Shown here one piece after another: positions 1 to 64,000 of a DNA stretch of 64,000 bases. The DNA is from Mesorhizobium sp. Pch-S (GTDB taxonomy: Bacteria; Pseudomonadota; Alphaproteobacteria; Rhizobiales; Rhizobiaceae): contig NZ_CP029562.1 of NCBI RefSeq assembly GCF_004136315.1, positions 5,789,501-5,853,500 on the forward strand, in the 5' to 3' direction. The notes under the pieces were generated by a model, which searched no databases, had not been told where the DNA came from, and worked only from the letters and a program-made list of their open reading frames with translations. A program made the position numbers and the translations under genes. Each line of letters opens with the position of its first letter. Positions within the stretch are counted from its first letter, which is position 1.

Positions 1-106
1 GCGCAAACTGTCCCGACATCAGCGCACGGACGATTTCCAGATAGACTTTTTCATGCAGGGGGGCGGTGTCGACGGCAGTCAGTCCAAGTTGCATCTTTTC
101 GGCCAT
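1..106 (-). CDS. GntR-family transcriptional regulator, N-terminus only (runs off the window)
   Basis: The complement from the ATG at 104-106 reads MAEKMQLGLTAVDTAPLHEK and continues VYLEIVRALMSGQFA to the window edge. The pattern of a conserved E/K-V-Y followed by an amphipathic helix and LMSGQFA is the usual start of the winged-helix domain of FadR/GntR regulators. A second in-frame ATG lies at 92-94. Only 35 codons are visible, so the effector domain cannot be judged. It is divergent from the hydrolase gene at 464 and is a plausible regulator of that operon. Confidence 0.6.
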   Translation of the reverse strand, partial: MAEKMQLGLTAVDTAPLHEKVYLEIVRALMSGQFA

Positions 107-463
107 TGGCGGTGCGCTGCTTCAGCTTCTGAAATTCACGCATCTAGCTACAGTTTCAAATTGCCAGAGCCACAATGCGTGTCGATTGCGCTCAAGCGGT
201 CGGCGGCCGAAGCTCGCATCATTTCAAGGACATAATGGCTGCTGATGCGACGTATCGCAAGCGCTGCGGTGGCACCTGCCGGCTTTTGCCGGAGACATGC
301 ACATGATCTTGCCCGCCCAAGGATTGCGGCACGCAACCGCATCCTGACGTTGATGGATGTAAAGTGCGGTACGAGACCCGATTTTTGTAACAAATATGCT
401 TTTCAGTTAAACAAAATCATGAAATAGTCATCATCAACAAAAAGGGTTTCCGAGGAGGGTGAT
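107..463. other. Intergenic region between divergent GntR and hydrolase genes
   Basis: About 357 bases with no convincing gene. The right end (about 380-460) is AT-rich and precedes a strong Shine-Dalgarno sequence (GAGGAGGG at about 451-458) for the hydrolase, so the operon promoter should be here. I could not fix a -35/-10 pair or an operator. Confidence 0.4.
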
Positions 464-1315
464 ATGCGAAACGTCCAGGGCCATGGCAAAAAGCTCTCCT
501 ATTACGATTTCGGGCACACCACCGTTTACGCATCGCGTTACGACCAGCGCTTCGCCTACTGCGCTTATGTCCCGCACGATTACGAAGAGGACGGAGAGAA
601 GACTTATCCGCTTGCCGTGATCGTGCACGGCACCGAACGCGGCATGGAGGCCTATCGCAACGCTTTCGCCGACTTCGCCGAAGCCAATGGTGTCATCGTT
701 CTGGCGCCGCTTTTTCCGACCAGTATCTGTTTTCCGGGCGATCTGTCGTCCTACAAGATGCTGCGCCATGGCGACCTGCACTACGACGCCGTCATGCTCG
801 ACATGATCGAGGAGATGCGTGAGCGCTATCGCATCGAAGGCGAGCGCGTGATGATGTATGGCTTCTCCGGCGGCGGGCATTTCACCCACCGCTTCCTGTT
901 CCTGCATCCCGAACGTCTGCTTGCCGCCTCTATCGGCGCACCGGGCGTGGTGACATTGCTCGATTTCGACAATGACTTCTGGGTCGGCGTGCGCGATTTC
1001 GAGAGAGCTTTCGGCAAGAAGATCGACCTCGAGGCGATGCGCAAAGTCGCGGTGCAGATGGTGATCGGCGGCGATGATCTGCAGACCTGGGAGATCACCA
1101 TCAACAAGGATGACGCCTGGTGGATGCCGGGCGCCGACCTTGCCGGCGCCACCCGAAACGATCGCATGCGTGCGCTGAAAGCGAGCTTCGAGAAGCACGG
1201 CATTGCAGTTCAGCACGACATCGTGCCGGGGATCACGCATGACGACCTGCAGCTCGTGCCCAAGGTCAAGGAATTCTTCGCCCGGACGCTGAAACAGAAC
1301 TCGGCGTCCAGCTAG
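464..1315 (+). CDS. Alpha/beta hydrolase (esterase/PHB-depolymerase-like)
   Basis: A 283-residue alpha/beta-hydrolase-fold protein. VIVHG near residues 52-56 is the oxyanion-hole strand, GFSGGG around Ser135 is the nucleophile elbow, and PGITHDD near the C-terminus supplies the catalytic His. No signal peptide is visible, so it is probably cytoplasmic. The start has a strong GAGGAGGG ribosome site. It is the first gene of a plus-strand set with a peptide-type binding protein and a C45 amidohydrolase, which suggests it helps process an imported ester or amide. The substrate cannot be read from the sequence. Confidence 0.8.
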   Translation: MRNVQGHGKKLSYYDFGHTTVYASRYDQRFAYCAYVPHDYEEDGEKTYPLAVIVHGTERGMEAYRNAFADFAEANGVIVLAPLFPTSICFPGDLSSYKMLRHGDLHYDAVMLDMIEEMRERYRIEGERVMMYGFSGGGHFTHRFLFLHPERLLAASIGAPGVVTLLDFDNDFWVGVRDFERAFGKKIDLEAMRKVAVQMVIGGDDLQTWEITINKDDAWWMPGADLAGATRNDRMRALKASFEKHGIAVQHDIVPGITHDDLQLVPKVKEFFARTLKQNSASS

Positions 1316-1414
1316 AGCGTTTTGTAGCCAAGTGGGATCACTTGGCGTTACAAAAATGCGGTGAAAACAAAAGCTTAGAACGTTTACGCGTTTCCGTGAA
1401 AAACGGAAACGCTC
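1315..1414. repeat. Rhizobial-type intergenic palindromic element
   Basis: A 100-bp element begins GAGCGTTT (1315-1322) and ends AAACGCTC (1407-1414), its reverse complement. Inside are two hairpins: TTTTGTA-g-CCAAGTG (1320-1334) pairing with CACTTGG...TACAAAA (1339-1355), and GCGTTTCCGT (1388-1397) with ACGGAAACGC (1403-1412). The organisation resembles the RIME-type mosaic palindromes of rhizobial genomes. It separates the hydrolase from the downstream binding-protein gene and could act as an attenuator or mRNA stabiliser. Confidence 0.65.
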
Positions 1415-1452
1415 CAAGAACGAACACAATTCGTCAGCTGGAGAACAAAAGA

Positions 1453-3045
1453 ATGGGAACAGCTTTGTTAATGGGAAGACGGGAAGTCCTCAAGGCGATG
1501 GCGATCACGCTCATGGCCAGCGTTGCCTTGCCTGCGATGGCCGAGGAGGCGCCAAGGAAGGGTGGCACGCTCAATGTCCGCCTGAATGCCGATATCCGGG
1601 CCACCAACGGCATCCAGCGTGATGCCAACACCGACACGGTCATGCACCAGATCTTCGAAACCCTCGTCGGCTACCGCACCGACCTGTCGATCGGGCCGGT
1701 TCTGGCCGAGAGCTGGAAAGTGTCCGAGGACGGCAAGACCTATACCTTCACGCTGCGGGAGGGCGCCGTGTACCACAATGGCGATAAAGTCATCGCCGCC
1801 GACGTGAAATGGAACTGGGAGCGTCGGATGGATCCGGCCAACGAATGGTTGTTCGTCACCAGTTTCGATGGCACCCAGGGGCTCAAGGTCGAATCCGTCG
1901 AGGCGGTCGACGAGCGTAATGTCACCTTCAAGCTCAATGCGCCCAACGCGCTCTTTCTGCCATTGTTGGCCGGCGTTCAGGCCAACATCTGGGTCGCAAG
2001 CCCGAAGAATGTCGGCGCCGACGGCAAATGGATCGACGGTTCCGCAATTGGCAGCGGCCCGTTCAGGCTGAAGGAGTGGGTCAAGGCTCAGTATGTCGCA
2101 CTGGATCGCTTTGACGGCTACAAGCCGATCGCCGAGAAGCCAAGCGGATTTGCCGGCAGTCGCGAGGCCTATGTCGATCACGTCCGCTTTACGGTCATTC
2201 CTGATACCTCGGCTGCCGAGACAGCACTTTTTGCCGGCGAAATAGACATCCTGCCAAATTTCGAAACAACGCGGCTGGAGGAAGCAAAATCTCACGGCAT
2301 GAACGTGGTTTCATCGCCAGGATTGTCGTGGACCGCGATCCTGATGCAGACCACGGATCCGTTGCTGTCCAATCCGAAGCTGAGGCAGGCGTTGGCGCAT
2401 GCGGTGGACATTTCGCAGATCGCCGCGGCTCGCACGAATGGTCTGGCCAAGGCCGATCCTTCGGCGGTGGCGCCGGCGAGCGCCTTTTTCGATGACAGCT
2501 TTGCATCGCTGTGGCCGCAATACGATCCCGAAAAGGCCAGGGCGCTGGCCGCAGAGGCCGGCTACAAGGGCGAAAAGCTGAAAATCCAGACCAACACGCG
2601 TTACCAGGGCATGTATGAGAACTCGGTTCTGCTGCAAGCCATGCTGACGGCCGCCGGGTTCAACGCAGAACTGGAGGTGCTCGACTGGGCAACCCAGCTC
2701 GACAATTACCTTGCCGGCAAGTTCCAGCTGCAATCGTTCGGCTATTCCGCCCGCTTCGACCCGTCGCTGATGTACAGCACGATCATGGGTGACAAGAAGA
2801 CCGATCCGACCGCGCAGTGGGACAGTCCGAAGGCCTGGGATCTTTATCTCAAATCGGTGGCCACGGATAAGTTCGACGAGCGCAAGGCCGTCTTCAAACA
2901 GCTGCATGCCCTGATGGCCGAAGAGGTACCGATGCTAGGTCTCTATTTCGAACCATCGGTGGAGGCGGTCTCGCCGAAGGTGAAGGGCTATGCCGCCTGG
3001 CCGGCCGAGAATACCCGCACATGGGGCGTGTGGAAGTCAGAGTAA
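1453..3045 (+). CDS. Peptide/amide ABC transporter solute-binding protein (SBP family 5)
   Basis: A 530-residue periplasmic binding protein of the DppA/OppA family. The N-terminus GRREVLKAM followed by a hydrophobic stretch and AMAEEA is a twin-arginine-type signal. The mature start KGGTLNVRL and the segment RADLS...LAESWKVSEDGKTYTFTLR (shown here abbreviated) are family hallmarks. I chose the ATG at 1453 because GGAG lies about 9 bases upstream; an earlier in-frame start at 1342 falls inside the palindromic repeat. The permeases and ATPases are on the convergent minus-strand operon ending at 4287. The ligand is unknown. Confidence 0.85.
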   Translation: MGTALLMGRREVLKAMAITLMASVALPAMAEEAPRKGGTLNVRLNADIRATNGIQRDANTDTVMHQIFETLVGYRTDLSIGPVLAESWKVSEDGKTYTFTLREGAVYHNGDKVIAADVKWNWERRMDPANEWLFVTSFDGTQGLKVESVEAVDERNVTFKLNAPNALFLPLLAGVQANIWVASPKNVGADGKWIDGSAIGSGPFRLKEWVKAQYVALDRFDGYKPIAEKPSGFAGSREAYVDHVRFTVIPDTSAAETALFAGEIDILPNFETTRLEEAKSHGMNVVSSPGLSWTAILMQTTDPLLSNPKLRQALAHAVDISQIAAARTNGLAKADPSAVAPASAFFDDSFASLWPQYDPEKARALAAEAGYKGEKLKIQTNTRYQGMYENSVLLQAMLTAAGFNAELEVLDWATQLDNYLAGKFQLQSFGYSARFDPSLMYSTIMGDKKTDPTAQWDSPKAWDLYLKSVATDKFDERKAVFKQLHALMAEEVPMLGLYFEPSVEAVSPKVKGYAAWPAENTRTWGVWKSE

Positions 3046-3144
3046 CCTATCCCGACACCAGACGATCAGATCGGGGGCTTTCGCCCCCGATGCCGTTTGA
3101 GGAACCAGGTCCGGAACCTCGGACGCGGGCAAAGGAGGAAGATC

Positions 3145-4203
3145 ATGCGCACGGAAAATCTGCCAGTCGTCGATTGTGCCGGGAACGCGCGGCAATGTGG
3201 CCAGGCGCATGGCGAGGCGCTGCGCAGCGTGATCCTCGCCAAAGTCGAACGCTGGCGAGAGGCGATCGGTGAAGCCTATGGAATACCAGCTTCGTTGTTC
3301 CTGCCGCGCTTCCTGGAGGCGACCGACTTCCGAGGGGCGATCATGGCTCATGCGCCCGATCTCGCCGACGAAGTCGTCGGCATCGCTGAAGGCGCCGGAT
3401 TGCCCGAGGAAATCTGCTATGCGCTGCAGTTGATGGATGAAGAATGGTGGTGGGGCCGTTCGAATGCCGCCCACTGCAGCAGCCTGGCGGTGGCACCTGC
3501 TGACGGTCGGCCGACACTGGTCGCCCAGACGATGGACCTGCCACGCTGGCACGATGGCGCCCAGGCGCTGCTGAAGATCGAGGCGGCGGGCCACCGGAGT
3601 CTCGTTTTCACCTCCGCAGGGATGATCGGCCTGATGGGCGTTTCCGGCCGAGGGCTCGGTATCTGCGTCAATACGCTGAGCCAGCTTGCCACCAATCCAC
3701 GCGGCCTGCCGGTGGCCTTTGTCATGCGCGGCGCGCTTGCACGAGGGACGGTCGCGGCCGCCGCCGATTTCCTCGGCCGGGTGCCGCATGCCTCCGGCCA
3801 GAACTACCAGTTGGGTGATCGCAGTGAGGCGCGTACCTACGAATGTTCGGCCGGCGGTGCTGTTCCAATGCCGTTTTCGAACGGCTGTTCGCCGCACACC
3901 AATCATCCATTGGTCAGCATGGATCGGCGTGATGCGACTGCACGCATGGAGGGCAGCGAGGATTCCCGTGGCCGGCTGCAAAGCCTGCGAACGGACACTG
4001 CCGTCGTGCCTGATGTGACTGCTGCAAAGGCAGGTCTCGCGGCACGGCGGACAGGCGGCATCGTCTCGATAACACCACAAAGTGCGGCGTTGACCGCTCC
4101 GATGACGATCGGCTCGGTGGTCTACTCACTCGGTGAAGACATAGAGCTTTCTGTCTGTGCCGGCCCGCCGAGCCATGAAAGCTGGCGCGAGATCGCTGTG
4201 TGA
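3145..4203 (+). CDS. C45-family Ntn hydrolase (acyl-CoA:6-aminopenicillanic acid acyltransferase-like)
   Basis: A 352-residue protein of the C45 family, whose members cleave themselves before an N-terminal-nucleophile Cys and hydrolyse or transfer amide-linked acyl groups. AAHCSSLAV (Cys111) marks the expected autoprocessing site, followed by the family-typical AQTMDL. The N-terminal segment with GQAHGEALR matches the alpha chain. The start follows an AAAGGAGGA ribosome site. It is the third gene of the plus-strand operon. A second C45 gene lies on the opposite operon, so both may act on the same imported compound. Confidence 0.8.
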   Translation: MRTENLPVVDCAGNARQCGQAHGEALRSVILAKVERWREAIGEAYGIPASLFLPRFLEATDFRGAIMAHAPDLADEVVGIAEGAGLPEEICYALQLMDEEWWWGRSNAAHCSSLAVAPADGRPTLVAQTMDLPRWHDGAQALLKIEAAGHRSLVFTSAGMIGLMGVSGRGLGICVNTLSQLATNPRGLPVAFVMRGALARGTVAAAADFLGRVPHASGQNYQLGDRSEARTYECSAGGAVPMPFSNGCSPHTNHPLVSMDRRDATARMEGSEDSRGRLQSLRTDTAVVPDVTAAKAGLAARRTGGIVSITPQSAALTAPMTIGSVVYSLGEDIELSVCAGPPSHESWREIAV

Positions 4204-4214
4204 CAAGCTCGCTC

Positions 4215-4250
4215 GACGCAACCAGCCGGCCGCCGGTGGCCGGTTGCGTC
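4215..4250. terminator. Hairpin between convergent operons
   Basis: GACGCAACC (4215-4223) pairs perfectly with GGTTGCGTC (4242-4250), with extra CCGGC/GCCGG pairing inside. It sits just after the plus-strand C45 stop and before the minus-strand ATPase stop, where a bidirectional terminator is expected. There is no clear T-run, so termination is inferred from position. Confidence 0.4.
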
Positions 4251-4286
4251 CAGGGTGCAATCGCTGGTCTTTTTGACGATGCGACG

Positions 4287-5924
4287 TCAGAGCGCCATTG
4301 CTTGTTTGGGCGGATCGTTCTCGGCAAAACGGCGATCGATCAGCATCGCCGCTTCCAGCAGCTGGCGGGTGTAGGGATGTTGTGGCCGGTCGATGACATC
4401 GTCGCGTTCGCCGATCTCGACGATGCGTCCGTCCTGCATGACAGCGATACGGTCCGCGACCTGTTCGACCGCACCGAGATCATGGGAAACGAACAGGCAG
4501 GCGAAATTGTGCCGGGCCTGCAATTCGCGGATCAGCAGCAGGATCTGCTTCTGCACGGTCATGTCGAGCGCCGAGACCGGTTCGTCAGCGACAACGAAAG
4601 CGGGGCGCCCGACAATGGCGCGGGCAATCGCGACCCTCTGGCGCTGGCCTCCGGACAGCTGGTGTGGAAAGCGACGGCCGAAATCCGGCGATAATCCCAC
4701 CTCGGAGAATACTTCTTCGACACGTTTCGCGCGCGCGGCGGCGTTCATTGATCTGTCGAGCTTCAACGGCTCGGCAATGATATCGGCAATCCGCTGGCGT
4801 GGATCGAGCGAGGAGTAGGGGTCCTGGAAGACGATCTGCATCTCGCGATGACGCTCCCGACGCTCCGCCGGCCGACGCCCCTCGGCGTCAAGCAAGGCGA
4901 TCTGACCCGATGTCGGTCTGACCAGGCCGACAATCGCGCGGCCGAGCGTGGTCTTGCCAGATCCGGACGCCCCGACCAGTGCCAGCGTTTCGCCGCTTCG
5001 GACCGTGAGATCGACCCCGTGCACGGCGCGCTTGGCCTCGGTCCTGGAGAAAAGCCGATTGCGACCGGGATAGTCGATGACGACGTTCCTGACCTCAACC
5101 ACCGGCCTGCCGCAATCGCCGCCACGCGTGCCGCCGGCGCTGCGCCGTGGCAGCGCGTCGAGCAGGCGGCGCGTGTAGTCATGCTTCGGAGCGCGCAGCA
5201 CCTCCGAGCTCGGGCCGCTCTCGATCGCCTTGCCCTCGCTCATCACGATGACATCGGGGATGTAATGGGAGACCATGCCGAGGTCGTGGCTGATCAGGAG
5301 AACCGCGGTGCCATTGGCCTGCGTGAGTTCGACCATCAAATCCAAGACGTCGCGCTGCACCAGCGTGTCCAGCGCCGTGGTTGGCTCATCGGCGATGAGC
5401 AGTCGCGGTTTCAGCAACATGACCGAGGCCAGCATGATGCGCTGGCGCATGCCGCCGGAGAATTCGTGTGGATAGGCGGCCAGGCACTTTCCCGGTTCCT
5501 TGATCCGGATGCGCTCCAGCATTGCCAGCGAGCGGTCGCGGATCTCAGCCTTGCCGAGCTTGTGATGCAGGCGCAGGCCTTCAGCCATCTGCTCACCGAT
5601 GGTGACGGCCGGATTGAGCGAAACCATAGGCTCCTGGAAAACCATGCCGATTTCCGCGCCGCGTATCTTACGCAGCGCTTTCGGTTCGACACGGGTGATG
5701 TCGCTGCCCTTGAAGAGGATCTGGCTATCGGGAGCCGTTACCAGGGGTTGTGGCAACAGGCCGAGGATGGAACGAGCCGCCATGGTCTTGCCGGAACCGG
5801 ATTCCCCCACGATGGCAATCATGTCGCCGGAGGCGAGGTCGAAATTCAGCGCATCGACGATGCGCTTGCCGCCCGGGCCGATGGTGATGGTCAGGTCGCG
5901 TACCGAAAGCATGGGATTTCTCAT
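4287..5924 (-). CDS. Fused dipeptide/oligopeptide ABC transporter ATPase (DppD-DppF type)
   Basis: A protein of about 545 residues with two complete ABC ATPase domains in tandem. The first has Walker A GESGSGKT, signature FSGGMRQRI and Walker B LLIADEPTTALD; the second has GASGSGKT, LSGGQRQRV and FVVADEPVSALD. Each is followed by the oligopeptide-transporter C-terminal tail with HPYTRQLLEA in the second half. It powers import through the two permeases just upstream. The start is uncertain: ATG at 5924 (MRNPMLSVRDL) or 5942, the latter with AGGA only two bases away. It is the last gene of the minus-strand operon. Confidence 0.9.
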   Translation of the reverse strand: MRNPMLSVRDLTITIGPGGKRIVDALNFDLASGDMIAIVGESGSGKTMAARSILGLLPQPLVTAPDSQILFKGSDITRVEPKALRKIRGAEIGMVFQEPMVSLNPAVTIGEQMAEGLRLHHKLGKAEIRDRSLAMLERIRIKEPGKCLAAYPHEFSGGMRQRIMLASVMLLKPRLLIADEPTTALDTLVQRDVLDLMVELTQANGTAVLLISHDLGMVSHYIPDVIVMSEGKAIESGPSSEVLRAPKHDYTRRLLDALPRRSAGGTRGGDCGRPVVEVRNVVIDYPGRNRLFSRTEAKRAVHGVDLTVRSGETLALVGASGSGKTTLGRAIVGLVRPTSGQIALLDAEGRRPAERRERHREMQIVFQDPYSSLDPRQRIADIIAEPLKLDRSMNAAARAKRVEEVFSEVGLSPDFGRRFPHQLSGGQRQRVAIARAIVGRPAFVVADEPVSALDMTVQKQILLLIRELQARHNFACLFVSHDLGAVEQVADRIAVMQDGRIVEIGERDDVIDRPQHPYTRQLLEAAMLIDRRFAENDPPKQAMAL

Positions 5925-5952
5925 GAGACTGGTGCCGTCCATCTTCCTGATC

Positions 5953-6780
5953 TCAGAGTTTGGGGTCGAGCCAGTCGCGAAGCGCATCACCCAGCATGTT
6001 GATGCCGAGCAATGTGATCGAGATGCAGAGCCCCGGCAGGACGATGAGGTGCGGCGCCTGGCCGATATAGGGGCGGGCGGTCGACAGCATGCTTCCCCAG
6101 CTCGGCGCGGGCGGCGGAACACCGAGGCCGAGGAAGGAAAGCGCACTTTCCGAAAGGATCACCCATCCGAACATCGTCGTTGCCAACACGATGATCGGCG
6201 CCACGCAATTGGGGAGCACATGGCGCGCCATGGTGATGAATTCGCTGTTGCCCATGACACGCGAGGCTTCGACATATTCGCGCTCGCGGATGGACAGGAC
6301 GGTCGCACGCACGACGCGCACGACGATCGGCATGTAGGCAAGCCCCAGTGCGAGCACGATGCCGTCTCGGCTCGCCCCGATCACGGCCATGATGCCGAGC
6401 GCGAGAAGCAGGCCGGGGAAGGCGAGAAAGGCATCGTTGATCATCATCAGGATGCGGTCGGTCCAGCCGCGCAGGAAGCCCGCGACGACACCGAATACGG
6501 TTCCGGTGACGAGTGCGAACAGCACTGTTGCAAAGGCGATCCATGCGCTGGTGCGGGCCCCATGCACCAGCCGGCTGAGGACATCGCGCCCGAATTCGTC
6601 GGCACCAAGCAGGTGCCGGGTCGAAGGACCGGCCAGCCGCGAGGGCAGGTCCAGCTTCAGCGGATCGTAGCCAACCAGCCATGGTCCGGCTATCGCCCCG
6701 ACCAGGAGAAGGGTGGTCACGGTGATGCCGAAGACGGCGTTGAACTTCAGACGGGGTTGTCGAAGGGCGAGCGCGATCAT
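5953..6780 (-). CDS. Peptide ABC transporter permease, DppC type
   Basis: A 275-residue inner-membrane permease with about six hydrophobic segments. LLGADEFGRDVLSRLVHGAR is the conserved DppC/OppC N-terminal loop, and the EYVEASRVMGNS...HVLPNCVAPIIV segment is the EAA loop that contacts the ATPase. Its ATG (6778-6780) overlaps the stop of the DppB-type gene in an ATGA, so translation is probably coupled. Confidence 0.92.
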   Translation of the reverse strand: MIALALRQPRLKFNAVFGITVTTLLLVGAIAGPWLVGYDPLKLDLPSRLAGPSTRHLLGADEFGRDVLSRLVHGARTSAWIAFATVLFALVTGTVFGVVAGFLRGWTDRILMMINDAFLAFPGLLLALGIMAVIGASRDGIVLALGLAYMPIVVRVVRATVLSIREREYVEASRVMGNSEFITMARHVLPNCVAPIIVLATTMFGWVILSESALSFLGLGVPPPAPSWGSMLSTARPYIGQAPHLIVLPGLCISITLLGINMLGDALRDWLDPKL

Positions 6781-7718
6781 GCAGCAACCCTCGGATCGAG
6801 GAAGGGATAGAGCAGGTCTACGACCAGATTGACGACGACATAGATCGCCGCCACGAACAGCATCGTGCCCTGAACCACCGGATAGTCGCGGGCATAGATG
6901 GCATCGACCAGCAGGCGACCAAGGCCCGGCAAGGTGAACACCGTTTCGATGACGGCTATGCCGCCGAGCAGGCTGCCGAGCACGAAGCCGATCAGCGTCA
7001 GGGTCGGCGCGAAAGCATTCTTGAAGGCGTGACGCCACATGACGGCCGACTCGGAAAGTCCCTTGGCGCGCGCGTGGGTGATGTATTCCAGCCGCGCCAC
7101 TTCGATGGTGCTGGCGCGCGCCATGCGAGCGATCGGCCCAGCCTCGCTTAACACAAGCGTTGTCACCGGCAGGACGATGTACACGAGCGCCGGCCAGAAA
7201 CCCTGGCTGAAGGGAACATAACCGATCACCGGCAGCCAACCGAGATGGAGGCCGAAGGTAAGCAGCAGCATGAGGCCGAGCCAGAAACTCGGGATCGACA
7301 GGAGAATGGTCGAAACCGCGATGACGCCGACATCGCCCAGGCTGTTCTGTCGCCACGCAGCCAGCATGCCCGCCGGGACGGCGATCAAGGCGGCAATGAA
7401 CACGCCGATGAGCACGATACTGGCTGAAACGGAGAAGGCGCTCAGCATGAGCGGCAGGACGTCCTGTCCAGTGCTGATCGACCTGCCGAAGTCTCCGGTC
7501 AGCACATTGCCGATCCAGATCAGATATTGAGCGACAACCGGCTTGTCCAAACCCATCTGCACACGCATGGCTTCAACCTGGCCAGGCTTGGCAAGATCTC
7601 CGAGCATCAAGGCGGCAGGGTCCCCGGGGATGAATCGGAGCAGGCCGAAGACAGCGATGGATACAAGGATCAACGTTGGTATCGCGCTGGCGATACGGGT
7701 GAGGATAAAGCGAGTCAT
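6777..7718 (-). CDS. Peptide ABC transporter permease, DppB type
   Basis: A 313-residue permease. RFIPGDPA near residue 30 and the long loop up to the second membrane segment are typical of DppB/OppB, and ARAKGLSESAVMWRHAFKNA is the EAA-type cytoplasmic loop. It overlaps the stop of the upstream C45 gene by 4 bases and the next permease by 4 bases, forming a tightly coupled C45-dppB-dppC-ATPase operon. Confidence 0.92.
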   Translation of the reverse strand: MTRFILTRIASAIPTLILVSIAVFGLLRFIPGDPAALMLGDLAKPGQVEAMRVQMGLDKPVVAQYLIWIGNVLTGDFGRSISTGQDVLPLMLSAFSVSASIVLIGVFIAALIAVPAGMLAAWRQNSLGDVGVIAVSTILLSIPSFWLGLMLLLTFGLHLGWLPVIGYVPFSQGFWPALVYIVLPVTTLVLSEAGPIARMARASTIEVARLEYITHARAKGLSESAVMWRHAFKNAFAPTLTLIGFVLGSLLGGIAVIETVFTLPGLGRLLVDAIYARDYPVVQGTMLFVAAIYVVVNLVVDLLYPFLDPRVAA

Positions 7719-8898
7719 CTTTCTCCCACTGCACGGGCAACGGTTTCGCGGTAACCGGCCCTGTTGCGTTCGACACGGGCAAGCACGGCTTCATCCATGG
7801 CGAGTTCATAGCGCGTGAAGTCACGGCATTCGGCCGGCAGCGGCGCGATTTCCATGTAGCCGGCGGCCGGCTCGAAGATGATCATCGCGACCGTCGCGGA
7901 GATGTTGCCGCCTTCCTTCCTGACCGGTGGCCGGCAGACGCTGAGTGGCCAGGCGAATTCGTCGAACAGAGCATCCTTGAGATCGGAGACGGTTATGCTG
8001 CCCTGGCTCTTCATGAGCCAGCGCTTTACGCGATAGTCACGATAGAAACTGTCCGGAACGTCTTTCAGCCCGGTTTCCCTGAGCTTCGACAGCGCGACGG
8101 GACTTTGCCAGTGATTGGCGTGCACGATGAGATCGCTGTCGGGATAGATGGAGAAGGCCTCGTCAGGAGCGCATTCGAGGTCGACGGCAAAACCTTCCGC
8201 CGTGGACAGGATCATGTTGTTGGAGCCGGACTTCGGCGTGATCGCAACGACACGCACCGCGTCCGCGAAATGTGCGGCTTCCAGTGCCCGGCGCCTGATG
8301 AAAGGCAGGGGAATGCCGATCTCGCGGTAATCGCGATCCGACTCCAGATAGTTGGCAGTGATACCGATGCCGGCTGCATTGAAGCCGCTACGGGCCAGGC
8401 CGCCAGCTTCCGTGAAAGTCAGCAGATCCGGTCCATCCTCGCGCCGGATGCGCAACACGACGGATGTTTCGGCGCATTCCGCCCGCCAGTCCCAGTTCTG
8501 GCCGTGGATCAACCTGCCGTCACGCGTCGCATCCGGCAGAACCACTGCGCCGGTACAGCCATCCGGCTCATCATCGGCAATACCTTTTTCACGCCGCGCC
8601 AGTTGCAGCACTTCGGTGCGGGCATTGACCATGAGGATCGATGTCAAGTCGACATTGGCGCCGGCGGCGATGCCTTCCATCTCTTCGACAAGATCGGGAG
8701 CCCATTCCCGGAGGCGAGGGAGGAAGATCCCGGAGAACCGGCTGATCTCGTCGCGGGCAAAGCCGAACTTCTCCAGCTGTAAGGCATAGAGCGAAATCGA
8801 CAAGCCGATGCGCGCCCGTGCCTGCTCGCCATAGGCTTTGCCGGCTCGGAGGGGGTTCCGCGGACGTCGATGAGCGGGAAGGGTGGAACGGCTGTCAT
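7715..8898 (-). pseudogene. Second C45-family Ntn hydrolase, frameshifted near the 5' end
   Basis: The body of the protein is intact, with the autoprocessing Cys in DGCTGAVVLP and the following HGQNWDW. The natural N-terminus starts at the ATG at 8896-8898, behind GAGGTAA, and reads MTAVPPFPLIDVRGTP, but after about 18 codons the frame is lost by one base near 8843-8855. The shifted frame then gives AGKAYGEQARARIG, which aligns with the first C45 protein. The uninterrupted part can only start at a TTG at 8803, which has no ribosome site and removes about 32 residues of the alpha chain. The lesion lies beside a run of five G, so it is either a sequencing error or a real inactivation. Confidence 0.7.
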
Positions 8899-8929
8899 GC
8901 GGTTACCTCGAAAGCGATGATGATGAAGC

Positions 8930-9010
8930 ATAATGCATTTTGATTACATGAAAAGCATTATTTTTAGCAAATCACCCTCTTCGTAATGTCTGGTGACCTG
9001 ACTATAATGC
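8930..9010. promoter_or_regulatory. Candidate GntR operator with three ATAATGC motifs
   Basis: Between the divergent C45 operon and GntR gene, ATAATGC occurs at 8930-8936 and 9004-9010, and its reverse complement GCATTAT at 8955-8961. The first pair forms an inverted repeat with 18-base spacing. The region is AT-rich and must hold both promoters, which is where an autoregulating GntR protein would bind. Confidence 0.5.
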
Positions 9011-9032
9011 TGTGAGCCAATCAGGAGGACGC

Positions 9033-9941
9033 ATGGATCGACATGATGAGGAAAGCGACCGGGGCGAGGCCGCAAGCCCGCTGCAGATCGATCTGGCGCG
9101 GCGCATCCTCGATCGCATCCGCGATTCCGGCTGGGGTGTCGGAACGCGTATCTCCGTGCCGGATCTCGCACGCACCTTCGGTGTCTCCCGCTCGCCGGTC
9201 AGCGGCGCTCTGGAACTTCTGGTCTCCAAGGGTATCCTGGCGCCGCTGGAAACCCGTGGACTGCAGGTCGCGCTCGACGTCACAGGTCTCGATACGGCGG
9301 AGGTGCTGCCCAGTTCCCCGCTCGAGGAACTCTACCGACGCATGATGCGCGAGCGTGCGCTTGGAGAGCTGCCGCAGGAGGTTTCGGAAGCCGAATTGAT
9401 ACCGCGTTACGGTGTTTCACGCGGCATCATCCGCAAGCTCCTGTTGCGTTTCGCGGCCGAGGGCCTGGTGCAGCGTCTGCCGGGCCATGGCTGGCGTTTC
9501 GCGGATTCGCTGGTCGGCGAGGATGCCTACCGCGAGAGTTATGAGTTCCGTACTGCGGTCGAATGCGCCGCGCTGCGCTCGCCCGGTTTCCATGCCGACC
9601 CGCAGGTGCTGATGCCGGTGAGGCGGGCGCATGAACGAGTGCTGAGCGATAGCGACAGCATCGGCGGCGACGAGTGGTTTCGCATCAACGCATCGTTTCA
9701 CCAGGGGTTGGCGATCTGCTCGGGAAATCGCTTCCTGGCCGATGCGGTACGCCAGCAGAATAATCTGCGCCGCATGCAGGAATCGGCCGGGTTCGACGAG
9801 CTTCCGTCCGAGCGGATCGAGCAGTCCTGCCGTGAACACCTCGCCATACTCGACGCCATAGACGCCGGCGAAATGGAGTGGGCCGAGGCTCTGCTGCGGC
9901 AACACCTGAGGCAGGCGTCGGAATTCGCTACGTTATCGTAG
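9033..9941 (+). CDS. GntR-family regulator with two winged-helix segments and an FCD domain
   Basis: A 302-residue regulator. Two helix-turn-helix segments occur in tandem: about residues 20-75 (LARTFGVSRSPVSGALELL) and about 100-155 (LIPRYGVSRGIIRKLLLRF), each followed by a G-x-G-type wing. The C-terminal part from about residue 160 (YRESYEFRTAVECAALR) is an FCD-type all-helical effector domain. Ordinary GntR proteins have one DNA-binding domain and about 230 residues. AGGAGG at 9023-9028 fixes the ATG at 9033 over a GTG at 9012. It is divergent from the C45/ABC operon and is its likely regulator. Confidence 0.85.
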   Translation: MDRHDEESDRGEAASPLQIDLARRILDRIRDSGWGVGTRISVPDLARTFGVSRSPVSGALELLVSKGILAPLETRGLQVALDVTGLDTAEVLPSSPLEELYRRMMRERALGELPQEVSEAELIPRYGVSRGIIRKLLLRFAAEGLVQRLPGHGWRFADSLVGEDAYRESYEFRTAVECAALRSPGFHADPQVLMPVRRAHERVLSDSDSIGGDEWFRINASFHQGLAICSGNRFLADAVRQQNNLRRMQESAGFDELPSERIEQSCREHLAILDAIDAGEMEWAEALLRQHLRQASEFATLS

Positions 9942-9974
9942 CAGCAAGCCGGCGTTTCCAGCGGGAGCAAACGA

Positions 9975-10925
9975 TCAGTTGCCGGCTTCGATCTCCGGAT
10001 ACAAGGCTTTGGCCAAGTCGCGTATGGCATCGGCCGTGCGCGGGCCGAAACCGATCATATAGGCACCGTCGAGCACGAGAAGCGCCTTGGATTTCGCGGC
10101 AGGGGTCGCGGCCAGTGCCGGCACAGAAAACACCTCGTCTGCGGTCGGTCCTCCTTTGCCGTCGCCCATCATCAGGATGACATCGGGTGCCAGTTCGATC
10201 AGTTTCTCTTCCGACGCGGCCTTGTAGCCGACCACTTGCGCCATCGGATTGACGCCACCGGCGTAGCGGATGATGGCATCCGCGGCGGTGCCGGACCCCG
10301 CCGCCGTCAAGCGCACGAGACCGTGGAAAAACACCACCTTCCTGCGTTTTTCCGCGGGAATGCCAGCGGTAAGTTTTGCCGCCGCATCGAATGTCTCCGT
10401 CACCCGATGGGATACGTTCACGCCCGGTTGCTTCAGATCGAGTGCTGCGGCGACGAGATCGATCTTGCGCAGGATGCCGTCACGGGAGTTATCCTCCGGA
10501 ATATAGACGATCGGGATCGTCAGCGACGACAGCACATCAACGGCTTCGGCAGGCCCAATGTCTTCCGCCGCGATGATCAGATCCGGATTGAGAGCTGCCA
10601 CACCCTCGACGGAGAGCTTGCGCCGGTAGCCGACATTCGGCTTTTCGGCCGCGGCCTGCGGATACTTGCTGCCTCTGTCGACAGCGACGATGCGATCGCC
10701 GGCATCGAGCGCGTAGAGGATCTCCGTGATGTCGGACCCAAGTGTGAGAATCCGCTTTGCCGGCCCAGTTTCAACCTGGCGCCCGCGCGCATCGACCACT
10801 TCCGCTGCTTTGGCATTCAAGCAGAAGGGGGATACCGCCCCGATCAGGAAGGACAAAGCCAGGGCGGCGAGATGCCTTGTCGACCGACAGGCCCCAACGT
10901 TACCCGGAAGCAGGTCTGTGGCCAT
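9975..10925 (-). CDS. hmuT: Haem ABC transporter periplasmic binding protein, HmuT-like
   Basis: A 316-residue periplasmic binding protein of the BtuF/HmuT class. A hydrophobic signal segment (LAALALSFLIGAVSPFCLNAKA) precedes the mature start EVVDARGRQV, and TLGSDITEILYALDAGDRIV plus AALNPDLIIAAEDIGP are family hallmarks. I chose the ATG at 10925 because AAGGA lies 8 bases upstream. The neighbours are a TonB receptor and a siderophore-interacting reductase, but the permease (hmuU) and ATPase (hmuV) genes that normally follow are absent here. Another iron-chelate ligand is possible. Confidence 0.8.
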   Translation of the reverse strand: MATDLLPGNVGACRSTRHLAALALSFLIGAVSPFCLNAKAAEVVDARGRQVETGPAKRILTLGSDITEILYALDAGDRIVAVDRGSKYPQAAAEKPNVGYRRKLSVEGVAALNPDLIIAAEDIGPAEAVDVLSSLTIPIVYIPEDNSRDGILRKIDLVAAALDLKQPGVNVSHRVTETFDAAAKLTAGIPAEKRRKVVFFHGLVRLTAAGSGTAADAIIRYAGGVNPMAQVVGYKAASEEKLIELAPDVILMMGDGKGGPTADEVFSVPALAATPAAKSKALLVLDGAYMIGFGPRTADAIRDLAKALYPEIEAGN

Positions 10926-10984
10926 GGCGTCGGTCCTTGATTTCAGCGGGGGCATATTTTGTTTGATGCCTATACGATTAAAGT

Positions 10985-10999
10985 TGACTAATGTCATCA
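10985..10999. promoter_or_regulatory. Candidate iron-responsive (RirA/IRO-type) box TGA-N9-TCA
   Basis: TGA (10985-10987), nine bases and TCA (10997-10999) lie in an AT-rich stretch between the divergent HmuT and receptor genes. This matches the rhizobial IRO consensus bound by RirA. The motif is short and could occur by chance; the location gives it weight. Confidence 0.4.
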
Positions 11000-11110
11000 A
11001 GTTTAAATATCTAACCGCTGCCGCTGCCAACAAGCAGCGCGTTCAAAACTGCCAGCCACGCCCGTCGGGTACCGCCAGCCACGCATGTCATGAGCGGGGG
11101 CTCGATCCGA

Positions 11111-13225
11111 ATGAGACTGACAAACAAGACAACGTGGCTGGCAGGAACAGCGATTCCAATCCTGTGCTGCACGGTGATGACTTTGCCGGCCAGTGCCCAA
11201 AACACCCAACCGACGGCCGAACCCTCCAAGACCAGGAAGCCGAATCCTGCAGAGGCGCAGCAATCGACGATGCTCGATCGCATCACCATCACTGCTACCA
11301 TGGTCAAAGGTGCCGTCGTCGACGCATTGGCGGCAATCAGCGCTGTCGACAGCACGGAACTCGAGCGCATACAGCCCGATACCGCCGCGGATATTTTTCG
11401 TGCCACCCCCGGTGTTGCCGCGTCGATGAACGGGGACGATCCGGCAACGGCGATCAACATTCGCGGCCTTGAGCAATATGGCCGGGTCGTGGTCACCCTT
11501 GATGGCGCCCGTCAGGACTACTGGCGCGTCGGCCACGGCTCCGGGTCGTTCTATGTGGAACCGGAGCTGATCAAGGAGGCGACCGTCATTCGTGGGCCAA
11601 GCTCCAATGCCTATGGCTCGGGCGGCATCGGCGGCGTGGTTTCCTTCGACACCAAGGATGCAAGCGATTTCCTCATTGCGGAAGAACGGTGGGCGCTCAG
11701 CGAGAAGCTCGGCTATGAAAGCAATGGCAGGGGCTTCACGACCAGCACGACTGGCGCATACAGATTCAGCGAGGATGCGGATGTCATCGGCAACCTCGTC
11801 TACAGAAATCGCCATGCCTATAAGGACGGTGATGGCAGCGAGGTGCCCTGGACCGGCGAGAAGGTGACAAGCGGCTATCTCAAGACCACCTTGCGCCCGG
11901 CGGACGGCCATGAACTCAAGCTCGGCCTGATCCTGCAGAACTACAACGACTTCATCACCGGTTCGAGCGGCTCCACGTCGCCGACGCTGAGCCGCTACGA
12001 CGCCGATACGGTGAACCAGACCTATACGGCAGCCTATACGTTCCGGCCCGAGGACAACCGGCTGATCGATTTCAGCGCCAATCTCTATCACAACCGGACC
12101 AAGGCAGATCAGGCGCAGGTCTGGCCGAAATCGGAGATCGGCCAGTCACGCTACTACGACGTCGCAACAACCGGGTTCAATCTCAAGAACTCTTCGCGTT
12201 TCGAGGCATTCGAGTTTGCCCACACCGTCACCTATGGCGTGGACTACTACCACCTGACAGGGGATTCGGATGCCGCGCATTTCGGTGCGGGGAAGCAGCA
12301 GGGCTACGGCGGTTTCTTGCAATGGCAAGGCGACTACAACAACTGGCTGCAGCTCATCACCGCGCTGCGTTACGATGGCTATACACTCGACGGACAAACC
12401 AGGACCAAGCCGCCGGTTGACGCGTCGGTCTCCGGCGACCGCTGGTCGCCGCGGGTGACCGTTGGCATCACTCCGGTCGAAGGGTTACAGCTCTATGGAA
12501 CCTATGCCGAAGGCTACAGGGCACCTGGACTGCAGGACGTCTACCGTGGCGGCGGTGCACATGGCTCGGGCGACAGCTACATACCCAATCTGCTGCTGCA
12601 GCCGGAAACGGCGAGGAGCTGGGAAGCCGGCGTCAATCTCAAATACAATGACGTGCTGACGGCTGGTGATCTGGTTCGCGGCAAGATCAGCCTGTTTCAC
12701 ACCGATGTCGAGGACTACATAGACGTTGATCTGACCAAGACGCTCAGAACCGCCATCAACATCGGCAATGCGCGCCTCAAAGGTGTCGAAGCCGAGATGG
12801 TCTATGACTATGGCGTTGGCTTCGTAAATCTTTCCGGCGCACTGATCGACGCCAAGATCGTCGATGGCGTCTATGCCGGCCAGACCTTGAACAACACGCC
12901 ACTCGACCGCTTCGCGGCAACCATCGGCTTCCGTGCCCTCGAGGACAAGCTGACCTTCGGTGCACAATTCCTCAGCATTGGAGAGATCACGCGCACCAGC
13001 AGGTCGAGACCGAAGGATCCATCGGTCGTCGATCCTGGCTTCAACCTGGTGAACGCTTTCGCCAATTGGCAGATCAACGACCACACGCGGCTGGATTTCG
13101 GCGTCGATAATATCTTCAACACGTCGTACACGGACCCGCAAAGTTCATGGTCGACCACGGCTGCGACCGAGCAAGGGAAGGGCAGGACCTTCAAGATTGC
13201 CCTGACTGGCCGCATTGGCGGCTGA
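11111..13225 (+). CDS. TonB-dependent haem/iron receptor
   Basis: An outer-membrane receptor of about 704 residues. A signal peptide ends near LPASAQ, a TonB-box-like segment ITITAT follows, then the plug (IFRATPGVAASMNGD, INIRGLEQYGRVVVTLDGAR, IRGPSSNAYGSGGIGG) and a 22-strand-type barrel. YAEGYRAPGLQDVY in the barrel resembles haemoglobin/haem receptors of the HmuR/ShmR class. An ATG at 11090 would add seven residues. It is followed after 12 bases by the siderophore-interacting reductase, so the two are probably one iron-regulated unit. Confidence 0.85.
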   Translation: MRLTNKTTWLAGTAIPILCCTVMTLPASAQNTQPTAEPSKTRKPNPAEAQQSTMLDRITITATMVKGAVVDALAAISAVDSTELERIQPDTAADIFRATPGVAASMNGDDPATAINIRGLEQYGRVVVTLDGARQDYWRVGHGSGSFYVEPELIKEATVIRGPSSNAYGSGGIGGVVSFDTKDASDFLIAEERWALSEKLGYESNGRGFTTSTTGAYRFSEDADVIGNLVYRNRHAYKDGDGSEVPWTGEKVTSGYLKTTLRPADGHELKLGLILQNYNDFITGSSGSTSPTLSRYDADTVNQTYTAAYTFRPEDNRLIDFSANLYHNRTKADQAQVWPKSEIGQSRYYDVATTGFNLKNSSRFEAFEFAHTVTYGVDYYHLTGDSDAAHFGAGKQQGYGGFLQWQGDYNNWLQLITALRYDGYTLDGQTRTKPPVDASVSGDRWSPRVTVGITPVEGLQLYGTYAEGYRAPGLQDVYRGGGAHGSGDSYIPNLLLQPETARSWEAGVNLKYNDVLTAGDLVRGKISLFHTDVEDYIDVDLTKTLRTAINIGNARLKGVEAEMVYDYGVGFVNLSGALIDAKIVDGVYAGQTLNNTPLDRFAATIGFRALEDKLTFGAQFLSIGEITRTSRSRPKDPSVVDPGFNLVNAFANWQINDHTRLDFGVDNIFNTSYTDPQSSWSTTAATEQGKGRTFKIALTGRIGG

Positions 13226-13237
13226 GGAGGGGAGATC

Positions 13238-14314
13238 ATGAACGTCCTGAACTGCGAAGCGCGTCTGCAACTGCCGAACCTTGAGCGATACCTTCATCTC
13301 ATCACCGACAGGGTGATGAGTTTCGACGCCAGGATGTCCCGGAACGACGAACGGGTCGACTTCCGTTTCGCCTTTGGCGAAGCGGCATTTGAAATGAAAT
13401 CCGACCTGCTGGTTTTGCGTGCCGGCGCTGGCGATCGCGATGGGCTCGCGCGCGTCAAGGATATCCTTGCCACCGCCGTGGAGATCTACGCCAGGCAGGA
13501 CGAACCCGAGATCATCTGGGCCGGCGATCTTGCCGGGGACACACGGCTTGCCCAGTTCCGTGAAATGACGGTCATCCACGTTGCCGATCTGACGCCGCAC
13601 ATGCGGCGTATTCGGCTGGCGGGCGAGGATCTTGTCCGTTTCGGCAAGTTCCAGGGCATGCACATTCGCATTCTGTTTCCGACAGCGACCATTCCGGATC
13701 CGGTCTGGCCGAGTCTCGGTGCCAATGGACTGCCGGTGTGGCCCTCGGACGACCGACGACCGACGGCTCGCGTCTACACGATCCGCGCTCTCGATCTCGA
13801 GGCCGGGCACATCGATGTCGACTTCCTGATCCATGAAGGGGAAAGCGTCGGCTCGGCCTGGGCCATGCAGGCGAGGGCAGGTCACAAGGTTGGCATCATG
13901 GGGCCTGTCGGGCGACCCGTGCGGCCAGCCGACTGGTATGTTCTCGGTGCCGATGAAACGGGATTGCCGGCGGTCGGCCGGTTGCTGGAGACGTTGCCGC
14001 CACAGACGAAGGGCGTCGCCTTCGTCGAAATCGCCGACGGAAACGAACGGCAACAGATCAACAACATCACCCAGATCGAATTGCACTGGCTGGAGCGGAA
14101 CGGCAAGGCGCCTGGAATGGACGGACGCTTGGCCGAACAGGTCCTGTCGGCGCAATGGCCAGGGCAGGGCACGGCCTTCGGCTGGTTCGCAGCAGAGGCG
14201 GAAGCGGCCAGGCTTGTTCGAACCACCTGGCGCGATCAGATGGGACTAGGTCGAGACCAGACCATTGCCGCTGCCTATTGGCGTCGCGGACAGGCCGGGC
14301 TGATGGCGGGGTGA
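13238..14314 (+). CDS. DUF2218-SIP fusion: siderophore-interacting FAD reductase
   Basis: A 358-residue two-domain protein. Residues 1-95 (LERYLHLITDRVMSFDAR...) match the DUF2218 domain; from about 105 onward is a siderophore-interacting (ViuB/SIP) oxidoreductase, with the FAD-binding RVYTIRALD motif and a C-terminal WFAAEAEAARLVRT nicotinamide-binding segment. Such enzymes release iron from imported chelates in the cytoplasm. A GAGGAGGGGA ribosome site precedes the start, 12 bases after the receptor stop. Confidence 0.85.
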   Translation: MNVLNCEARLQLPNLERYLHLITDRVMSFDARMSRNDERVDFRFAFGEAAFEMKSDLLVLRAGAGDRDGLARVKDILATAVEIYARQDEPEIIWAGDLAGDTRLAQFREMTVIHVADLTPHMRRIRLAGEDLVRFGKFQGMHIRILFPTATIPDPVWPSLGANGLPVWPSDDRRPTARVYTIRALDLEAGHIDVDFLIHEGESVGSAWAMQARAGHKVGIMGPVGRPVRPADWYVLGADETGLPAVGRLLETLPPQTKGVAFVEIADGNERQQINNITQIELHWLERNGKAPGMDGRLAEQVLSAQWPGQGTAFGWFAAEAEAARLVRTTWRDQMGLGRDQTIAAAYWRRGQAGLMAG

Positions 14315-14320
14315 GGCGGG

Positions 14321-14752
14321 TTATCGCTGGCATCCCTGATCGCCGGTTTCAGTGAAGGATTTTGTCGCGACGTCATATCGATAGGCAATGGTTTGTGTGG
14401 TGCAGGCGTCTTCGTAGCGCGTGCAGGCTGCCATCGAAACGCATAGACGGTTCTGCATGCCCCAGACCTTGGCCGGGGGCTTGTCATAGATACCATCGTA
14501 GATCGTCTGTGTTTGATCGCCGTCGTCGTGCCAGGTCGCGGTAATTTCCGAACGGAAATGATCGTAGCCGATGCTGCTATAGCCGACGGTGTATCGGACA
14601 GTCCCGACGCCGGAAACATTGGCTGTACCCGATGCCAGGTCGGCCCAGACCTCTTCGGCATAGGCAAGGCCCGTGGCGAGTAAGATGCAGCTGGATAGAA
14701 AACAGGCCCGCAGGATCGAGAGGTTACGCCCTGAAAATGCTGAAAAAGTCAT
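14321..14752 (-). CDS. Small secreted protein, unknown function
   Basis: A 143-residue protein with an N-terminal hydrophobic segment (ILRACFLSSCILLATGLAYA) followed by EEVWADL, a plausible signal peptide and cleavage site. The mature part contains several cysteines (RLCVSMAACTRYEDACTT, DQGCQR) suggesting disulphides in the periplasm. I do not recognise the family. The ATG at 14752 is preferred to a TTG further upstream. It converges with the SIP gene. Confidence 0.6.
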   Translation of the reverse strand: MTFSAFSGRNLSILRACFLSSCILLATGLAYAEEVWADLASGTANVSGVGTVRYTVGYSSIGYDHFRSEITATWHDDGDQTQTIYDGIYDKPPAKVWGMQNRLCVSMAACTRYEDACTTQTIAYRYDVATKSFTETGDQGCQR

Positions 14753-14852
14753 TGTGAACAATATTCTACCGCCATCTGTTATCGGTTTCAATCGGCCGTG
14801 CGTTCGTCACGAGCAAGTGGCTTGAGCCAGGAAATCGGTCTATCCCTACAAT

Positions 14853-15119
14853 ATGAGAACTCTCGGAAACCTGATCCTGTCCGCAGTGCTGGCGCTTTTT
14901 TGCAGCCTCGTCGTTGCGGGACTTTTTCTGCCCGTCTACGGCATTTTCGAGGGTGGGACGCACAATTGCCTGAACGATGGCATCGGGGAGTGTGCTTCCA
15001 TCGTTCCGCTGAGCGCACTCATCTATGGACCGCTGTTTTCCATTGCTGGCGTCCTGGTCGGCACGCCCATCTTCATGGTGATCTTCGCATGCTGCAGCTC
15101 CCGCTCATCGCCCGGATGA
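14853..15119 (+). CDS. Small membrane protein, unknown function
   Basis: Eighty-eight residues with two hydrophobic segments (LILSAVLALFCSLVVAGLFL and PLFSIAGVLVGTPIFMVIFA) around a short loop with two cysteines, consistent with a two-pass inner-membrane protein. No clear ribosome site is visible. The reading frame ends in an odd CCSSRSSPG tail, so a nearby sequence error or decay is possible. Confidence 0.5.
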   Translation: MRTLGNLILSAVLALFCSLVVAGLFLPVYGIFEGGTHNCLNDGIGECASIVPLSALIYGPLFSIAGVLVGTPIFMVIFACCSSRSSPG

Positions 15120-15185
15120 TCTTGCAGCGCCTGGTTATTTGCGGGCAGGGCGGTCTTCTCGGCGCCGAGGCGAAAAAGCCTTCGA

Positions 15186-16046
15186 CTAGCCCCGCACTGC
15201 GTTCCTGAAGGCCGCCGACAGCGCGGCAAGCGCATCGCGTGGTCGATCTTCCTTGACCCTTGAGTGAAACAGGATTGGCAAGCGTGGCAATTCGGGAAGC
15301 CCGAGTTTGGGGCCTACGTCAACTGCACCGAATGGCACCATGCGCGGAGACAATGCGGCAACGCCGAGCCCGGCCGTGACGGCGGCAGCAACCGCCGTCA
15401 CGCCGCCGCCGACGAATACTTCGGTCCAGGGCACGCCTGCGGTGTCGAGAAGTCGCTCAGCGATCGAACGCACACCGCATGGTTCAGCCATCGTGGCAAG
15501 TGGCAGCGGCTCGTCTGCGCGATGCCGCCAGTCTGGCGCTGCGAACCAGCCGAATTTTTCTTCGGCAATGATTTCTCCGTCGCTTCGTCCGGTATGCAGG
15601 CGGACGATCACCGTATCGAGTTCCCGCCGATCGAAGCTTTGAAGCAGGTCGCCCGAGGATCCGATCCGGATTTCGATCAACAGCTGCGGGTCCTGTGCGT
15701 TCATGCGGGCGATCAGCGCCGGGAGATCAGGCCCGGCAACATGGTCGCTGATACCGATGGTGAGGCGCTGCCGGGACGATCCGCCGAATACGGCGAGCGT
15801 GCGATCGTGTTTCTCCAGGAGTTCACGAGCGTGTTCAAGGAAGGCCGCGCCTTGCGCCGAAAGCTGCACGGACCGGGGCGTCCGCTCGACAAGTCTGCGA
15901 CCGAGCCGCTTTTCGAGCCGCTTCAGTTTCAAGCTGACGGCAGCCTGCGTCGTCCGCATGGCTTCAGCCGCACGCGTGAAGCTTTCGAGCTCCGCTATGC
16001 GGACGAAGGCCCGGACGGCATCCAAGTCGAGGGGATGTTCAGTCAT
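15186..16046 (-). CDS. LysR-family transcriptional regulator
   Basis: A 286-residue LysR protein: N-terminal helix-turn-helix (SFTRAAEAMRTTQAAVSLKLKRLEKRLGRRLV) and a substrate-binding domain from about residue 90 (LTIGISDHVAGPDLPALIARM). It is divergent from the tautomerase gene at 16141 with about 94 bases between, the usual LysR-target arrangement, so it probably controls that gene. Confidence 0.88.
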   Translation of the reverse strand: MTEHPLDLDAVRAFVRIAELESFTRAAEAMRTTQAAVSLKLKRLEKRLGRRLVERTPRSVQLSAQGAAFLEHARELLEKHDRTLAVFGGSSRQRLTIGISDHVAGPDLPALIARMNAQDPQLLIEIRIGSSGDLLQSFDRRELDTVIVRLHTGRSDGEIIAEEKFGWFAAPDWRHRADEPLPLATMAEPCGVRSIAERLLDTAGVPWTEVFVGGGVTAVAAAVTAGLGVAALSPRMVPFGAVDVGPKLGLPELPRLPILFHSRVKEDRPRDALAALSAAFRNAVRG

Positions 16047-16140
16047 TTCTAGCCGTTATCGCTGAAATTATCTTTCATCGAATATGAAAATGTTCGGACG
16101 GCCCGTAACGTCAAGTCCTTATCCATGGAAAGGACCTGCG

Positions 16141-16518
16141 ATGCCGCTCGTTCACATCTCGCTGCGCGCCGGAAAGCCGGAGACCTATCGTCAGGCGATC
16201 TTTGACAACCTGTACCGCGCGATGCGCGAAACGCTCAATGTACCCGAAGACGATCAGTTCATGACCATCAGCGAGCACGGCGCCGCGAACTTCCGACATG
16301 GCAATGCCTACAGCGTCGCCCGGAGCAGCGATGTCGTCTACATCCAGATTACCGTGTTCAACTCCCGCACTGCGGAACAGAAAAAAGCGCTGTTCGGGCG
16401 AATAGCGAAACTGCTCGGTGAAAACCCCGGCATTCGGCCGGAGGACGTGTTCGTGAACATCCTTGATGCCCCGAAGGAGAATTGGTCCGTCGGCTACGGC
16501 CTGGCGCAGTTTGCCTGA
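16141..16518 (+). CDS. Tautomerase-family protein (4-oxalocrotonate tautomerase superfamily)
   Basis: 125 residues starting MPLVHISLRAGK; after Met removal the N-terminal Pro is the general base of the superfamily. The length and YIQITVFNSRTAEQKKALFGRIAKLL fit the longer, malonate-semialdehyde-decarboxylase-like tautomerases rather than the 62-residue classical type. An earlier in-frame ATG at 16084 would bury the Pro and is rejected. It is paired with the divergent LysR gene. Confidence 0.8.
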   Translation: MPLVHISLRAGKPETYRQAIFDNLYRAMRETLNVPEDDQFMTISEHGAANFRHGNAYSVARSSDVVYIQITVFNSRTAEQKKALFGRIAKLLGENPGIRPEDVFVNILDAPKENWSVGYGLAQFA

Positions 16519-16623
16519 AGTCGTGTCCGAAGCCTTGTGCTGCTGCTCGCCATGGACTGACGACGAGATGAGCGGGCAGGGGCTGGACGGCTGCACATCG
16601 CATGCTCGAGTGTCTTTGGTTCT

Positions 16624-17064
16624 TCACGAGATCGCGAGATCCAGATGCATCGGGACGCTCTTACCCTCGATTTCAGAGTCCCCACCAACGAATCCGCATT
16701 TTCGATAGAAACCAACCGCATCGGCGGCCACGGATGACGAAATGCGGTTGATCCCTTCCTTGCGGCAGAAATCAATGATTTTGGAAATCATTTCCCGCCC
16801 GTAGCCGCGCCGCTGAAATGTCCTGTCGATCGCCACCCGCCGCAGTTGCGCATGTGAGCCGTTGATGTCCACCCGTGCAACCCCGACATAGTTCCCGTCG
16901 ATTTCGAGCAGTACCGCGTGGTTGCCGGGGTTGGTGTCGTCGGGGTGGTTTGCATCATAAGCGGCCGACAAGCCTCTGTCATCAAAGAGGATTCTCTTGC
17001 GGATGTCGTGATAGGCCTTCCATTGGTTCGCACTCAGAGGCGAAAGAAGCAGGACAACCAACAA
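16624..17064 (-). CDS. GNAT-family N-acetyltransferase
   Basis: A protein of about 146 residues with the GNAT acetyl-CoA-binding motif RRVAIDRTFQRRGYGREM (R/Q-x-x-G-x-G/A) and the C-terminal AADAVGFYRKCGFV motif. The acceptor is unknown. There is no ATG; AAGGAGG lies just upstream of two consecutive TTG codons (17064 and 17061), and the second has the better spacing. It follows the NUDIX gene closely on the same strand and is probably co-transcribed. Confidence 0.8.
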   Translation of the reverse strand: MLVVLLLSPLSANQWKAYHDIRKRILFDDRGLSAAYDANHPDDTNPGNHAVLLEIDGNYVGVARVDINGSHAQLRRVAIDRTFQRRGYGREMISKIIDFCRKEGINRISSSVAADAVGFYRKCGFVGGDSEIEGKSVPMHLDLAIS

Positions 17065-17091
17065 AACCTCCTTCTCTCTACCTCGAAAGAG

Positions 17092-17565
17092 CTAACCTTC
17101 GGATCGAATGCGCAACAACGGGTTTGGTTGTCGTTCAACAAATTCCTTCTTGAGATGATCGAGTGTCGCCCGTTGTCCGGAGAACGGCAACAGTTCCGTA
17201 GCCTCCCCAAAAGATAGCCAACGAAAATCATCATGTTCTTCGTTGAGTTGGACCTCGCAATCCGGGGGCGCAAAGGCGACGAATACGGGGGTAATCGCTA
17301 TTACGTCCCGATCGGATTCGTAAAATTGCTCGCAGATATCGGCGGAATATACTTCATTCAAAATGAGGCCAGTTTCTTCGTGGGCCTCCCGGATTGCCGC
17401 CTGCCACGCTGTTTCCCCATGTTCGACGCTGCCCGCAACCTGACACCATTGTCCGTTGAGATTTTTGCCTGTCCGCCGCATCAGCAGGAGATCAAAAGCA
17501 CCGTCTCGAGGTCTTAGGATGAATAGAGAGATTGCATAGGACTTGATCGGAATTTCACGCTTCAA
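17092..17565 (-). CDS. NUDIX hydrolase (NudB-like)
   Basis: A 157-residue NUDIX pyrophosphohydrolase. The NUDIX box GSVEHGE...AAIREAHEETGL is complete, and the preceding NLNGQWCQVAG is typical of dihydroneopterin-triphosphate/dATP pyrophosphatases. The start is a TTG at 17565 behind AGGAGG with five-base spacing; an upstream extension to 17688 has no such site. The substrate is inferred from family only. Confidence 0.8.
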   Translation of the reverse strand: MKREIPIKSYAISLFILRPRDGAFDLLLMRRTGKNLNGQWCQVAGSVEHGETAWQAAIREAHEETGLILNEVYSADICEQFYESDRDVIAITPVFVAFAPPDCEVQLNEEHDDFRWLSFGEATELLPFSGQRATLDHLKKEFVERQPNPLLRIRSEG

Positions 17566-17745
17566 AGCTTCCTCCTGACGGGTAGCGACACGACCATCTT
17601 TGCCGAAAGTTGAGCAGGGCACGAAAACCTCGACAGCAAATCGGGGATCGGTTTCAGGGACACAAGTTCGATTGCGTTGTGCCAACACATCAAAGTCGCA
17701 TAAGATAGATTATGGAACTTGCGCCTATCGAGCAGGACGTGCCGA

Positions 17746-18291
17746 TCAGGCGGTTTGCGCCAGCTCTTTCGCTATAGACGCAAGAAGCCGTGGATCGTCG
17801 GGCGTGACATCCGGAGCAAAGCGCGCTGCGATCTTGCCGTTACGGCCAACAAGAAACTTCTCGAAATTCCAGAGGATTTCGCCGTGCTCTCCAACTGGAA
17901 TGCCGCGGGCCTGTAGCATCTCGCGCATCGGCCCATCGCCGGTCGTCTCCGGAGACAAGGCAATCAGTTGCCTGTACAGCGGATGCTTTTCGTCGCCCTT
18001 GACGGTTATCTTCGAGAAAATCGGAAACTGCACATCATAAGTGCTGGTGCAGAATGCGACGATCTCTGCGTCGGATCCAGGCTCCTGCCCCTTGAAATCA
18101 TTGGCGGGAAACGCCGCGATGACCAGGCCTGCGTCGCGGTTTTCGCTGTAGAGCCTTTGCAAGCCTTCATACTGCCGCGTCAGCCCACATTTCGAAGCGA
18201 CATTGACGACAAGAATGACCTTGCCGCTGTATTCGCGCAGCGTGGTCTCATGTCCGTCCGCACGTTTCACTGGAATATCAAGCAGTTCCAC
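17746..18291 (-). CDS. Glutathione peroxidase family protein
   Basis: 181 residues of the glutathione peroxidase/thiol peroxidase family. VVNVASKCGLTRQYEGLQ holds the catalytic Cys (a Cys form, not Sec), FPANDFKGQEPGS is the second signature, and WNFEKFLVGRNG carries the catalytic Trp/Asn. I chose the GTG at 18291 behind GGAG; it starts 14 bases after the stop of the metallo-hydrolase gene. It reduces peroxides, probably with thioredoxin. Confidence 0.88.
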   Translation of the reverse strand: MELLDIPVKRADGHETTLREYSGKVILVVNVASKCGLTRQYEGLQRLYSENRDAGLVIAAFPANDFKGQEPGSDAEIVAFCTSTYDVQFPIFSKITVKGDEKHPLYRQLIALSPETTGDGPMREMLQARGIPVGEHGEILWNFEKFLVGRNGKIAARFAPDVTPDDPRLLASIAKELAQTA

Positions 18292-18304
18292 TCGATTGCT
18301 CCAT

Positions 18305-19117
18305 TCAAGGATACGGAATTTCGACAACCATCCCATCGAATGCCGGTTCGACGTTGTCCGGTGTCTCAGCCTGCACCGCCTTGTAGTCCAACGGCACATG
18401 CATATGCGTCAGCACGGCTCGCTTCGGCGCGAGCCGTTCGATCCACGACAGTGCTTCGCCGAGCGAAAAATGGCTCGGATGCGTTCTGTATTGCAGTGCA
18501 TCGATGATGAGGACCTCGAGATCCCTCAGGCGGGCGGCCGTCGGTGCCGGAAAATCGGACACGTCCGGACAGTAAGCCAATTGGCCGAGACGGAAGGCCA
18601 GCGACACGATGTCGCCGTGCACCTGCGGCAACGGCTCGAAGGTGAGGGCGCCCCCCTCTCCTTCCACCACGAATGGCCGGTGATGCTCGATCAGATGCGG
18701 CTGCAAGATCGGCGGATAAGAGCTTCCGGGTGGCGTTTCGAAACAATAGCCGAAACCCTGTTTCAGCCGCTCCATCGTGGGGCCGTCGGCATGGATGTCC
18801 ATCAGGCGATCCCGGCCGATCACAAAGGTGCGCAGGTCATCGATGCCATGGATATGATCGGCATGCGCATGCGTGTAGACCACGCCATCGATATGTCTCA
18901 CCGACGCCAGCAGCATCTGAGCGCGGAAATCGGGGCCAGTATCGATGGCAACCGTGGTCCGGGCGCCATTGGCCCTGATGCGCTCTACCAGGGCCGCGGC
19001 GCGCATGCGGCGGTTCCTGGGATTGGCCGGATCACAGTTACCCCAGTCACCATTGAGGCGTGGTACGCCTGGCGACGATCCGCAGCCGAGAATGGTGAGG
19101 CGGAGCCGGTCGGCCAC
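18305..19117 (-). CDS. MBL-fold metal-dependent hydrolase (PhnP-like)
   Basis: 270 residues. The start LTILGCGSSPGVPRL and the zinc-binding HAHADHIHG motif identify a PhnP-type metallo-beta-lactamase-fold phosphodiesterase. It lies six bases from tatD and is the usual partner of metG-tatD in rhizobial genomes. The substrate is probably a small nucleotide or cyclic phosphodiester, by family analogy. Confidence 0.85.
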   Translation of the reverse strand: MADRLRLTILGCGSSPGVPRLNGDWGNCDPANPRNRRMRAAALVERIRANGARTTVAIDTGPDFRAQMLLASVRHIDGVVYTHAHADHIHGIDDLRTFVIGRDRLMDIHADGPTMERLKQGFGYCFETPPGSSYPPILQPHLIEHHRPFVVEGEGGALTFEPLPQVHGDIVSLAFRLGQLAYCPDVSDFPAPTAARLRDLEVLIIDALQYRTHPSHFSLGEALSWIERLAPKRAVLTHMHVPLDYKAVQAETPDNVEPAFDGMVVEIPYP

Positions 19118-19122
19118 GGTGC

Positions 19123-19917
19123 TCAGTCGCCTTGCTGTGCCAACTGCGGCATCTTCGAAAACAGCCGAAAGAAATTGTTGGTGGTGATCTGGGCGATCTC
19201 GTCCTGGTTCACACCGATCGTTTCCGCCAGAACCCTTGCGGTTTCAGTGACATAAGCCGGTTCGTTGCGTTGGCCGCGATGCGGTACTGGCGCAAGATAA
19301 GGCGCGTCTGTTTCGACCAGCAACCGGTCGCGCGGCACGTCCCTGGCGATGTCCCGCAACTCGGCCGAGTTCTTGAAGGTCAGGATGCCTGAGAAGGAGA
19401 CATAGCCCCCCAGTTCCACGCCGACCTCGGCCAGCCGTCGACCCGACGAGAAGCAATGCAGAATGAAGGGGAAGGCGCCCTTCCCTTTCTCGTCGCGCAG
19501 GATCGCGATCATGTCGTCGTCGGCATTGCGCGCGTGTATGACCAGCGGCAATCCGGTTTTGCGCGCGGCTGCGATATGCGTGCGCAAGCCTTGAGCCTGC
19601 GCATCGCGCGGTGCCTTGTCGTAAAAATAGTCGAGGCCTGCCTCGCCGATCGCGACCACCTTCGGGTGCTCGGCCAGTCGAGCGAGATCCTCCGTCGTGA
19701 TGTCGAGCTCCTCGGCGGCATTGTGCGGATGTGTGCCGACGGAGCAAAACACCTCTTTGAAAGATTCTGCAATTTCAAGAATTTGCTGGAACCGCTTCAC
19801 GCGCGTCGAGATCGTGACCATGCGTCCGACGCCTGCCGCCAGGGCGCGGGCGACGATGGCCGCCCGCTCCTCGGCAAAATCCGGAAAATCCAGATGGCAA
19901 TGGCTGTCGACAAGCAT
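19123..19917 (-). CDS. TatD-family metal-dependent DNase
   Basis: 264 residues starting [14 protein letters not shown] (metal-binding HxH), with GEAGLDYFYD, PLVIHARNADDD and LVETDAPYLAPVPHRG, the full set of TatD signatures. Members are Mg-dependent 3'-5' exonucleases. The start overlaps the metG stop by one base (TGATG), so translation is coupled. Confidence 0.93.
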   Translation of the reverse strand: MLVDSHCHLDFPDFAEERAAIVARALAAGVGRMVTISTRVKRFQQILEIAESFKEVFCSVGTHPHNAAEELDITTEDLARLAEHPKVVAIGEAGLDYFYDKAPRDAQAQGLRTHIAAARKTGLPLVIHARNADDDMIAILRDEKGKGAFPFILHCFSSGRRLAEVGVELGGYVSFSGILTFKNSAELRDIARDVPRDRLLVETDAPYLAPVPHRGQRNEPAYVTETARVLAETIGVNQDEIAQITTNNFFRLFSKMPQLAQQGD

Positions 19918-21470
19918 CAGGCTGTCGCTTCCGGCGCGGGTTCGACGTAACGCGGAAACACCGGTTGCGGCGCCGGCAGTGCCGTGCCGGGCACCAGTGC
20001 ATATGCGTCCGCCAGATGCTCGAAGTCGCGCTTGTCATCGGCCACGGCCAGCGTATCGAGCAGCTTCGCGGCCGAGCCCGGGATATAGGGCTGGCACAGG
20101 ATGCCGACACGCCGGATGATCTCCGCCGTCGTCCACAGCACCGTTTCCATGCGGGCGGGGTCGGTCTTCTTCAGCGCCCAAGGCTCCTGCGCCGCGAAAT
20201 AGCGGTTGGCATCGGCGACGACCGCGAAGATCGCCGCCAGTGCCTGATGGATGGCCTGCTCGCTCATCGCCTTGCGTGCTGCCGCCAAGGCCGCGGTTGC
20301 CTGCTCGAGCATCGCGTTGTCGGCCTCCGCAAGCGTGCCACGCTGCGGCACCACACCGTTGCAGTTCTTCGCGATCATCGACAGCGAACGCTGCGCCAGA
20401 TTGCCGAGATCGTTGGCGAGGTCGGCATTGGTGCGGTTGACGATCGCCTCATGGCTGTAGCTGCCGTCCTGGCCGAACGGCACCTCGCGCAGGAAGAAAT
20501 AGCGAACCTGGTCGAGGCCGTAATGATCGACCATCGTGAACGGGTCGATGACGTTGCCGACCGATTTCGACATCTTCTCGCCGCGGTTGAACAGGAAGCC
20601 GTGTGCGAACACGCGCTTCGGCAGTTCGATGCCCGCCGACATCAGGAAGGCCGGCCAATAGACGGCGTGGAAACGCACGATGTCCTTGCCGATGATGTGC
20701 GTGGCCGGCCAGTAGCTCCAGGACGGCGACTGGGTGTCCGGATAGCCGGCGGCGGTGATGTAGTTGGTGAGTGCGTCGACCCAGACATACATGACGTGTT
20801 TTTCGTCACCCGGCACCGGGATGCCCCAGTCGAAAGTGGTGCGAGAGATCGACAGGTCCTTCAGGCCCGATTTGACGAAGGAGGCGACCTCGTTGCGGCG
20901 CTCGGACGGACCGACGAAGTCGGGCTGATTTTCATAGAGCGCCAGCAGTTTGTCCTGATAGGCTGAGAGCCGGAAGAAGTAGCTTTCCTCCTCGACCCAT
21001 TCCACCGGTGTACCCTGCGGGCCATAGCGGACATTGTCGGCACGGACTTCGGTTTCTTCCTCGCCGTAATAGGCCTCGTCGCGAACCGAATACCAGCCGG
21101 CGTAGCCACCCTTGTAGATGTCGCCATTGGCTTCCATCGCCTTCCAGATGGCCTGGGAAGAAGCATGGTGGCGCTGTTCCGTCGTGCGGATAAAATCATC
21201 ATTCGACGCATTGAGCGCCTGCGCCATCCGTCGGAATTCGGCAGCGTTGCGGTCAGCCAGCTCGCGCGGGGTGATTCCTTCCTTCTTGGCCGTCTGCAGC
21301 ATCTTGATGCCGTGCTCGTCCGTGCCGGTCAGGAAGAACACGTCCTTGCCGTCGAGGCGCTGGAAGCGCGCAAGCGAATCCGTTGCGAGCAGTTCGTAGG
21401 CATGGCCGATATGCGGCTTGCCGTTCGGATAGGAAATCGCAGTGGTGATGTAGAATTTCTCACGGGACAT
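19917..21470 (-). CDS. metG: Methionyl-tRNA synthetase
   Basis: 517 residues, the usual length of the alphaproteobacterial enzyme. The class I motifs are [12 protein letters not shown] (HIGH) near residue 20 and [10 protein letters not shown] (KMSKS) near 300, and the WFCS-like tRNA-anticodon region follows. It lacks the C-terminal dimerisation domain of the E. coli enzyme. It is essential and sits in the holB-metG-tatD-MBL run. Confidence 0.95.
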
Positions 21471-21551
21471 TGTGGGCCGTCATGAATGTCTGAATGGAAG
21501 TTGTGGCGTGGATATCGCATCGGCATGGCGAAAGCCATCCCGAGAGGGCCG

Positions 21552-22607
21552 TCACATTCGCATCGCAGAATTCAGTCGGTCGATCATCGTGAGTGCGTGT
21601 TGTTTCTTGTCGAGATTGTAGGTCTCGGTCTCAGATATAGCGCGCTGCGCATCTTGCCAAGTGTCGGACAAAAGTTTGGCACGCCCCAGATCGCCAGCGA
21701 TCGCGGAGGAACTTGCCGCCGAGGACAGCAATTCCAGGGCATGGCGGTTGAAGGTCTCGAACGGGATCGCCTGATCGCGACCGGCGACGGTTTCAGCCAG
21801 TTTGTAGGCGCCGGCGAGGTCCACCCGACGGGTCGAGACCAGCTTTTCGAGTGCTGCGGCAATCTCCAGGCCGCCATATTGGGTCAGCAGGATGGCAGCC
21901 CGGGCGCTGCCCCCTGCCCGCTCCGCAAGCGCTGCACTTTGGGCGGCGTCATCCGGTGTGCCTTGACCGATTGCATCCAGCACCGTCATCAGGTCTCGCT
22001 CTCCAAGCGGCGCGAGCCTCAGCACCTGACAGCGCGAGCGGATGGTCGGCAGCAGGCTGCCCGGTGCATGCACGATGAGCACGAAAATCGTACGTGCCGG
22101 CGGCTCTTCAAGATTTTTGAGCAACGCGTTGGCAGCATTGGTGTTCATGTCGTCCGCTGGATCGACGATCACCACCCTGTAGCCGCCGTCGTGCGAGGTC
22201 ATCGACAGGAACTGTCCGACCTTGCGGATCTCGTCGACTGTCACCACGCTCTTGAATGCCTTGGTACGGTCATTCATCGGCCGTGTGAGATGCAGGACGG
22301 AGGGATGCGCGCCCATCGCGATCTGCCGGTAGAGCCCCGACGCGGGATCAGGAACAACCAGGGTTTCCGGCGCCCGATTGCCGTCCGGGTTTTTCAGCAG
22401 ATGATACGCGAGGTGGAAGGCGAGCGTGGCCTTGCCGATGCCTGCCGGCCCGCACAGCATCAGCGCATGCGGGAGCTTGCCCGCTCTGTAGGCAGCCGCC
22501 AGAGTTGTCGTGACGTCCGAGTGTCCGATTAGGCGCGGGTTCTCTGCGGGCTCCGGAACCTCATCCAGCGTATCGTGCTGCTCAGGCGCCAGCCGCTCGA
22601 AACTCAT
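21552..22607 (-). CDS. holB: DNA polymerase III delta' subunit
   Basis: A 351-residue AAA+ clamp-loader subunit. [15 protein letters not shown] is the P-loop region, [26 protein letters not shown] is the Walker B/SRC-like region typical of delta', and SRCQVLRL is the sensor segment. Its ATG overlaps the tmk stop in ATGA, the conserved tmk-holB coupling. Confidence 0.93.
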
Positions 22608-23314
22608 GCCGGCGCCTTGTGGCTGGTCTTGGCCGGCCTGGACTTCTCCAGCATCGCGAAAACGGCATCCGTGACCGCATGTTCGACCGTGTTGGCGTCA
22701 CCGGAAGCGTCGATGACCACGCAACGCTTGGCCTCGGCCCTGGCGATGGCCAGGTAGGCATCGCGGCGCTGTTGATGAATGGCCAGGGTCTCCTTTTCGA
22801 AGCGGTCCGGCGTTTCGCCGGGATTGCGCCGGGCTGTTGCGCGGCGCAATCCTTCTTCCGGATCGATGTCGAGGATCAAAGTAAGGTTCGGCACCATGCC
22901 ATTGATGGCCACGCGCTGCAGGGTATCGATGAACGCCGGGTCGAGGCCGCCGGTGGCGCCTTGGTAGACGCGCGAGGAATCGATGAAGCGATCGCAAAGC
23001 ACGATCGCGCCACGCTCCACGGCAGGCCGGATCACCTGTTCTACATGATCGGAGCGCGCTGCGGCGAACAGCAGCGCCTCCATCTTCGGTCCGAAGGGCT
23101 CGGCCGCACCGGACAGCAGAACGTGTCGAATGGCCTCGGCCCCGGGTGAACCACCCGGTTCCCGGGTCACCAGGACATCGTATTTCTTGCCACGCAGCCG
23201 CTCGGCCAGCCGCTTGATCTGCGTCGACTTGCCGGCACCCTCGCCGCCCTCGAAAGTGATGAAAGATCCGTTCGCCAAACGCTGCGCCTCGGTTGTGGCC
23301 CCGACATCAAACAT
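22604..23314 (-). CDS. tmk: Thymidylate kinase
   Basis: 236 residues. [12 protein letters not shown] is the P-loop, [11 protein letters not shown] the DR(E)PGG motif, and [16 protein letters not shown] the catalytic DR(Y/F) motif. It phosphorylates dTMP to dTDP. Stop and start overlap holB by 4 bases. Confidence 0.95.
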
Positions 23315-23553
23315 AGGTGTCCAACGCCGCTGCGGCGAGAGGACTAGCGCATCGGACGGAAAATCGGAAATCGATTTTCAACAAGCGCGATGCGCGAATC
23401 CAGGTGCCGGAATGTGCTTTGCCTGTCGCCGCAACCCGAGTCGCCCAGACGCACATCCGAACGACCCACTCATAGTGCCGGCCGACGGCAAGGTCCACAA
23501 CTGACACACAAAGGCGTGCACAAGAATTGCTGAAGAGCGACGCCCCTGCCCGC

Positions 23554-24726
23554 CTAGCGCAGCCAGCCGACCGCCAGCTCCTTGACCGCATCCGCCGCGC
23601 GGCGCGGCAGCGAACCGACTTCCACCGTTTCGGCGGCGAACACCGGGGTTTCCTGACTCAACGTGTCGCCAATCCAGACGCGCAGCGTGCCGACAGGCTG
23701 GCCGACCTCGACAGGCGCCGGTAGCGGGCCGTTGTAGACGATACGCGCTGTAACCTTGTCGCGATTGGCGATCGGCAGGACGAGGTCTATCGCTCCCTTG
23801 GCTTTCAGCGCCACGCCGGATTTGACGCCGCCAAACACCGCTGCTTCGCCAACAACTTCGTCCTTGGCGAAGACTTCGGTCTTTTCAAAGGAGCGCAGGC
23901 CCCAATCCAGCAGCTTGCGGACTTCCTCCGAGCGCTCGCGGTCGTTGGCCAGGCCACTCATGGCAGCAATCACCCGCTTGCCGCCCTGGTTGAGGGCACC
24001 GACAATGGCAAAACCATCCTGTTCACTGGCGCCGACCGCCAGTCCTTCAGCACCGGCATCCATCGCCAGCAACGGGTTGCGGTTGCGCTGGGTGATCTTG
24101 TTCCAGGTGAAATCCTTGAGGGCGAAATAGGGATAGAATTGCGGATACTCGCGCGAGAGGCGCAACGCCAGCAGCGTCATCTCGCGCACCGTCGTCTTCT
24201 GACCTTCCGCCGGCAGCCCGGTAGCATTGACGAAGGTCGAGATCGGCAATCCGATCTGACGTGCGCGCTCGTTCATCTGGAGAGCGAAATTTCCTTCCGA
24301 GCCGGCAAATCCTTCGGCGACGATGATGCAACCGTCATTGGCGGCCTGCACCGCGATGCCCTTCATCAGGTCTTCGAGCCGGATCGCCGACTTGAGCGCG
24401 GCAAACATGGTGGAGGTGCCCGAAGGCGCACCGCCCTTGCGCCACGCATTTTCGCTGACCACGAAGGTGTCGTTGAGCGTCATGCGGCCGCTCTTCACGG
24501 CATTGAAGGCCATTTCAAGCGTCATCAGCTTGGCGAGCGACGCCGGCTGGATCGGTTTGTCGGCCTGCTTGGAGAACAGCACCGTGCCGGTCTCGGCGTC
24601 GATCATATACGCGGTCGCCGCCTTGGTTTCGAACAGCTGCGCGGCCGCCGGCCATGCCGACAGCGCCAGCAGGGAAAGGAGAAACAGGCCTGCCAGAGAA
24701 GAGCAAAAGCGGGATTTGGCAATCAT
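23554..24726 (-). CDS. PBP5-like D-alanyl-D-alanine carboxypeptidase family protein with altered motifs
   Basis: 390 residues with a signal peptide ending AWPAAAQ and a peptidase S11 domain followed by the C-terminal PBP5 domain. The nucleophile motif SLAK (S-x-x-K) is intact. The usual SxN motif reads QAANDG, with Ala where Ser is expected, and the usual KTG triad reads LAVGAS where LKTGxT is expected. It may be a binding or regulatory PBP rather than an active carboxypeptidase. It lies beside rlpA and downstream of nothing obviously co-transcribed. Confidence 0.85.
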   Translation of the reverse strand: MIAKSRFCSSLAGLFLLSLLALSAWPAAAQLFETKAATAYMIDAETGTVLFSKQADKPIQPASLAKLMTLEMAFNAVKSGRMTLNDTFVVSENAWRKGGAPSGTSTMFAALKSAIRLEDLMKGIAVQAANDGCIIVAEGFAGSEGNFALQMNERARQIGLPISTFVNATGLPAEGQKTTVREMTLLALRLSREYPQFYPYFALKDFTWNKITQRNRNPLLAMDAGAEGLAVGASEQDGFAIVGALNQGGKRVIAAMSGLANDRERSEEVRKLLDWGLRSFEKTEVFAKDEVVGEAAVFGGVKSGVALKAKGAIDLVLPIANRDKVTARIVYNGPLPAPVEVGQPVGTLRVWIGDTLSQETPVFAAETVEVGSLPRRAADAVKELAVGWLR

Positions 24727-24810
24727 AATGAGACGTTATCAGGATCGTCCGTCACGGATCAATCGCCAGGAAGCATGGGGCACGACTTATCCGCCGTGCT
24801 CGTTACCCGC

Positions 24811-26004
24811 TCAGTCACGAACGGCGAAAGCGTCGGGCGCTCCGTGGCTCCAGGCCGCTTCCAGCATGCTGTCCACGCTCATGCGGCCGTCCTGGTAGAG
24901 GTTGACCGAATACCAGTCCTTGCCGTCGAGCTTGGCCTGATCGATCTCGACGCGGCCATAGGCCTTCAATGCGGCTGCGACCTGCTTTGCTTCCCTGGCG
25001 TTGTCGAATGTGCCCGCGGCCACATAGTCGTCGGAGGGATCCTCGGGCTGCTTCCAGCTGCCGAGTGCCGCCGCAGGCCCTTCCAGCGCAGCAAAGGCAC
25101 TTGCGGAACGCTCCGTGCGCTCCGCGGCGTAGTTCAAGCTCGCCATCTCGAAGGGCAGTTTCGGGCTCACCGCGAAGTCCGGCCGTGCTGGCGCGATCGG
25201 GCCGAAATCCGGCAGCGCGACGCTGTCGGCCCCCATCGGCTGCGCAGCCAGAACAGGTTCGGGCAGCGACGTCGTATCCGTCAACTGGCCGGGGAATGGA
25301 ATGGCAGCAGCGCTTGCACGCACTGGCGCGCTGGGCATGGAGCCGTTCATTGCAACCATCACGCCGGTCGGCAGGCCATCGGACGGATCAGGTATCCTGT
25401 TGCCGGGATGATAGGAGGCCATGAGGTAGGAATCGTCATTGCCTTCGAGTGGCGCGCGGCCGACATAGTCGACCTTGACCCGGGCAGTGCCGATCTTCGA
25501 ATAGCCGAGCATATCGGCGGCGCGCTTGGACAGGTCGATCAGGCGGCCTTCGTGATACGGGCCCCGGTCGTTGACGCGCACGATGACCGAGCTGCCGTTG
25601 TCGAGATTGGTGACGCGGGCATAGCTCGGCAGAGGCATGGTCGGATGCGCGCCGGTCAGCTGCGACAGGTCATAGACCTCGCCGTTGGCGGTCATGCGGC
25701 TGTGAAAGGCCTCACCGTACCAGGAGGCGGTACCTGTCTTGGAGTAGCGCTTTTCTTCCTTCGGGTAGTACCACTTGCCGCGCACCTGATAGGGCTTGCC
25801 GAGCTGGTCGCGCCCTCCGCCGCGCCGCATGGCGACACGCGGGCTGGCCTTCACGCCATATTCGGATTCGGCGAAATATTCCTTCGAGCGTTTCTTGCTC
25901 ACCATGCTCTTCGGTTCGGACGAAGCACAGGCGGCAAGAACGCCGACCGAGACGGCCAGCAGCGCATAGGTGGAAAAACGACGAAGACGCGCCGGACTTG
26001 GCAT
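24811..26004 (-). CDS. rlpA: RlpA-family septal lipoprotein with SPOR domain
   Basis: 397 residues from the ATG at 26004. A signal with lipobox VLAAC near residue 25 predicts an outer-membrane lipoprotein. The double-psi barrel (GTASWYGEAFHSRMTANGE, VRVNDRGPYHEGRLIDLS) is the RlpA catalytic core, in which VNDRGP holds the family Asp. The C-terminal 80 residues (DDYVAAGTFDNAREAKQVAAALK) form a SPOR peptidoglycan-binding domain. It acts on denuded glycan strands at the septum. Confidence 0.9.
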   Translation of the reverse strand: MPSPARLRRFSTYALLAVSVGVLAACASSEPKSMVSKKRSKEYFAESEYGVKASPRVAMRRGGGRDQLGKPYQVRGKWYYPKEEKRYSKTGTASWYGEAFHSRMTANGEVYDLSQLTGAHPTMPLPSYARVTNLDNGSSVIVRVNDRGPYHEGRLIDLSKRAADMLGYSKIGTARVKVDYVGRAPLEGNDDSYLMASYHPGNRIPDPSDGLPTGVMVAMNGSMPSAPVRASAAAIPFPGQLTDTTSLPEPVLAAQPMGADSVALPDFGPIAPARPDFAVSPKLPFEMASLNYAAERTERSASAFAALEGPAAALGSWKQPEDPSDDYVAAGTFDNAREAKQVAAALKAYGRVEIDQAKLDGKDWYSVNLYQDGRMSVDSMLEAAWSHGAPDAFAVRD

Positions 26005-26260
26005 ACTGGAACTGTCCCCTCCGAACAACGGCAACGCTACTCAAACACGGGCGAAGCCGAAGCGCTTCGTGTGACAAACCTGTCCGACGCCCCGATCCCC
26101 AGAGCCCCTTTTTGCGCAGGAAATGCTTATCACACGCTTAACCGACTATGGTTCGAAACCGGCGAGATTGTGGCGAAATGACGGCATTGTGCCGTGACCC
26201 CCTAACCAATTGTGGAGTCTCCAGCTGGACTGGCGAGGTGTTGCCGCATCTCGAGGCCAT

Positions 26261-27151
26261 TCAGAGCCACAGTTTCCCTTCCGCAGCAATCACGCCGCTG
26301 GCACTGATGCGTACCGCAAGGCCGTCGATTTCAACTTCGATAAGGCTCGGACGGCCGAGTTTCGTGCCCTGCTCGATAACGACGCGTTCAGGCGAAGCAA
26401 AACCGTGGTGGACGAGATGGGCAGCCAGGGGGCCTGCTGCCGTACCAGTCGCCGGATCCTCGCCGATACCCATTGTGGGATTGAAGAAACGAGCATAGGC
26501 GAGCGTCTCTACGGATGGGGGATCAAGGCTGAAAACATAGCAGCCTTCGGCTCCGGACTGCCTCAGGATCGCGCCGAGCGCGTCAACATCGGGCCTTGCG
26601 GCATCGACGGCTTCGCGATCCCTGAGCGCGACCATCAGATGGCCCGCGCCGGTATCGACCACCTGTATCGGCGGGCCGTCGCCATTGACGGTGTCTGGCG
26701 CAAGGCCAAGTGAAGCAGCCAGGCCGGCCAGATCTTCCACCTGGCTTCCCCATCGGGCGGGGGATTGTGCCATCGTCACGCGGATCGGTTGGCCGGGCGT
26801 CGCGTCGATCGATAAAGGAAAAAGTTGCCCGCCGATCTCCTGTGTGAAGTCTGTTCGCCTTTCCTTCAACTCCAGCCGTCCCGATTGCGCAAGCCAGAGC
26901 CATGCGCCGAGGGAGTTGTGTCCCCCTGCCCCGAACACCTCGTGCCCCGCAGCCGTGAAAGAGCGCAGCCGCCGGGTTGCGCCGGGAAGCGTCGCTTGCA
27001 GGACGAAAGTCGTCTCGACCAGGTTGAACTCACCGGCGATGGCGGCCAGCGTGTCGTCGGGCAGCTCGTCGCCGCCTTGGACGACGGCCAGCGGGTTGCC
27101 TGCAAGTGGGCTGGCGGCGAAGACATCGATGATGGCGAATGGCAATGACAT
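26261..27151 (-). CDS. PhzF-family isomerase
   Basis: 296 residues. VDVFAASPLAGNPLAVV at the N-terminus with its following NLVETTFV (catalytic Glu) and the AGHEVFGAGGHN and GEDPATGTAAG segments match PhzF/YddE proteins. The true substrate is unknown; phenazine genes are absent, so this is the common housekeeping-type homologue. Confidence 0.88.
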   Translation of the reverse strand: MSLPFAIIDVFAASPLAGNPLAVVQGGDELPDDTLAAIAGEFNLVETTFVLQATLPGATRRLRSFTAAGHEVFGAGGHNSLGAWLWLAQSGRLELKERRTDFTQEIGGQLFPLSIDATPGQPIRVTMAQSPARWGSQVEDLAGLAASLGLAPDTVNGDGPPIQVVDTGAGHLMVALRDREAVDAARPDVDALGAILRQSGAEGCYVFSLDPPSVETLAYARFFNPTMGIGEDPATGTAAGPLAAHLVHHGFASPERVVIEQGTKLGRPSLIEVEIDGLAVRISASGVIAAEGKLWL

Positions 27152-27175
27152 TGCTGTTCTCGCGAAAGTTGGCGT

Positions 27176-28330
27176 TCAAGCGTTCAGTTTCGAGAAGAAT
27201 GCGCGGATATCCTGCGCCAGCAGATCCGGTGCATCGGACGCGGCAAAATGACCGCCGCGCGGCATCTCGGTCCAATGCACGATGTTGTTGGCACGTTCGG
27301 CAAAGCTGCGCACGGAGCGGAAATCATTTGGGAAAACTGCGACGCCGGTCGGTGTCGGGTTCATCACTTCGCGGTAGCCGGCACCCGTCTGCTGGTCTTC
27401 GTAGTAGACGTTCGCCGCAGATCCACCTGTTCCCGTGAACCAGTAGAGCGATGCCTGCGCCAGGAAACGATCACGATCGACATTGTCGATGTTGTTTCCT
27501 TCGAAGCCGAACCAGAGTTCTGTGTTCCAGGCCATCTGGGCGACAGGCGAATCGACGAGCCCATAGGCAAGCGTACCGGGACGCTTCGCCTGTATCTGAT
27601 GATAGCCGTTGTACTTCTCGAAATTGGCGAGGATCGCCATGCCCTCCATCTCGAAAGGCGAGAGCCTGTCCATTTCGCCATCCGCACCGGCGGGAAAGGC
27701 GAAGATCTGCAGCACATGCGTGCCGACGAGACCGTGCGGTTGTAGGATACCCAGTTCGCGCCCGATGCCGGAGCCAATATCGCCGCCATGGGCACCATAA
27801 CGGTCATAGCCCAGTCGTTTCATGAGCGTGTCCCATGCTCTGGCGATCCGGGCCGAATCCCAGCCGCCTTCACGCAGCGGACTGGAGAAGCCGAATCCGG
27901 GCAGCGAGGGGATCACCAGATCGAAGGCCTGTCCGCCACTGGTCGGGTTGGTCAGCGGCTCGATCAGGTCGAGGAACTCCATCACACTGCCCGGCCAGCC
28001 GTGGCTCAGGATCAGCGGAAATGCATCGGGATGCTGCGACCTGATGTGCAGGAAATGGATCGGCTGGCCGTCGATTCCTGTGATGAATTGCGGATAGCTG
28101 TTCAACCGGGCTTCATGCTCGCGCCAGCGGAAGTCGTTCATCCACCGGTCGACGAGTTCCATGACAAAGCCGACCGGTTGCCCACGCGAATGATCGTTGG
28201 TCGTGGCATATGGCCAGCGTATCTTGCCAAGCCGCGCCTTCAGGTCGGCAATCTGCGTATCGGGAATGGCGATCCGGAACGGCTGTATGGCGGTCGGGTC
28301 AGACGTGGCGACATGGTTGGCCTGGGACAT
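27176..28330 (-). CDS. Epoxide hydrolase (EHN-domain alpha/beta hydrolase)
   Basis: 384 residues from the ATG at 28330, which has AGGAGA five bases upstream. An N-terminal EHN domain (about 1-110) is followed by the alpha/beta-hydrolase core: LILSHGWPGSVMEF oxyanion loop, HGGDIGSGIG with the nucleophilic Asp, and C-terminal MPRGGHFAASD with the catalytic His. It resembles microsomal/juvenile-hormone epoxide hydrolases. It is divergent from a LysR gene that probably controls it. Confidence 0.87.
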   Translation of the reverse strand: MSQANHVATSDPTAIQPFRIAIPDTQIADLKARLGKIRWPYATTNDHSRGQPVGFVMELVDRWMNDFRWREHEARLNSYPQFITGIDGQPIHFLHIRSQHPDAFPLILSHGWPGSVMEFLDLIEPLTNPTSGGQAFDLVIPSLPGFGFSSPLREGGWDSARIARAWDTLMKRLGYDRYGAHGGDIGSGIGRELGILQPHGLVGTHVLQIFAFPAGADGEMDRLSPFEMEGMAILANFEKYNGYHQIQAKRPGTLAYGLVDSPVAQMAWNTELWFGFEGNNIDNVDRDRFLAQASLYWFTGTGGSAANVYYEDQQTGAGYREVMNPTPTGVAVFPNDFRSVRSFAERANNIVHWTEMPRGGHFAASDAPDLLAQDIRAFFSKLNA

Positions 28331-28427
28331 TTTGTTCTCCTGCGGGGTGTTTCGATGCCAAGGAGTGTCGTTGTCACCGCGCACGAAAAAAATGGAGATT
28401 TTGCCTACGAGCCTATAGAATATCTAT

Positions 28428-29309
28428 ATGGTTGCTCTGAATCGCATTCCCCTGAACGGCCTGCGTGCCATCGAAGTGGCGGGCCGCCTCGGCTCGCTGG
28501 CAAAGGCGGCCGAGGAGATGGGCATCAGCGTTGGCGCGGTCAGCCAGCATGTCATCCGAACCGAGAAGCTGCTTGGGCGTCCGGTTTTCGAGCGCACAGC
28601 GCGTGGCCTGACACCGACGCCGTTCGGCGCACGGATGCTGGCCTCGCTGGAGCCGGCGTTCCGTTCTATCGCGCAGGCGCTGGATCAGGCCGGCGCGACC
28701 GATCGTACGGTGCTGGCTGTCACCACCACGCCTGTCTTCGCCACCCGATGGCTGGTGCCGCGGCTCAGCGCATTTCAGCGGAAGCGACCCGAAATCCAGG
28801 TGCGTATCGAAACCGGGCTCACATTGACCGACCTCGATCGGTCCGATCTCGATGTCGCACTGCGCATGGGCCGGGGCACGTGGCCGGGCACCCGTGCGGA
28901 ATTGCTTTTGCGGCAGCGCATCTTTCCGGTCTGCGCCCCGGCGCTCGCCGCAAATCTGAGGACGCCGGCCGATCTGAAATCGGCCCCGGTGATCCGCTAT
29001 CCTGCCATGGAGAACTGGACGGACTGGCTGGCCCCGCATGACATGGCCGAGGCCGATCTGCCGCAAGGGTTGAGTTTCTCCGACGCATCCCTGTCGCTCG
29101 AGGCGGCAACGGCCGGGCTCGGCGTGATGATCGCCTGGCAGGCGATCGCTGCCGACGCACTTGCGGATGGCAGGCTGGTCAAGCCGTTCGGGTGGGAGGT
29201 CGAGACCGGAATCGACCTCTGGTTCGTCGCGTCCGCGGCCCATGCCAACGATGCCAAGATCGTTGCCTTCAAGCGATGGCTGAAAAGCGAATTGGCGGGG
29301 CAGGAATGA
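28428..29309 (+). CDS. LysR-family regulator, GcvA-like
   Basis: 293 residues. LGSLAKAAEEMGISVGAVSQHVIRTE is the helix-turn-helix, and RPVFERTARGLTPTPFG and TRWLVPRLSAFQRKRPEIQVRI are typical of the GcvA/AmpR subgroup. The start lies 97 bases from the divergent epoxide hydrolase start. Confidence 0.88.
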   Translation: MVALNRIPLNGLRAIEVAGRLGSLAKAAEEMGISVGAVSQHVIRTEKLLGRPVFERTARGLTPTPFGARMLASLEPAFRSIAQALDQAGATDRTVLAVTTTPVFATRWLVPRLSAFQRKRPEIQVRIETGLTLTDLDRSDLDVALRMGRGTWPGTRAELLLRQRIFPVCAPALAANLRTPADLKSAPVIRYPAMENWTDWLAPHDMAEADLPQGLSFSDASLSLEAATAGLGVMIAWQAIAADALADGRLVKPFGWEVETGIDLWFVASAAHANDAKIVAFKRWLKSELAGQE

Positions 29310-29376
29310 TGATGCGGTTGCCGATGTTTTCGCCGGTCGCTCCCCCGGATCCCGCTTGACGCCGATCGTTCTTAGC

Positions 29377-29997
29377 CTAGACGCCAGCGGTGCGATCCTC
29401 ACGCAGAGAAGCGATCCATCCATGGCCGGGATGCATTGCCTCAAGCCAGCCGGTCAGGTCAGCTCTCTCCCCAGCATCGAGGCGGGGCAGCGCGGTACGA
29501 AAATCGAGATCATCCTTTTCCCGACGGTGCTTCGCCTTGAACAGCAGCACGATGGCCGGCGCCAGATAGGCAATTCCGGTGGAGTTCCTGCGGATCGCCG
29601 CAGTCCTCGGCACCCGGATCGCGGGTTCCCGTTTGTAGATCCAGAAATCAGGCGTTCCCCGCTCGATCATCATGTCCACGCGCCAGAAACCCGCGGTCAT
29701 GTCGGCTCCCCAAAGCTGCCAGAGATCAGTGGCAAGTGCTGTCTTGGCAGGATGATGCGTCAGGTTACCGTCACGGGCGGCAAAGAATTCCAGATCCGAC
29801 AGGAGATCGCGACAACGTCCGACCTGGTCCGGCAGAACAGCAAACTCCAGATCCTCGTGTTCGCGGGTAAGACGCCCATGCCACAGGTCCAGGGCCCAGC
29901 CGCCAACCACATACCAACTGGGATCATCGTGCCCAAGCCGAGAAGCCAGATCCTGTGGCGACCATGGTTCCCAGGCATCTTCTGGAATAGGTTTCAT
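29377..29997 (-). CDS. Nucleotidyltransferase-fold protein (aminoglycoside adenylyltransferase-like)
   Basis: 206 residues from the ATG at 29997. WYVVGGWALDLWHGRLTREHEDLEFAV is the nucleotidyltransferase GG(W)-x-D motif with the paired acidic residues, and FWRVDMMIE supplies the third acidic position. The family includes AadB-type enzymes, but rhizobial members have no proven resistance role. It lies between the LysR gene and tRNA-Ser. Confidence 0.7.
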   Translation of the reverse strand: MKPIPEDAWEPWSPQDLASRLGHDDPSWYVVGGWALDLWHGRLTREHEDLEFAVLPDQVGRCRDLLSDLEFFAARDGNLTHHPAKTALATDLWQLWGADMTAGFWRVDMMIERGTPDFWIYKREPAIRVPRTAAIRRNSTGIAYLAPAIVLLFKAKHRREKDDLDFRTALPRLDAGERADLTGWLEAMHPGHGWIASLREDRTAGV

Positions 29998-30026
29998 GCC
30001 GACACTTGCATCGATTGTCGGGAAAG

Positions 30027-30116
30027 TGGCGGAGGGAGTGGGATTCGAACCCACGGTGACATCGCTGCCACGCCGGTTTTCAAGACCGGTGCCTTAAACC
30101 GCTCGGCCATCCCTCC
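30027..30116 (-). tRNA. tRNA-Ser (anticodon UGA), prophage integration site
   Basis: The complement reads GGAGGGATGGCCGAGCGGTT at the 5' end, an anticodon loop CTTGAAA within CCGGT/ACCGG (anticodon TGA), a short variable arm, the T-arm GTGGGTTCGAATCCCAC, and acceptor TCCCTCC plus G and encoded CCA at 30027-30029. The class II variable arm and G-discriminator are typical of tRNA-Ser. Its 5' half is the phage att core, and everything upstream of it is phage DNA. Confidence 0.97.
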
Positions 30117-30117
30117 A
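30078..30117. repeat. attL core, 40 bp
   Basis: Starts TTTCAAGACCGGTGCC and ends CGGCCATCCCTCCA on the plus strand, covering the tRNA from the anticodon loop to its 5' end plus one base. It is identical to 59565-59604. Confidence 0.95.
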
Positions 30118-30170
30118 AATAGTTGAGTTCAAAGCACTTTTTGCCTTTCTGCGGTTTGCTCAAAAGGCCG

Positions 30171-30180
30171 TTTGCTACGC
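30171..30180. promoter_or_regulatory. Candidate integrase arm-type site, left end
   Basis: TTTGCTACGC lies 53 bases inside attL and recurs near attR at 59425-59434, with a variant at 59437-59446. Matching motifs just inside both ends suggest integrase arm-binding sites. Confidence 0.45.
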
Positions 30181-30189
30181 ACTTTGCAA

Positions 30190-31356
30190 CTATTTAGCTT
30201 TTCGACTTGCGCTTATAGCGGCCTGCAACGCGGCGTCAACTTGCTCGGCAGCATCTGCTTGCATTCCTGGCATGACATGCGAATAAAGATCGAGCGTGAT
30301 GCCGATCGTGGAATGCCCCAGACGTTCACTGGCCACTTTCGGATGAACGCCGGCAGCAAGCATCTGCGATGCGTGGGTGTGTCGAAGATCGTGGAAACGG
30401 ATACGCGGCAGCGAGGTCTTGCCCACGATGCGCACCCACTCATGCGTCAAGGAACGCGGCTGGATCGGCTGCCCGTCATACTGCGCGACGACGAAACTGT
30501 CCCCATCTGGACGAACACCTAGCCGTAGCTGCTCCTCTGCTTGTCTGACGCGATGGGCGCGCAATTCCGCCAGCACGGTTGACGATAGCGCTACGGTGCG
30601 TGCACGGCCTGATTTCGGTTCTTTGTACCTAACGCCGTCCTTTGTCTGTTCAGCGCTCTCCACAATTGAAAGTGCCTTCAAGTTGTCGCTGACATTACGC
30701 CAGCGAAGCGCCAGGATCTCCCCTCGACGCAAGCCGCACATGACGGCAAGCACAGTGGGGATAAACATGCGCGTCGGCCGAATTGCCTCCAGTAGCTCGG
30801 CAGTCTGTGCGGCGTCATAGGCGAGCATCTTCTTGCGCTCGACCTTCGGCGGCGTGGTTGCATTCGCTGGGTTCTTGCTGAGCCGTTCCCAGGTCACAGC
30901 CTGTCCCAGGGCTTTGATAAGCACTCGACGGGCATGGTGGACGGTCCGGGGTGAAAGACCGCCCTCCCCGTCCCTGCGGCCAGCTGTGAGCATCGTAGTA
31001 AGCGCGGTGTCGATCCGATCAGTCTTAAGCTTCGAGAGGATCACGTCCCCGATCTGCGGCGCGATGGTCTTCCGGCAAATCTCGGTGTAGCGCTCAAGCG
31101 TCTTTGGAGCGACGGACGGACCAACGAAGGCCAGCCATTCGTCTAGGAACTGCGCCACGGTCTGCTTGGATGGTGCCACATAGTTGCCGGCTTCAAGCTC
31201 GGCAATCAACCGCGCGCATTCGCTGTCAGCCTGCCGCTTCGTGCCTTTGAAGCTGTGCCATTTGCGTTTCTTCTTGCCGGTTTTCGGATCGCGTTCTCCG
31301 ACATCAAGCACGATGGCCCAATGGCCGGGGCTCCGCTCGCGGACGTGACCTTTCAT
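30190..31356 (-). CDS. int: Tyrosine-recombinase phage integrase
   Basis: 388 residues. An N-terminal Arm-DNA-binding segment (KRKWHSFKGTKRQADSECARL), a SAM-like core-binding domain (about 60-160) and the catalytic domain are present. CGLRRGEILALRW holds the first Arg, HDLRHTHASQML the H-x-x-R pair, and LGHSTIGITLDLYSHVM the His and nucleophilic Tyr. It reads toward attL, ending 73 bases from the core, as in most tRNA-targeting prophages. Its ATG overlaps the upstream gene stop by 4 bases. Confidence 0.95.
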   Translation of the reverse strand: MKGHVRERSPGHWAIVLDVGERDPKTGKKKRKWHSFKGTKRQADSECARLIAELEAGNYVAPSKQTVAQFLDEWLAFVGPSVAPKTLERYTEICRKTIAPQIGDVILSKLKTDRIDTALTTMLTAGRRDGEGGLSPRTVHHARRVLIKALGQAVTWERLSKNPANATTPPKVERKKMLAYDAAQTAELLEAIRPTRMFIPTVLAVMCGLRRGEILALRWRNVSDNLKALSIVESAEQTKDGVRYKEPKSGRARTVALSSTVLAELRAHRVRQAEEQLRLGVRPDGDSFVVAQYDGQPIQPRSLTHEWVRIVGKTSLPRIRFHDLRHTHASQMLAAGVHPKVASERLGHSTIGITLDLYSHVMPGMQADAAEQVDAALQAAISASRKAK

Positions 31357-31814
31357 TGGTCCTTTTCCTCCATCCCAGAGATCATGCCCTCCAGCTCGCT
31401 CCGCTTCTCATCAGCAAGGCGCATGGCCTCCTTTAGATCGCCTCCCCTGGCGAGCGCCCACGTCTCAAGCCGCGCCACTTGCGCCCGATGCATCAGGATA
31501 TTGGTTCGCCTATAGAGCTTTCGGTATTCGTCTTTCAGGAATTCCACTTCATCGGTTTGGTCTCCTGATTTGTTGCGTTCTTTCCATGCTGCGGTTGTCG
31601 ACTTCATCGCCTCCGCGACTTTTCGGAGCGCGCTCATCAGTTCCTTTTCCTGATCCTCGTAACGCATCGCGATCTGGCATAGACGCCGGATCGCCTCCGA
31701 TCTGTTCGGCACGCGATGTCTGAATTGCCAATCGTCGATCGCCCCAATTTCGTCTTTGGTGATGACCATCTGGAGGCGGATGCTCTCACTGTCGCCGAGC
31801 TTTGGTCGTGCCAT
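31353..31814 (-). CDS. Phage control protein with ribbon-helix-helix-like N-terminus
   Basis: 153 residues from the ATG at 31814, with GGAG about 10 bases upstream. Residues 1-50 (SIRLQMVITKDEIGAIDDWQFRHRVPNRSEAIRRLCQIAM) have the strand-helix-turn-helix pattern with N-RSEAIRRL seen in Arc/CopG-type regulators. The rest is charged and helical, likely coiled coil. It is translated with the integrase (ATGA overlap) and may control integration or lysogeny. No CI-like repressor is present elsewhere, so this is a candidate. Confidence 0.65.
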   Translation of the reverse strand: MARPKLGDSESIRLQMVITKDEIGAIDDWQFRHRVPNRSEAIRRLCQIAMRYEDQEKELMSALRKVAEAMKSTTAAWKERNKSGDQTDEVEFLKDEYRKLYRRTNILMHRAQVARLETWALARGGDLKEAMRLADEKRSELEGMISGMEEKDQ

Positions 31815-31844
31815 TCGGGGATAACTCCACTTTTCATGGCAAAA

Positions 31845-31901
31845 ATACACACGAAACCTTGCGCGTCAATCTGGCGCGGGATAAATAGGTATTGTGTGTA
31901 T
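31845..31901. promoter_or_regulatory. Early control region with inverted repeat ATACACAC/GTGTGTAT
   Basis: Between the divergent integrase operon and early operon, ATACACAC (31845-31852) is repeated in inverse at 31894-31901. Between them, TTGCGC (31859-31864) and TAAATA about 17 bases on could be a rightward promoter. The layout suits a dyad operator for the ribbon-helix-helix or excisionase-like protein. Confidence 0.45.
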
Positions 31902-31929
31902 GATTGGCATGAACGAAAGGAGAAACATC

Positions 31930-32139
31930 TTGACGCTGGATGAAGCACTATCCCGCCCGACCATTTCCGTTGTGGATGCCGGAGCGATTTTTTTCGGCCT
32001 TGCCCGCAACGCCAGCTATGACGCCGCCAAGAGCGGCGACATTCCGACCATCAGGATAGGAGGTCGCGTCTTGGTCCCTGTGGCACCTTTGGCCGAAAGC
32101 CTCGGGCTCAAGACTACATTCGGAAGGGCTGCGGCATGA
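31930..32139 (+). CDS. Excisionase-like helix-turn-helix protein
   Basis: 69 residues from a TTG at 31930 behind AAAGGAG with seven-base spacing (a GTG at 31894 or ATG at 31909 would lengthen it). VVDAGAIFFGLARNASYDAAKSGDIPTIRIGGRVLVPVAPL has the winged-helix pattern of MerR/Xis/AlpA DNA-binding proteins. It is first in the rightward early operon and is the natural partner of the integrase. Confidence 0.65.
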   Translation: MTLDEALSRPTISVVDAGAIFFGLARNASYDAAKSGDIPTIRIGGRVLVPVAPLAESLGLKTTFGRAAA

Positions 32140-32372
32140 GCAAGCTGTTCTTCAAAGTGTCCTGGCAACACAACATTGACCGTTACCGCGACTTGCAGAA
32201 ACTGGCTCGAAAAGCCGGCATGTCCCTTCAGGTTAAGAACGTGAGCCGGACCCGCGGCATACCCGTCTTCCTGTTTTTCCTCACCGAGCCGGGCAAGAAC
32301 GGCCAGCCCTTTCACAGTCTCGAAGATGCAGCTTCGGCGCTCAATGCGATGGCAGGCATGGGGAAGGTCTAA
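32136..32372 (+). CDS. Phage early protein, unknown function
   Basis: 78 residues, ATG overlapping the previous stop by 4 bases. It is basic, with a predicted alpha-beta mix and a C-terminal FHSLEDAASALNAMA helix. I do not recognise a family. The coupling and operon position support expression. Confidence 0.6.
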   Translation: MSKLFFKVSWQHNIDRYRDLQKLARKAGMSLQVKNVSRTRGIPVFLFFLTEPGKNGQPFHSLEDAASALNAMAGMGKV

Positions 32373-32507
32373 ATGCGGTTACTCCTCGCCCTCCTCTGCT
32401 TCTATCACGCTTGGCGTGCCCGCCAGCACTCATCGGCCTATCGCCGACACATGGAGCGCCGGCAGGCGATCCTCCTCCGCACGTCGTACCCGGAGAAATC
32501 TGCATGA
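32373..32507 (+). CDS. Small basic phage protein, 44 residues
   Basis: Starts at the base after the previous TAA and ends in an ATGA overlap with the replication gene. It reads MRLLLALLCFYHAWRARQHS onward, with a short hydrophobic N-terminus and an Arg-rich tail. Exact head-to-tail packing is the main support; function is unknown. Confidence 0.5.
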   Translation: MRLLLALLCFYHAWRARQHSSAYRRHMERRQAILLRTSYPEKSA

Positions 32508-33262
32508 GAGCTTTTGCAGCCGTGCCCCCGACGGTCTGGCAAACCGACATTAAAAAGCTTCGTGGTGAGCCCGAAGCGGTGGCGGTCTACTTCCACCTCC
32601 TAACCAGCCCGCACACGAATATGATCGGCATGTACCCGCTCGATCTCCAATATGTAGCGATCGACTTAGGGAGCCCCTTGGAAGGGGCTTCGAAGGGGCT
32701 TCGAAGGGTCTGCGAGGCAGGTTTAGCCACCTATGACGAAGTCAACGAGATCGTTTGGGTTCACGACATGGCAATCTCGCAGGTGGCGCCCCGCCTGAGC
32801 CCGAAAGACAACCGAGTGCAGGCTGTCGCCAAACTACTCGCAACCCTTCCTATCTGCCCGATAACATTGAGTTTTTACACTCGATATCGTGATGTGTTTC
32901 ACCTTCGGGATGCCCTCGTTTTGGAGGATTTCGAACGCGCATCCCGAAGCCCCTTCGAAGCCCCTTCGGAGCCCCTTCGAAGCAAGGAGAAGGAAAAGGA
33001 ACAGGACAAGGACCCAGGACAAGGAAAGGAAAAGTTGGGCTCTGAGGGTGAAGAACTTGGCGCTACGCGCGTGAGTGATGAAAGAGAGGATCCGTACGAG
33101 CCGAGATCGTCCATCGAAGACGGAAGACGGTTTCTCATCGGTATCGGCGTTCCTGTGTCACGAATGGAGACGGCGCTCCAACGACTGATGCGAGGTGCGC
33201 TCTTCCCGTGCGATGTCGATGAATGGAAGCATGAGGCTGTGGCAATGCGAGGTGCGGCATGA
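32504..33262 (+). CDS. Phage replication initiator-like protein
   Basis: 252 residues. The N-terminal part (VWQTDIKKLRGEPEAVAVYFHLLTSPHTNMIGMYPL) resembles phage replisome organisers that carry winged-helix DNA-binding domains. A charged linker (KEKEKEQDKDPGQGKEK) then leads to a C-terminal helical domain, possibly the helicase-loader contact. Two clusters of 11-bp palindromic units lie inside the gene and encode SPLEGASKGLRR and RSPFEAPSEPLRS. The layout recalls lambda O, where the origin lies in the initiator gene. Confidence 0.65.
   Translation: MRAFAAVPPTVWQTDIKKLRGEPEAVAVYFHLLTSPHTNMIGMYPLDLQYVAIDLGSPLEGASKGLRRVCEAGLATYDEVNEIVWVHDMAISQVAPRLSPKDNRVQAVAKLLATLPICPITLSFYTRYRDVFHLRDALVLEDFERASRSPFEAPSEPLRSKEKEKEQDKDPGQGKEKLGSEGEELGATRVSDEREDPYEPRSSIEDGRRFLIGIGVPVSRMETALQRLMRGALFPCDVDEWKHEAVAMRGAA
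32671..32713. repeat. Iteron-like cluster A in the replication gene
   Basis: Four adjoining units: GAGCCCCTTG (32671-32680), GAAGGGGCTTC (32681-32691), GAAGGGGCTTC (32692-32702) and GAAGGGTCTGC (32703-32713). Each unit is a small GAAG/CTTC hairpin. Confidence 0.6.
32946..32989. repeat. Iteron-like cluster B, inverted relative to cluster A
   Basis: GAAGCCCCTTC (32946-32956), GAAGCCCCTTC (32957-32967), GGAGCCCCTTC (32968-32978) and a decayed fourth unit. The unit is the reverse complement of the cluster A unit, so the two clusters could pair or bind the same protein in opposite orientations. The interval between them includes an AT-rich stretch near 32860-32900. Confidence 0.6.
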
Positions 33263-33423
33263 CCAAGCAACTTGAACTGTTCGCCTGGGCGGATGCTCGA
33301 CCATCAAACGTAATCGATGCGGTACCCGCTCTTATCCGCAAGGCTGCGATCGAAACGATGTATGCACCGCCTCGCCCCAAGGACACGGGCGACGTCATCT
33401 CCTTAACTCCGAGGGCCGCATGA
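33259..33423 (+). CDS. Small phage protein, 54 residues
   Basis: ATGA overlap with the replication gene and ATGA overlap with the next gene. It starts MTKQLELFAWADARPSNVID. No family recognised; overlap chaining is the evidence. Confidence 0.55.
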   Translation: MTKQLELFAWADARPSNVIDAVPALIRKAAIETMYAPPRPKDTGDVISLTPRAA

Positions 33424-33584
33424 GCGAAGCCATCCAGAAGGCGGCTAAGTGGCTTGCCGAAACGCCAGAACGCCAGCGACCACGGCACTTGCTGGCCCAC
33501 CTGCAGCATGAGTTCGGACTGACGGCCGCCCAGGCCGTCGCGGCAATCCGAGAAGCGAACTTAATCCGAGCGAGGGCACATTGA
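33420..33584 (+). CDS. Small helical phage protein, 54 residues
   Basis: Starts MSEAIQKAAKWLAETPERQR and continues with an amphipathic LTAAQAVAAIREANLIRARA helix pattern that could be helix-turn-helix-like. It overlaps both neighbours (ATGA and TGATG), so all are translated as a chain. Confidence 0.55.
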   Translation: MSEAIQKAAKWLAETPERQRPRHLLAHLQHEFGLTAAQAVAAIREANLIRARAH

Positions 33585-33778
33585 TGATCGGTGATGACGA
33601 CATCCCGGAAGACGTGAAGCGCGGTGTTGAAAAAGCGCTGTTCGGCAATCGAACAGGCTATCCGACCGTTTCAGTGAAAAAGAAATACCGATTTCCGGGG
33701 CCGAGCGAGCGTCAGTTGCGTGAGCGCCAAGACGCGCAGATGTCGGTCTATCAGGTGAAAGACCGAGGTGACGATTGA
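33584..33778 (+). CDS. Small phage protein, 64 residues
   Basis: Starts MIGDDDIPEDVKRGVEKALF at the ATG overlapping the preceding TGA and contains a basic VSVKKKYRFPGPSERQLRER stretch. No family recognised. Confidence 0.55.
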   Translation: MIGDDDIPEDVKRGVEKALFGNRTGYPTVSVKKKYRFPGPSERQLRERQDAQMSVYQVKDRGDD

Positions 33779-34203
33779 GCACCAGCCGGAAAGGCAAACT
33801 CGACGCCCTGCTCGACGGCCTGGGCATAAAGCTGGTGCCGGTCAATCGCCGACGCCGAGCTGCGCAGAGCCATGCCCGAGCCACGATGCACGAGATCTGC
33901 AACCAGTATGACGAAGGCCATCTGACATTCGTCCTTCGCTGCATCAAGCAGACGAAGAACAATCGCGATGAGCTTTGGTCGGAAACGATTGGCGCAATCT
34001 CCGACATTCTCGCACAGCGGCAGGACTGGGCCATGGAGCGCGCTGGAGCAGTCCTTGAGGCCTTCGACCAAATCCCCCTCGGGGTGTTGCGTGGTGAAGC
34101 CGTAGCCCGTCGCCCTTGGCCTGTACGGGCCACACTCCGAACACTTATCTACAAACGCCTGGAGGCCATCCTTGACGAACCGGAACAGCGCCTTGCCGTC
34201 TAA
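33775..34203 (+). CDS. Phage early protein, unknown function, 142 residues
   Basis: Start is a TTG sharing TTGA with the previous stop. It has a basic N-terminus (RKGKLDALLDGLGIKLVPVNRRRR) and a helical body (TFVLRCIKQTKNNRDELWSETIGAISDIL). It overlaps the next gene by 32 bases. Function unknown; probably DNA-associated by charge. Confidence 0.65.
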   Translation: MSTSRKGKLDALLDGLGIKLVPVNRRRRAAQSHARATMHEICNQYDEGHLTFVLRCIKQTKNNRDELWSETIGAISDILAQRQDWAMERAGAVLEAFDQIPLGVLRGEAVARRPWPVRATLRTLIYKRLEAILDEPEQRLAV

Positions 34204-34813
34204 GCCAATCGACTATGCCCTCGAGGCGGCCCTCGCCGATTTAATCTGGATCGTGAAAGGCCGTTTCGTTGAAGCGGCCGACACGATCGCCAACATGGAC
34301 GTTGGGCAGCTTCGGCCATCTAAGGCCCGCTCGCTCTGGCCGGCGTATCAGGTCGACAATGTTGGCGGCCATCATCCCGGCTACGGCATCAATGGCAGCA
34401 ACGTGCAGTACCGTCCTTCAAGCATCACGATATCGCGCGCCGAGGAAGTCATGTACGGTTGGCTGCTCGACTATGTCGACGGCGACGATGCCCGGAGGTT
34501 GCTCGGTCAGTGGGCCGCATGCCAGGCAACGCCGCGGCTGGCCGGATCATTCCGGGCCTTTTGCAAGAAAAGTGGCCTGTCGCGTAGTACAGCAGAGCGC
34601 CGTGTAGACGGTGCGTTCAAAGCTGTTGCGGCCGCAATCCTTAAAAACGCTCAATCGTTACAAGGCCCTAGCTGGTCCAGGGTGATGCCAATGATGCCGA
34701 ATTCGCGTATTGATCCGGGCAAGATGGCGACGGTCACGCGGTGGATGGCGCCCGATGCAAAGCCGAGGCACATTCCAGAGATGCTTGAGCCTTTACGAGG
34801 AGAGGCAGCATAG
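34172..34813 (+). CDS. Phage protein, possibly DUF6362-like, with helix-turn-helix segment
   Basis: 213 residues from a TTG at 34172 behind GGAGG. RPSKARSLWPAYQVD at about residue 50 and the C-terminal AFCKKSGLSRSTAERRVDGAFKAVAAAIL helix-turn-helix-like segment suggest a DNA-binding late regulator. I am not certain of the family. Confidence 0.6.
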   Translation: MTNRNSALPSKPIDYALEAALADLIWIVKGRFVEAADTIANMDVGQLRPSKARSLWPAYQVDNVGGHHPGYGINGSNVQYRPSSITISRAEEVMYGWLLDYVDGDDARRLLGQWAACQATPRLAGSFRAFCKKSGLSRSTAERRVDGAFKAVAAAILKNAQSLQGPSWSRVMPMMPNSRIDPGKMATVTRWMAPDAKPRHIPEMLEPLRGEAA

Positions 34814-34936
34814 CGCTCGCTCCTCAAGAGCCGAGCGCCGAAGTTCGTTCCGCCAGGCTCGCCAGCTTTTTGACGAAGTCCTGCGTTCCAAGAGGCTGCA
34901 AGGTCAGGTCCGCGAGAGCGGACAGAGTTGTGAGGC

Positions 34937-35063
34937 GATGCAGTGGCTGAGTGGTCTAAAGCTGAAGCCCGAAATGATAAGGGCCTGACCGTCTAGTTTC
35001 CTGGGCTGGCGACGGATAGCCAATAGCTTCGGGAACCGTGGGTTCAAATCCCTACCTGCATCG
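34937..35063 (+). ncRNA. tRNA-like element with a 50-nt insertion in the anticodon arm
   Basis: Acceptor stem GATGCAG (34937-34943) pairs with CTGCATC (35056-35062), and the pairing extends outward to a perfect 12-bp inverted repeat. A canonical D-arm follows: GCT, loop GAGTGGTCTAA, AGC (34946-34962). The T-arm is GTGGG/CCTAC around TTCAAATC (35038-35055), one base longer than normal. The anticodon stem GAAGC (34964-34968) finds its partner GCTTC only at 35026-35030; the loop CCGAAAT would place GAA as anticodon. No CCA is encoded. It may be a decayed or interrupted tRNA, or a tRNA mimic. Confidence 0.45.
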
Positions 35064-35146
35064 CCTCGCTACTCGCAGATATCGATCTTCAACCGGCTGA
35101 GTTTTTCGGCCCGTTGCATTGCCGCACCTTCACAAAGGACACCAGC

Positions 35147-35419
35147 ATGAAACGCAGGTCATTCCTCGCGATGCTCGGCTTTGCGCCAATCGCAGGCGCT
35201 GCCACCGTGCAGGCTGTTGCAGCCAAACCTTCGCCGTCGGAACTTCTGATCGACGCCACGGGTGCGAACAGCCAGCTTGCCATCGACCTCGAAGCGCTGA
35301 ATGCAGACGCCAGTCGCTTCCTTGAGTGGACGTCCGAAGGGATGCGCCTCACCGTGGCAAGGATCGACGGTGTGCGCCCCTATCTCTTCGACGCCGATGG
35401 GCGGTGCCTGAACCCGTGA
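35147..35419 (+). CDS. Small exported phage protein with Tat-like signal
   Basis: 90 residues starting MKRRSFLAMLGFAPIAGAA, a twin-arginine-like signal with an Ala-rich cleavage region. AAGGA lies seven bases before the ATG. The mature part is acidic. It ends in a GTGA overlap with the HNH gene. A gene with a similar signal lies at 58940 at the other end of the prophage. Confidence 0.6.
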   Translation: MKRRSFLAMLGFAPIAGAATVQAVAAKPSPSELLIDATGANSQLAIDLEALNADASRFLEWTSEGMRLTVARIDGVRPYLFDADGRCLNP

Positions 35420-35796
35420 GCACGAAGCTCAAGACCCTTGGCCAGCGTGTCGGCACGGTAAGCTCACGCTTCGCCAGCCAGGCACACGACGGCAAGGAAC
35501 GCGACAGGCAGCGCCAGCAGACCAGCGAATGGCGCGCCTGGTACAAGACGGCCAGATGGCAGAAGCTTCGCCGCAAGGTGCTCAAGCGCGACTTCTACAC
35601 CTGCCAGCGCACTGGAGTGCTGCTCATCGGCAAGCACCCGGCGCCCAACAGCCCAGTGGTCGACCACAAGAAGGCGCACCGCGGCAACCCGGAATTGTTC
35701 TGGGATGAGAAGAACCTACACGCGGTGAGCAAGGCCTACCACGACAGCACAAAGCAGGCCGAGGAAGCCAAGGACATCAAGGGAGTTTGGTACTGA
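35416..35796 (+). CDS. HNH endonuclease
   Basis: 126 residues from a GTG sharing GTGA with the previous stop. A basic helix (RWQKLRRKVLKRDFYTCQRTG) leads to SPVVDHKKAHRGN and NLHAVSKAYHD, the H-N-H metal-finger core. Phage HNH proteins next to terminase help cut and package DNA, and that is the likely role here. Confidence 0.85.
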   Translation: MSTKLKTLGQRVGTVSSRFASQAHDGKERDRQRQQTSEWRAWYKTARWQKLRRKVLKRDFYTCQRTGVLLIGKHPAPNSPVVDHKKAHRGNPELFWDEKNLHAVSKAYHDSTKQAEEAKDIKGVWY

Positions 35797-36263
35797 TGGT
35801 CTACCGCCCGCTGCCTCCTGTTAATCCCTGCCCGAACTGCGGTGCCAAGCCGACAGTGCGCTATCGCTTGTTCAAGGGATGCCGAGCCGAATGCAAATGT
35901 GGCGTCTCTGGTCCATTCGTAGCCTGGAGCGGTTGGCCAGAGCACGATGGACTATCCAAGTGGCCAGTCGTAGCCGGTGAGGTGGATATGCCCCGGCCAC
36001 CAGCGCCAGCAGCAATGAGGGTGAAGGACGTACGCCCCGCCGATCTCATCCGCGAGGCAGGCCACCTTCAGCGCTTGGAGATCAAGCCAGGAGAACGCTT
36101 CGTCCTGACCTGTGACTATGCGCTGAGCGAAGCTGATGCTGACCGAGTGCGACAGGCATGGGACGCATTCATGGGTGACGTCCCGCTCCTTGTCCTCACT
36201 GATGGAATCTCGCTCGGTGCAGTGTCTCATCCCGAGCCCGTCGAAGCCGAGCCGGCAGCGTGA
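35796..36263 (+). CDS. Phage zinc-ribbon protein, unknown function
   Basis: 155 residues from the ATG overlapping the HNH stop. NPCPNCGAKPTVRY and CRAECKCG form a Cys4 zinc ribbon like the restriction-alleviation (Lar) proteins. The C-terminal half (about residues 75-150: PGERFVLTCDYALSEADADRV) is a separate domain resembling small phage proteins of unknown role. Confidence 0.65.
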   Translation: MVYRPLPPVNPCPNCGAKPTVRYRLFKGCRAECKCGVSGPFVAWSGWPEHDGLSKWPVVAGEVDMPRPPAPAAMRVKDVRPADLIREAGHLQRLEIKPGERFVLTCDYALSEADADRVRQAWDAFMGDVPLLVLTDGISLGAVSHPEPVEAEPAA

Positions 36264-36375
36264 CCAAGGGGGGGTATGTCGACATAGGCAGACCCTCTCC
36301 CGCCTAGACCCGCGCCCCATACATTCGCAGAATTTTTTCTCTCGGCCGGGAATTCTGGCTGAAATTCGGTGATCC

Positions 36376-36822
36376 ATGGAAAAACCCGAGGACAAGAACC
36401 CGTCCGGCAAGCGTGGCCGGCCGGCGTATCGCCCTGCGCTCAAAGATCGGCAGACCGTCGAGCAGATGAAGTTTTGCGGTGAGAGCGAGAACACGATCGC
36501 CAGGTCTCTGGGCATCGACGTCGGCACGCTGCGCAAGCACTTCGCCGAAGAACTTGAGAACGGTTACGCCAATCGGCGCCATGAGGTGATTGGCCTCCTT
36601 TTCGAAGCTGCAAGGTCGAAGAATGTTGCCGCGATCAAGAAGCTCGAGGAGATGGGCAGAGTGGCGAATGCGGCCGAAGCCGTGAATGGCCGTGGCAAGG
36701 GTGAGCGCCAGCCTAAGCTTGGCAAAAAGGAGGAGCGGCAGATTGCTGCTCGTAATGTCGGCGGCAAATTCGCCACGCGACAGCCGCCTCAACTGGTCGC
36801 GGTCAGCGGCGGCAAGAAGTGA
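36376..36822 (+). CDS. Terminase small subunit-like protein
   Basis: 148 residues. KFCGESENTIARSLGIDVGTLRKHF is a helix-turn-helix that would recognise the packaging site; the position directly before terL and the basic C-terminus support the role. The sequence does not match a classical TerS closely. It ends in a GTGA overlap with terL. Confidence 0.7.
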   Translation: MEKPEDKNPSGKRGRPAYRPALKDRQTVEQMKFCGESENTIARSLGIDVGTLRKHFAEELENGYANRRHEVIGLLFEAARSKNVAAIKKLEEMGRVANAAEAVNGRGKGERQPKLGKKEERQIAARNVGGKFATRQPPQLVAVSGGKK

Positions 36823-38519
36823 AGGAGTGGAGCACCGCTTGCCCTGACTGGCGCGAGCGTATCGTCGAAGGCAGATCGCTGATCCCCTTCGATCCGCTGT
36901 ACCCGGATCAGGCCGAGGAAGCGGTCAACATCTTCAAGTCGCTGCGTGTCGTTGACGTGGCCGGCAGCCCCACTTTCGGCGAATGTTGCGAGGAGTGGGT
37001 TTTCGACTTCGTTCGCGCGATCTTCGGCGCATACGACGCAGATACGGGCCAGCGCCAGATCGAAGAATTCTTCTTGTTGATCAGCAAGAAGAATTCGAAG
37101 TCGACAATTGCCGCCGGCATCATGCTCACGGCGCTGATCCTCAACTGGCGGCTGTCTGCCGAGCTGATGATCCTGGCACCGACGATCGAGGTCGCGAAGA
37201 ACTCGTTCGAGCCAGCGCGCGACATGGTCTATGCCGACCCGGAACTGCTCGAACTCCTGAATGTGCAGGAGCACATCAAGACGATCGAGCATCGCGTTAC
37301 GAAGGCAAAACTCAAGATCGTCGCCTCAGACAGCGAAACGGTCAGCGGCAAGAAGGCTGCGTTTATCCTCGTCGACGAGCTCTGGATATTCGGCGAGCGT
37401 GACGGCGCGGGAGCGATGCTGCAGGAGGCCACCGGCGGCCTTGCGTCGAGGCCTGAGGGCTTCACCATCTACCTGTCGACACAGAGCGACAAACCGCCGG
37501 CCGGAGTGTTCAAGGAGAAACTGGAATACGCCCGCGATGTCCGCGACGGCGAAATAAAAGATCCGCGCTTCCTGCCGGTGCTGTACGAGTTTCCGCCCGA
37601 GATGATCGAGGCCGAGGAACACAAGGACCCGGCCAACTTCTACATGACCAACCCGAACATGGGGCGGTCGGTCAGGCAAGACTATCTGGAGCGGAAGCTG
37701 CGTCAGATCCTGAAAGGTGAAGGCGAGGAAGGCGAAGACATCCAGACGTTCCTCGCTAAGCACCTCAATGTCGAGATCGGGCTTCGAAACCGTCGCGATA
37801 GATGGGGCGGCACCGACTTCTGGTCTGATGCTGCTGAAGAAGGACTTACGCTCGAAACGCTGCTGGAACGCTGCGATGTCGTCACGATAGGCATCGACGG
37901 CGGCGGCCTGGATGACTTGCTCGGGTTTGCGGTGATAGGCCGTGAGAAGCTCACGCGTCATTATTTGGTGTGGTGTCGGGTTTGGGCGCATCCGATTGTG
38001 CTGAAGCGTCGGAAGGACATCGCCGAGCAGCTGCGCGACTTCGAAAAGGACGGTGACCTCGTGTTCTGCAAGACATCGACGCAGGACCTTGATGAGGTTG
38101 TCGCGATTTGCTGCAAAGTGCGCGACGCTGGCCTCCTCCCCGAAAAAGCGGGCATCGGCGTCGACAAACTGGGCCTTCCAGCCCTCTTGGATTCCTTGAT
38201 CGCTGCAGGCTTCAAAACGGATGAGGAAGGCGGAACGGTCACCGGCATCGGTCAGGGTGGCTTCCTCAATGACGTGCTCGTGGGAGTGGCCCGCAAGCTC
38301 TCCGACGGCTCTCTGAAGCACGCCGGGCAAGCCGTTTTGCAATGGGCGGTTAGCAACGCAAAGGAAGTGCTGAAAGGATCTGCCCGCGCGGTGACCAAGC
38401 AGACCTCGGGAACTGCCAAAATCGACCCTTTCATTGCCTTGCTGAACGCGGCGAAGCTTATGAGCCGCAACCCGGAGGCCTACCGGAAGAAAAAGGCGAC
38501 AGTCCGCATCATCGGCTGA
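36819..38519 (+). CDS. terL: Terminase large subunit
   Basis: 566 residues of the HK97-type (Terminase_1/3) packaging ATPase-nuclease. FFLLISKKNSKSTIAAG is the variant Walker A region, AAFILVDELWIFG the Walker B with catalytic DE, and VTIGIDGGGLDDLLG starts the RNase H-like nuclease domain with its acidic residue. The GTG start overlaps the TerS stop. The segment LARRLSDGSLKHAG-like tail near residue 500 is typical of alphaproteobacterial siphophages. Confidence 0.92.
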   Translation: MKEWSTACPDWRERIVEGRSLIPFDPLYPDQAEEAVNIFKSLRVVDVAGSPTFGECCEEWVFDFVRAIFGAYDADTGQRQIEEFFLLISKKNSKSTIAAGIMLTALILNWRLSAELMILAPTIEVAKNSFEPARDMVYADPELLELLNVQEHIKTIEHRVTKAKLKIVASDSETVSGKKAAFILVDELWIFGERDGAGAMLQEATGGLASRPEGFTIYLSTQSDKPPAGVFKEKLEYARDVRDGEIKDPRFLPVLYEFPPEMIEAEEHKDPANFYMTNPNMGRSVRQDYLERKLRQILKGEGEEGEDIQTFLAKHLNVEIGLRNRRDRWGGTDFWSDAAEEGLTLETLLERCDVVTIGIDGGGLDDLLGFAVIGREKLTRHYLVWCRVWAHPIVLKRRKDIAEQLRDFEKDGDLVFCKTSTQDLDEVVAICCKVRDAGLLPEKAGIGVDKLGLPALLDSLIAAGFKTDEEGGTVTGIGQGGFLNDVLVGVARKLSDGSLKHAGQAVLQWAVSNAKEVLKGSARAVTKQTSGTAKIDPFIALLNAAKLMSRNPEAYRKKKATVRIIG

Positions 38520-38551
38520 TCCACCCACAACCCGAACCTTTGGAGGTCGTC

Positions 38552-40525
38552 ATGTCCGTGACGCGCCGCGCTTACTCGTCTCTCACCATCAAGTCAGTGA
38601 GTGATGAGAAGCGCATCATCCGTGGCATCGCGACAACGCCGACGCCTGACCGCGTTGGCGACATAATCGAGCCTCTTGGTGTCAAGTTCACCAATCCGCT
38701 CGCGTTGCTCTGGCAGCACCAGCATGACAAGCCGATCGGCACTGTCAAATTCGACAAGCCGACGAAAGCTGGCATCACCTTCGAAGCCGAAATCCCGATC
38801 GTAGAGGAAGACGGCACGCTGCGCGACCGCACCGAGGAAGCCTGGCAGTCGATCAAGCTCGGGCTCGTGCGTGCTGTGTCGATCGGTTTTCGCGCCATGG
38901 AATACGCTTTCCTCGACAGCGGCGGCATCCATTTCACCAAGACCGAGGCTTACGAGCTCTCGGCCGTCACCATCCCGGCGCAGCCCGACGCGGTGATGAC
39001 CTCTATCAAGAACATGGACGCGGCTGGTGTCGCGATCATCAAGACCTTCGACCCGAACGCTCCCGCCGCGACTGGCGAACTCCAGCGTCCGACGAAGACC
39101 GCCCCCGGCGCTACGGGGAAATCAACCACTCCCGTCAACTTGCGCCCCAAGGAGGGCACCACCATGAAAACGCTCGCCGAGCAGATCACTGCTCTCGAAG
39201 CCAAGCGCGCTGCGCATGCGGCCCGCATGGAAGCCATCATGCAGAAGTCGGCCGATGAAGGCCGTTCGACTGACCAGGCCGAACAGGAGGAATTCGACGG
39301 CCTCTCGGATGACGTTGAAGTCATCGACGGCGACCTCAAGCGCCTCCGTGCACTTGAAAAGGCCAAGGCGGCTTCCGCAACCCCGATCGTCGCCAACCAG
39401 ATCAAGACGGCGGAACTCGGCACTGCCATCCGCACCGGCGTTGCTCTGGAGCCGGCCAAACTGGAAAAGGGCATCCGCTTCGCCCGCTACGCGAAGTGTA
39501 TCGCCATCGCTACCAAGACGAACCAGCCCATCACCGCTGTCGCCGAGACACTGTATGGCAAGGCCGATCCCGAGTTCATCGAGATCACCAAGGCCGCCGT
39601 GTCGGCGATGACCACTGGCAACACTGGCCAGCTTGTCGGCAACATCGGCGGCTTCGCTGACTTCATCGAGTTCCTGACCCCTCAGACGATCATCGGCAAG
39701 TTCGGTACCGGCAGCATCCCATCGCTGTCGAAAATCCCGTTCCGGACCCCGATTATCGGTGAACTCAGCGAGGCTGTTGCCCAGTGGGTTGGTGAAGGCA
39801 ACGCGAAGCCGCTCACTCGCACCACTTACGGCCGCACCACCCTTGATCCGCTCAAGGTCGCTGCGATCGCGGTGCAGACCATGGAACTCATCCGCGACAG
39901 TTCCCCGTCGTCTGACGTCCTGATCCGCAACGCGCTGGCCAAGTCGATCGTAACCCGGCTCGATCTGACCTTCTTGGATCCTGCCGTCGCTGCAATCGCC
40001 GGCATCCGCCCGGGCTCGATCCTGAATGGTATCGCTCCTGTTGCGCCTAGCGCCGCGACTGGTGCTGACGGTGTCCGTGAGGATGCCCAGAAGATCATGG
40101 CCGCCTTCGTGACCGCGAATAACCCGCTCACCTCCGGTGTGTGGCTGATGTCGGGTCTCACGGCGCTCAAGATCATCGGCTTCCTCAACCCGCTCGGCCA
40201 GCGCGAGTTCCCCGGCCTAACGCTGCAGGGCGGCACGTTCTTCGACCTGCCGGTGATCGTGTCCAACTATGTCGGCGACTACCTGACCCTGGTGAATGCC
40301 GAAGACATCCACTACGGCGACGAAGGCGGCATCGAGGTCGCGATGTCGACCGAAGCTTCGCTGGAAATGGACTCGGCACCGACCCACGACTCGGACACCC
40401 CGACCGCTGTGGAACTCGTCTCGATGTTCCAGACCAACAGCGTTGCGTTCCGCGCCGAGCGCACGATTAGCTGGGCGCGGCGCCGTCCGACTGCCGCGGC
40501 GTACGTCGTTCCGGCCTGGAACTGA
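38552..40525 (+). CDS. Fused HK97-type prohead protease and major capsid protein
   Basis: 657 residues from the ATG at 38552, which has GGAGG five bases upstream. Residues about 1-160 are an HK97 U35/S78-type protease (WQHQHDKPIG with the His, VRAVSIGFRA with the Ser, LSAVTIPAQPDA). After a Pro/Thr-rich linker, residues about 205-275 form the delta-domain coiled coil (LAEQITALEAKRAAHAARME). From about 290 the HK97 capsid fold follows (GGFADFIEFLTPQTII to the C-terminus). Fusions of this sort are known; the protease would release itself during head maturation. Confidence 0.92.
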   Translation: MSVTRRAYSSLTIKSVSDEKRIIRGIATTPTPDRVGDIIEPLGVKFTNPLALLWQHQHDKPIGTVKFDKPTKAGITFEAEIPIVEEDGTLRDRTEEAWQSIKLGLVRAVSIGFRAMEYAFLDSGGIHFTKTEAYELSAVTIPAQPDAVMTSIKNMDAAGVAIIKTFDPNAPAATGELQRPTKTAPGATGKSTTPVNLRPKEGTTMKTLAEQITALEAKRAAHAARMEAIMQKSADEGRSTDQAEQEEFDGLSDDVEVIDGDLKRLRALEKAKAASATPIVANQIKTAELGTAIRTGVALEPAKLEKGIRFARYAKCIAIATKTNQPITAVAETLYGKADPEFIEITKAAVSAMTTGNTGQLVGNIGGFADFIEFLTPQTIIGKFGTGSIPSLSKIPFRTPIIGELSEAVAQWVGEGNAKPLTRTTYGRTTLDPLKVAAIAVQTMELIRDSSPSSDVLIRNALAKSIVTRLDLTFLDPAVAAIAGIRPGSILNGIAPVAPSAATGADGVREDAQKIMAAFVTANNPLTSGVWLMSGLTALKIIGFLNPLGQREFPGLTLQGGTFFDLPVIVSNYVGDYLTLVNAEDIHYGDEGGIEVAMSTEASLEMDSAPTHDSDTPTAVELVSMFQTNSVAFRAERTISWARRRPTAAAYVVPAWN

Positions 40526-40588
40526 TCAAGGCCATAGCACCCCGGCTGCCGCGAGGTGGCCGGGGCATCCTTGCAATCGAGGCCAGCC

Positions 40589-40822
40589 ATGAAAAAGTCC
40601 AGCTACATGACGCGCGCGCTCCAGTGCCGCGATCCCCGCTTTGCGGTCATCCTTGGCAAGCTCGGCTATGAGGCGGCAGACATGCGGGCGGCTCCGGCCG
40701 GTGGACAGGTCGACCTCCTTGCCGACCTGCGGGCCGAGTATGCGCTGATCGTCGGCAAGAAGCCTTTCCACGGCTGGGATGCCGCCACTCTTCGCGAGAA
40801 GATCGCAGCGGCGAAAGGCTGA
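40589..40822 (+). CDS. Small head-region protein, unknown function
   Basis: 77 residues starting MKKSSYMTRALQCRDPRFAV between capsid and portal. The GYEAADMRA and PFHGWDAATLREKIAAAKG segments look like a small helical protein with a possible peptidoglycan- or DNA-binding-like pattern. No family assigned. Confidence 0.6.
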   Translation: MKKSSYMTRALQCRDPRFAVILGKLGYEAADMRAAPAGGQVDLLADLRAEYALIVGKKPFHGWDAATLREKIAAAKG

Positions 40823-40824
40823 TC

Positions 40825-42179
40825 ATGCGCCTGTTGGGTTTCAACATCACGAGGGCTGCAAAGTCGCTCTCGCCAGTCTCGCCGCGGGGTGGCCGCAGCG
40901 GTTGGCGCATTCTCGAATCGTTCGCCGGTGCCTGGCAGCGCAATGTCGAGGTGAACCGCGACAGTGTTCTGTCCAACTTCGCCGATTTCGCCTGCCGAAC
41001 TCTGATCGCGTCCGATATCTCGAAGCTGCGCGTCAAACTGGTAAAGAACACAGGTGATGACGGCGACGACATTTGGCAGGAGACGAAAAATCCTGCCTAT
41101 TCGCCCGTCATCCGCAAGCCAAACCACTTCCAGAACCGAATTCAGTTTTTCGAAAGCTGGGTGCTGTCCAAGCTTCAGAGCGGCAACACCTACGTGCTGA
41201 AGCAGCGCGACGGCCGAGGTGTAGTGGTCAGGCTCTATGTGCTCGACCCGAGCCTCGTCACTCCGATGATCGCGGATGATGGAAGCGTTTTCTATGAGCT
41301 TCAATCGGACAAGCTTCTGGGCTTGGGCTTGCCGGAAACGATCCGGGTGCCAGCGCGCGAGATCATCCACGATCGTTTCAACTGCTTCTATCATCCGCTT
41401 GTCGGCATCTCCCCGATCATGGCCGGTGGTCTCGCAGCCACGCAGGCGATCGCGATCCAGGATGCATCGGCGACGTTTTTCCAGAACGGTGCCCAGCCGA
41501 GTGGTGTGCTCTCGTCGCAACTTGAGATGGACGATGCCGACGCCGAAAAGCTGCAGGCCTATTTCAACGAGCAGTTCGGCGGGAAAAACCGTGGCAAGAT
41601 TGCGTCGTCGGCGGCGGGCTGGCGTATCATGGCATTACCGCAAAGGCCGTGGACAGCCAGCTTGTCGAGCAACTGAAGTGGACGGCCGATGTCGTCTGTT
41701 CGGTCTATCATGTGCCGCCATACAAGATCGGCATGGGTCCGGTACCAGCGAACACCAACGTCCAGGCTCTCAACATCGAATATTATAGCTCGTGCCTCCA
41801 GTCGCTCATCGAGAGCATAGAGGCCGGTCTCGACGAAGGTCTTGGGATGGATGGGGAGACCATCGGCACCGAGTTCGATACCGATGCGCTGATGCGGATG
41901 GACACGCTGACTCAGTACGAAGTCGCCATGAAGGCCAAGGGCATCGGCACCCTCGACGAGCAGCGGCGCATGATCGGCCTTGGCAAGATCAAGGGTGGCG
42001 ACACCACGTACTTGCAACAGCAGGATCACAGCCTTGCGGCCATTGAAGCACGCGACCGTGCGCTGATCGACGGTGTCAACAATCCGCCGGCGCCACCACC
42101 CGCGAATGACAATCCTCCCGAGGTGCAGGCGGCCTATTTCGGCGCGATGCTGCGCAAAAACCTGATGGGTGATCGATGA
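40825..42179 (+). pseudogene. HK97-type portal protein, interrupted by a one-base frameshift
   Basis: The first frame (40825-about 41603) encodes residues FNITRAAKSLSPVSPRGG to FNEQFGGKNRGKIA; the second (about 41604-42179, one base back) continues VVGGGLAYHGITAKAVDSQL, LKWTADVVCSVYHVPPYKIG and on to the C-terminus. Read through with one base inserted in ATTGC-GTCGTC at 41600-41604, a continuous 451-residue portal results. No slippery heptamer is present, so programmed frameshifting is unlikely. The portal is the DNA entry channel of the head, so a true lesion would make the prophage unable to package. Confidence 0.85.
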
Positions 42180-42769
42180 CACAGGAAGAACTCGACGCCC
42201 TGTCGGCGGCTATGGCCTCCGTCGTGAAAGAGCACGTCGACACGGCCACCCGCCCGCTGCTGGAGCGTATCGCCAGCCTTGAAGCGCGTGAGCCTGTGTC
42301 AGGCACCAGCGTAACCAGCGCCATCATCGATCGAGCCGGCAATCTGGTGCTGACGATGTCGGACGGCTCGACGAAGGATCTCGGCCCAGTCGTCGGCAAG
42401 GATGGCGAGCCGGGTAAGGACGGCAGCGACGGTCTGGCCTTCGAGGACATGACCGAGGAGCTCGAAGACGATGGCCGCACGATCATCCGCCGCTACAGCC
42501 GAGGCGACCAGGTCAAGGAGTTCCGGCATCAGGTTTCGGTGGTGCTCGACCGTGGCGTCTACAAGGACGGCCGGGAGTACGAGCGCGGCGACGGTGTGAC
42601 CTGGGGCGGATCGTTCTGGATTGCGCAACAGAAAACGACAGAGAAGCCCGACGGCGGCGATTGCTGGCGTCTGGCTGTCAAGCGAGGCAAGGACGGCAAA
42701 AGCGCACCAGTGACCGCGCCTGTGGCGAATGGGCCTATCCGGGTCGGCAACCCGGCGAAGGAGGCTTAA
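42176..42769 (+). CDS. Phage structural protein with collagen-like and carbohydrate-binding-like segments
   Basis: 197 residues. An N-terminal helix is followed by a Gly-x-Y run (VGKDGEPGKDGSDG) and a C-terminal segment with YKDGREYERGDGVTWGGSFW, similar to chitin-binding-type modules (Trp/Tyr-rich, GDxVTxxGxxW). It sits between portal and head-tail connector, where such proteins may decorate the head. The ATG overlaps the portal stop. Confidence 0.65.
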   Translation: MTQEELDALSAAMASVVKEHVDTATRPLLERIASLEAREPVSGTSVTSAIIDRAGNLVLTMSDGSTKDLGPVVGKDGEPGKDGSDGLAFEDMTEELEDDGRTIIRRYSRGDQVKEFRHQVSVVLDRGVYKDGREYERGDGVTWGGSFWIAQQKTTEKPDGGDCWRLAVKRGKDGKSAPVTAPVANGPIRVGNPAKEA

Positions 42770-42772
42770 CCG

Positions 42773-43111
42773 ATGGCCTCACTGGTTACGCTGGAGTTCG
42801 TCAAAGCCGCACTGCACATCATCGAGCGCGATGAAAACGGCGTGGTGCTCGATCACGAGGACGATGGCCTGATCCAGGGCTATATCGACAGTGTCGAGGA
42901 AGCCGTGTTGCGGTATCTGCGCAGGCTGGCAGTCACGCCACCATGGACAGCGGCAGACGCGCCCAAGGCCGTAAAGCAGGCGATCGTTCTGGGCGTGGCA
43001 TCCCTCTACGACCCCGAGGCGCCGGAACTCCTTTCCGGCCTCGGCTCATCCGATCCGAAGAACCCGCTCGTCGGGCTCCTTTGCATGATGCGCAAGCCGA
43101 CGGTGGCGTGA
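42773..43111 (+). CDS. Head-tail connector protein, gp6-like
   Basis: 112 residues; LEFVKAALHIIERDE, DDGLIQGYIDSVEEAVLRYL and VKQAIVLGVASLYDP match HK97 gp6/YqbG-type adaptors that dock under the portal as a ring. Position after the portal agrees. Confidence 0.85.
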   Translation: MASLVTLEFVKAALHIIERDENGVVLDHEDDGLIQGYIDSVEEAVLRYLRRLAVTPPWTAADAPKAVKQAIVLGVASLYDPEAPELLSGLGSSDPKNPLVGLLCMMRKPTVA

Positions 43112-43120
43112 GGTGCTGTG

Positions 43121-43330
43121 ATGTGGATCAGGTTCACGGAAGACTTCGACTTCTCTCCAGCGGCTCTCGGTGGCCGCGTCACCACTGCCTTCAAGGCGGG
43201 CATGGTGGAGAACGTCACGCGGGAGTGCAGTGAGGCAGCAATCGCGGCCAATCGTGCCGTACCCGCTTCCAGGCCTCGCACGAAGGATGATCAAGATGGC
43301 AATGCCGGCGAGCAGCAACAGCCTGCGTGA
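43121..43330 (+). CDS. Small phage protein between connectors
   Basis: 69 residues from the ATG at 43121 (MWIRFTEDFDFSPAALGGRV). Related short proteins with W-IRFTxDFDW-P start often sit here in alphaproteobacterial phages. The gene overlaps the next by about 35 bases. Confidence 0.6.
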   Translation: MWIRFTEDFDFSPAALGGRVTTAFKAGMVENVTRECSEAAIAANRAVPASRPRTKDDQDGNAGEQQQPA

Positions 43331-43646
43331 GCGGGTTGCCTTCGACAAGCGCGGTACCGGGTCGGACGGCGGCGGCGGTGTCACCACACCATGGCAAGAA
43401 ACGTTCTCGCGTCGCGCCGCGTACGTTCATCGGAATACTGGTGAGGCGGTGATGGCTGATCGCCTTCAGAGCAAGCGAACACTGCTGATCCGGGTGCGCG
43501 CCGATAGCCAGACAAGAACGATCACGGGTGGCTGGCGCGCACGGGATGCGAGGACAGGCCAGGCCTACAACATCCTCGACGCTACCCCGACGCCTGATCG
43601 CAGGTGGGTTGATATCCTTGCGCAGACTGGCGGCCCGAACGGATGA
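43296..43646 (+). CDS. Head-tail adaptor (head closure) protein
   Basis: 116 residues from the ATG at 43296, eight bases after AAGGA. LRERVAFDKRGTGSDGGGG and FSRRAAYVHRNTGEAVMADRL match the phage head-tail joining family (SPP1 gp16-like fold), and LLIRVRADSQTRTI is its second strand. Position between gp6 and gp10 agrees. Confidence 0.8.
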   Translation: MAMPASSNSLRERVAFDKRGTGSDGGGGVTTPWQETFSRRAAYVHRNTGEAVMADRLQSKRTLLIRVRADSQTRTITGGWRARDARTGQAYNILDATPTPDRRWVDILAQTGGPNG

Positions 43647-44140
43647 AGATCGCCGGCAAACAGAAGTTTCTCGGCCAGATCGCCGCCTTGCCTCGTGCCA
43701 TGAAAGACGAGATTCGCAAGGCGCTGGAAGTCTCGGCGGAGGAAACCACCGACCTCATGAAGCGGTTCGCTCCCGTAAAGAGCGGCGCTCTGAAGGCCAG
43801 TATCGGCTACACCTTTGGGACTTACACCCCTGACAATGCGAACGTGCGCGGCCTGAAAGCGAGTGGTTCCGACGCCACCGAGTTGACCGTAACTCTGCAC
43901 GCTGGCGACAAAAAAGCGTGGTACGCCAGTCTCGTCGAGTTCGGCACGCGGGCGCATACGATCAAGGCAAAGCGGCCTGGTGGCCTGCTCAACATCCATG
44001 GTCGGTTGATCGAAGAGGTGCACCATCCCGGGGCAACCGCTTCGCCTTTCTTTTTCCCGGGTTATCGACTGGGCAAGAAACGAGCTCGAACGCGGCTCGC
44101 CCGGGCGGTCCGCAACGGTGCCAAGAAAGCTTTCAAATGA
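43643..44140 (+). CDS. HK97 gp10-family tail completion protein
   Basis: 165 residues; LEVSAEETTDLMKRFAPVKSGALKASIGY and WYASLVEFGTRAH are hallmarks of the gp10 family that forms the stopper/tail joining ring. ATGA overlaps on both sides. Confidence 0.87.
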   Translation: MKIAGKQKFLGQIAALPRAMKDEIRKALEVSAEETTDLMKRFAPVKSGALKASIGYTFGTYTPDNANVRGLKASGSDATELTVTLHAGDKKAWYASLVEFGTRAHTIKAKRPGGLLNIHGRLIEEVHHPGATASPFFFPGYRLGKKRARTRLARAVRNGAKKAFK

Positions 44141-44532
44141 TGATCGGCGACCAGTTGCAGAAGGCAATCTATGCCGCGCTCACGGCTGCGCCCGCGCTTG
44201 TCGATGGCAAGGTGTTCGACACGGTTCCTCCGGACACGGAGGCGCCTTACATCCACATCGGAAACGAGCAGGTGCTCGACGACAGCGACGATTGCGCCGA
44301 AGGCTGGGAGGTCTTCACCGACATCCACATCTGGTCCGAGCCGGAGACCGGCAGCAAGCTCGAAGTGAAGAGCATCGGGCCGGCCGTAGTGCAGCGCCTT
44401 ACCCAGATCACCGCGATTGAGGGCTTTCGCGTCGTCATCGCCTCGATCGAAAACATTCGGTATCTCGACGATCCGGACGGTGTGTCCAAGCACGGCATCG
44501 TGACCTCTCGTCACGTGCTCGAGCCTGCTTAG
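44137..44532 (+). CDS. Tail terminator-like protein (DUF3168)
   Basis: 131 residues starting MMIGDQLQKAIYAALTAAPAL, with ADTVPPDTEAPYIHIG-like and DIHIWSEPETGSKLEVKSI segments typical of DUF3168, the family of siphovirus tail terminator proteins. It overlaps gp10 by 4 bases. Confidence 0.82.
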   Translation: MMIGDQLQKAIYAALTAAPALVDGKVFDTVPPDTEAPYIHIGNEQVLDDSDDCAEGWEVFTDIHIWSEPETGSKLEVKSIGPAVVQRLTQITAIEGFRVVIASIENIRYLDDPDGVSKHGIVTSRHVLEPA

Positions 44533-44589
44533 CATTCCTCAACCCTCAGTCCCTGCAACCGCTGCCATAACTCTCGAAAGGAGAAGCCG

Positions 44590-45057
44590 ATGGCTACCCC
44601 TCCCATGCCTGTGAAATCCATGAATGGCACTCAGCTGCTCGTCCAGATCGGCGACGGTGCCACACCTGAAGTCTTTGCCGCCGACTGCCTAATCAACACG
44701 CAGCGCGGCATCACCTTCAGTTCCGACACGAACGAAGATATCAATCCGGACTGCAACAACCCGGATGATCCCGCGTGGAAGGAAGTCACCAAGGACGGCC
44801 TTTCTGGCCAGATCGCCGGCGCCGGCCGCGTGCATACGCCGTCAATCAAGGACTGGTGGGAGTGGTTCATCTCCAAGGACACCAAGAACTGCCGCGTCCT
44901 GCTCAACAATGTCACGTTGGCCAACGGAGGCGGTTACTGGTCCGGCGCTTTCCACCTCACCAACTTCGAAGTGACCGGCGAGCGCAACCAGAAGGCTCAG
45001 GTGTCGGTGACCCTGATGTCGTCTGGCCCGATCGTCTGGGTGGATGCCGCCGCATGA
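44590..45057 (+). CDS. Major tail tube protein
   Basis: 155 residues preceded by GAAAGGAGAAG. MNGTQLLVQIGDG, FSSDTNEDINPDC and HLTNFEVTGERNQKAQVSVTLMSSG match TP901-1/HK97-type tail tube subunits. It lies between terminator and chaperones as expected. Confidence 0.85.
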   Translation: MATPPMPVKSMNGTQLLVQIGDGATPEVFAADCLINTQRGITFSSDTNEDINPDCNNPDDPAWKEVTKDGLSGQIAGAGRVHTPSIKDWWEWFISKDTKNCRVLLNNVTLANGGGYWSGAFHLTNFEVTGERNQKAQVSVTLMSSGPIVWVDAAA

Positions 45058-45458
45058 ACCGGCACGGCGCGATTGAAATCACCTGGGCGGGAGGTGATCA
45101 CACTTTCCGCCTTGGTCTCGACGAGGTCGAGGAACTGGAAGCGGCAACCGAAATGTCGATCTTCCTGCTCTATTCGTCGATGGTGTCGGCCTCGCCATTC
45201 GCCAAGCTCAAGCATTATTCGGAGACAATCCGGATCGGCTTGATCGGCGGAGGCATGTCGCCTGTCGACGCCCGCTTGATGGTGCGGCGCTATGTCGACA
45301 TCCGCCCCTTGGTGGAAAGCGTTGCCCTCGCCGCAGTCATCATCCGGGCAGCGCTGGAACGTGTTCACAGCAACGAAGTGGACACGTCATCGGGGGAAGC
45401 GGAAACGGTGGAGCCGAACGGCTCGACTTCGCCGTCATTCGAGGAAACGCCGTCCTGA
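45054..45458 (+). CDS. Tail assembly chaperone 1 (GTA-family protein)
   Basis: 134 residues. WAGGDHTFRLGLDEVEELEAATEMSIFLLYSSM and IRIGLIGGGMSPVDARLMVRRYVD match the gene transfer agent chaperone family (Phage_TAC_11 type). ATGA overlap with the tail tube gene. Confidence 0.82.
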   Translation: MNRHGAIEITWAGGDHTFRLGLDEVEELEAATEMSIFLLYSSMVSASPFAKLKHYSETIRIGLIGGGMSPVDARLMVRRYVDIRPLVESVALAAVIIRAALERVHSNEVDTSSGEAETVEPNGSTSPSFEETPS

Positions 45459-45601
45459 TGGGAATAGCCAATGTCGGCTCACTGACCCTCGGCCAGTACG
45501 GGGCGATCTGCCGGCAGTGGAACAAGGCGCATGGGCAAGTTTCAGCGCCGACGGAAGATGAGCTCGACCTGGCTGTCGCGAGGGCACGCGGGCTGCATTA
45601 G
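45458..45601 (+). CDS. Tail assembly chaperone 2, 47 residues
   Basis: ATG overlaps the previous TGA by one base. It reads MGIANVGSLTLGQYGAICRQ onward, ending ELDLAVARARGLH, the pattern of the short second tail chaperone. In many phages this is made by frameshift from chaperone 1; here it has its own start. Confidence 0.7.
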   Translation: MGIANVGSLTLGQYGAICRQWNKAHGQVSAPTEDELDLAVARARGLH

Positions 45602-45825
45602 CGTTGGGCTTGCTCTTGGGTGATGTAGCCCTTCTCGGCGCAATACTGCTTCAGCGCTGGCAGGTTCTCATCAACGGCCGCGAGGCACCCGCGCCTCATG
45701 GTCTCCTGCTTTCCCAACTCTTCTGCAACAACTGCCTGTTGGTGCTGTTGCCAGAAATAGAAGCCGCCGACCGCGATCACAGTGACGCACGCGGCGGCCA
45801 CCAATCCTTTCAACCAATTGTCCAA
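45598..45825 (-). CDS. Minus-strand single-pass membrane protein (moron candidate)
   Basis: 75 residues from a TTG at 45825 behind GGAGGGG with four-base spacing. The N-terminus LDNWLKGLVAAACVTVIAVG is a transmembrane segment, followed by a QQHQQ turn and a soluble tail with two Cys (RRGCLAAVDE, KQYCAEKGYI). It exactly fills the gap between chaperone 2 and tape measure, opposite to the whole tail operon, and overlaps the chaperone stop tail-to-tail. Such placement suggests expression in the lysogen. Confidence 0.65.
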   Translation of the reverse strand: MDNWLKGLVAAACVTVIAVGGFYFWQQHQQAVVAEELGKQETMRRGCLAAVDENLPALKQYCAEKGYITQEQAQR

Positions 45826-45836
45826 GGTGCCCCTCC

Positions 45837-47786
45837 ATGGCCATCGAAGCCGAACGCCTATTGGCCATATTCGAAGCACGTTTCACGTCGCTTGAGAAGT
45901 CGCTCGAAAAGGCGCGCACGAACGCCAACAAGGCATTCGGTGACATTGAGGCATCCGGCACCAGGGCTGAAGACGCTCTGTCAAAGGTCGGCGAAAAGGG
46001 ATTGCCGGGTATCGATCGAGCATCGAAGTCCGTCGCCGCAATGAAGGGAAACACCGCGAACCTTGCTGCGCAATTGAACGACATTGGCGTTCAGTTGGCG
46101 GGTGGTCAGTCGCCGTTTTTGATTGCAATCCAGCAGGGTACGCAGATCAATCAAGCTCTCGGGCCGACGGGTGCGCGCGGGGCTGTTGCGGCGTTGGGCG
46201 GTGCCTTTATGTCCCTCTTGAACCCGGTCGGCCTTGCCACCTTGGCAATCATTGCGGGTGGCGGGTATGCCGCACAGTACTTCCTCGAAATCATATCGGG
46301 CGGGGAGAAGTCGGCGGAAACGCTTAAGAACGAAGCCGAGCTAATCCAGCGCGTCGTGAACAAATGGGGCGATGCGCTACCCGCTTTGCAAGCCTACGCC
46401 AAAGAGCGCGAAGCTCTCGCCGACAAGAAGGACCTGGAAGAAGCCACCAACATCGGTAAAGACAACGCTTTCGAGAAAACACGCGAGCAGGTCGACGGAT
46501 TACGAGCCGACCTAGCCCTTCTGATCGGTGACCTTGGCTCGTTCGCCGGCCAGGAAACGCAAGTTGCTCGCTTGCAGGATGCTTTCTCGATCCTGCAGCA
46601 AAGGATCGAATCCCAAACAGCGACGGCTGAAGACGCAAAGCGAGTGCAAACTGTGCTTGCCGATGTCCTGAGCGGAACCGGCGTGCCTGCTGCCGGTTCC
46701 CTTGCAGACGAATTCAGTCGGCTGGCACAGGAAATTGCGAAGGCGAGCGCAAAGGCGTTTGAATTCCAAAGTCAGCAGGATGGTAGAATTCGCGCTTCCA
46801 CCAAAGGCGGACCCGCAAGGTATCAGTCAGGGCAGATCGATCTTCCCGAAACCGCTCCTACACCAGATCGAACGCCCAACCGAGAGGACGTGTTCGCCGA
46901 GCAGGATCGATATCGCGAGCGTGCGGCACGTCGTGGGGCCCGTGGCCAGCGCCTGAACGCCGGTCAGCGCACCGACGAGGATCTGCGCGCGGTAAAGGAC
47001 AGGACCGAAGCTCTGCGCCAGGAAGCGGCCATGATCGGCCTATCCTTTCAGGAGCAGGAGCGCCGCCGCATGGCGCTCGATCTGGAGCAGGAAGCGCTCA
47101 AGCGACTGCGCGAGGAAGCTGCCCGCAAAGGTCAGAAGGATCTCGAATCGATCCGGCTGTCTCCCGATCAGGTTGCAAAGATCAACGCGGTGTCCGAAGC
47201 CTATGCCCAGCAGGCGGAGGTCTTGCGGCAGGTGCGCGAGCGGCAACAGGAGGCCGAGCAGGCATCGGGTGAATTCTACGACACTTTCAAGAACGGCGCG
47301 ATCGATGCCATCACCGGCGCGCGGAAGCTCAGCGATGTGCTGAAGGAGCTCGGCACGCGCTTCGCCTCGATGCTGCTCAACAGCGGTTTCGACATGCTGT
47401 TCAAGCCGAAGTCCGGCAATTCGTCGGGTGGCTCATTCGGCAGCGTCTTCGATTTGATCGGCAAGTTCATCACGGGCAGCTTCGCCAACGGCACATCCTC
47501 CGCGCCGGGTGGTCTTGCGGTGGTCGGCGAGCGCGGCCGAGAACTGGTCAACCTGCCGAGGGGCAGCCAAGTCGTGCCCAACGACATCACGGAAAAGCTG
47601 ATCGGTGGCGATGGTGGCGGCTCACCGATCTACATCGGCGGCCCGACCATCAACGTCGATGCGCGCAATGCCCAACCCGGCGTCGGCGAGGAAGTCAGAC
47701 GGGCAGTCAAGGATGCCACCGGCAACATGACGCAACTCGTTCGCAACGCGCTGCGCGAGATGAAGGTCAAGGGCATGAAGCCATGA
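45837..47786 (+). CDS. Tail tape measure protein
   Basis: 649 residues, short for the family, so the tail should be short. Long helical and coiled-coil stretches (FTSLEKSLEKARTNANKAF; RRRMALDLEQEALKRLREEA), a hydrophobic block near residues 120-155 (LNPVGLATLAIIAGGGYAAQ) and the C-terminal GLAVVGERGRELVNLPRGSQ signature of lambda-like tape measures are visible. Confidence 0.9.
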   Translation: MAIEAERLLAIFEARFTSLEKSLEKARTNANKAFGDIEASGTRAEDALSKVGEKGLPGIDRASKSVAAMKGNTANLAAQLNDIGVQLAGGQSPFLIAIQQGTQINQALGPTGARGAVAALGGAFMSLLNPVGLATLAIIAGGGYAAQYFLEIISGGEKSAETLKNEAELIQRVVNKWGDALPALQAYAKEREALADKKDLEEATNIGKDNAFEKTREQVDGLRADLALLIGDLGSFAGQETQVARLQDAFSILQQRIESQTATAEDAKRVQTVLADVLSGTGVPAAGSLADEFSRLAQEIAKASAKAFEFQSQQDGRIRASTKGGPARYQSGQIDLPETAPTPDRTPNREDVFAEQDRYRERAARRGARGQRLNAGQRTDEDLRAVKDRTEALRQEAAMIGLSFQEQERRRMALDLEQEALKRLREEAARKGQKDLESIRLSPDQVAKINAVSEAYAQQAEVLRQVRERQQEAEQASGEFYDTFKNGAIDAITGARKLSDVLKELGTRFASMLLNSGFDMLFKPKSGNSSGGSFGSVFDLIGKFITGSFANGTSSAPGGLAVVGERGRELVNLPRGSQVVPNDITEKLIGGDGGGSPIYIGGPTINVDARNAQPGVGEEVRRAVKDATGNMTQLVRNALREMKVKGMKP

Positions 47787-48391
47787 TCGTTGATCTTCCC
47801 GCCATCCGCTTTGCGCCGACCAGGCCGGAGCTTATCGATTCCGTGTCGATGAGCCGCGCCGGTAATCGCGTCATCAGCGTCGTCGACTATGCTGATCCCT
47901 TCTGGCAGATCCCGATGCAAACGCTTCGAATGACTGCAAAGGAGCTTCAGCTACTCCTCGCCTTCCGCGATCGTGTCCGCAACGGCATGGTCACGGTGGT
48001 GCATCGTCCGACAGACAACTGCCTGCCTCAAGCCTACTGGGGCAATGCCGGTGCTATCCAACTCAATGACGGCACGCTGCAGTCTGTGACCAACGGTTTC
48101 AACGTCACGCTCAACAACCTGATCAACGGGTTGAAGATGATGCCGGGCGACCTGTTCTCGCTCAAGGCAGGCAACTACCGGTCAAGGCATCGTGTCATGA
48201 CCGGCGGCACTGCGGCGGCCAATGCACTTGCCCTGACTGTCGAGCCATTCGTGCCGCCGTACATCACTCCCGGCGCCGTGGCGAAGTTCCTGAGGCCGGA
48301 ACTCAACACCCGCGTCCTGCCGGGATCGTTCTCCGTTTCGGATGACCATTTCCCGGTGGCATCCTTCACTCTCGTGGAGGTGCCGCAATGA
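47783..48391 (+). CDS. Distal tail protein, unknown family
   Basis: 202 residues in ATGA overlap with the tape measure. The beta-rich sequence (SVSMSRAGNRVISVVDYADPFWQI) and position directly after the tape measure suggest a distal tail (Dit-like) component. No strong motif. Confidence 0.65.
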   Translation: MIVDLPAIRFAPTRPELIDSVSMSRAGNRVISVVDYADPFWQIPMQTLRMTAKELQLLLAFRDRVRNGMVTVVHRPTDNCLPQAYWGNAGAIQLNDGTLQSVTNGFNVTLNNLINGLKMMPGDLFSLKAGNYRSRHRVMTGGTAAANALALTVEPFVPPYITPGAVAKFLRPELNTRVLPGSFSVSDDHFPVASFTLVEVPQ

Positions 48392-48951
48392 GTTATCCCG
48401 CCCGCCTCGAGCAGCTTCTCGACGAAGGCCGCATCGCGATCCGGGGCCTGATCCTCTACAAGTTCGGCAATGCGTGGATGGGTGTCTGGACCGGTAATTA
48501 CGAGCTCGTCTACGAAGGTGTGACCTACGTGCCGAACCAACTCATCACGGCCGAGCCGCCAGACGGCGCGATGGGGATGGAGGCAACCGAGTTCGTTGTC
48601 ACCATGCCGGCGCGTTCTGATTTCGGCATCACGCCTGACAAGCTCGCCGAAATCGAGAGCCAGGATTACAAGGGTCGGCCCTGCCAGCTGCGTGAAGCAT
48701 ACTTCGATCCGGACACGCGCGAACTGCTGCACGTCGAGGAACTGGCCTTTGGCTATGTCGACTACATCACGCACGTGACTGAAGGCGGCGAAATGCGGCT
48801 TGAGGGGCATGTGATCTCCGGTGCCCTGGACAACCACCGCGACGGCTACCGCTCGGCATCGCACGAGGATCAGCAGCTGATCTCTGAAGGCGATCGCGGT
48901 TTTGAATACGCCACGGTCATCAAGACCGAGAAATTCGCCATCGAACTCTGA
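48388..48951 (+). CDS. Tail tip protein, DUF2163/DUF1833-like
   Basis: 187 residues; ILYKFGNAWMGVWTGNYELVY and GHVISGALDNHRDGYRSASH with EDQQLISEGDRGFEY are typical of the hub-type tail proteins in alphaproteobacterial phages and GTAs. ATGA coupled. Confidence 0.75.
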   Translation: MSYPARLEQLLDEGRIAIRGLILYKFGNAWMGVWTGNYELVYEGVTYVPNQLITAEPPDGAMGMEATEFVVTMPARSDFGITPDKLAEIESQDYKGRPCQLREAYFDPDTRELLHVEELAFGYVDYITHVTEGGEMRLEGHVISGALDNHRDGYRSASHEDQQLISEGDRGFEYATVIKTEKFAIEL

Positions 48952-48961
48952 GCATTCCGAC

Positions 48962-49390
48962 ATGTTGAAGATTTTGCCCCGGTTGCCCGACTGGGATCGC
49001 CGCCTTGCGCGCGTGACGGAAAAGCACCTTCGCCTTCCAGGCGAATGGGGTGTCTCCGACTGCCTGATGACGGCGATGGATGCTGTCGAGGCAGTGACCG
49101 GCTTCGATCCTGCCGCCAAGGTTCGTGGCACCTATTCGACCGAGCAGGGCGCGGCCAAGCTTTTGCGCCGTCGAAAGGCTGAGACCGTCGAAGAGATGCT
49201 TGCCAAGCTGTTCCCGACGCTGCCGTCCGCCTTCTCGGCGCTGCGTGGTGATCTGGTCGTTGTCGAGCGCAATGGCGTGCTGTCGGCAGGCTATGTCTGC
49301 GAATACGAGGTTGCGGTCAAAACCGAGACCGGCCTTGCCTTCGTTGGCATCACCGAAATCCGCTCGGCCTATCAGGTGGGTGCTCGGTAA
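48962..49390 (+). CDS. Tail-associated protein, NlpC/P60- or DUF6950-like
   Basis: 142 residues. LPGEWGVSDCLMTAMDAVEAVTG holds the Asp-Cys pair found in the N-terminal helix of phage NlpC/P60-type cysteine peptidases, and the position before the tail tip protein matches. A full catalytic triad cannot be confirmed, so it may be a non-enzymatic relative. Confidence 0.7.
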   Translation: MLKILPRLPDWDRRLARVTEKHLRLPGEWGVSDCLMTAMDAVEAVTGFDPAAKVRGTYSTEQGAAKLLRRRKAETVEEMLAKLFPTLPSAFSALRGDLVVVERNGVLSAGYVCEYEVAVKTETGLAFVGITEIRSAYQVGAR

Positions 49391-51990
49391 TGGCATTCCT
49401 TGGTCCCGTCATTGCAGGCGTCGGCTCCGTTCTCAGCGGTGCGTTCTCTTTCTTCAGCGGAAGCACGATCCTTGCCGGTGCGCTGAAGATCGGCCTTGGC
49501 CTTGCCGCGCAATACGCCATCGGCGAACTGTTCAAGCCGGACGTCCCGGCACAGGTCTCGCACCTCGAAACGCAGTATGGCCAGGATCTGCCGCGGAGCG
49601 TGGTGCTCGGCACACGAGGCCTTGCCGGTCATCACATCTACCGCAACGCCTATGGCAAGGGCGGGCGGACGGTGCAGGATCTCTATGTCCTGTCGCACTT
49701 CCGCATCTTCGGTGTTCCGCGCGTCCGATACGAGGGCAAGTGGTATTCGCTCGGCGGTGCCGTCGATGCCGAGCGGGGCCAGCGTATCCAGGGCATCGAG
49801 CCGGAAATCTGGGTCAAGGTCTATCAGGGTGATCTCGCCCAGGCGGCTGATCCGGGACTGATCGCACGCGCCAACCCCGCCGGCCGATGGACCGTTGCCC
49901 ATCGCCTTGCCGGTGTTGCCTACGCCGTTGTCACGCAGCAGCTCGATCGCGAGAAACTGCCGAACGCTTGGCAGGCGTTTTTCGAGGTTACCGGTGTCGC
50001 TTATGACTGGCGGCAGGATAGCTCGGCAGGCGGCTCGGGTGCGCAGCGCTGGACCGATCCGACGACGTGGGGACAGTCGAGCAATCCGATCGTCCTGCAA
50101 TACAATCTGGAACGCGGCTTCTGGCTTGGCGATCAGCTGATTGTCGGCAAGGGCATTTCGACCGATCGCCTGCCCATCGGCAAGTGGACGCTGGCCGCCA
50201 ATATCTGTGATGAGGTTGTCGGAACGGGTGCGCGTTACAAGGCTGCCTATATCGCCACAGCAGGCCAGGGCATCACCCATGCCGGCAACATGGCACCGCT
50301 TCAGGCTGCGTGCGCTGCGTCATGGTATGAGGGTCCGGACGGCGAATATCCGATCGCTGGCGCCAGCCAAGCCATCGTCGCCACCATCACCGATGACGAC
50401 CTGGTCGACGGCGAAGACAAGAACTTCTCGCGCTACCGCACACGGTCGGAACTGGTCAACACGATCGCCGGCACCTATGCGTCGCCGGACGCCTTCTATG
50501 ACGGCGTCCCACTTGCCACCCGCACTGATGCTCCAGCCTTTGCGGCAGATCGCGAACGGCTGGCAACGTCCATCCCCTATGACGCTGTCACTGATCCGAA
50601 AGTTGGCGACCGGCTGAACGACATCGCCCTGCGCGCCAGCCGGTATCAGGGCAACGGCGAAATCTGCCTTCGGCACAAGTTCCTCGGCCTCAAGGTCGGC
50701 CAGTGGTTCCAATGGCAGAGTGAAGACGAGGCCGGTGGCTTTACCAAGACGTTCCAGATCGTGCGCCGCCGGCTCGGTCCAATCGGGCCGAACTCATGCC
50801 GCCTTGTCTATGTCACCATACAGGAAGTCGGCGAAGGCATCTTCGACCCGACCGCCTATCAGACCAACCCGCCGGACGCGACGGGACCGGGTGCGCCGGA
50901 CTATCAGAGCGAGCTCGTCAACTTCAACATTACGGCGATCAAGAACACGGCTTCCACCGGATCGGCTCGCGCGGGCATCCGTGCATCGTGGAACCCGATC
51001 GAAGATCAGACCATCACTGAAATTCGCATCGAGTATGGCCCAGTCAATGCGGTTGGTGACATACCGGCAAGCACTGTCCCTGCGCCGCCGGCGTTGAAGA
51101 ACCAGACCATCCACGACCTCTATCAGGGCGTGATGTCCAATTCGCTTTGGGCAGTACGCTACATCTTGCGATCGCAGCCGGCGCGCGCCTTCTTCCCGTC
51201 TCCTTGGAAGTACGTCAAGACGCTGCAGGCGACGCTCGGCGACGACGACGTTTACCTCCCGGGCATGGTCGAGGAGGTCAACCGCAACACCGCGAACCTG
51301 CTGCCGCCGCTTCAGGAAGACATCCGCACGCTGATTGAGCGTGCTGAAAAATCCGCGCAGCAGTCGCTTGATCAGGATGCAGGGCAGTTCCTCAACAAGG
51401 TGTCGCAAGTCACTCAACTGAAGTCGGCATACGAGACCGTCACCGCCGAATACAAGTCAGTGGTGTTTGCCGCCACCGGGCCGAACTCTGCGATCGTCCA
51501 GCGCCTGGACACCTACGAAGCTCGCTTTGCCGATATGGCCAGCGCCACGGCGCTTAACCTGGTCAAGGTCCAGGTCGACCAGCAAGCTGGCCAGATCACG
51601 GCGCAGGGAACGCTGATCAGCGGCGTGCAGGCGACCGTCGGTGGCATCTCGGCGCAGGGTCTTTTCCGAACCTATGTCACCGCTACGGAAGCCGGCGCAG
51701 AAGCAACTGTCGGCCTTGCGGCATCTGCCACAGCGAACGGTTCGACCCGATCAGCAGCGATACTGCTTTCGGCCCGATCGGACGGGAAGACCATGGCCGG
51801 TCTGGTCGCGGACCTGATCTACTTCACCGATGGCGCGGGCAGCAAGCTGTTCCCGGTCGCGATCGAGAACGGCACGCTGCGCGCAAACTTCGCCAATCTC
51901 GGCACCGTCACAGCGGCAATCCTTCAGTCCCCGAATGGCTTGCACATCTACAACGTGGCCAACGGCACACAGGAATGGTGGCGGGCATGA
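49390..51990 (+). CDS. Tail tip / receptor-attachment protein (J-like)
   Basis: 866 residues. The N-terminal hydrophobic region (LGPVIAGVGSVLSGAFSFFS, LKIGLGLAAQYAIGELFKPD) and QYGQDLPRSVVLGTRGLAGHHIYRNAYG are typical of host-specificity proteins in rhizobial siphophages. A fibronectin-like region spans about 510-600 (FNITAIKNTASTGSARAGIR), and a helical C-terminal stalk follows (VTAEYKSVVFAATGPNSAIV), ending in a DUF1983-like part. It forms the baseplate tip. Confidence 0.85.
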   Translation: MAFLGPVIAGVGSVLSGAFSFFSGSTILAGALKIGLGLAAQYAIGELFKPDVPAQVSHLETQYGQDLPRSVVLGTRGLAGHHIYRNAYGKGGRTVQDLYVLSHFRIFGVPRVRYEGKWYSLGGAVDAERGQRIQGIEPEIWVKVYQGDLAQAADPGLIARANPAGRWTVAHRLAGVAYAVVTQQLDREKLPNAWQAFFEVTGVAYDWRQDSSAGGSGAQRWTDPTTWGQSSNPIVLQYNLERGFWLGDQLIVGKGISTDRLPIGKWTLAANICDEVVGTGARYKAAYIATAGQGITHAGNMAPLQAACAASWYEGPDGEYPIAGASQAIVATITDDDLVDGEDKNFSRYRTRSELVNTIAGTYASPDAFYDGVPLATRTDAPAFAADRERLATSIPYDAVTDPKVGDRLNDIALRASRYQGNGEICLRHKFLGLKVGQWFQWQSEDEAGGFTKTFQIVRRRLGPIGPNSCRLVYVTIQEVGEGIFDPTAYQTNPPDATGPGAPDYQSELVNFNITAIKNTASTGSARAGIRASWNPIEDQTITEIRIEYGPVNAVGDIPASTVPAPPALKNQTIHDLYQGVMSNSLWAVRYILRSQPARAFFPSPWKYVKTLQATLGDDDVYLPGMVEEVNRNTANLLPPLQEDIRTLIERAEKSAQQSLDQDAGQFLNKVSQVTQLKSAYETVTAEYKSVVFAATGPNSAIVQRLDTYEARFADMASATALNLVKVQVDQQAGQITAQGTLISGVQATVGGISAQGLFRTYVTATEAGAEATVGLAASATANGSTRSAAILLSARSDGKTMAGLVADLIYFTDGAGSKLFPVAIENGTLRANFANLGTVTAAILQSPNGLHIYNVANGTQEWWRA

Positions 51991-52415
51991 CAACGTCTGC
52001 CGCGTTCTGGGATTGGGTCGTTGACCACTGGCGTGGCCGCTGGGTCTTGCCGGGGTACAGCGCGCGCGATGCGAACGTGCCTCGCAACAAGGTCGTGATG
52101 GATACCGATGATATCGGCATGCTCTCGAAGCTGGCGAATGGCCAATACACGCTGAGCTATGGCGGTAGCCTGGACACAGGGCCGGTGACAATCGCGTCGT
52201 GGACAGATCCCGGCTTCGTGCCGCTTTGCCTGTACCGCTTCTCGATCGCAGGTGGCGAGTGGGAAAATGTCTACACCATGCAGAACACAGGCAGCACCAG
52301 TGGAAACTACTACATCAAGGTGCATCGCACCGGCATCATCGCTTCGCTGAAGCTGATCAACAGTTCATCCCCGGTAACGATTGCCTGGACGGCGCTTCGG
52401 CTGAAGGTGATGTAG
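51987..52415 (+). CDS. Tail tip-associated protein, unknown
   Basis: 142 residues in ATGA overlap with the tip protein. Beta-rich, with SYGGSLDTGPVTIASWTDPG. Probably a tail ornament or fibre part; no family recognised. Confidence 0.6.
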   Translation: MTTSAAFWDWVVDHWRGRWVLPGYSARDANVPRNKVVMDTDDIGMLSKLANGQYTLSYGGSLDTGPVTIASWTDPGFVPLCLYRFSIAGGEWENVYTMQNTGSTSGNYYIKVHRTGIIASLKLINSSSPVTIAWTALRLKVM

Positions 52416-52880
52416 ATGATCCGGCAAGCCTTCCGCGGCTTCGACGGCGGCGGCGTGTTCAAGTTCCGCATCTTGAAGCCAGGCAGCACCGCCGATGCTC
52501 GCTATGCGTCGGTCGACGACTGCCTGTTGCACGAGCAGATGCTGGCCACTCAGCCCTATTGGCTTGGTTTCGTGCCGTGTCCGTTCGCCGGCAGCACGAC
52601 CAAAGATCCGCTCGATCAGACCACGAATGTCAGCATTCCGGACGCTGGCGTGACCGATCCGGAATACATGCTGTGGCCTCGCAACGTGAGCGGCCGGAAT
52701 TGCTTTCCGCGTCCGGCGTCGGTCGGGGTCGGCAACAGTCAGGATGGCTATCCCAGCGAAGCATGGGCCATTCGCATGGTCAGCATCACCGCGAACACAC
52801 TGACGTTGCGCTTCATCAAGCCAGCGCTCAGCACGCAAAGCCCGCTCGGCTGTTCCGTTGCTCTCTTCAAGAGAGGTTGA
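52416..52880 (+). CDS. Phage tail-region protein, unknown
   Basis: 154 residues starting directly after the previous TAG. FRGFDGGGVFKFRILKPG and LRFIKPALSTQSPLGCSVALF are beta-rich. No family recognised; it lies in the run of host-contact genes. Confidence 0.6.
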   Translation: MIRQAFRGFDGGGVFKFRILKPGSTADARYASVDDCLLHEQMLATQPYWLGFVPCPFAGSTTKDPLDQTTNVSIPDAGVTDPEYMLWPRNVSGRNCFPRPASVGVGNSQDGYPSEAWAIRMVSITANTLTLRFIKPALSTQSPLGCSVALFKRG

Positions 52881-52883
52881 GCA

Positions 52884-53330
52884 GTGGCAACCCTCGAAGC
52901 TCGAATTTCGAACGCTGGCATCGAAATCGCCAAGCCTGGCTATGATGTGCGTACCGCCTCGCTGGCGAACATGGTGTTCTCGCCGAATCTCGTAGCGATG
53001 CGGGTGGCGTTCGAAGGGACGTTCACGGCAGGTCCGCATGGCGAGGGAAACCCCTACGCGGCGTACTACAAGGCGATCAAGTATTTCGACACGCCGTTTC
53101 CGAATGATCCTCCCTACGCCCTTGCGGCCGGCATAGGGAGTGACGGCACCAGCTATCAGGCGCCCTTCGTCATCAACTCGGCGGGTGGCAACACGCTCGA
53201 AGTCACGCCGCACTATGAACTGAACACCTACACCAACCGCATCGAACTCTATGTGATGCAGTGGACGGCCGGAGGCGTGATCCTGCCGCTCACGTGGAAG
53301 TTCTTCATCCTCCAGAACACCCTTTCCTAA
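52884..53330 (+). CDS. Phage tail-region protein, unknown
   Basis: 148 residues from a GTG at 52884. VRTASLANMVFSPNLVAMRV and LYVMQWTAGGVILPLTWKFF are beta-rich. Possibly a tail fibre accessory. Confidence 0.6.
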   Translation: MATLEARISNAGIEIAKPGYDVRTASLANMVFSPNLVAMRVAFEGTFTAGPHGEGNPYAAYYKAIKYFDTPFPNDPPYALAAGIGSDGTSYQAPFVINSAGGNTLEVTPHYELNTYTNRIELYVMQWTAGGVILPLTWKFFILQNTLS

Positions 53331-53352
53331 ACTTCGACAGGACACTACCGAC

Positions 53353-53625
53353 ATGAACCAGCCTGATCGGGCGGGGCAGGAAACTGCTGCTCCCGCGCAA
53401 TTTCACGTGCATCCCGTGGCGGCGCTCACGGAGGCGAATGCACTCGTCGGATTCCTCCAGAACCGCAACCTGATGCTGGCGCACGATCTGCTCAGCCTGA
53501 AAGGCGAGAACGATGGCTATCGCCAGCGGATCAACGGTCTGGTCGAGCAGGTTCTCACCCTTGAGGCTCAGATCAAGGAACTGACTGCTGCCCCCATCGC
53601 GTCGGAGCCGGACGAGGAGGCATAA
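53353..53625 (+). CDS. Small coiled-coil phage protein
   Basis: 90 residues, with an acidic and Pro-rich N-terminus then heptads (LLSLKGENDGYRQRINGLVE, VLTLEAQIKEL). Located before the fibre gene; a structural or chaperone role is possible. Confidence 0.6.
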   Translation: MNQPDRAGQETAAPAQFHVHPVAALTEANALVGFLQNRNLMLAHDLLSLKGENDGYRQRINGLVEQVLTLEAQIKELTAAPIASEPDEEA

Positions 53626-53627
53626 CC

Positions 53628-54761
53628 ATGGGCATCACCTATTACGATACAGGCGCCGCGACGCTGTCGGTCGGTTCCAAGACCATGACCGGACAGGGAA
53701 CGCTCTGGGCCGGCTGGGTGAAGCCGGGCGATCAGGTCATGCCAGAGGAAGGCACCAACAATGTCGTTGATGTCGTGGTCAGCAATACCGAGATCACATT
53801 GCTGAAGCCGTACCATGGCGTCGCGCAGGCTGCGCGGCCATACACCATCATGCGCACGCCCGATGTCGTGTTCACGGAAAGCCTTGCACGAAAGGTTCTG
53901 CAGGATATCTCCAGTTCCCCTCTTGTGGCGCTGGCCGGCTTGCCCGCTGTGTCACGATCGCTGATCGGCTTCGGCCCCACGCAAGTCGCGGAGACGGTTC
54001 CGCTTTCAGACAAAGTGAAAGCGTTCCTCGCCACCATCCCATCCGACGATGTCGTATCGTTGCTTGCGGCAGCAAATTTCGCGTCTATCCGCAATTCGTT
54101 GAATGTGGCTCCGAAACAGTCTGCCATTGACGACGCGACGGCGGGAGCAGGTCTTACGGTCGGAGCGTTTGGCTTGGGCGGTGTGATCGGGTTGTCGATA
54201 CCCCTCAACGATTACAACAAGGCACTCCGCAGCGGCATCTACGCCGGCAGCGGTGCTTCGGCAGTCAATGGTCCGCCCAATGGGGCCGCTTATGGCCCCA
54301 TGCTTGTCATGGCGCGGGCCTCGACGGTGGTCACCCAGATGGCAGGGTTTGGCGACACTGTTGGCAGCGCATTTACTCTTTATCTGCGTCACACCGGAGA
54401 CGGAGGCGCGACCTGGACACCGTGGCGCCCGATTGTGCCTGAGAAAGGTGCCAACTCCAGCGGTTTTTACAGCCGCTTTGCCGATGGCACCCAAATCTGC
54501 TGGATGCAGGACCTGACTTTTGGGCCAATTACAACAGCTGCGGGCTCGATCTATTCCGGGGCCGCTGAGCAGACATTTTCCTTTCCAGCGGCCTTTGCGA
54601 GCGCCGGTCAGATTGATTGCCTTGTGATGTCTGACAGCACCAACATCTGGGGGGCGTGTTCAGTGCCGTCCAACACTGCCGTGAGAGCGCAGCTGTTCTG
54701 CTACGCATCCATCGCATCAAGCCGCAAGGCCAACATACTCGCGCATGGAAGGTGGTTCTGA
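53628..54761 (+). CDS. Tail fibre protein with pyocin-knob-like domain
   Basis: 377 residues. The N-terminal domain (YDTGAATLSVGSKTMTGQGT, WVKPGDQV) is a common phage fibre attachment module. About residues 185-270 (PLNDYNKALRSGIYAGSGAS, YLRHTGDGGATWTPWRPI) form a pyocin-knob-like fold, and the C-terminus (SGFYSRFADGTQICW) is a likely receptor-binding tip. It probably sets host range. Confidence 0.8.
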   Translation: MGITYYDTGAATLSVGSKTMTGQGTLWAGWVKPGDQVMPEEGTNNVVDVVVSNTEITLLKPYHGVAQAARPYTIMRTPDVVFTESLARKVLQDISSSPLVALAGLPAVSRSLIGFGPTQVAETVPLSDKVKAFLATIPSDDVVSLLAAANFASIRNSLNVAPKQSAIDDATAGAGLTVGAFGLGGVIGLSIPLNDYNKALRSGIYAGSGASAVNGPPNGAAYGPMLVMARASTVVTQMAGFGDTVGSAFTLYLRHTGDGGATWTPWRPIVPEKGANSSGFYSRFADGTQICWMQDLTFGPITTAAGSIYSGAAEQTFSFPAAFASAGQIDCLVMSDSTNIWGACSVPSNTAVRAQLFCYASIASSRKANILAHGRWF

Positions 54762-55081
54762 TGATCATCACTCTCTCACCCCAGCGCCGCGACGATACGC
54801 TTGTCGTGTCCAAAGCAGGCGACATCCTGACGATCAATAGCGAGCAGTTCGATTTCTCGACATTGCCCGATGGCGCAACGATCCCTCACGGGGACATCCC
54901 CTGCGAATGGATCGCTGGATCAGTCGATCGCATTGCCGGCGAGCTGCAAATAGCCTTGATCTTGCCACACGGACCGAACCCTTCTCAGGCGGAGGCATTT
55001 CCCGATCCGATCACAGTGATGAGCGACGGGCCGATTGCTCTGCCGCACGACGAAGAGGAGACAGCCAATGTGGACGCCTGA
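54761..55081 (+). CDS. Phage protein downstream of fibre, unknown
   Basis: 106 residues, ATG overlapping the fibre stop by one base. It begins MIITLSPQRRDDTLVVSKAG. Short genes here are often fibre-assembly chaperones; no motif proves it. Confidence 0.6.
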   Translation: MIITLSPQRRDDTLVVSKAGDILTINSEQFDFSTLPDGATIPHGDIPCEWIAGSVDRIAGELQIALILPHGPNPSQAEAFPDPITVMSDGPIALPHDEEETANVDA

Positions 55082-55352
55082 TCCTTCCATCATCATCACG
55101 GCCGAACAGAAGGCAGCGGCTCTGATCCCGTCGTCGGTTTCGGCTCGACAGTTCAAGCTCCAGCTTCTTGCCGCAGGCCTGCTTGACCAAGTTGAAGCCT
55201 GGATTGCCGCACAGGACCAAGCAGTCCAGATCGCCTATGCGAACAGCGGTACATTCGTCCGTTCCGAGCCGATGATGCAGACCGGCTTTTCCGCGCTCGG
55301 CTTTACGCCTCAACAGATCGATGCGTTCTTCGTCGCGGCATCTCAGCTGTAA
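55068..55352 (+). CDS. Phage protein downstream of fibre, unknown
   Basis: 94 residues from the ATG at 55068, overlapping the previous gene by 14 bases. The pattern ITAEQKAAALIPSSVSARQF and GLLDQVEAWIAAQD is seen in small proteins beside rhizobial tail fibres. Role unknown, possibly fibre assembly. Confidence 0.6.
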   Translation: MWTPDPSIIITAEQKAAALIPSSVSARQFKLQLLAAGLLDQVEAWIAAQDQAVQIAYANSGTFVRSEPMMQTGFSALGFTPQQIDAFFVAASQL

Positions 55353-55400
55353 ACTTCGGCCTTAGCCGCCAACTCCCACGATCCTCCAAGGAAACGCATC

Positions 55401-56252
55401 ATGGACCGAAGCAAGTTCTTCGGGAGCCTCCGCGCGCGCTCGTCAGGCGTGTTCGGGACTTCCCTGTCTCAGCCTCAGGTCGATGGGCTGAAGGTTATAC
55501 TCGATGCCGGCCAGAACGCCGGCCTGCCGCTCCGGCATCTTTCGTATGCCCTCGGCACCGCCTATCACGAGACCGGTGGCAGAATGCAGCCAGTCACCGA
55601 GAACCTGACCTATACGAGCGCCGCCCGCCTTCGTGAGGTCTGGCCCTCTCGCTTCACCAGCACCGCCGCAGCCATCCCCTACGTTCGCAACCCGCAGGGT
55701 CTCGCCAACCGCGTCTATGCCAACCGCATGGGCAACGGTTCGGAAGCATCCGGCGACGGCTGGCGATATCGCGGCCGCGCGCTGCCTCAGCTGACCGGCA
55801 AGGAGAATTACCGGAAGGCGTCAAAGCTGGTCGGCATTGACCTCGTCGCCAATCCGGAAGCGGCAAACGGCAGCGCGATATCGGCTCGCATCCTCATCGA
55901 GGGCATGCGGGCAGGAATGTTCACCGGCAAGAAGCTGTCGGATTTCATTTCTGGCGATCGAGCCGACTATGTCGGGGCCCGGGCAATCATCAACGCTGAT
56001 GTGAAAGCGAACGGTCAGATCATCGCCGGCTATGCCCAAGCGTTCGAAACCGCCCTTCGCCAAGCCGGCTACATCGGTCAGGCACCGAAAACCATCACCA
56101 TCCCGGCAGAGCGGCCCGTCAGCGCGCCTCAGGCCATTCCGGCCACTCCACAGCCCCCAGCGCCTCAACCCTCGCCAGCGGCCACGCCTGAGTCAAAGCG
56201 CAGCCTTCTGACAATCCCGCTCGACATCGTGTTCAACCGCAAAGGAGCCTGA
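55401..56252 (+). CDS. Endolysin, GH19 chitinase/muramidase-like
   Basis: 283 residues. LSYALGTAYHETGGRMQPV carries the catalytic-Glu region, and YANRMGNGSEASGDGWRYRG plus LPQLTGKENYRK are typical of phage GH19-type lysozymes. A Pro-rich tail (about 235-265) leads to a short basic C-terminus. There is no signal peptide, so release should depend on the holin encoded next. Confidence 0.87.
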   Translation: MDRSKFFGSLRARSSGVFGTSLSQPQVDGLKVILDAGQNAGLPLRHLSYALGTAYHETGGRMQPVTENLTYTSAARLREVWPSRFTSTAAAIPYVRNPQGLANRVYANRMGNGSEASGDGWRYRGRALPQLTGKENYRKASKLVGIDLVANPEAANGSAISARILIEGMRAGMFTGKKLSDFISGDRADYVGARAIINADVKANGQIIAGYAQAFETALRQAGYIGQAPKTITIPAERPVSAPQAIPATPQPPAPQPSPAATPESKRSLLTIPLDIVFNRKGA

Positions 56253-56253
56253 C

Positions 56254-56439
56254 ATGGGCCCGTACGTCCGCATTCTCCTCCGCTATGGCGTGGGCGCCGT
56301 CATCGGCTACCAGATAGGGGACCAGCTTTCCAATGACCCGGATGTGGTGACCGTCGCCACGGTCGCGGCCACGGCCGCCGTCGGCGTTGCGACCGAGTTC
56401 GCCTATCACCTGGCGCGCAAGTTTGGCTGGGAGCGCTGA
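56254..56439 (+). CDS. Holin-like small membrane protein
   Basis: 61 residues, behind GGAG. Two hydrophobic stretches (LLRYGVGAVIGYQIG and VATVAATAAVGVATEFAYHL) and a basic C-terminus KFGWER suit a two-span holin. It follows the endolysin directly. Confidence 0.65.
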   Translation: MGPYVRILLRYGVGAVIGYQIGDQLSNDPDVVTVATVAATAAVGVATEFAYHLARKFGWER

Positions 56440-56441
56440 CC

Positions 56442-56684
56442 ATGCTGGCGCTCGTCCTCCAATATTGGCCGGTGATAGCTGGAGCGTTGGCGGCTGCATT
56501 CGCCGGTTGGAAGCTTCGGCAGTCAGGTGTCAACGCAGAACGTGCTCGCCAAGCCAAGGAGAAGGTCGCTGCCGCTGAGGACCGGCTCGAAATGGATCGC
56601 GAGGCAACCGACATCGAGCGGCGCGTCACCGGCATGACCGATGAGGAAGCCCGCAAGGAGGCGACGCGATGGGCAAGGCGTTGA
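56442..56684 (+). CDS. i-spanin (Rz-like)
   Basis: 80 residues: an N-terminal membrane anchor (LVLQYWPVIAGALAAAFAGW) then a charged coiled coil (ERARQAKEKVAAAEDRLEMD). This is the inner-membrane spanin pattern. Its 3' end overlaps the lipoprotein gene out of frame by 16 bases. Confidence 0.7.
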   Translation: MLALVLQYWPVIAGALAAAFAGWKLRQSGVNAERARQAKEKVAAAEDRLEMDREATDIERRVTGMTDEEARKEATRWARR

Positions 56685-56911
56685 GGCTCATCTGTGCAAG
56701 CCTAGCGTGCTTGTCTCTCACGGCGGCCTGTTCGGTGAGAGACAAAGGCCCGCTTCCATCAGATCCGCGCTCGATCTGGTGCGACCACAACTCACCGCGG
56801 CGGGATGCCAGATCGGACACGCCGCGCTCCGAACTCGATGAGATCAACAAGCACAACTTCCAGGGCGCAAAGTGGTGCGGCTGGAAGCCTTCGGAAGGAT
56901 CGGGACATTGA
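56669..56911 (+). CDS. o-spanin (Rz1-like) lipoprotein
   Basis: 80 residues with signal and lipobox LSLTAAC (Cys near residue 21). It overlaps the i-spanin gene out of frame as in Rz/Rz1 pairs, so the two should bridge inner and outer membranes to finish lysis. The tail has further Cys/Trp residues (SIWCDHNSP, KWCGWKP). Confidence 0.7.
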   Translation: MGKALRLICASLACLSLTAACSVRDKGPLPSDPRSIWCDHNSPRRDARSDTPRSELDEINKHNFQGAKWCGWKPSEGSGH

Positions 56912-56925
56912 GCGAGGAAGCCAAC

Positions 56926-57318
56926 ATGCCGAACGTCTCCGAGAAGATCGTGAACAGCGTCATCATCACCATGGCGGCAAGGCTCTCCATGGTGCTTGCA
57001 ATCCCGACACTCACCTTCCTGTTCTGGCTCTACACCGGCTGGCAGGCTGAGAAATTCGACAAGGTCCAGGACCAGGTCGAGCAGACGCAGAAAACCGCAC
57101 AGCAGGCCTCGGACCAATCCATCAGGCTTTCCGAGCGCCTGACAACCGTGGAGACAAAGCAGGCCGAGGCGACGGTCTCGAATGAGAGGTTTCAGAACGC
57201 GACGCTCAACCGGCTGGATAGGGTGCAAGACAGCATCGTCGGGCTGTCCAACACGGTCGCGGCGCTGACTGCCACCCTGCAGGCGATCGTCGAGGATAAG
57301 CGTCGCAGGCCGCCGTAA
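56926..57318 (+). CDS. Membrane-anchored coiled-coil phage protein
   Basis: 130 residues from the ATG at 56926 (AGGA seven bases upstream; TTG at 56908 also possible). One transmembrane span (LSMVLAIPTLTFLFWLYTGW) is followed by a long coiled coil (VEQTQKTAQQASDQSIRLSE). It could be a second holin, an antiholin or a superinfection factor; it ends the lysis operon before the terminator. Confidence 0.65.
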   Translation: MPNVSEKIVNSVIITMAARLSMVLAIPTLTFLFWLYTGWQAEKFDKVQDQVEQTQKTAQQASDQSIRLSERLTTVETKQAEATVSNERFQNATLNRLDRVQDSIVGLSNTVAALTATLQAIVEDKRRRPP

Positions 57319-57397
57319 AGGGTGGTTGCGATTTCGGCTCAATGCAGCTATTGGCGCCCCGCGCTTGGCTGTCAGCGAGCGCTCTCAGGCATCAAAG

Positions 57398-57431
57398 GCC
57401 CGTTCCGGTTCACGCCGGAGCGGGCTTTTTT
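57398..57431 (+). terminator. Rho-independent terminator after the lysis genes
   Basis: GCCCGTTCCGG (57398-57408) pairs with CCGGAGCGGGC (57415-57425) around TTCACG, followed by six T. It ends the late operon, so genes and RNA to the right need their own promoter or read-through. Confidence 0.88.
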
Positions 57432-57445
57432 CTGCGTTTGAAGGC

Positions 57446-57856
57446 ACCTGTATCACGCAGGTACCTGGAAGGTATTGCCATGATGGCAATCCCCCGTGTG
57501 CGCAAACACAAGCGCCGCCCCTAAGGGCGTTCTTGCATTTTTAAGCAAATCGGTTGATCGTATCCGTGGGTGTGGAAACCCGGACCGCGATAAGCAGGAC
57601 ATGATTGGCGTCATGTGCGCTGCTGACGCGCTAAGAGACCTTGGCGGGTCTCGATGCGCATAGGTAACGCCTTGGCGGGCGTTCCAACTCGGCTGAATAT
57701 GGCCGGGGGCGAACGCTATGTCCAGAGCGAAAGCTTAAAATCGTTCGACCTGTCTCGCGGCAGGTTTCCACCCCCCGGCTACTGGCCCGCCGCCAGAGAT
57801 AGGAACGGCACCTGTGGAAAGGTGAGCGTTCCCCGGCTGTGGAAGGCCGGTTCTAC
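57446..57856 (+). ncRNA. Candidate structured RNA: chain of hairpins with repeated identical loops
   Basis: This 410-base stretch between the terminator and the next gene holds about a dozen consecutive hairpins. Three six-base-pair stems of different sequence carry the same loop TTGGCG: ACATGA/TCATGT (57599-57616), GAGACC/GGTCTC (57635-57652) and AACGCC/GGCGTT (57666-57683). Three more share GTGGAA: GGGT/ACCC (57568-57581), CACCT/AGGTG (57809-57824, inside GGAACG/CGTTCC) and CCGGC/GCCGG (57833-57850). GGTTTCCAC (57763-57771) is complementary to nine bases of the first GTGGAA hairpin. The strand is assumed plus. It may be a free RNA or the 5' leader of the gene at 57870. Confidence 0.6.
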
Positions 57857-57869
57857 CGCGAGTGAGACA

Positions 57870-58946
57870 ATGACTTCCTACATCCCTGAGCACTATTACG
57901 GGCTTGTCCCGGGCAGCTACCGTGAGCCAGGTGGCGAGCGATATGGCTTGATCCCATGGCCGGCGCATATGAGGCCGCAACAGCAGCCGAGCTATGCTCC
58001 CCTGCCCGATATCGACCTTCGGCAACTCTTCGGCGAAACGGAAGGTATCGAACTCACCAAGAAGGGTGAGGCCTATGCCGAGGCGGCGAAGACTGACGTG
58101 TTCTTCCTGCGCATTACCCCGAAGGACCGGACCAGCATTGCCTATACGATCGAGAGCCTGATCAACCTCCTCGACGCTATGGAGCCTGATCCCGATCTGG
58201 AGCCAGATCTCGGCAGCGGCGACGACCGTGAAGGAAATGGCGGCGCTGAAGGCGGCGACGAAGATCGTGAACCATCCTTGGGCTGGTCAGCCGATGGTCA
58301 GGTCGGTCAAAACCCCGCTTGGTGCAATTGCTGGGGTGAACTCGAACATGACGATGCGGATGATGAATTCACTCTCGGATGGGAGAAGGGCTCAATGCCC
58401 TATGATCAGACGTATCTGAATATGTTCGGTACCGACGAGGCCGAAGACGTGTCGGAAGATGAAGGGGCCACCACGGGCGACGATGAGTACTCGCTCGGGA
58501 CAACCGAGGAAATAGATCAAGAACGCCGGCAGGATGTGGCTGAAGGCTATTTCATCCCCGACGGAGAACCGTACTTGGGCTGGGCCGAATCGTTCGGCCG
58601 TGGCGTGGTCGGCGAACAGGACTGCCTCGACGATCGCGAACACGAGGATGAACGGGAACAAGATCAGGCGGAGATGGGCATCGCCGATCAGGATGCCCTG
58701 CAAGACCCTGGCATCTGGCCTTCGCACCTACCGACGTTCCCAGGCTGCAAGGGTGCAGTCGATTTCCAAGGCGACGGAGTTCGTGAGGCCAACGCGATGC
58801 TGAAAAAGGCCCGTGCCCAACAAGCAAGGCCGAGCGCGTCACCCAATATCATAAATCTCCGCAACTTCGCGCCCACGGATGACGACATCCTGTCGCTGGA
58901 CATGCTGGCTCACTACCGCGCAGCCCATGGACAACGCCCATGCTGA
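57870..58946 (+). CDS. Acidic repeat protein with E-P-x-L-G-W motifs (phage cargo)
   Basis: 358 residues from the ATG at 57870. The N-terminal 110 residues (YIPEHYYGLVPGSYREPGGE, GEAYAEAAKTDVFFLRITPK) are followed by a very acidic low-complexity region. Four imperfect copies of a short motif occur there: EPSLGW, EFTLGW, EYSLGT and EPYLGW, separated by Asp/Glu-rich stretches. Similar EPSLGW-bearing hypothetical proteins are, as far as I recall, scattered in rhizobial genomes. No function is known. It lies after the terminator with the hairpin RNA in its leader, typical of cargo genes. Confidence 0.7.
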   Translation: MTSYIPEHYYGLVPGSYREPGGERYGLIPWPAHMRPQQQPSYAPLPDIDLRQLFGETEGIELTKKGEAYAEAAKTDVFFLRITPKDRTSIAYTIESLINLLDAMEPDPDLEPDLGSGDDREGNGGAEGGDEDREPSLGWSADGQVGQNPAWCNCWGELEHDDADDEFTLGWEKGSMPYDQTYLNMFGTDEAEDVSEDEGATTGDDEYSLGTTEEIDQERRQDVAEGYFIPDGEPYLGWAESFGRGVVGEQDCLDDREHEDEREQDQAEMGIADQDALQDPGIWPSHLPTFPGCKGAVDFQGDGVREANAMLKKARAQQARPSASPNIINLRNFAPTDDDILSLDMLAHYRAAHGQRPC

Positions 58947-59236
58947 ACCGGCGCACAATCCTCACAGGAGCACCAGCATTGGTTTTGCTACCTGTGCCGT
59001 CTCCAGCGGCTGAGAATGCCGCGCAGCGCGTCCAGCGCCTTTGTAGGGAGCTTTCGGACGCGCTGGACGAATGGACCGGTGGTGACTTCATGGCGGAGGT
59101 CTTTCCCGCCAGCGTGGTCTTGGAAGGGTTCAAGCCCTACGCGTTTGATCAGCGTCGCTATGCTCTCGATCCAACCCGCAGGGTGTTGATCGACTGCGCT
59201 CGACAGTTTCAGGACCTGCGTGAGAGGGACGCATGA
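58940..59236 (+). CDS. Small exported protein with Tat-like signal
   Basis: 98 residues starting MLNRRTILTGAPALVLLPVP, a twin-arginine-like signal with AENAA cleavage region. The mature part has ELSDALDEWTGGD and VLEGFKPYAFD. It overlaps the acidic repeat gene by 7 bases. The other Tat-like gene at 35147 shares a W-x-x-G ... G-x-x-PY-x-F pattern, so they may be distant relatives. Confidence 0.6.
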   Translation: MLNRRTILTGAPALVLLPVPSPAAENAAQRVQRLCRELSDALDEWTGGDFMAEVFPASVVLEGFKPYAFDQRRYALDPTRRVLIDCARQFQDLRERDA

Positions 59237-59307
59237 CCACGTTGGACGTGATGTTCATGGGAACGGTGCTGGCCGGATGGCTGGCGCACTACCTGATCGC
59301 AGGATGA
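59233..59307 (+). CDS. Tiny membrane peptide, 24 residues
   Basis: ATGA overlap with the previous gene; reads MTTLDVMFMGTVLAGWLAHY then LIAG. Single hydrophobic segment. Only the overlap and hydrophobicity support it. Confidence 0.35.
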   Translation: MTTLDVMFMGTVLAGWLAHYLIAG

Positions 59308-59338
59308 TTTGAGCGGCCCGGCTGCTTCGGCGCTGCCG

Positions 59339-59366
59339 AAAACCCTTCAGCTACTTTAAGGTTTTT
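59339..59366 (+). terminator. Probable terminator at the right end of the prophage
   Basis: AAAACC-c-TT pairs with AAGGTTTT around CAGCTACTTT, ending in five T. Two copies of GCCCGGCTGCTTCGG flank it (59316-59330 and 59372-59386), and the second forms a stem with GCCGGGC (59389-59395). Confidence 0.5.
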
Positions 59367-59424
59367 CCCGCGCCCGGCTGCTTCGGTGGCCGGGCTCTCC
59401 TCGGCAAGAACATGCGGTGAACGC

Positions 59425-59458
59425 TTTGCTACGCTTATTGCTACGCTACTTCGTAGCA
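59425..59458. promoter_or_regulatory. Candidate integrase arm-type sites, right end
   Basis: TTTGCTACGC at 59425-59434, ATTGCTACGC at 59437-59446 and an inverted CGTAGCA at 59452-59458. The first is identical to the left-end motif at 30171-30180. Confidence 0.5.
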
Positions 59459-59564
59459 TGATGCAGCACAGAACGGGATTGAACGAGAGTCAATCCCTCT
59501 ATCACATTGAAAAAACAGTATATGTAAGGATTGAGCGGGACGGCAAGGGACTGCTCTAAGCGAA

Positions 59565-59604
59565 TTTCAAGACCGGTGCCTTAAACCGCTCGGCCATCCC
59601 TCCA
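59565..59604. repeat. attR core, 40 bp
   Basis: Identical to 30078-30117. It is the original 5' half of the host tRNA-Ser gene, now without its 3' half. Confidence 0.95.
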
Positions 59605-59657
59605 CTGTCCAGCCTGTAGGGGCAATTGCCTCAGCATGCCGAACCAGTCGAAACCGG

Positions 59658-59686
59658 CTTTAGCGCTTTCCTGTTCCCAGCGTCAA
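59658..59686 (-). promoter_or_regulatory. Stranded host promoter of tRNA-Ser
   Basis: On the complement, TTGACG (59681-59686) and CTAAAG (59658-59663) are separated by 17 bases and point at attR about 50 bases away. This is where the tRNA-Ser promoter would have been before integration; it now reads into the tRNA fragment and the prophage end. Confidence 0.55.
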
Positions 59687-59847
59687 CGGTATCGGCGTCG
59701 TCATCGCGATTGTCAGTGGCGGCAGGGCAATCAAACAATGGCTGAAGTGCCGGCTTTCCACGACCTTTCCACGCAGAGCGCTTGACGCCACAGGTCGATG
59801 CTCGTAGGGCCAAATTCATGAACCCCCGATGAGGAGCGCTTCCATCG

Positions 59848-60534
59848 ATGGAAATCTTCACCGCAGCAGGTTTGTCGGCTCTTCTCCAGGTCATTGCCAT
59901 TGACCTCGTCCTTGCCGGCGACAACGCAATCGTCATTGGCCTTGCTGCGGCCGGACTTCCAAAGGACCAGCGCAAGAAGGCGATCCTCGTCGGCATCGCC
60001 GCAGCCACGGTGCTGCGCATCATTTTCGCCCTGATCACCCAATGGCTGCTCGCAATCGGTCCGATGCTGCTCATCGCCGGTGGCCTGCTGCTTCTGTGGG
60101 TATGCTGGAAGATGTGGCGCGAGCTGAGCGTCACGCACGAGGAAGAACACGAGGCCACCGAGGCCCTCGACGATATCGACAATGGGAAGGCGTCGTCCGG
60201 CCCCGCGCGGAAGACCTTTGCCCAGGCCGCCTGGCAGATCGTCATCGCCGACGTTTCGATGTCGCTGGACAATGTGCTCGCCGTTGCCGGTGCGGCGATG
60301 GAACATCCGACGGTGCTGATCATCGGCCTTGCGCTGTCGATCGCACTGATGGGGTTTGCGGCGTCCTTCGTCGCCCGGCTGCTGCATCGCTATCGCTGGA
60401 TCGCCTATATCGGTCTGCTGATCATCCTCTATGTTGCCGTCAAGATGCTGCTTGACGGTGCAGTCGAGCAGTTCCCCGAACAATTCCAGTTCCTGTCGCC
60501 CTGGTTCGGCAAGGCCGCTGGTGCCGCCCATTGA
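59848..60534 (+). CDS. TerC/YjbE-family integral membrane protein
   Basis: 228 residues with about seven transmembrane spans. AIDLVLAGDNAIVIGLAAAG and IVIADVSMSLDNVLAVAGAA are the paired acidic (D-N) membrane motifs of the TerC family; the acidic residues are thought to bind metal. YjbE-type members export manganese or help metallate exported enzymes. The start follows GAGGAG. I found no yybP-ykoY-type riboswitch in the 240 bases upstream. Confidence 0.87.
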   Translation: MEIFTAAGLSALLQVIAIDLVLAGDNAIVIGLAAAGLPKDQRKKAILVGIAAATVLRIIFALITQWLLAIGPMLLIAGGLLLLWVCWKMWRELSVTHEEEHEATEALDDIDNGKASSGPARKTFAQAAWQIVIADVSMSLDNVLAVAGAAMEHPTVLIIGLALSIALMGFAASFVARLLHRYRWIAYIGLLIILYVAVKMLLDGAVEQFPEQFQFLSPWFGKAAGAAH

Positions 60535-60707
60535 GTGGCGCCTGAGCCAACCCCGGCCAGGTCGCTCGGCTGACGCCGTTTGCTTGACCTTCGAACTGTG
60601 CTATTGCGCCGCTGAATTGAGCGCCGCTTCGGGCGCACCAACAGAAAACCAGAGATTTCCGGGCCGGCCCTTCAAGGGTTTCGGCCCGTGTCCATTGGAA
60701 CGCCACG

Positions 60708-62024
60708 ATGACCGCAGCGCCCCGTATCAGCTTTGTCAGCCTCGGATGCCCGAAGGCACTTGTCGATTCCGAGCGCATCCTGACCCGGTTGCGCGCGGAA
60801 GGTTACGAGATAGCACGCAAGCATGACGGGGCAGACCTCGTCGTGGTCAACACGTGTGGTTTTCTGGATTCCGCGCGGGATGAATCGCTCGATGCCATCG
60901 GCACCGCGCTGAAGGAGAACGGCAAGGTCATCGTCACGGGATGCATGGGCGCGACGCCCGAGCTGATCCGCGAAAAGCATCCGAATGTCTTCGCCATCAC
61001 CGGCCCACAGGCCTATGAAAGCGTGATGGCGGCGGTGCATGAAGCCGCCCCGCCTGCACACGATCCGTTCACCGATCTGGTGCCGCCGCAAGGCGTCAAG
61101 CTGACGCCGCGCCACTACGCCTATCTCAAGATTTCCGAAGGCTGCAACAACCGCTGCACCTTCTGCATCATTCCCGACCTGCGCGGTGACCTCGTCTCGC
61201 GCCCCGCGGCGGATGTGCTGCGCGAAGCCGAAAAACTTGCCGCCGCCGGTGTCAAGGAACTGCTGGTCATCTCGCAGGACACCAGCGCCTATGGCGTCGA
61301 CATCAAATACGCCAGCAGCCCGTGGAAAGATCGCGAGGTCCGCGCCAAGTTCCTCGACCTGTCGCAGGAATTGGGTGAACTCGGCGTCTGGGTGCGCATG
61401 CACTACGTCTACCCCTATCCGCATGTCGCGGACGTCATCCCGCTGATGGCCGAGGGCAAGATCCTGCCCTATCTCGACATTCCCTTCCAGCACGCCTCGC
61501 CGCAGGTCCTGAAGAACATGCGCCGGCCCGCCCATGGCGAAAAGACGCTGGATCGCATCCGTTCGTGGCGCGAAGCCTGCCCGGATCTAGCCATCCGCTC
61601 GACCTTCATTGTCGGATTCCCCGGCGAGACCGAGGAAGATTTCGAAATGCTGCTCGACTGGCTGGACGAAGCTAGGATCGACCGCGCCGGCTGCTTCAAA
61701 TACGAGCCGGTGAAGGGCGCGCGCTCCAACGATCTCGGCCTCGAGCAGGTCCCGGACGACGTCAAGGAGGCGCGCTGGCACCGCTTCATGCAGCGCCAGC
61801 AGAAGATCTCCGCCGCACAGCTGCAGAAGAAGGTCGGCAAGCGCCTGCCCGTCATCATCGATGAAGCGAACGGCGCGGTCGCCAAGGGCCGTACCAGATA
61901 TGATGCTCCGGAGATCGATGGTTCGGTGCACATCCAGTCGCGCCGGCCGCTCCGTGTCGGCGACATCGTCACCGTCAAGGTCGACCGGGCCGATGCCTAC
62001 GACCTGCACGGCATGGCTGTCTGA
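60708..62024 (+). CDS. rimO: Ribosomal protein S12 methylthiotransferase
   Basis: 438 residues of the MiaB/RimO radical-SAM family. The N-terminal UPF0004 domain holds three Cys ([32 protein letters not shown]); [13 protein letters not shown] is the radical-SAM CxxxCxxC cluster; the C-terminal TRAM domain follows. SLGCPKNxVDSE-type N-terminus marks RimO rather than MiaB. It methylthiolates Asp of ribosomal protein S12. Confidence 0.94.
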
Positions 62025-62073
62025 TCCACCGGTCGGGCTGCCCAGAACGCAGCCGGTCAGCTGAACCAAAAAA

Positions 62074-62095
62074 GGGCGCCGCAAGGCGCCCTTTT
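62074..62095. terminator. Bidirectional terminator between rimO and the BMP gene
   Basis: GGGCGCC (62074-62080), GCAA loop, GGCGCCC (62085-62091), with A-run before and TTTT after, between convergent genes. Confidence 0.9.
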
Positions 62096-62117
62096 CCATT
62101 TGCGGCTTGCCGCGCGC

Positions 62118-63185
62118 TTACTGCGGCAGCTTGTCGTCCACGCCCTTGACGTAGAAATTCATGCCGAGCAGTGTCTTGTCGTCGGCAACTTCGCCGTCCT
62201 TCAGCCAGGCCGATCCATCCTGCTTGGCGACCGGACCGGTGAAGGGATTCCAGCCGTCGGCGATCTTCTTCTGAGTGGCTTCCGCCATCGCCTTCACGTC
62301 ATCCGGCATGTTGGTGTAGGGCGCCATGAAGACCGCTCCGGCCTTGATGCCTTCCCAACGATCCTCCGGCTTCCAGGTACCGTCCAGCGCCTTCTCGACG
62401 CGCTCGATGTAATACGGAGCCCAATCGTCGACGATCGCGGTGTATTGCGACTTCGGCGCGAACTTGATCATGTCCGAAGCCTGTCCGAAGCCATGCAGGC
62501 CGCGTTCCTGTGCCACCTGCAGCGGCGCCGTGGAATCGGTGTGCTGGACGATGATGTCCGCGCCCTGGTCGAACAGTGCCTTGGCTGCGTCGGCTTCCTT
62601 GCCCGGATCGAACCAGGAGTTCACCCAGACGATCTTGGCCTTGAAGTTCGGATTGATCGACTGTGCGCCGAGCATGAAGGAATTGATGCCCATCACCACT
62701 TCCGGGATCGGGAAGGAGACGATGTAGCCGGCAACGCCGCTCTTGGACTGCTTGGCAGCGATCTGCCCCAGGATGTACCGGCCCTCATAGAAGCGGGCAT
62801 TGTAGATACCGAGGTTCGGTGCGGTCTTGTAGCCGGTGGCGTGCTCGAACTTGATGTCCGGGAACTTGCTGGCGACCTTCACTTCGGCATCCATGAAGCC
62901 GAATGAGGTGCCGAAGATGAGCTTGCAGCCCTGGCGTGCCAGACGCTCGAACGCGCGCTCGGCATCCGGGCCTTCGGCGACGTTTTCGAGATAGGCGGTC
63001 TCGACCTTGTCGCCCAGCTTCTTCTCGACCGCGAGGCGGCCCTGGTCATGCTGGTAGGAGTAGCCGAAGTCGCCCACCGGGCCGACATAGACCCAGCAGG
63101 CCTTGAACTTATCCGCGGCTTCCGCGGAGACGGCAACGGACATCGCCGCCGCCGACGTCATCAGGGCAATCAGTAGTTTTTTCAT
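62118..63185 (-). CDS. BMP-family ABC transporter substrate-binding protein
   Basis: 355 residues with a signal peptide ending SAEAA. CWVYVGPVGDFGYSYQHDQG, IFGTSFGFMDAEVKVASKFP and GVAGYIVSFPIPEVVMGINS match basic-membrane-protein (PnrA-like) binding proteins that capture nucleosides. The permease gene follows upstream on the same strand arrangement. AGAGAGGT precedes the ATG. Confidence 0.9.
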   Translation of the reverse strand: MKKLLIALMTSAAAMSVAVSAEAADKFKACWVYVGPVGDFGYSYQHDQGRLAVEKKLGDKVETAYLENVAEGPDAERAFERLARQGCKLIFGTSFGFMDAEVKVASKFPDIKFEHATGYKTAPNLGIYNARFYEGRYILGQIAAKQSKSGVAGYIVSFPIPEVVMGINSFMLGAQSINPNFKAKIVWVNSWFDPGKEADAAKALFDQGADIIVQHTDSTAPLQVAQERGLHGFGQASDMIKFAPKSQYTAIVDDWAPYYIERVEKALDGTWKPEDRWEGIKAGAVFMAPYTNMPDDVKAMAEATQKKIADGWNPFTGPVAKQDGSAWLKDGEVADDKTLLGMNFYVKGVDDKLPQ

Positions 63186-63235
63186 GATGTTACCTCTCTG
63201 GATTAACCTTGCTATGCTTGTGTTTTTTTAGGTTG

Positions 63236-64000
63236 TCAACGATCCGGAACGAAAGCCTGTCCGAGCGAGGCCGGGGTGTTCATCATGGTCAGGCGCTTGT
63301 TGCGCGAGATGATGACGAGCACGACGATGGTGGCGAGATAAGGCAGCGACGACAGGAACTGCGAGGGTATTGGTATGCCGAAAGCCTGAGCATGCAACTG
63401 GCCGATCCAGACCGCGCCGAAGATGTAGGCGCCGGCAAGTACGCGCAGCGGCCGCCAGGACGAAAACACCACCAGGGCCAGCGCGATCCAGCCGCGGCCG
63501 GCCGTCATGTTCTCCACCCATTGCGGTGTATAGACCAGCGAGAGGTGGCCGCCGGCGAGGCCGGCGCAGGCGCCGCCGAACATCACTGCCAGATAACGGT
63601 ACTTGATGACCTGGATGCCCAGCGCATGGGCCGAGGTGTGGCTGTCGCCGATCGAGCGCAGGGTGAGCCCGGTGCGGGTCTTGAACAGGAACCAGGATAC
63701 GCCGAACACCAGCGCGATCGAGATATAGAAGATCGGGTCCTGGCCGAACAGCAATCTGCCGACCACCGGCAGGTCAGTCAGCACCGGAATGTAGAGATTG
63801 GGCAGGCGTTCGCCCGGCAGGCCGACGAAGCCGGTTCCAAGCATGCCGGACAGTCCGAGCCCGAGAAGCGTCAATGACAGGCCGGTCGCGACCTGGTTGG
63901 TGGCGAGCGACAGCGTCATCACTGCGAACAGCAGCGAGAACAGCGCACCGACCACGATGGCCGCAAGAAGGCCGATCCAGGGCGAGCCAGTGAGGAGACC
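63236..64000 (-). CDS. ABC transporter permease of the BMP nucleoside system (5' end outside window)
   Basis: 255 codons are open to the window edge with no start needed inside; a GTG at 63953-63955 is internal. GDSHTSAHALGIQVIKYRYLAVMFGGACAGLAGG is the cytoplasmic loop of BPD_transp_2 permeases (YufQ-like), and several transmembrane spans are visible. It ends 50 bases before the BMP gene start on the same strand, so the order is permease then binding protein. Confidence 0.88.
   Translation of the reverse strand, partial: GLLTGSPWIGLLAAIVVGALFSLLFAVMTLSLATNQVATGLSLTLLGLGLSGMLGTGFVGLPGERLPNLYIPVLTDLPVVGRLLFGQDPIFYISIALVFGVSWFLFKTRTGLTLRSIGDSHTSAHALGIQVIKYRYLAVMFGGACAGLAGGHLSLVYTPQWVENMTAGRGWIALALVVFSSWRPLRVLAGAYIFGAVWIGQLHAQAFGIPIPSQFLSSLPYLATIVVLVIISRNKRLTMMNTPASLGQAFVPDR

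Follow-up and report, generated by a model that had tools for sequence, protein, structure and literature searches.

A probable C4-type antisense RNA in the leader of a putative cargo gene of alphaproteobacterial prophages

Introduction

As has been described for phage P1, the C4 RNA is cut by RNase P to ~77 nt, represses in trans and carries two short antisense sequences, b', which pairs over ribosome-binding sites (RBS), and a', which serves specificity; the C4 RNAs of P1 and P7 are separated by a difference of 4 nt (PMC5320573). The GenBank record of P1 gives the order promoters, a1, b1, C4 RNA, a2, b2 and icd. Further accounts cover P1 immI (PMC8198154), C4 and heteroimmunity (PMC12197685), and the tabulated motifs c4 and c4-a1b1 (PMC2864571). 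Antisense RNAs that are cut from a leader and pair with copies on both sides of themselves also include the P4 CI RNA, which pairs with seqA upstream and seqC downstream of itself, and IsrK of Gifsy-1 (PMC4825925). The element described here is likened to P4 CI by plan, not by sequence, with the difference that in P4 it is transcription termination that keeps the replication genes off.

A second described RNA, sRNA-Xcc1, was mapped as an 88-nt RNA in Xanthomonas campestris, running at ~100 nt on a Northern blot (PMC2996969), and has homologues in Xylella with computed targets (PMC12189769). In the Xanthomonas integron cassette with the widest distribution it precedes symE, an arrangement described as "suggesting a divergent regulatory mechanism" (PMC12444791). 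In the passages retrieved from the one library searched, its mechanism is left open or predicted by computer, no text ties it to a C4-like mechanism, none describes such an RNA in alphaproteobacteria, and the sole paper found to name both RNAs lists them in an annotation table.

Results

Setting and anatomy of the element

The element lies near the end of a probable prophage of ~29.5 kb, with genes for integrase, terminase, head, tail and endolysin, in the window (the whole 64-kb stretch of DNA that was analysed). An exact 40-base repeat, at 30078-30117 (across a tRNA-Ser) and 59565-59604, probably represents the att sites that mark the prophage. The element is placed after the lysis genes and an intrinsic terminator-like hairpin with a T-run (57393-57430, by eye; this and all features below are on the + strand), ~1.7 kb before the right repeat, in the leader of an ORF whose ATG, at 57870, the RNA reaches. 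The stretch with this hairpin (57400-57440) recurs alone in the genus (L006, L007, L009-L011 and L016), with one further copy in the same genome (L017). At Rfam cut-offs the window returned only tRNA matches, all elsewhere than the element, so that the covariance-model search that had been suggested for it left it below every cut-off. There is also a weak Rfam tRNA match inside the prophage (34937-35063; 32.6 bits, 127 nt) that ARAGORN does not report.

The original prediction had described a chain of hairpins sharing two kinds of loop, and both sets of loops are where it placed them, with TTGGCG hexaloops starting at 57605, 57641 and 57672 and GTGGAA loops starting at 57572, 57814 and 57839. 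The hairpins are real, but they belong to one organised unit rather than to a loose chain. A promoter-like site (TTGCAT, 17 bases, GATCGT; 57533-57561, by eye), with a TTG box at similar spacing in most of the aligned upstream regions (by eye), would start transcription near 57568. Two further hairpins that had been counted as part of the RNA, ATTGCCA-tga-TGGCAAT (57474-57490) and CGCCC-ctaa-GGGCG (57516-57529), are present but lie upstream of this site and are probably outside the RNA.

Based on alignment and covariation (see below), a 5' hairpin (57563-57584) presents the sequence a1 (GTGGAAA, 57572-57578) and is followed by the single-stranded b1 (CCGCGA, 57585-57590), which covaries with b' and b2. 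The three UUGGCG hairpins, identified from loop counts, form a spacer (57598-57690), after which a core domain at 57701-57780, supported by alignment, fold, covariation and a sub-threshold sRNA-Xcc1 match, is likely to be the processed antisense RNA. The core is closed by a stem (57702-57709/57772-57779) and contains an arm (57710-57715/57742-57747), a GAAA tetraloop hairpin (57726-57735), a hairpin with a CCTG/CAGG stem presenting b' (TCTCGCGG, 57753-57760) in which stem and b' both covary (57749-57764), and the single-stranded, covarying a' (TTTCCAC, 57765-57771), which is complementary to a1 and a2. The proposed pairing of 57763-57771 with GTGGAA, to which this stretch is complementary, is upheld. 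Beyond the core there is a hairpin with compensatory pairs (57782-57796), an extra hairpin found in only some relatives that carries a third a copy (GTGGAAA, 57814-57820; hairpin 57802-57832), and a 3' hairpin (57833-57850; from sequence and alignment) presenting a2 (GTGGAA, 57839-57844), which equals a1 in six of seven bases. The sequence b2 (CCGCGAG, 57856-57862) sits, as judged from the spacing to the ATG, at the Shine-Dalgarno position of the putative regulated ORF (57870-58946), which encodes an acidic protein of 358 aa with no Pfam or PHROG match.

Relative to dinucleotide shuffles, the predicted fold of 57426-57870 is lower in energy by 5.3 s.d. on the + strand and by 5.8 s.d. on the - strand, so folding energy alone does not choose the strand. 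In the minimum free energy (MFE) fold of the leader, the core is paired with a1-b1 and most of b2 is free, which corresponds to an open state, and the two modules have similar predicted pairing energies (-26.7 and -24.5 kcal/mol).

Relatives and their shared layout

BLAST in related genomes returned diverged fragments of the element, and BLASTN of the element in phages and in plasmids returned no match. A pattern drawn from the fragments was found in 13 viral stretches, 31 stretches in named genomes and nine places in 8 of 146 genomes of the genus, and a reversed control pattern had zero matches in the genomes listed. The sources of the relatives include the alphaproteobacteria Mesorhizobium, Bradyrhizobium, Shinella, Nitrobacter, Paracoccus, Wenxinia, Hansschlegelia and a Sphingomonadaceae bacterium. 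Removal of duplicates left 42 elements (hereafter the window group), 38 with a complete core, and 37 were used for covariation; the five left out were L021, L048 and L062 (by eye, 5' remnants that lack a core), L038 (truncated at a contig end) and L033 (a2 differs). The 5' modules without a core (L021/L014, L048 and L062, by eye) are probably decayed remnants in Mesorhizobium and Bradyrhizobium.

Complete elements share the order promoter-like site, a1 hairpin, b1, UUGGCG spacer, core, a2 hairpin, b2 and ATG. The core is in most cases closed by GGCCGGGG/CCCCGGC; inside it, an arm bearing a small hairpin is followed by the hairpin that presents b' in its loop and by a'. With a1-b1 at the 5' end and a2-b2 over the RBS, the a-b module is thus present twice and its antisense once, in the middle. 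The ATG lies 6-11 bases past the b2 hexamer in 34 of the 37 elements, the exceptions being L047 (5 bases), L060 (20 bases) and L071 (no ATG). At least two exact a copies follow a' in seven of the 37, and the window has its third a hairpin there. An exact two-module search of the fetched DNA returned both of an element's own modules in 32/37; one or no module was returned for the window, L050, L029, L044 and L045, all of which have a degenerate or shifted a or b. Additional a-b matches with loose spacing (four in the window, one each in L044, L047, L057 and L059) look like chance. A second hairpin, CCYGRCC-AUUAU-GGCCGGG (alignment A3 columns 3-23, 96-102), competes with the closing stem of the core and in L035 changes along with it (by eye), a possible further switch.

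Covariation and diversity of the a/b address

In a composite alignment of the 37 elements, tested against 60 null alignments in which each column's substitutions were replayed on the tree, the a1/a'/a2 and the b1/b'/b2 sequences change together. The top covarying pairs fall among a1/a'/a2, among b1/b'/b2 and in the b' stem, and weaker pairs rank below these (e.g., E 0.08 for the tetraloop hairpin). The variable b column, which played no part in choosing the elements, is complementary at both partners in 37/37 elements, and three a columns are likewise complementary in 37/37. For these three the figure holds partly by selection, since only exact matches to a1 were taken as a' and as the second a copy; that location rule excluded no complete-core element on a' and one (L033) on a2. 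A fourth a column pairs in 36/37 and 35/37. None of the 60 null alignments reached the value of any of these columns. For the window, the extra hairpin (57814-57820) was substituted for a2 in this test. Six pairs of neighbouring columns in the a address likewise reached E=0 against the null without forming base pairs, because an address changes as a unit. Independently, RNAalifold predicted 21 core pairs, 14 of them with double changes, and the selection on RNA structure that had been proposed from the single sequence is thus borne out by stems that are compensated among relatives. Separately, a C/T before a1 and a2 changes with a G/A at the foot of the b' hairpin (columns m5:5, core:71 and x3:-2; 37/37 complementary, E 0.2), a possible tertiary pair.

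A protein-coding explanation was tried and rejected, as no reading frame is favoured through the region: the frame of the downstream gene is open for at least 60 codons back into the RNA in eight of the 37 elements, against 7/37 and 4/37 for the other two frames.

There are 22 a/b types among the 37 elements. Near relatives in the window group often share an address, and of the 11 pairs whose cores outside the loops are at least 85% alike, five have the same address and six differ. Amongst sRNA-Xcc1 loci (see below), divergence is greater in the paired loops than elsewhere in the core. None of 81 pairs from within a genome have both loops in common; the same holds for all 1810 pairs between genomes, so the within-genome figure fits chance as well as immunity. 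Three genomes (G456, G274 and G568) hold nine, six and five sRNA-Xcc1 matches, respectively, each match with a different a'/b' pair. The diversity of addresses fits selection for separate specificities better than a simple cis switch.

Downstream ORFs and gene neighbourhood

The ORFs behind the RNA differ widely, and the 34 that have at least 25 codons span 28-390 residues, with some truncated where a contig ends. An acidic region with an ERLI..LLD..DPDLE motif occurs in about a third (by eye) and several have twin-arginine-like signals; a scan of 34 (33 plus L068) against Pfam and PHROGs gave no match for any. Ten further downstream proteins included five tyrosine integrases, one serine recombinase, one capsid protein and three without a match, and ten upstream proteins comprised two terminases, a portal, two tape measures, an HNH endonuclease, a ParB-like protein, one PHROG of unknown function and two without a match. 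The phage neighbours vary (e.g., the L035 element is sandwiched by terminase and capsid genes), so the element occupies different places in different phages.

Comparison with sRNA-Xcc1

The window element matches the Rfam family sRNA-Xcc1 (RF02221) over its full length below threshold, at 25.9 bits against a cut-off of 53. At relaxed thresholds L032 (31.1 bits), L058 (28.4 bits) and L071 (26.7 bits) also match, and together with the window these have E-values of 0.04 to 0.5; searched alone, the L032 element reached E 0.0014. There was no match for L072 at relaxed thresholds and none for L057, L066, L045 and L029 at Rfam gathering. In the other direction, a core model built only from the window group (R1) matched 24 of 30 sRNA-Xcc1 loci at E<=1, 17 of them at E<=0.01, and missed L111, L112, L118, L122, L128 and L139. 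Recognition is therefore mutual, sub-threshold on the Rfam side, and the two groups share the same core fold and the same layout of a1b1, b'a' and a2b2.

Of 398 Pseudomonadota genomes, 57 carried the sRNA-Xcc1 family, 39 of these above the cut-off; 14 control genomes had no match. The 70 hits that were fetched gave 60 loci after removal of eight duplicates and two with poor closing stems. A two-part complementary match of at least 11 bases to the locus's own b' loop and a' was present upstream in 49/60 and downstream in 33/60, on both sides in 27 and on neither in five, compared to 6.7% upstream and 3.4% downstream when flanks were swapped. In most of the downstream matches b2 lies at the Shine-Dalgarno position before an ATG. 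The 19 ORFs behind sRNA-Xcc1 that were scanned included SymE (two), Bro-N (two), KilA-N, P22_AR_N and Rha (two), with 11 lacking a Pfam match; ten of the 19 had been chosen by eye, and the other nine, scanned later, had no match, three of them being only 30 codons long. Behind L126, which is above the sRNA-Xcc1 cut-off, is an acidic DDPDLEP/EPSLG protein that resembles the window-group proteins (by eye).

Within the genus, R1 identified 48 places in 42 of 146 genomes. Amongst 22 diverged Mesorhizobium copies taken from these places, a downstream match was present in 18 and an upstream match in 13, with nulls of 16% and 8%, respectively. A subgroup of Mesorhizobium copies (L095, L096, L098, L102, L103 and perhaps L099, L100 and L106) has the target over the RBS and no convincing upstream a1-b1, and in some of these there are repeats like TAGGCG..CGCCTA upstream and a different gene behind (HKDQ.MPSLV, by eye).

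Comparison with C4 RNA of phage P1

C4 (RF01695, c4-a1b1) and the window element have the same order of promoter, a1, b1, core, a2, b2 and start codon. As in C4, a' and b' of the element are complementary to a2 and b2 over the RBS of the next gene on the same strand, and there is an upstream a1/b1 copy. In the RNAfold prediction for P1 C4 the closing stem comes first, then an arm capped by UUCG, then a hairpin that has b' partly in its loop and partly next to it, and last the single-stranded a'; RNAfold gives the parts of the window core in this same order. The sequence UAU directly precedes the first GG both in P1 C4 RNA and in 26 of 37 element cores, and a variable a/b address is common to C4 and the window group. 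Sequence similarity is nearly nil: there is no match to Rfam C4 at gathering, nor at E<=10 for 57200-58000, and R1 scores the P1 C4 region at 4.3 bits (E 0.28). The target genes also differ, with icd-ant in P1 and cargo ORFs without a known-family match here, none of the 34 matching an icd or antirepressor, and the third a hairpin sometimes found in the window group is unlike C4. Based on shared order and fold with so little shared sequence, the same working plan as P1 C4 is well supported and common descent is plausible.

Discussion

Proposed mechanism and competing explanations

The element is probably an antisense RNA of the C4 type, a new variant from alphaproteobacteria, which sits in the leader of a cargo ORF and silences it. 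This reading rests on the anatomy, the triple covariation, the position over the RBS and the layout common with P1 C4 and sRNA-Xcc1. From these we infer transcription, processing, antisense action in trans and a role for a1-b1. A single transcript from near 57568 would contain a1-b1, the UUGGCG spacer, the core and a2-b2 over the start of the cargo ORF, from which, by analogy with C4 and sRNA-Xcc1, the core may be freed as an RNA of ~80 nt. Its b' loop and a' would pair with b2 and a2, hide the RBS and keep the cargo ORF off, with the a1-b1 copy competing for the same core. The role of a1-b1 may be to pair first on the nascent transcript, such that the ORF stays open, or to be a further target at which transcription ends early, in the manner of P4 seqA. 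Concerted changes of a and b at three sites would keep each element self-specific. Because a1-b1 holds the core in the predicted leader fold, the transcript may be open while it is being made, and repression may depend on processing or on RNA provided in trans.

Several results fit this C4-type reading poorly, namely the Rfam searches with no match above cut-off, the low score of P1 C4 with the alphaproteobacterial model, the heterogeneous downstream ORFs (0/34 with a Pfam or PHROG match, unlike icd-ant), the spacer interval with UUGGCG hairpins and, by eye, no intrinsic terminator, the open state of the MFE leader fold, the six non-pairing column pairs of the a address that beat the null, the 5/37 elements, window included, for which the exact search did not return both modules, and the Mesorhizobium copies without an upstream copy. 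One alternative is a purely cis-acting leader switch, in which the antisense module pairs with a1-b1 (ON) or a2-b2 (OFF) within the same molecule and no RNA acts in trans, the choice being made by a ligand, a protein at the UUGGCG loops or folding kinetics. Such a switch, which we regard as rather unlikely, would account for mutually exclusive pairings that are conserved on both sides, for the similar energies of the two modules, for a second competing hairpin (CCYGRCC/GGCCGGG, by eye) against the closing stem and for close alphaproteobacterial relatives that often have one address (5/11 pairs at least 85% alike elsewhere). It offers no evident reason why 22 a/b types should occur in 37 elements with three sites changing together, or why the paired loops of sRNA-Xcc1 should diverge more than other parts of its core, and the sRNA-Xcc1 core is known as a separate 88-nt RNA (PMC2996969).

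The very strong fold and the repeated UUGGCG loops are also what would be expected of a structured noncoding RNA that acts by itself and to which the ORF is merely adjacent, and both a CsrB-like decoy and a GOLLD/ROOL-like RNA had been put forward in the original prediction. GOLLD and ROOL are both families in Rfam 15, and neither matched the element at gathering or at relaxed E, which leaves that comparison without support. A CsrA/RsmE decoy of the CsrB/RsmZ type is unsupported because relatives have other bases in place of the loop's GGA (GTAGAAA, TTAGCAA, CTGATAA and GTCGAAA) with complementarity to a' kept, and types without GGA predominate. With the distance from b2 to the ATG fixed in 34/37 elements despite heterogeneous ORFs, and with no Rfam match above cut-off, a self-acting RNA of any kind is very improbable. 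The inverted repeats might instead be DNA sites (an operator, att or recombination folds), for which it speaks that GTCC/GGAC flank the start region in most relatives, partly preceding the predicted start, and that elements lie at different places in phages. Such DNA sites are hard to reconcile with an antisense relation that reaches across ~190 nt, draws on loops as well as single-stranded stretches and stops at a start codon, and the 40-bp att-like repeat is elsewhere (30078-30117 and 59565-59604), such that this explanation is extremely unlikely.

If the C4-type reading is extended across the three groups, P1 C4, sRNA-Xcc1 and the alphaproteobacterial phage RNA may constitute one superfamily of self-addressed silencing leaders, a proposal whose chances we regard as evenly balanced. 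Each such leader would travel as a mobile cassette whose processed antisense core, bearing an address in two parts, represses whatever gene follows, be it an antirepressor, SymE or unknown cargo. Diversification of the address would keep resident copies apart from incoming ones. Were this the case, sRNA-Xcc1 would be chiefly a repressor of its neighbour gene and not a general virulence regulator. The shared layout suggests a concrete, testable target for sRNA-Xcc1. The element extends to alphaproteobacteria, in diverse temperate phages, a kind of RNA described from phages of enterobacteria, and the concerted change at three sites makes specificity and immunity directly testable.

UUGGCG hairpins of the spacer

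The spacer interval differs between the groups, with UUGGCG hairpins in the window group and an apparent intrinsic terminator in P1 and many sRNA-Xcc1 loci (by eye); between b1 and the core of the window element no intrinsic terminator was seen by eye. The three hairpins of the element are the only + strand TTGGCG hairpins with at least five pairs in the 64-kb window, which has one on the - strand, at 23834. Across the 37 elements there are 82 TTGGCG hexaloops closed by four Watson-Crick pairs, compared to seven for TTGGCA and one for the next, and 88 TTGGCG hairpins have 29 distinct 4-bp stems. The UUGGCG hairpins are a strong signal and a possible protein-binding or loop-receptor motif.
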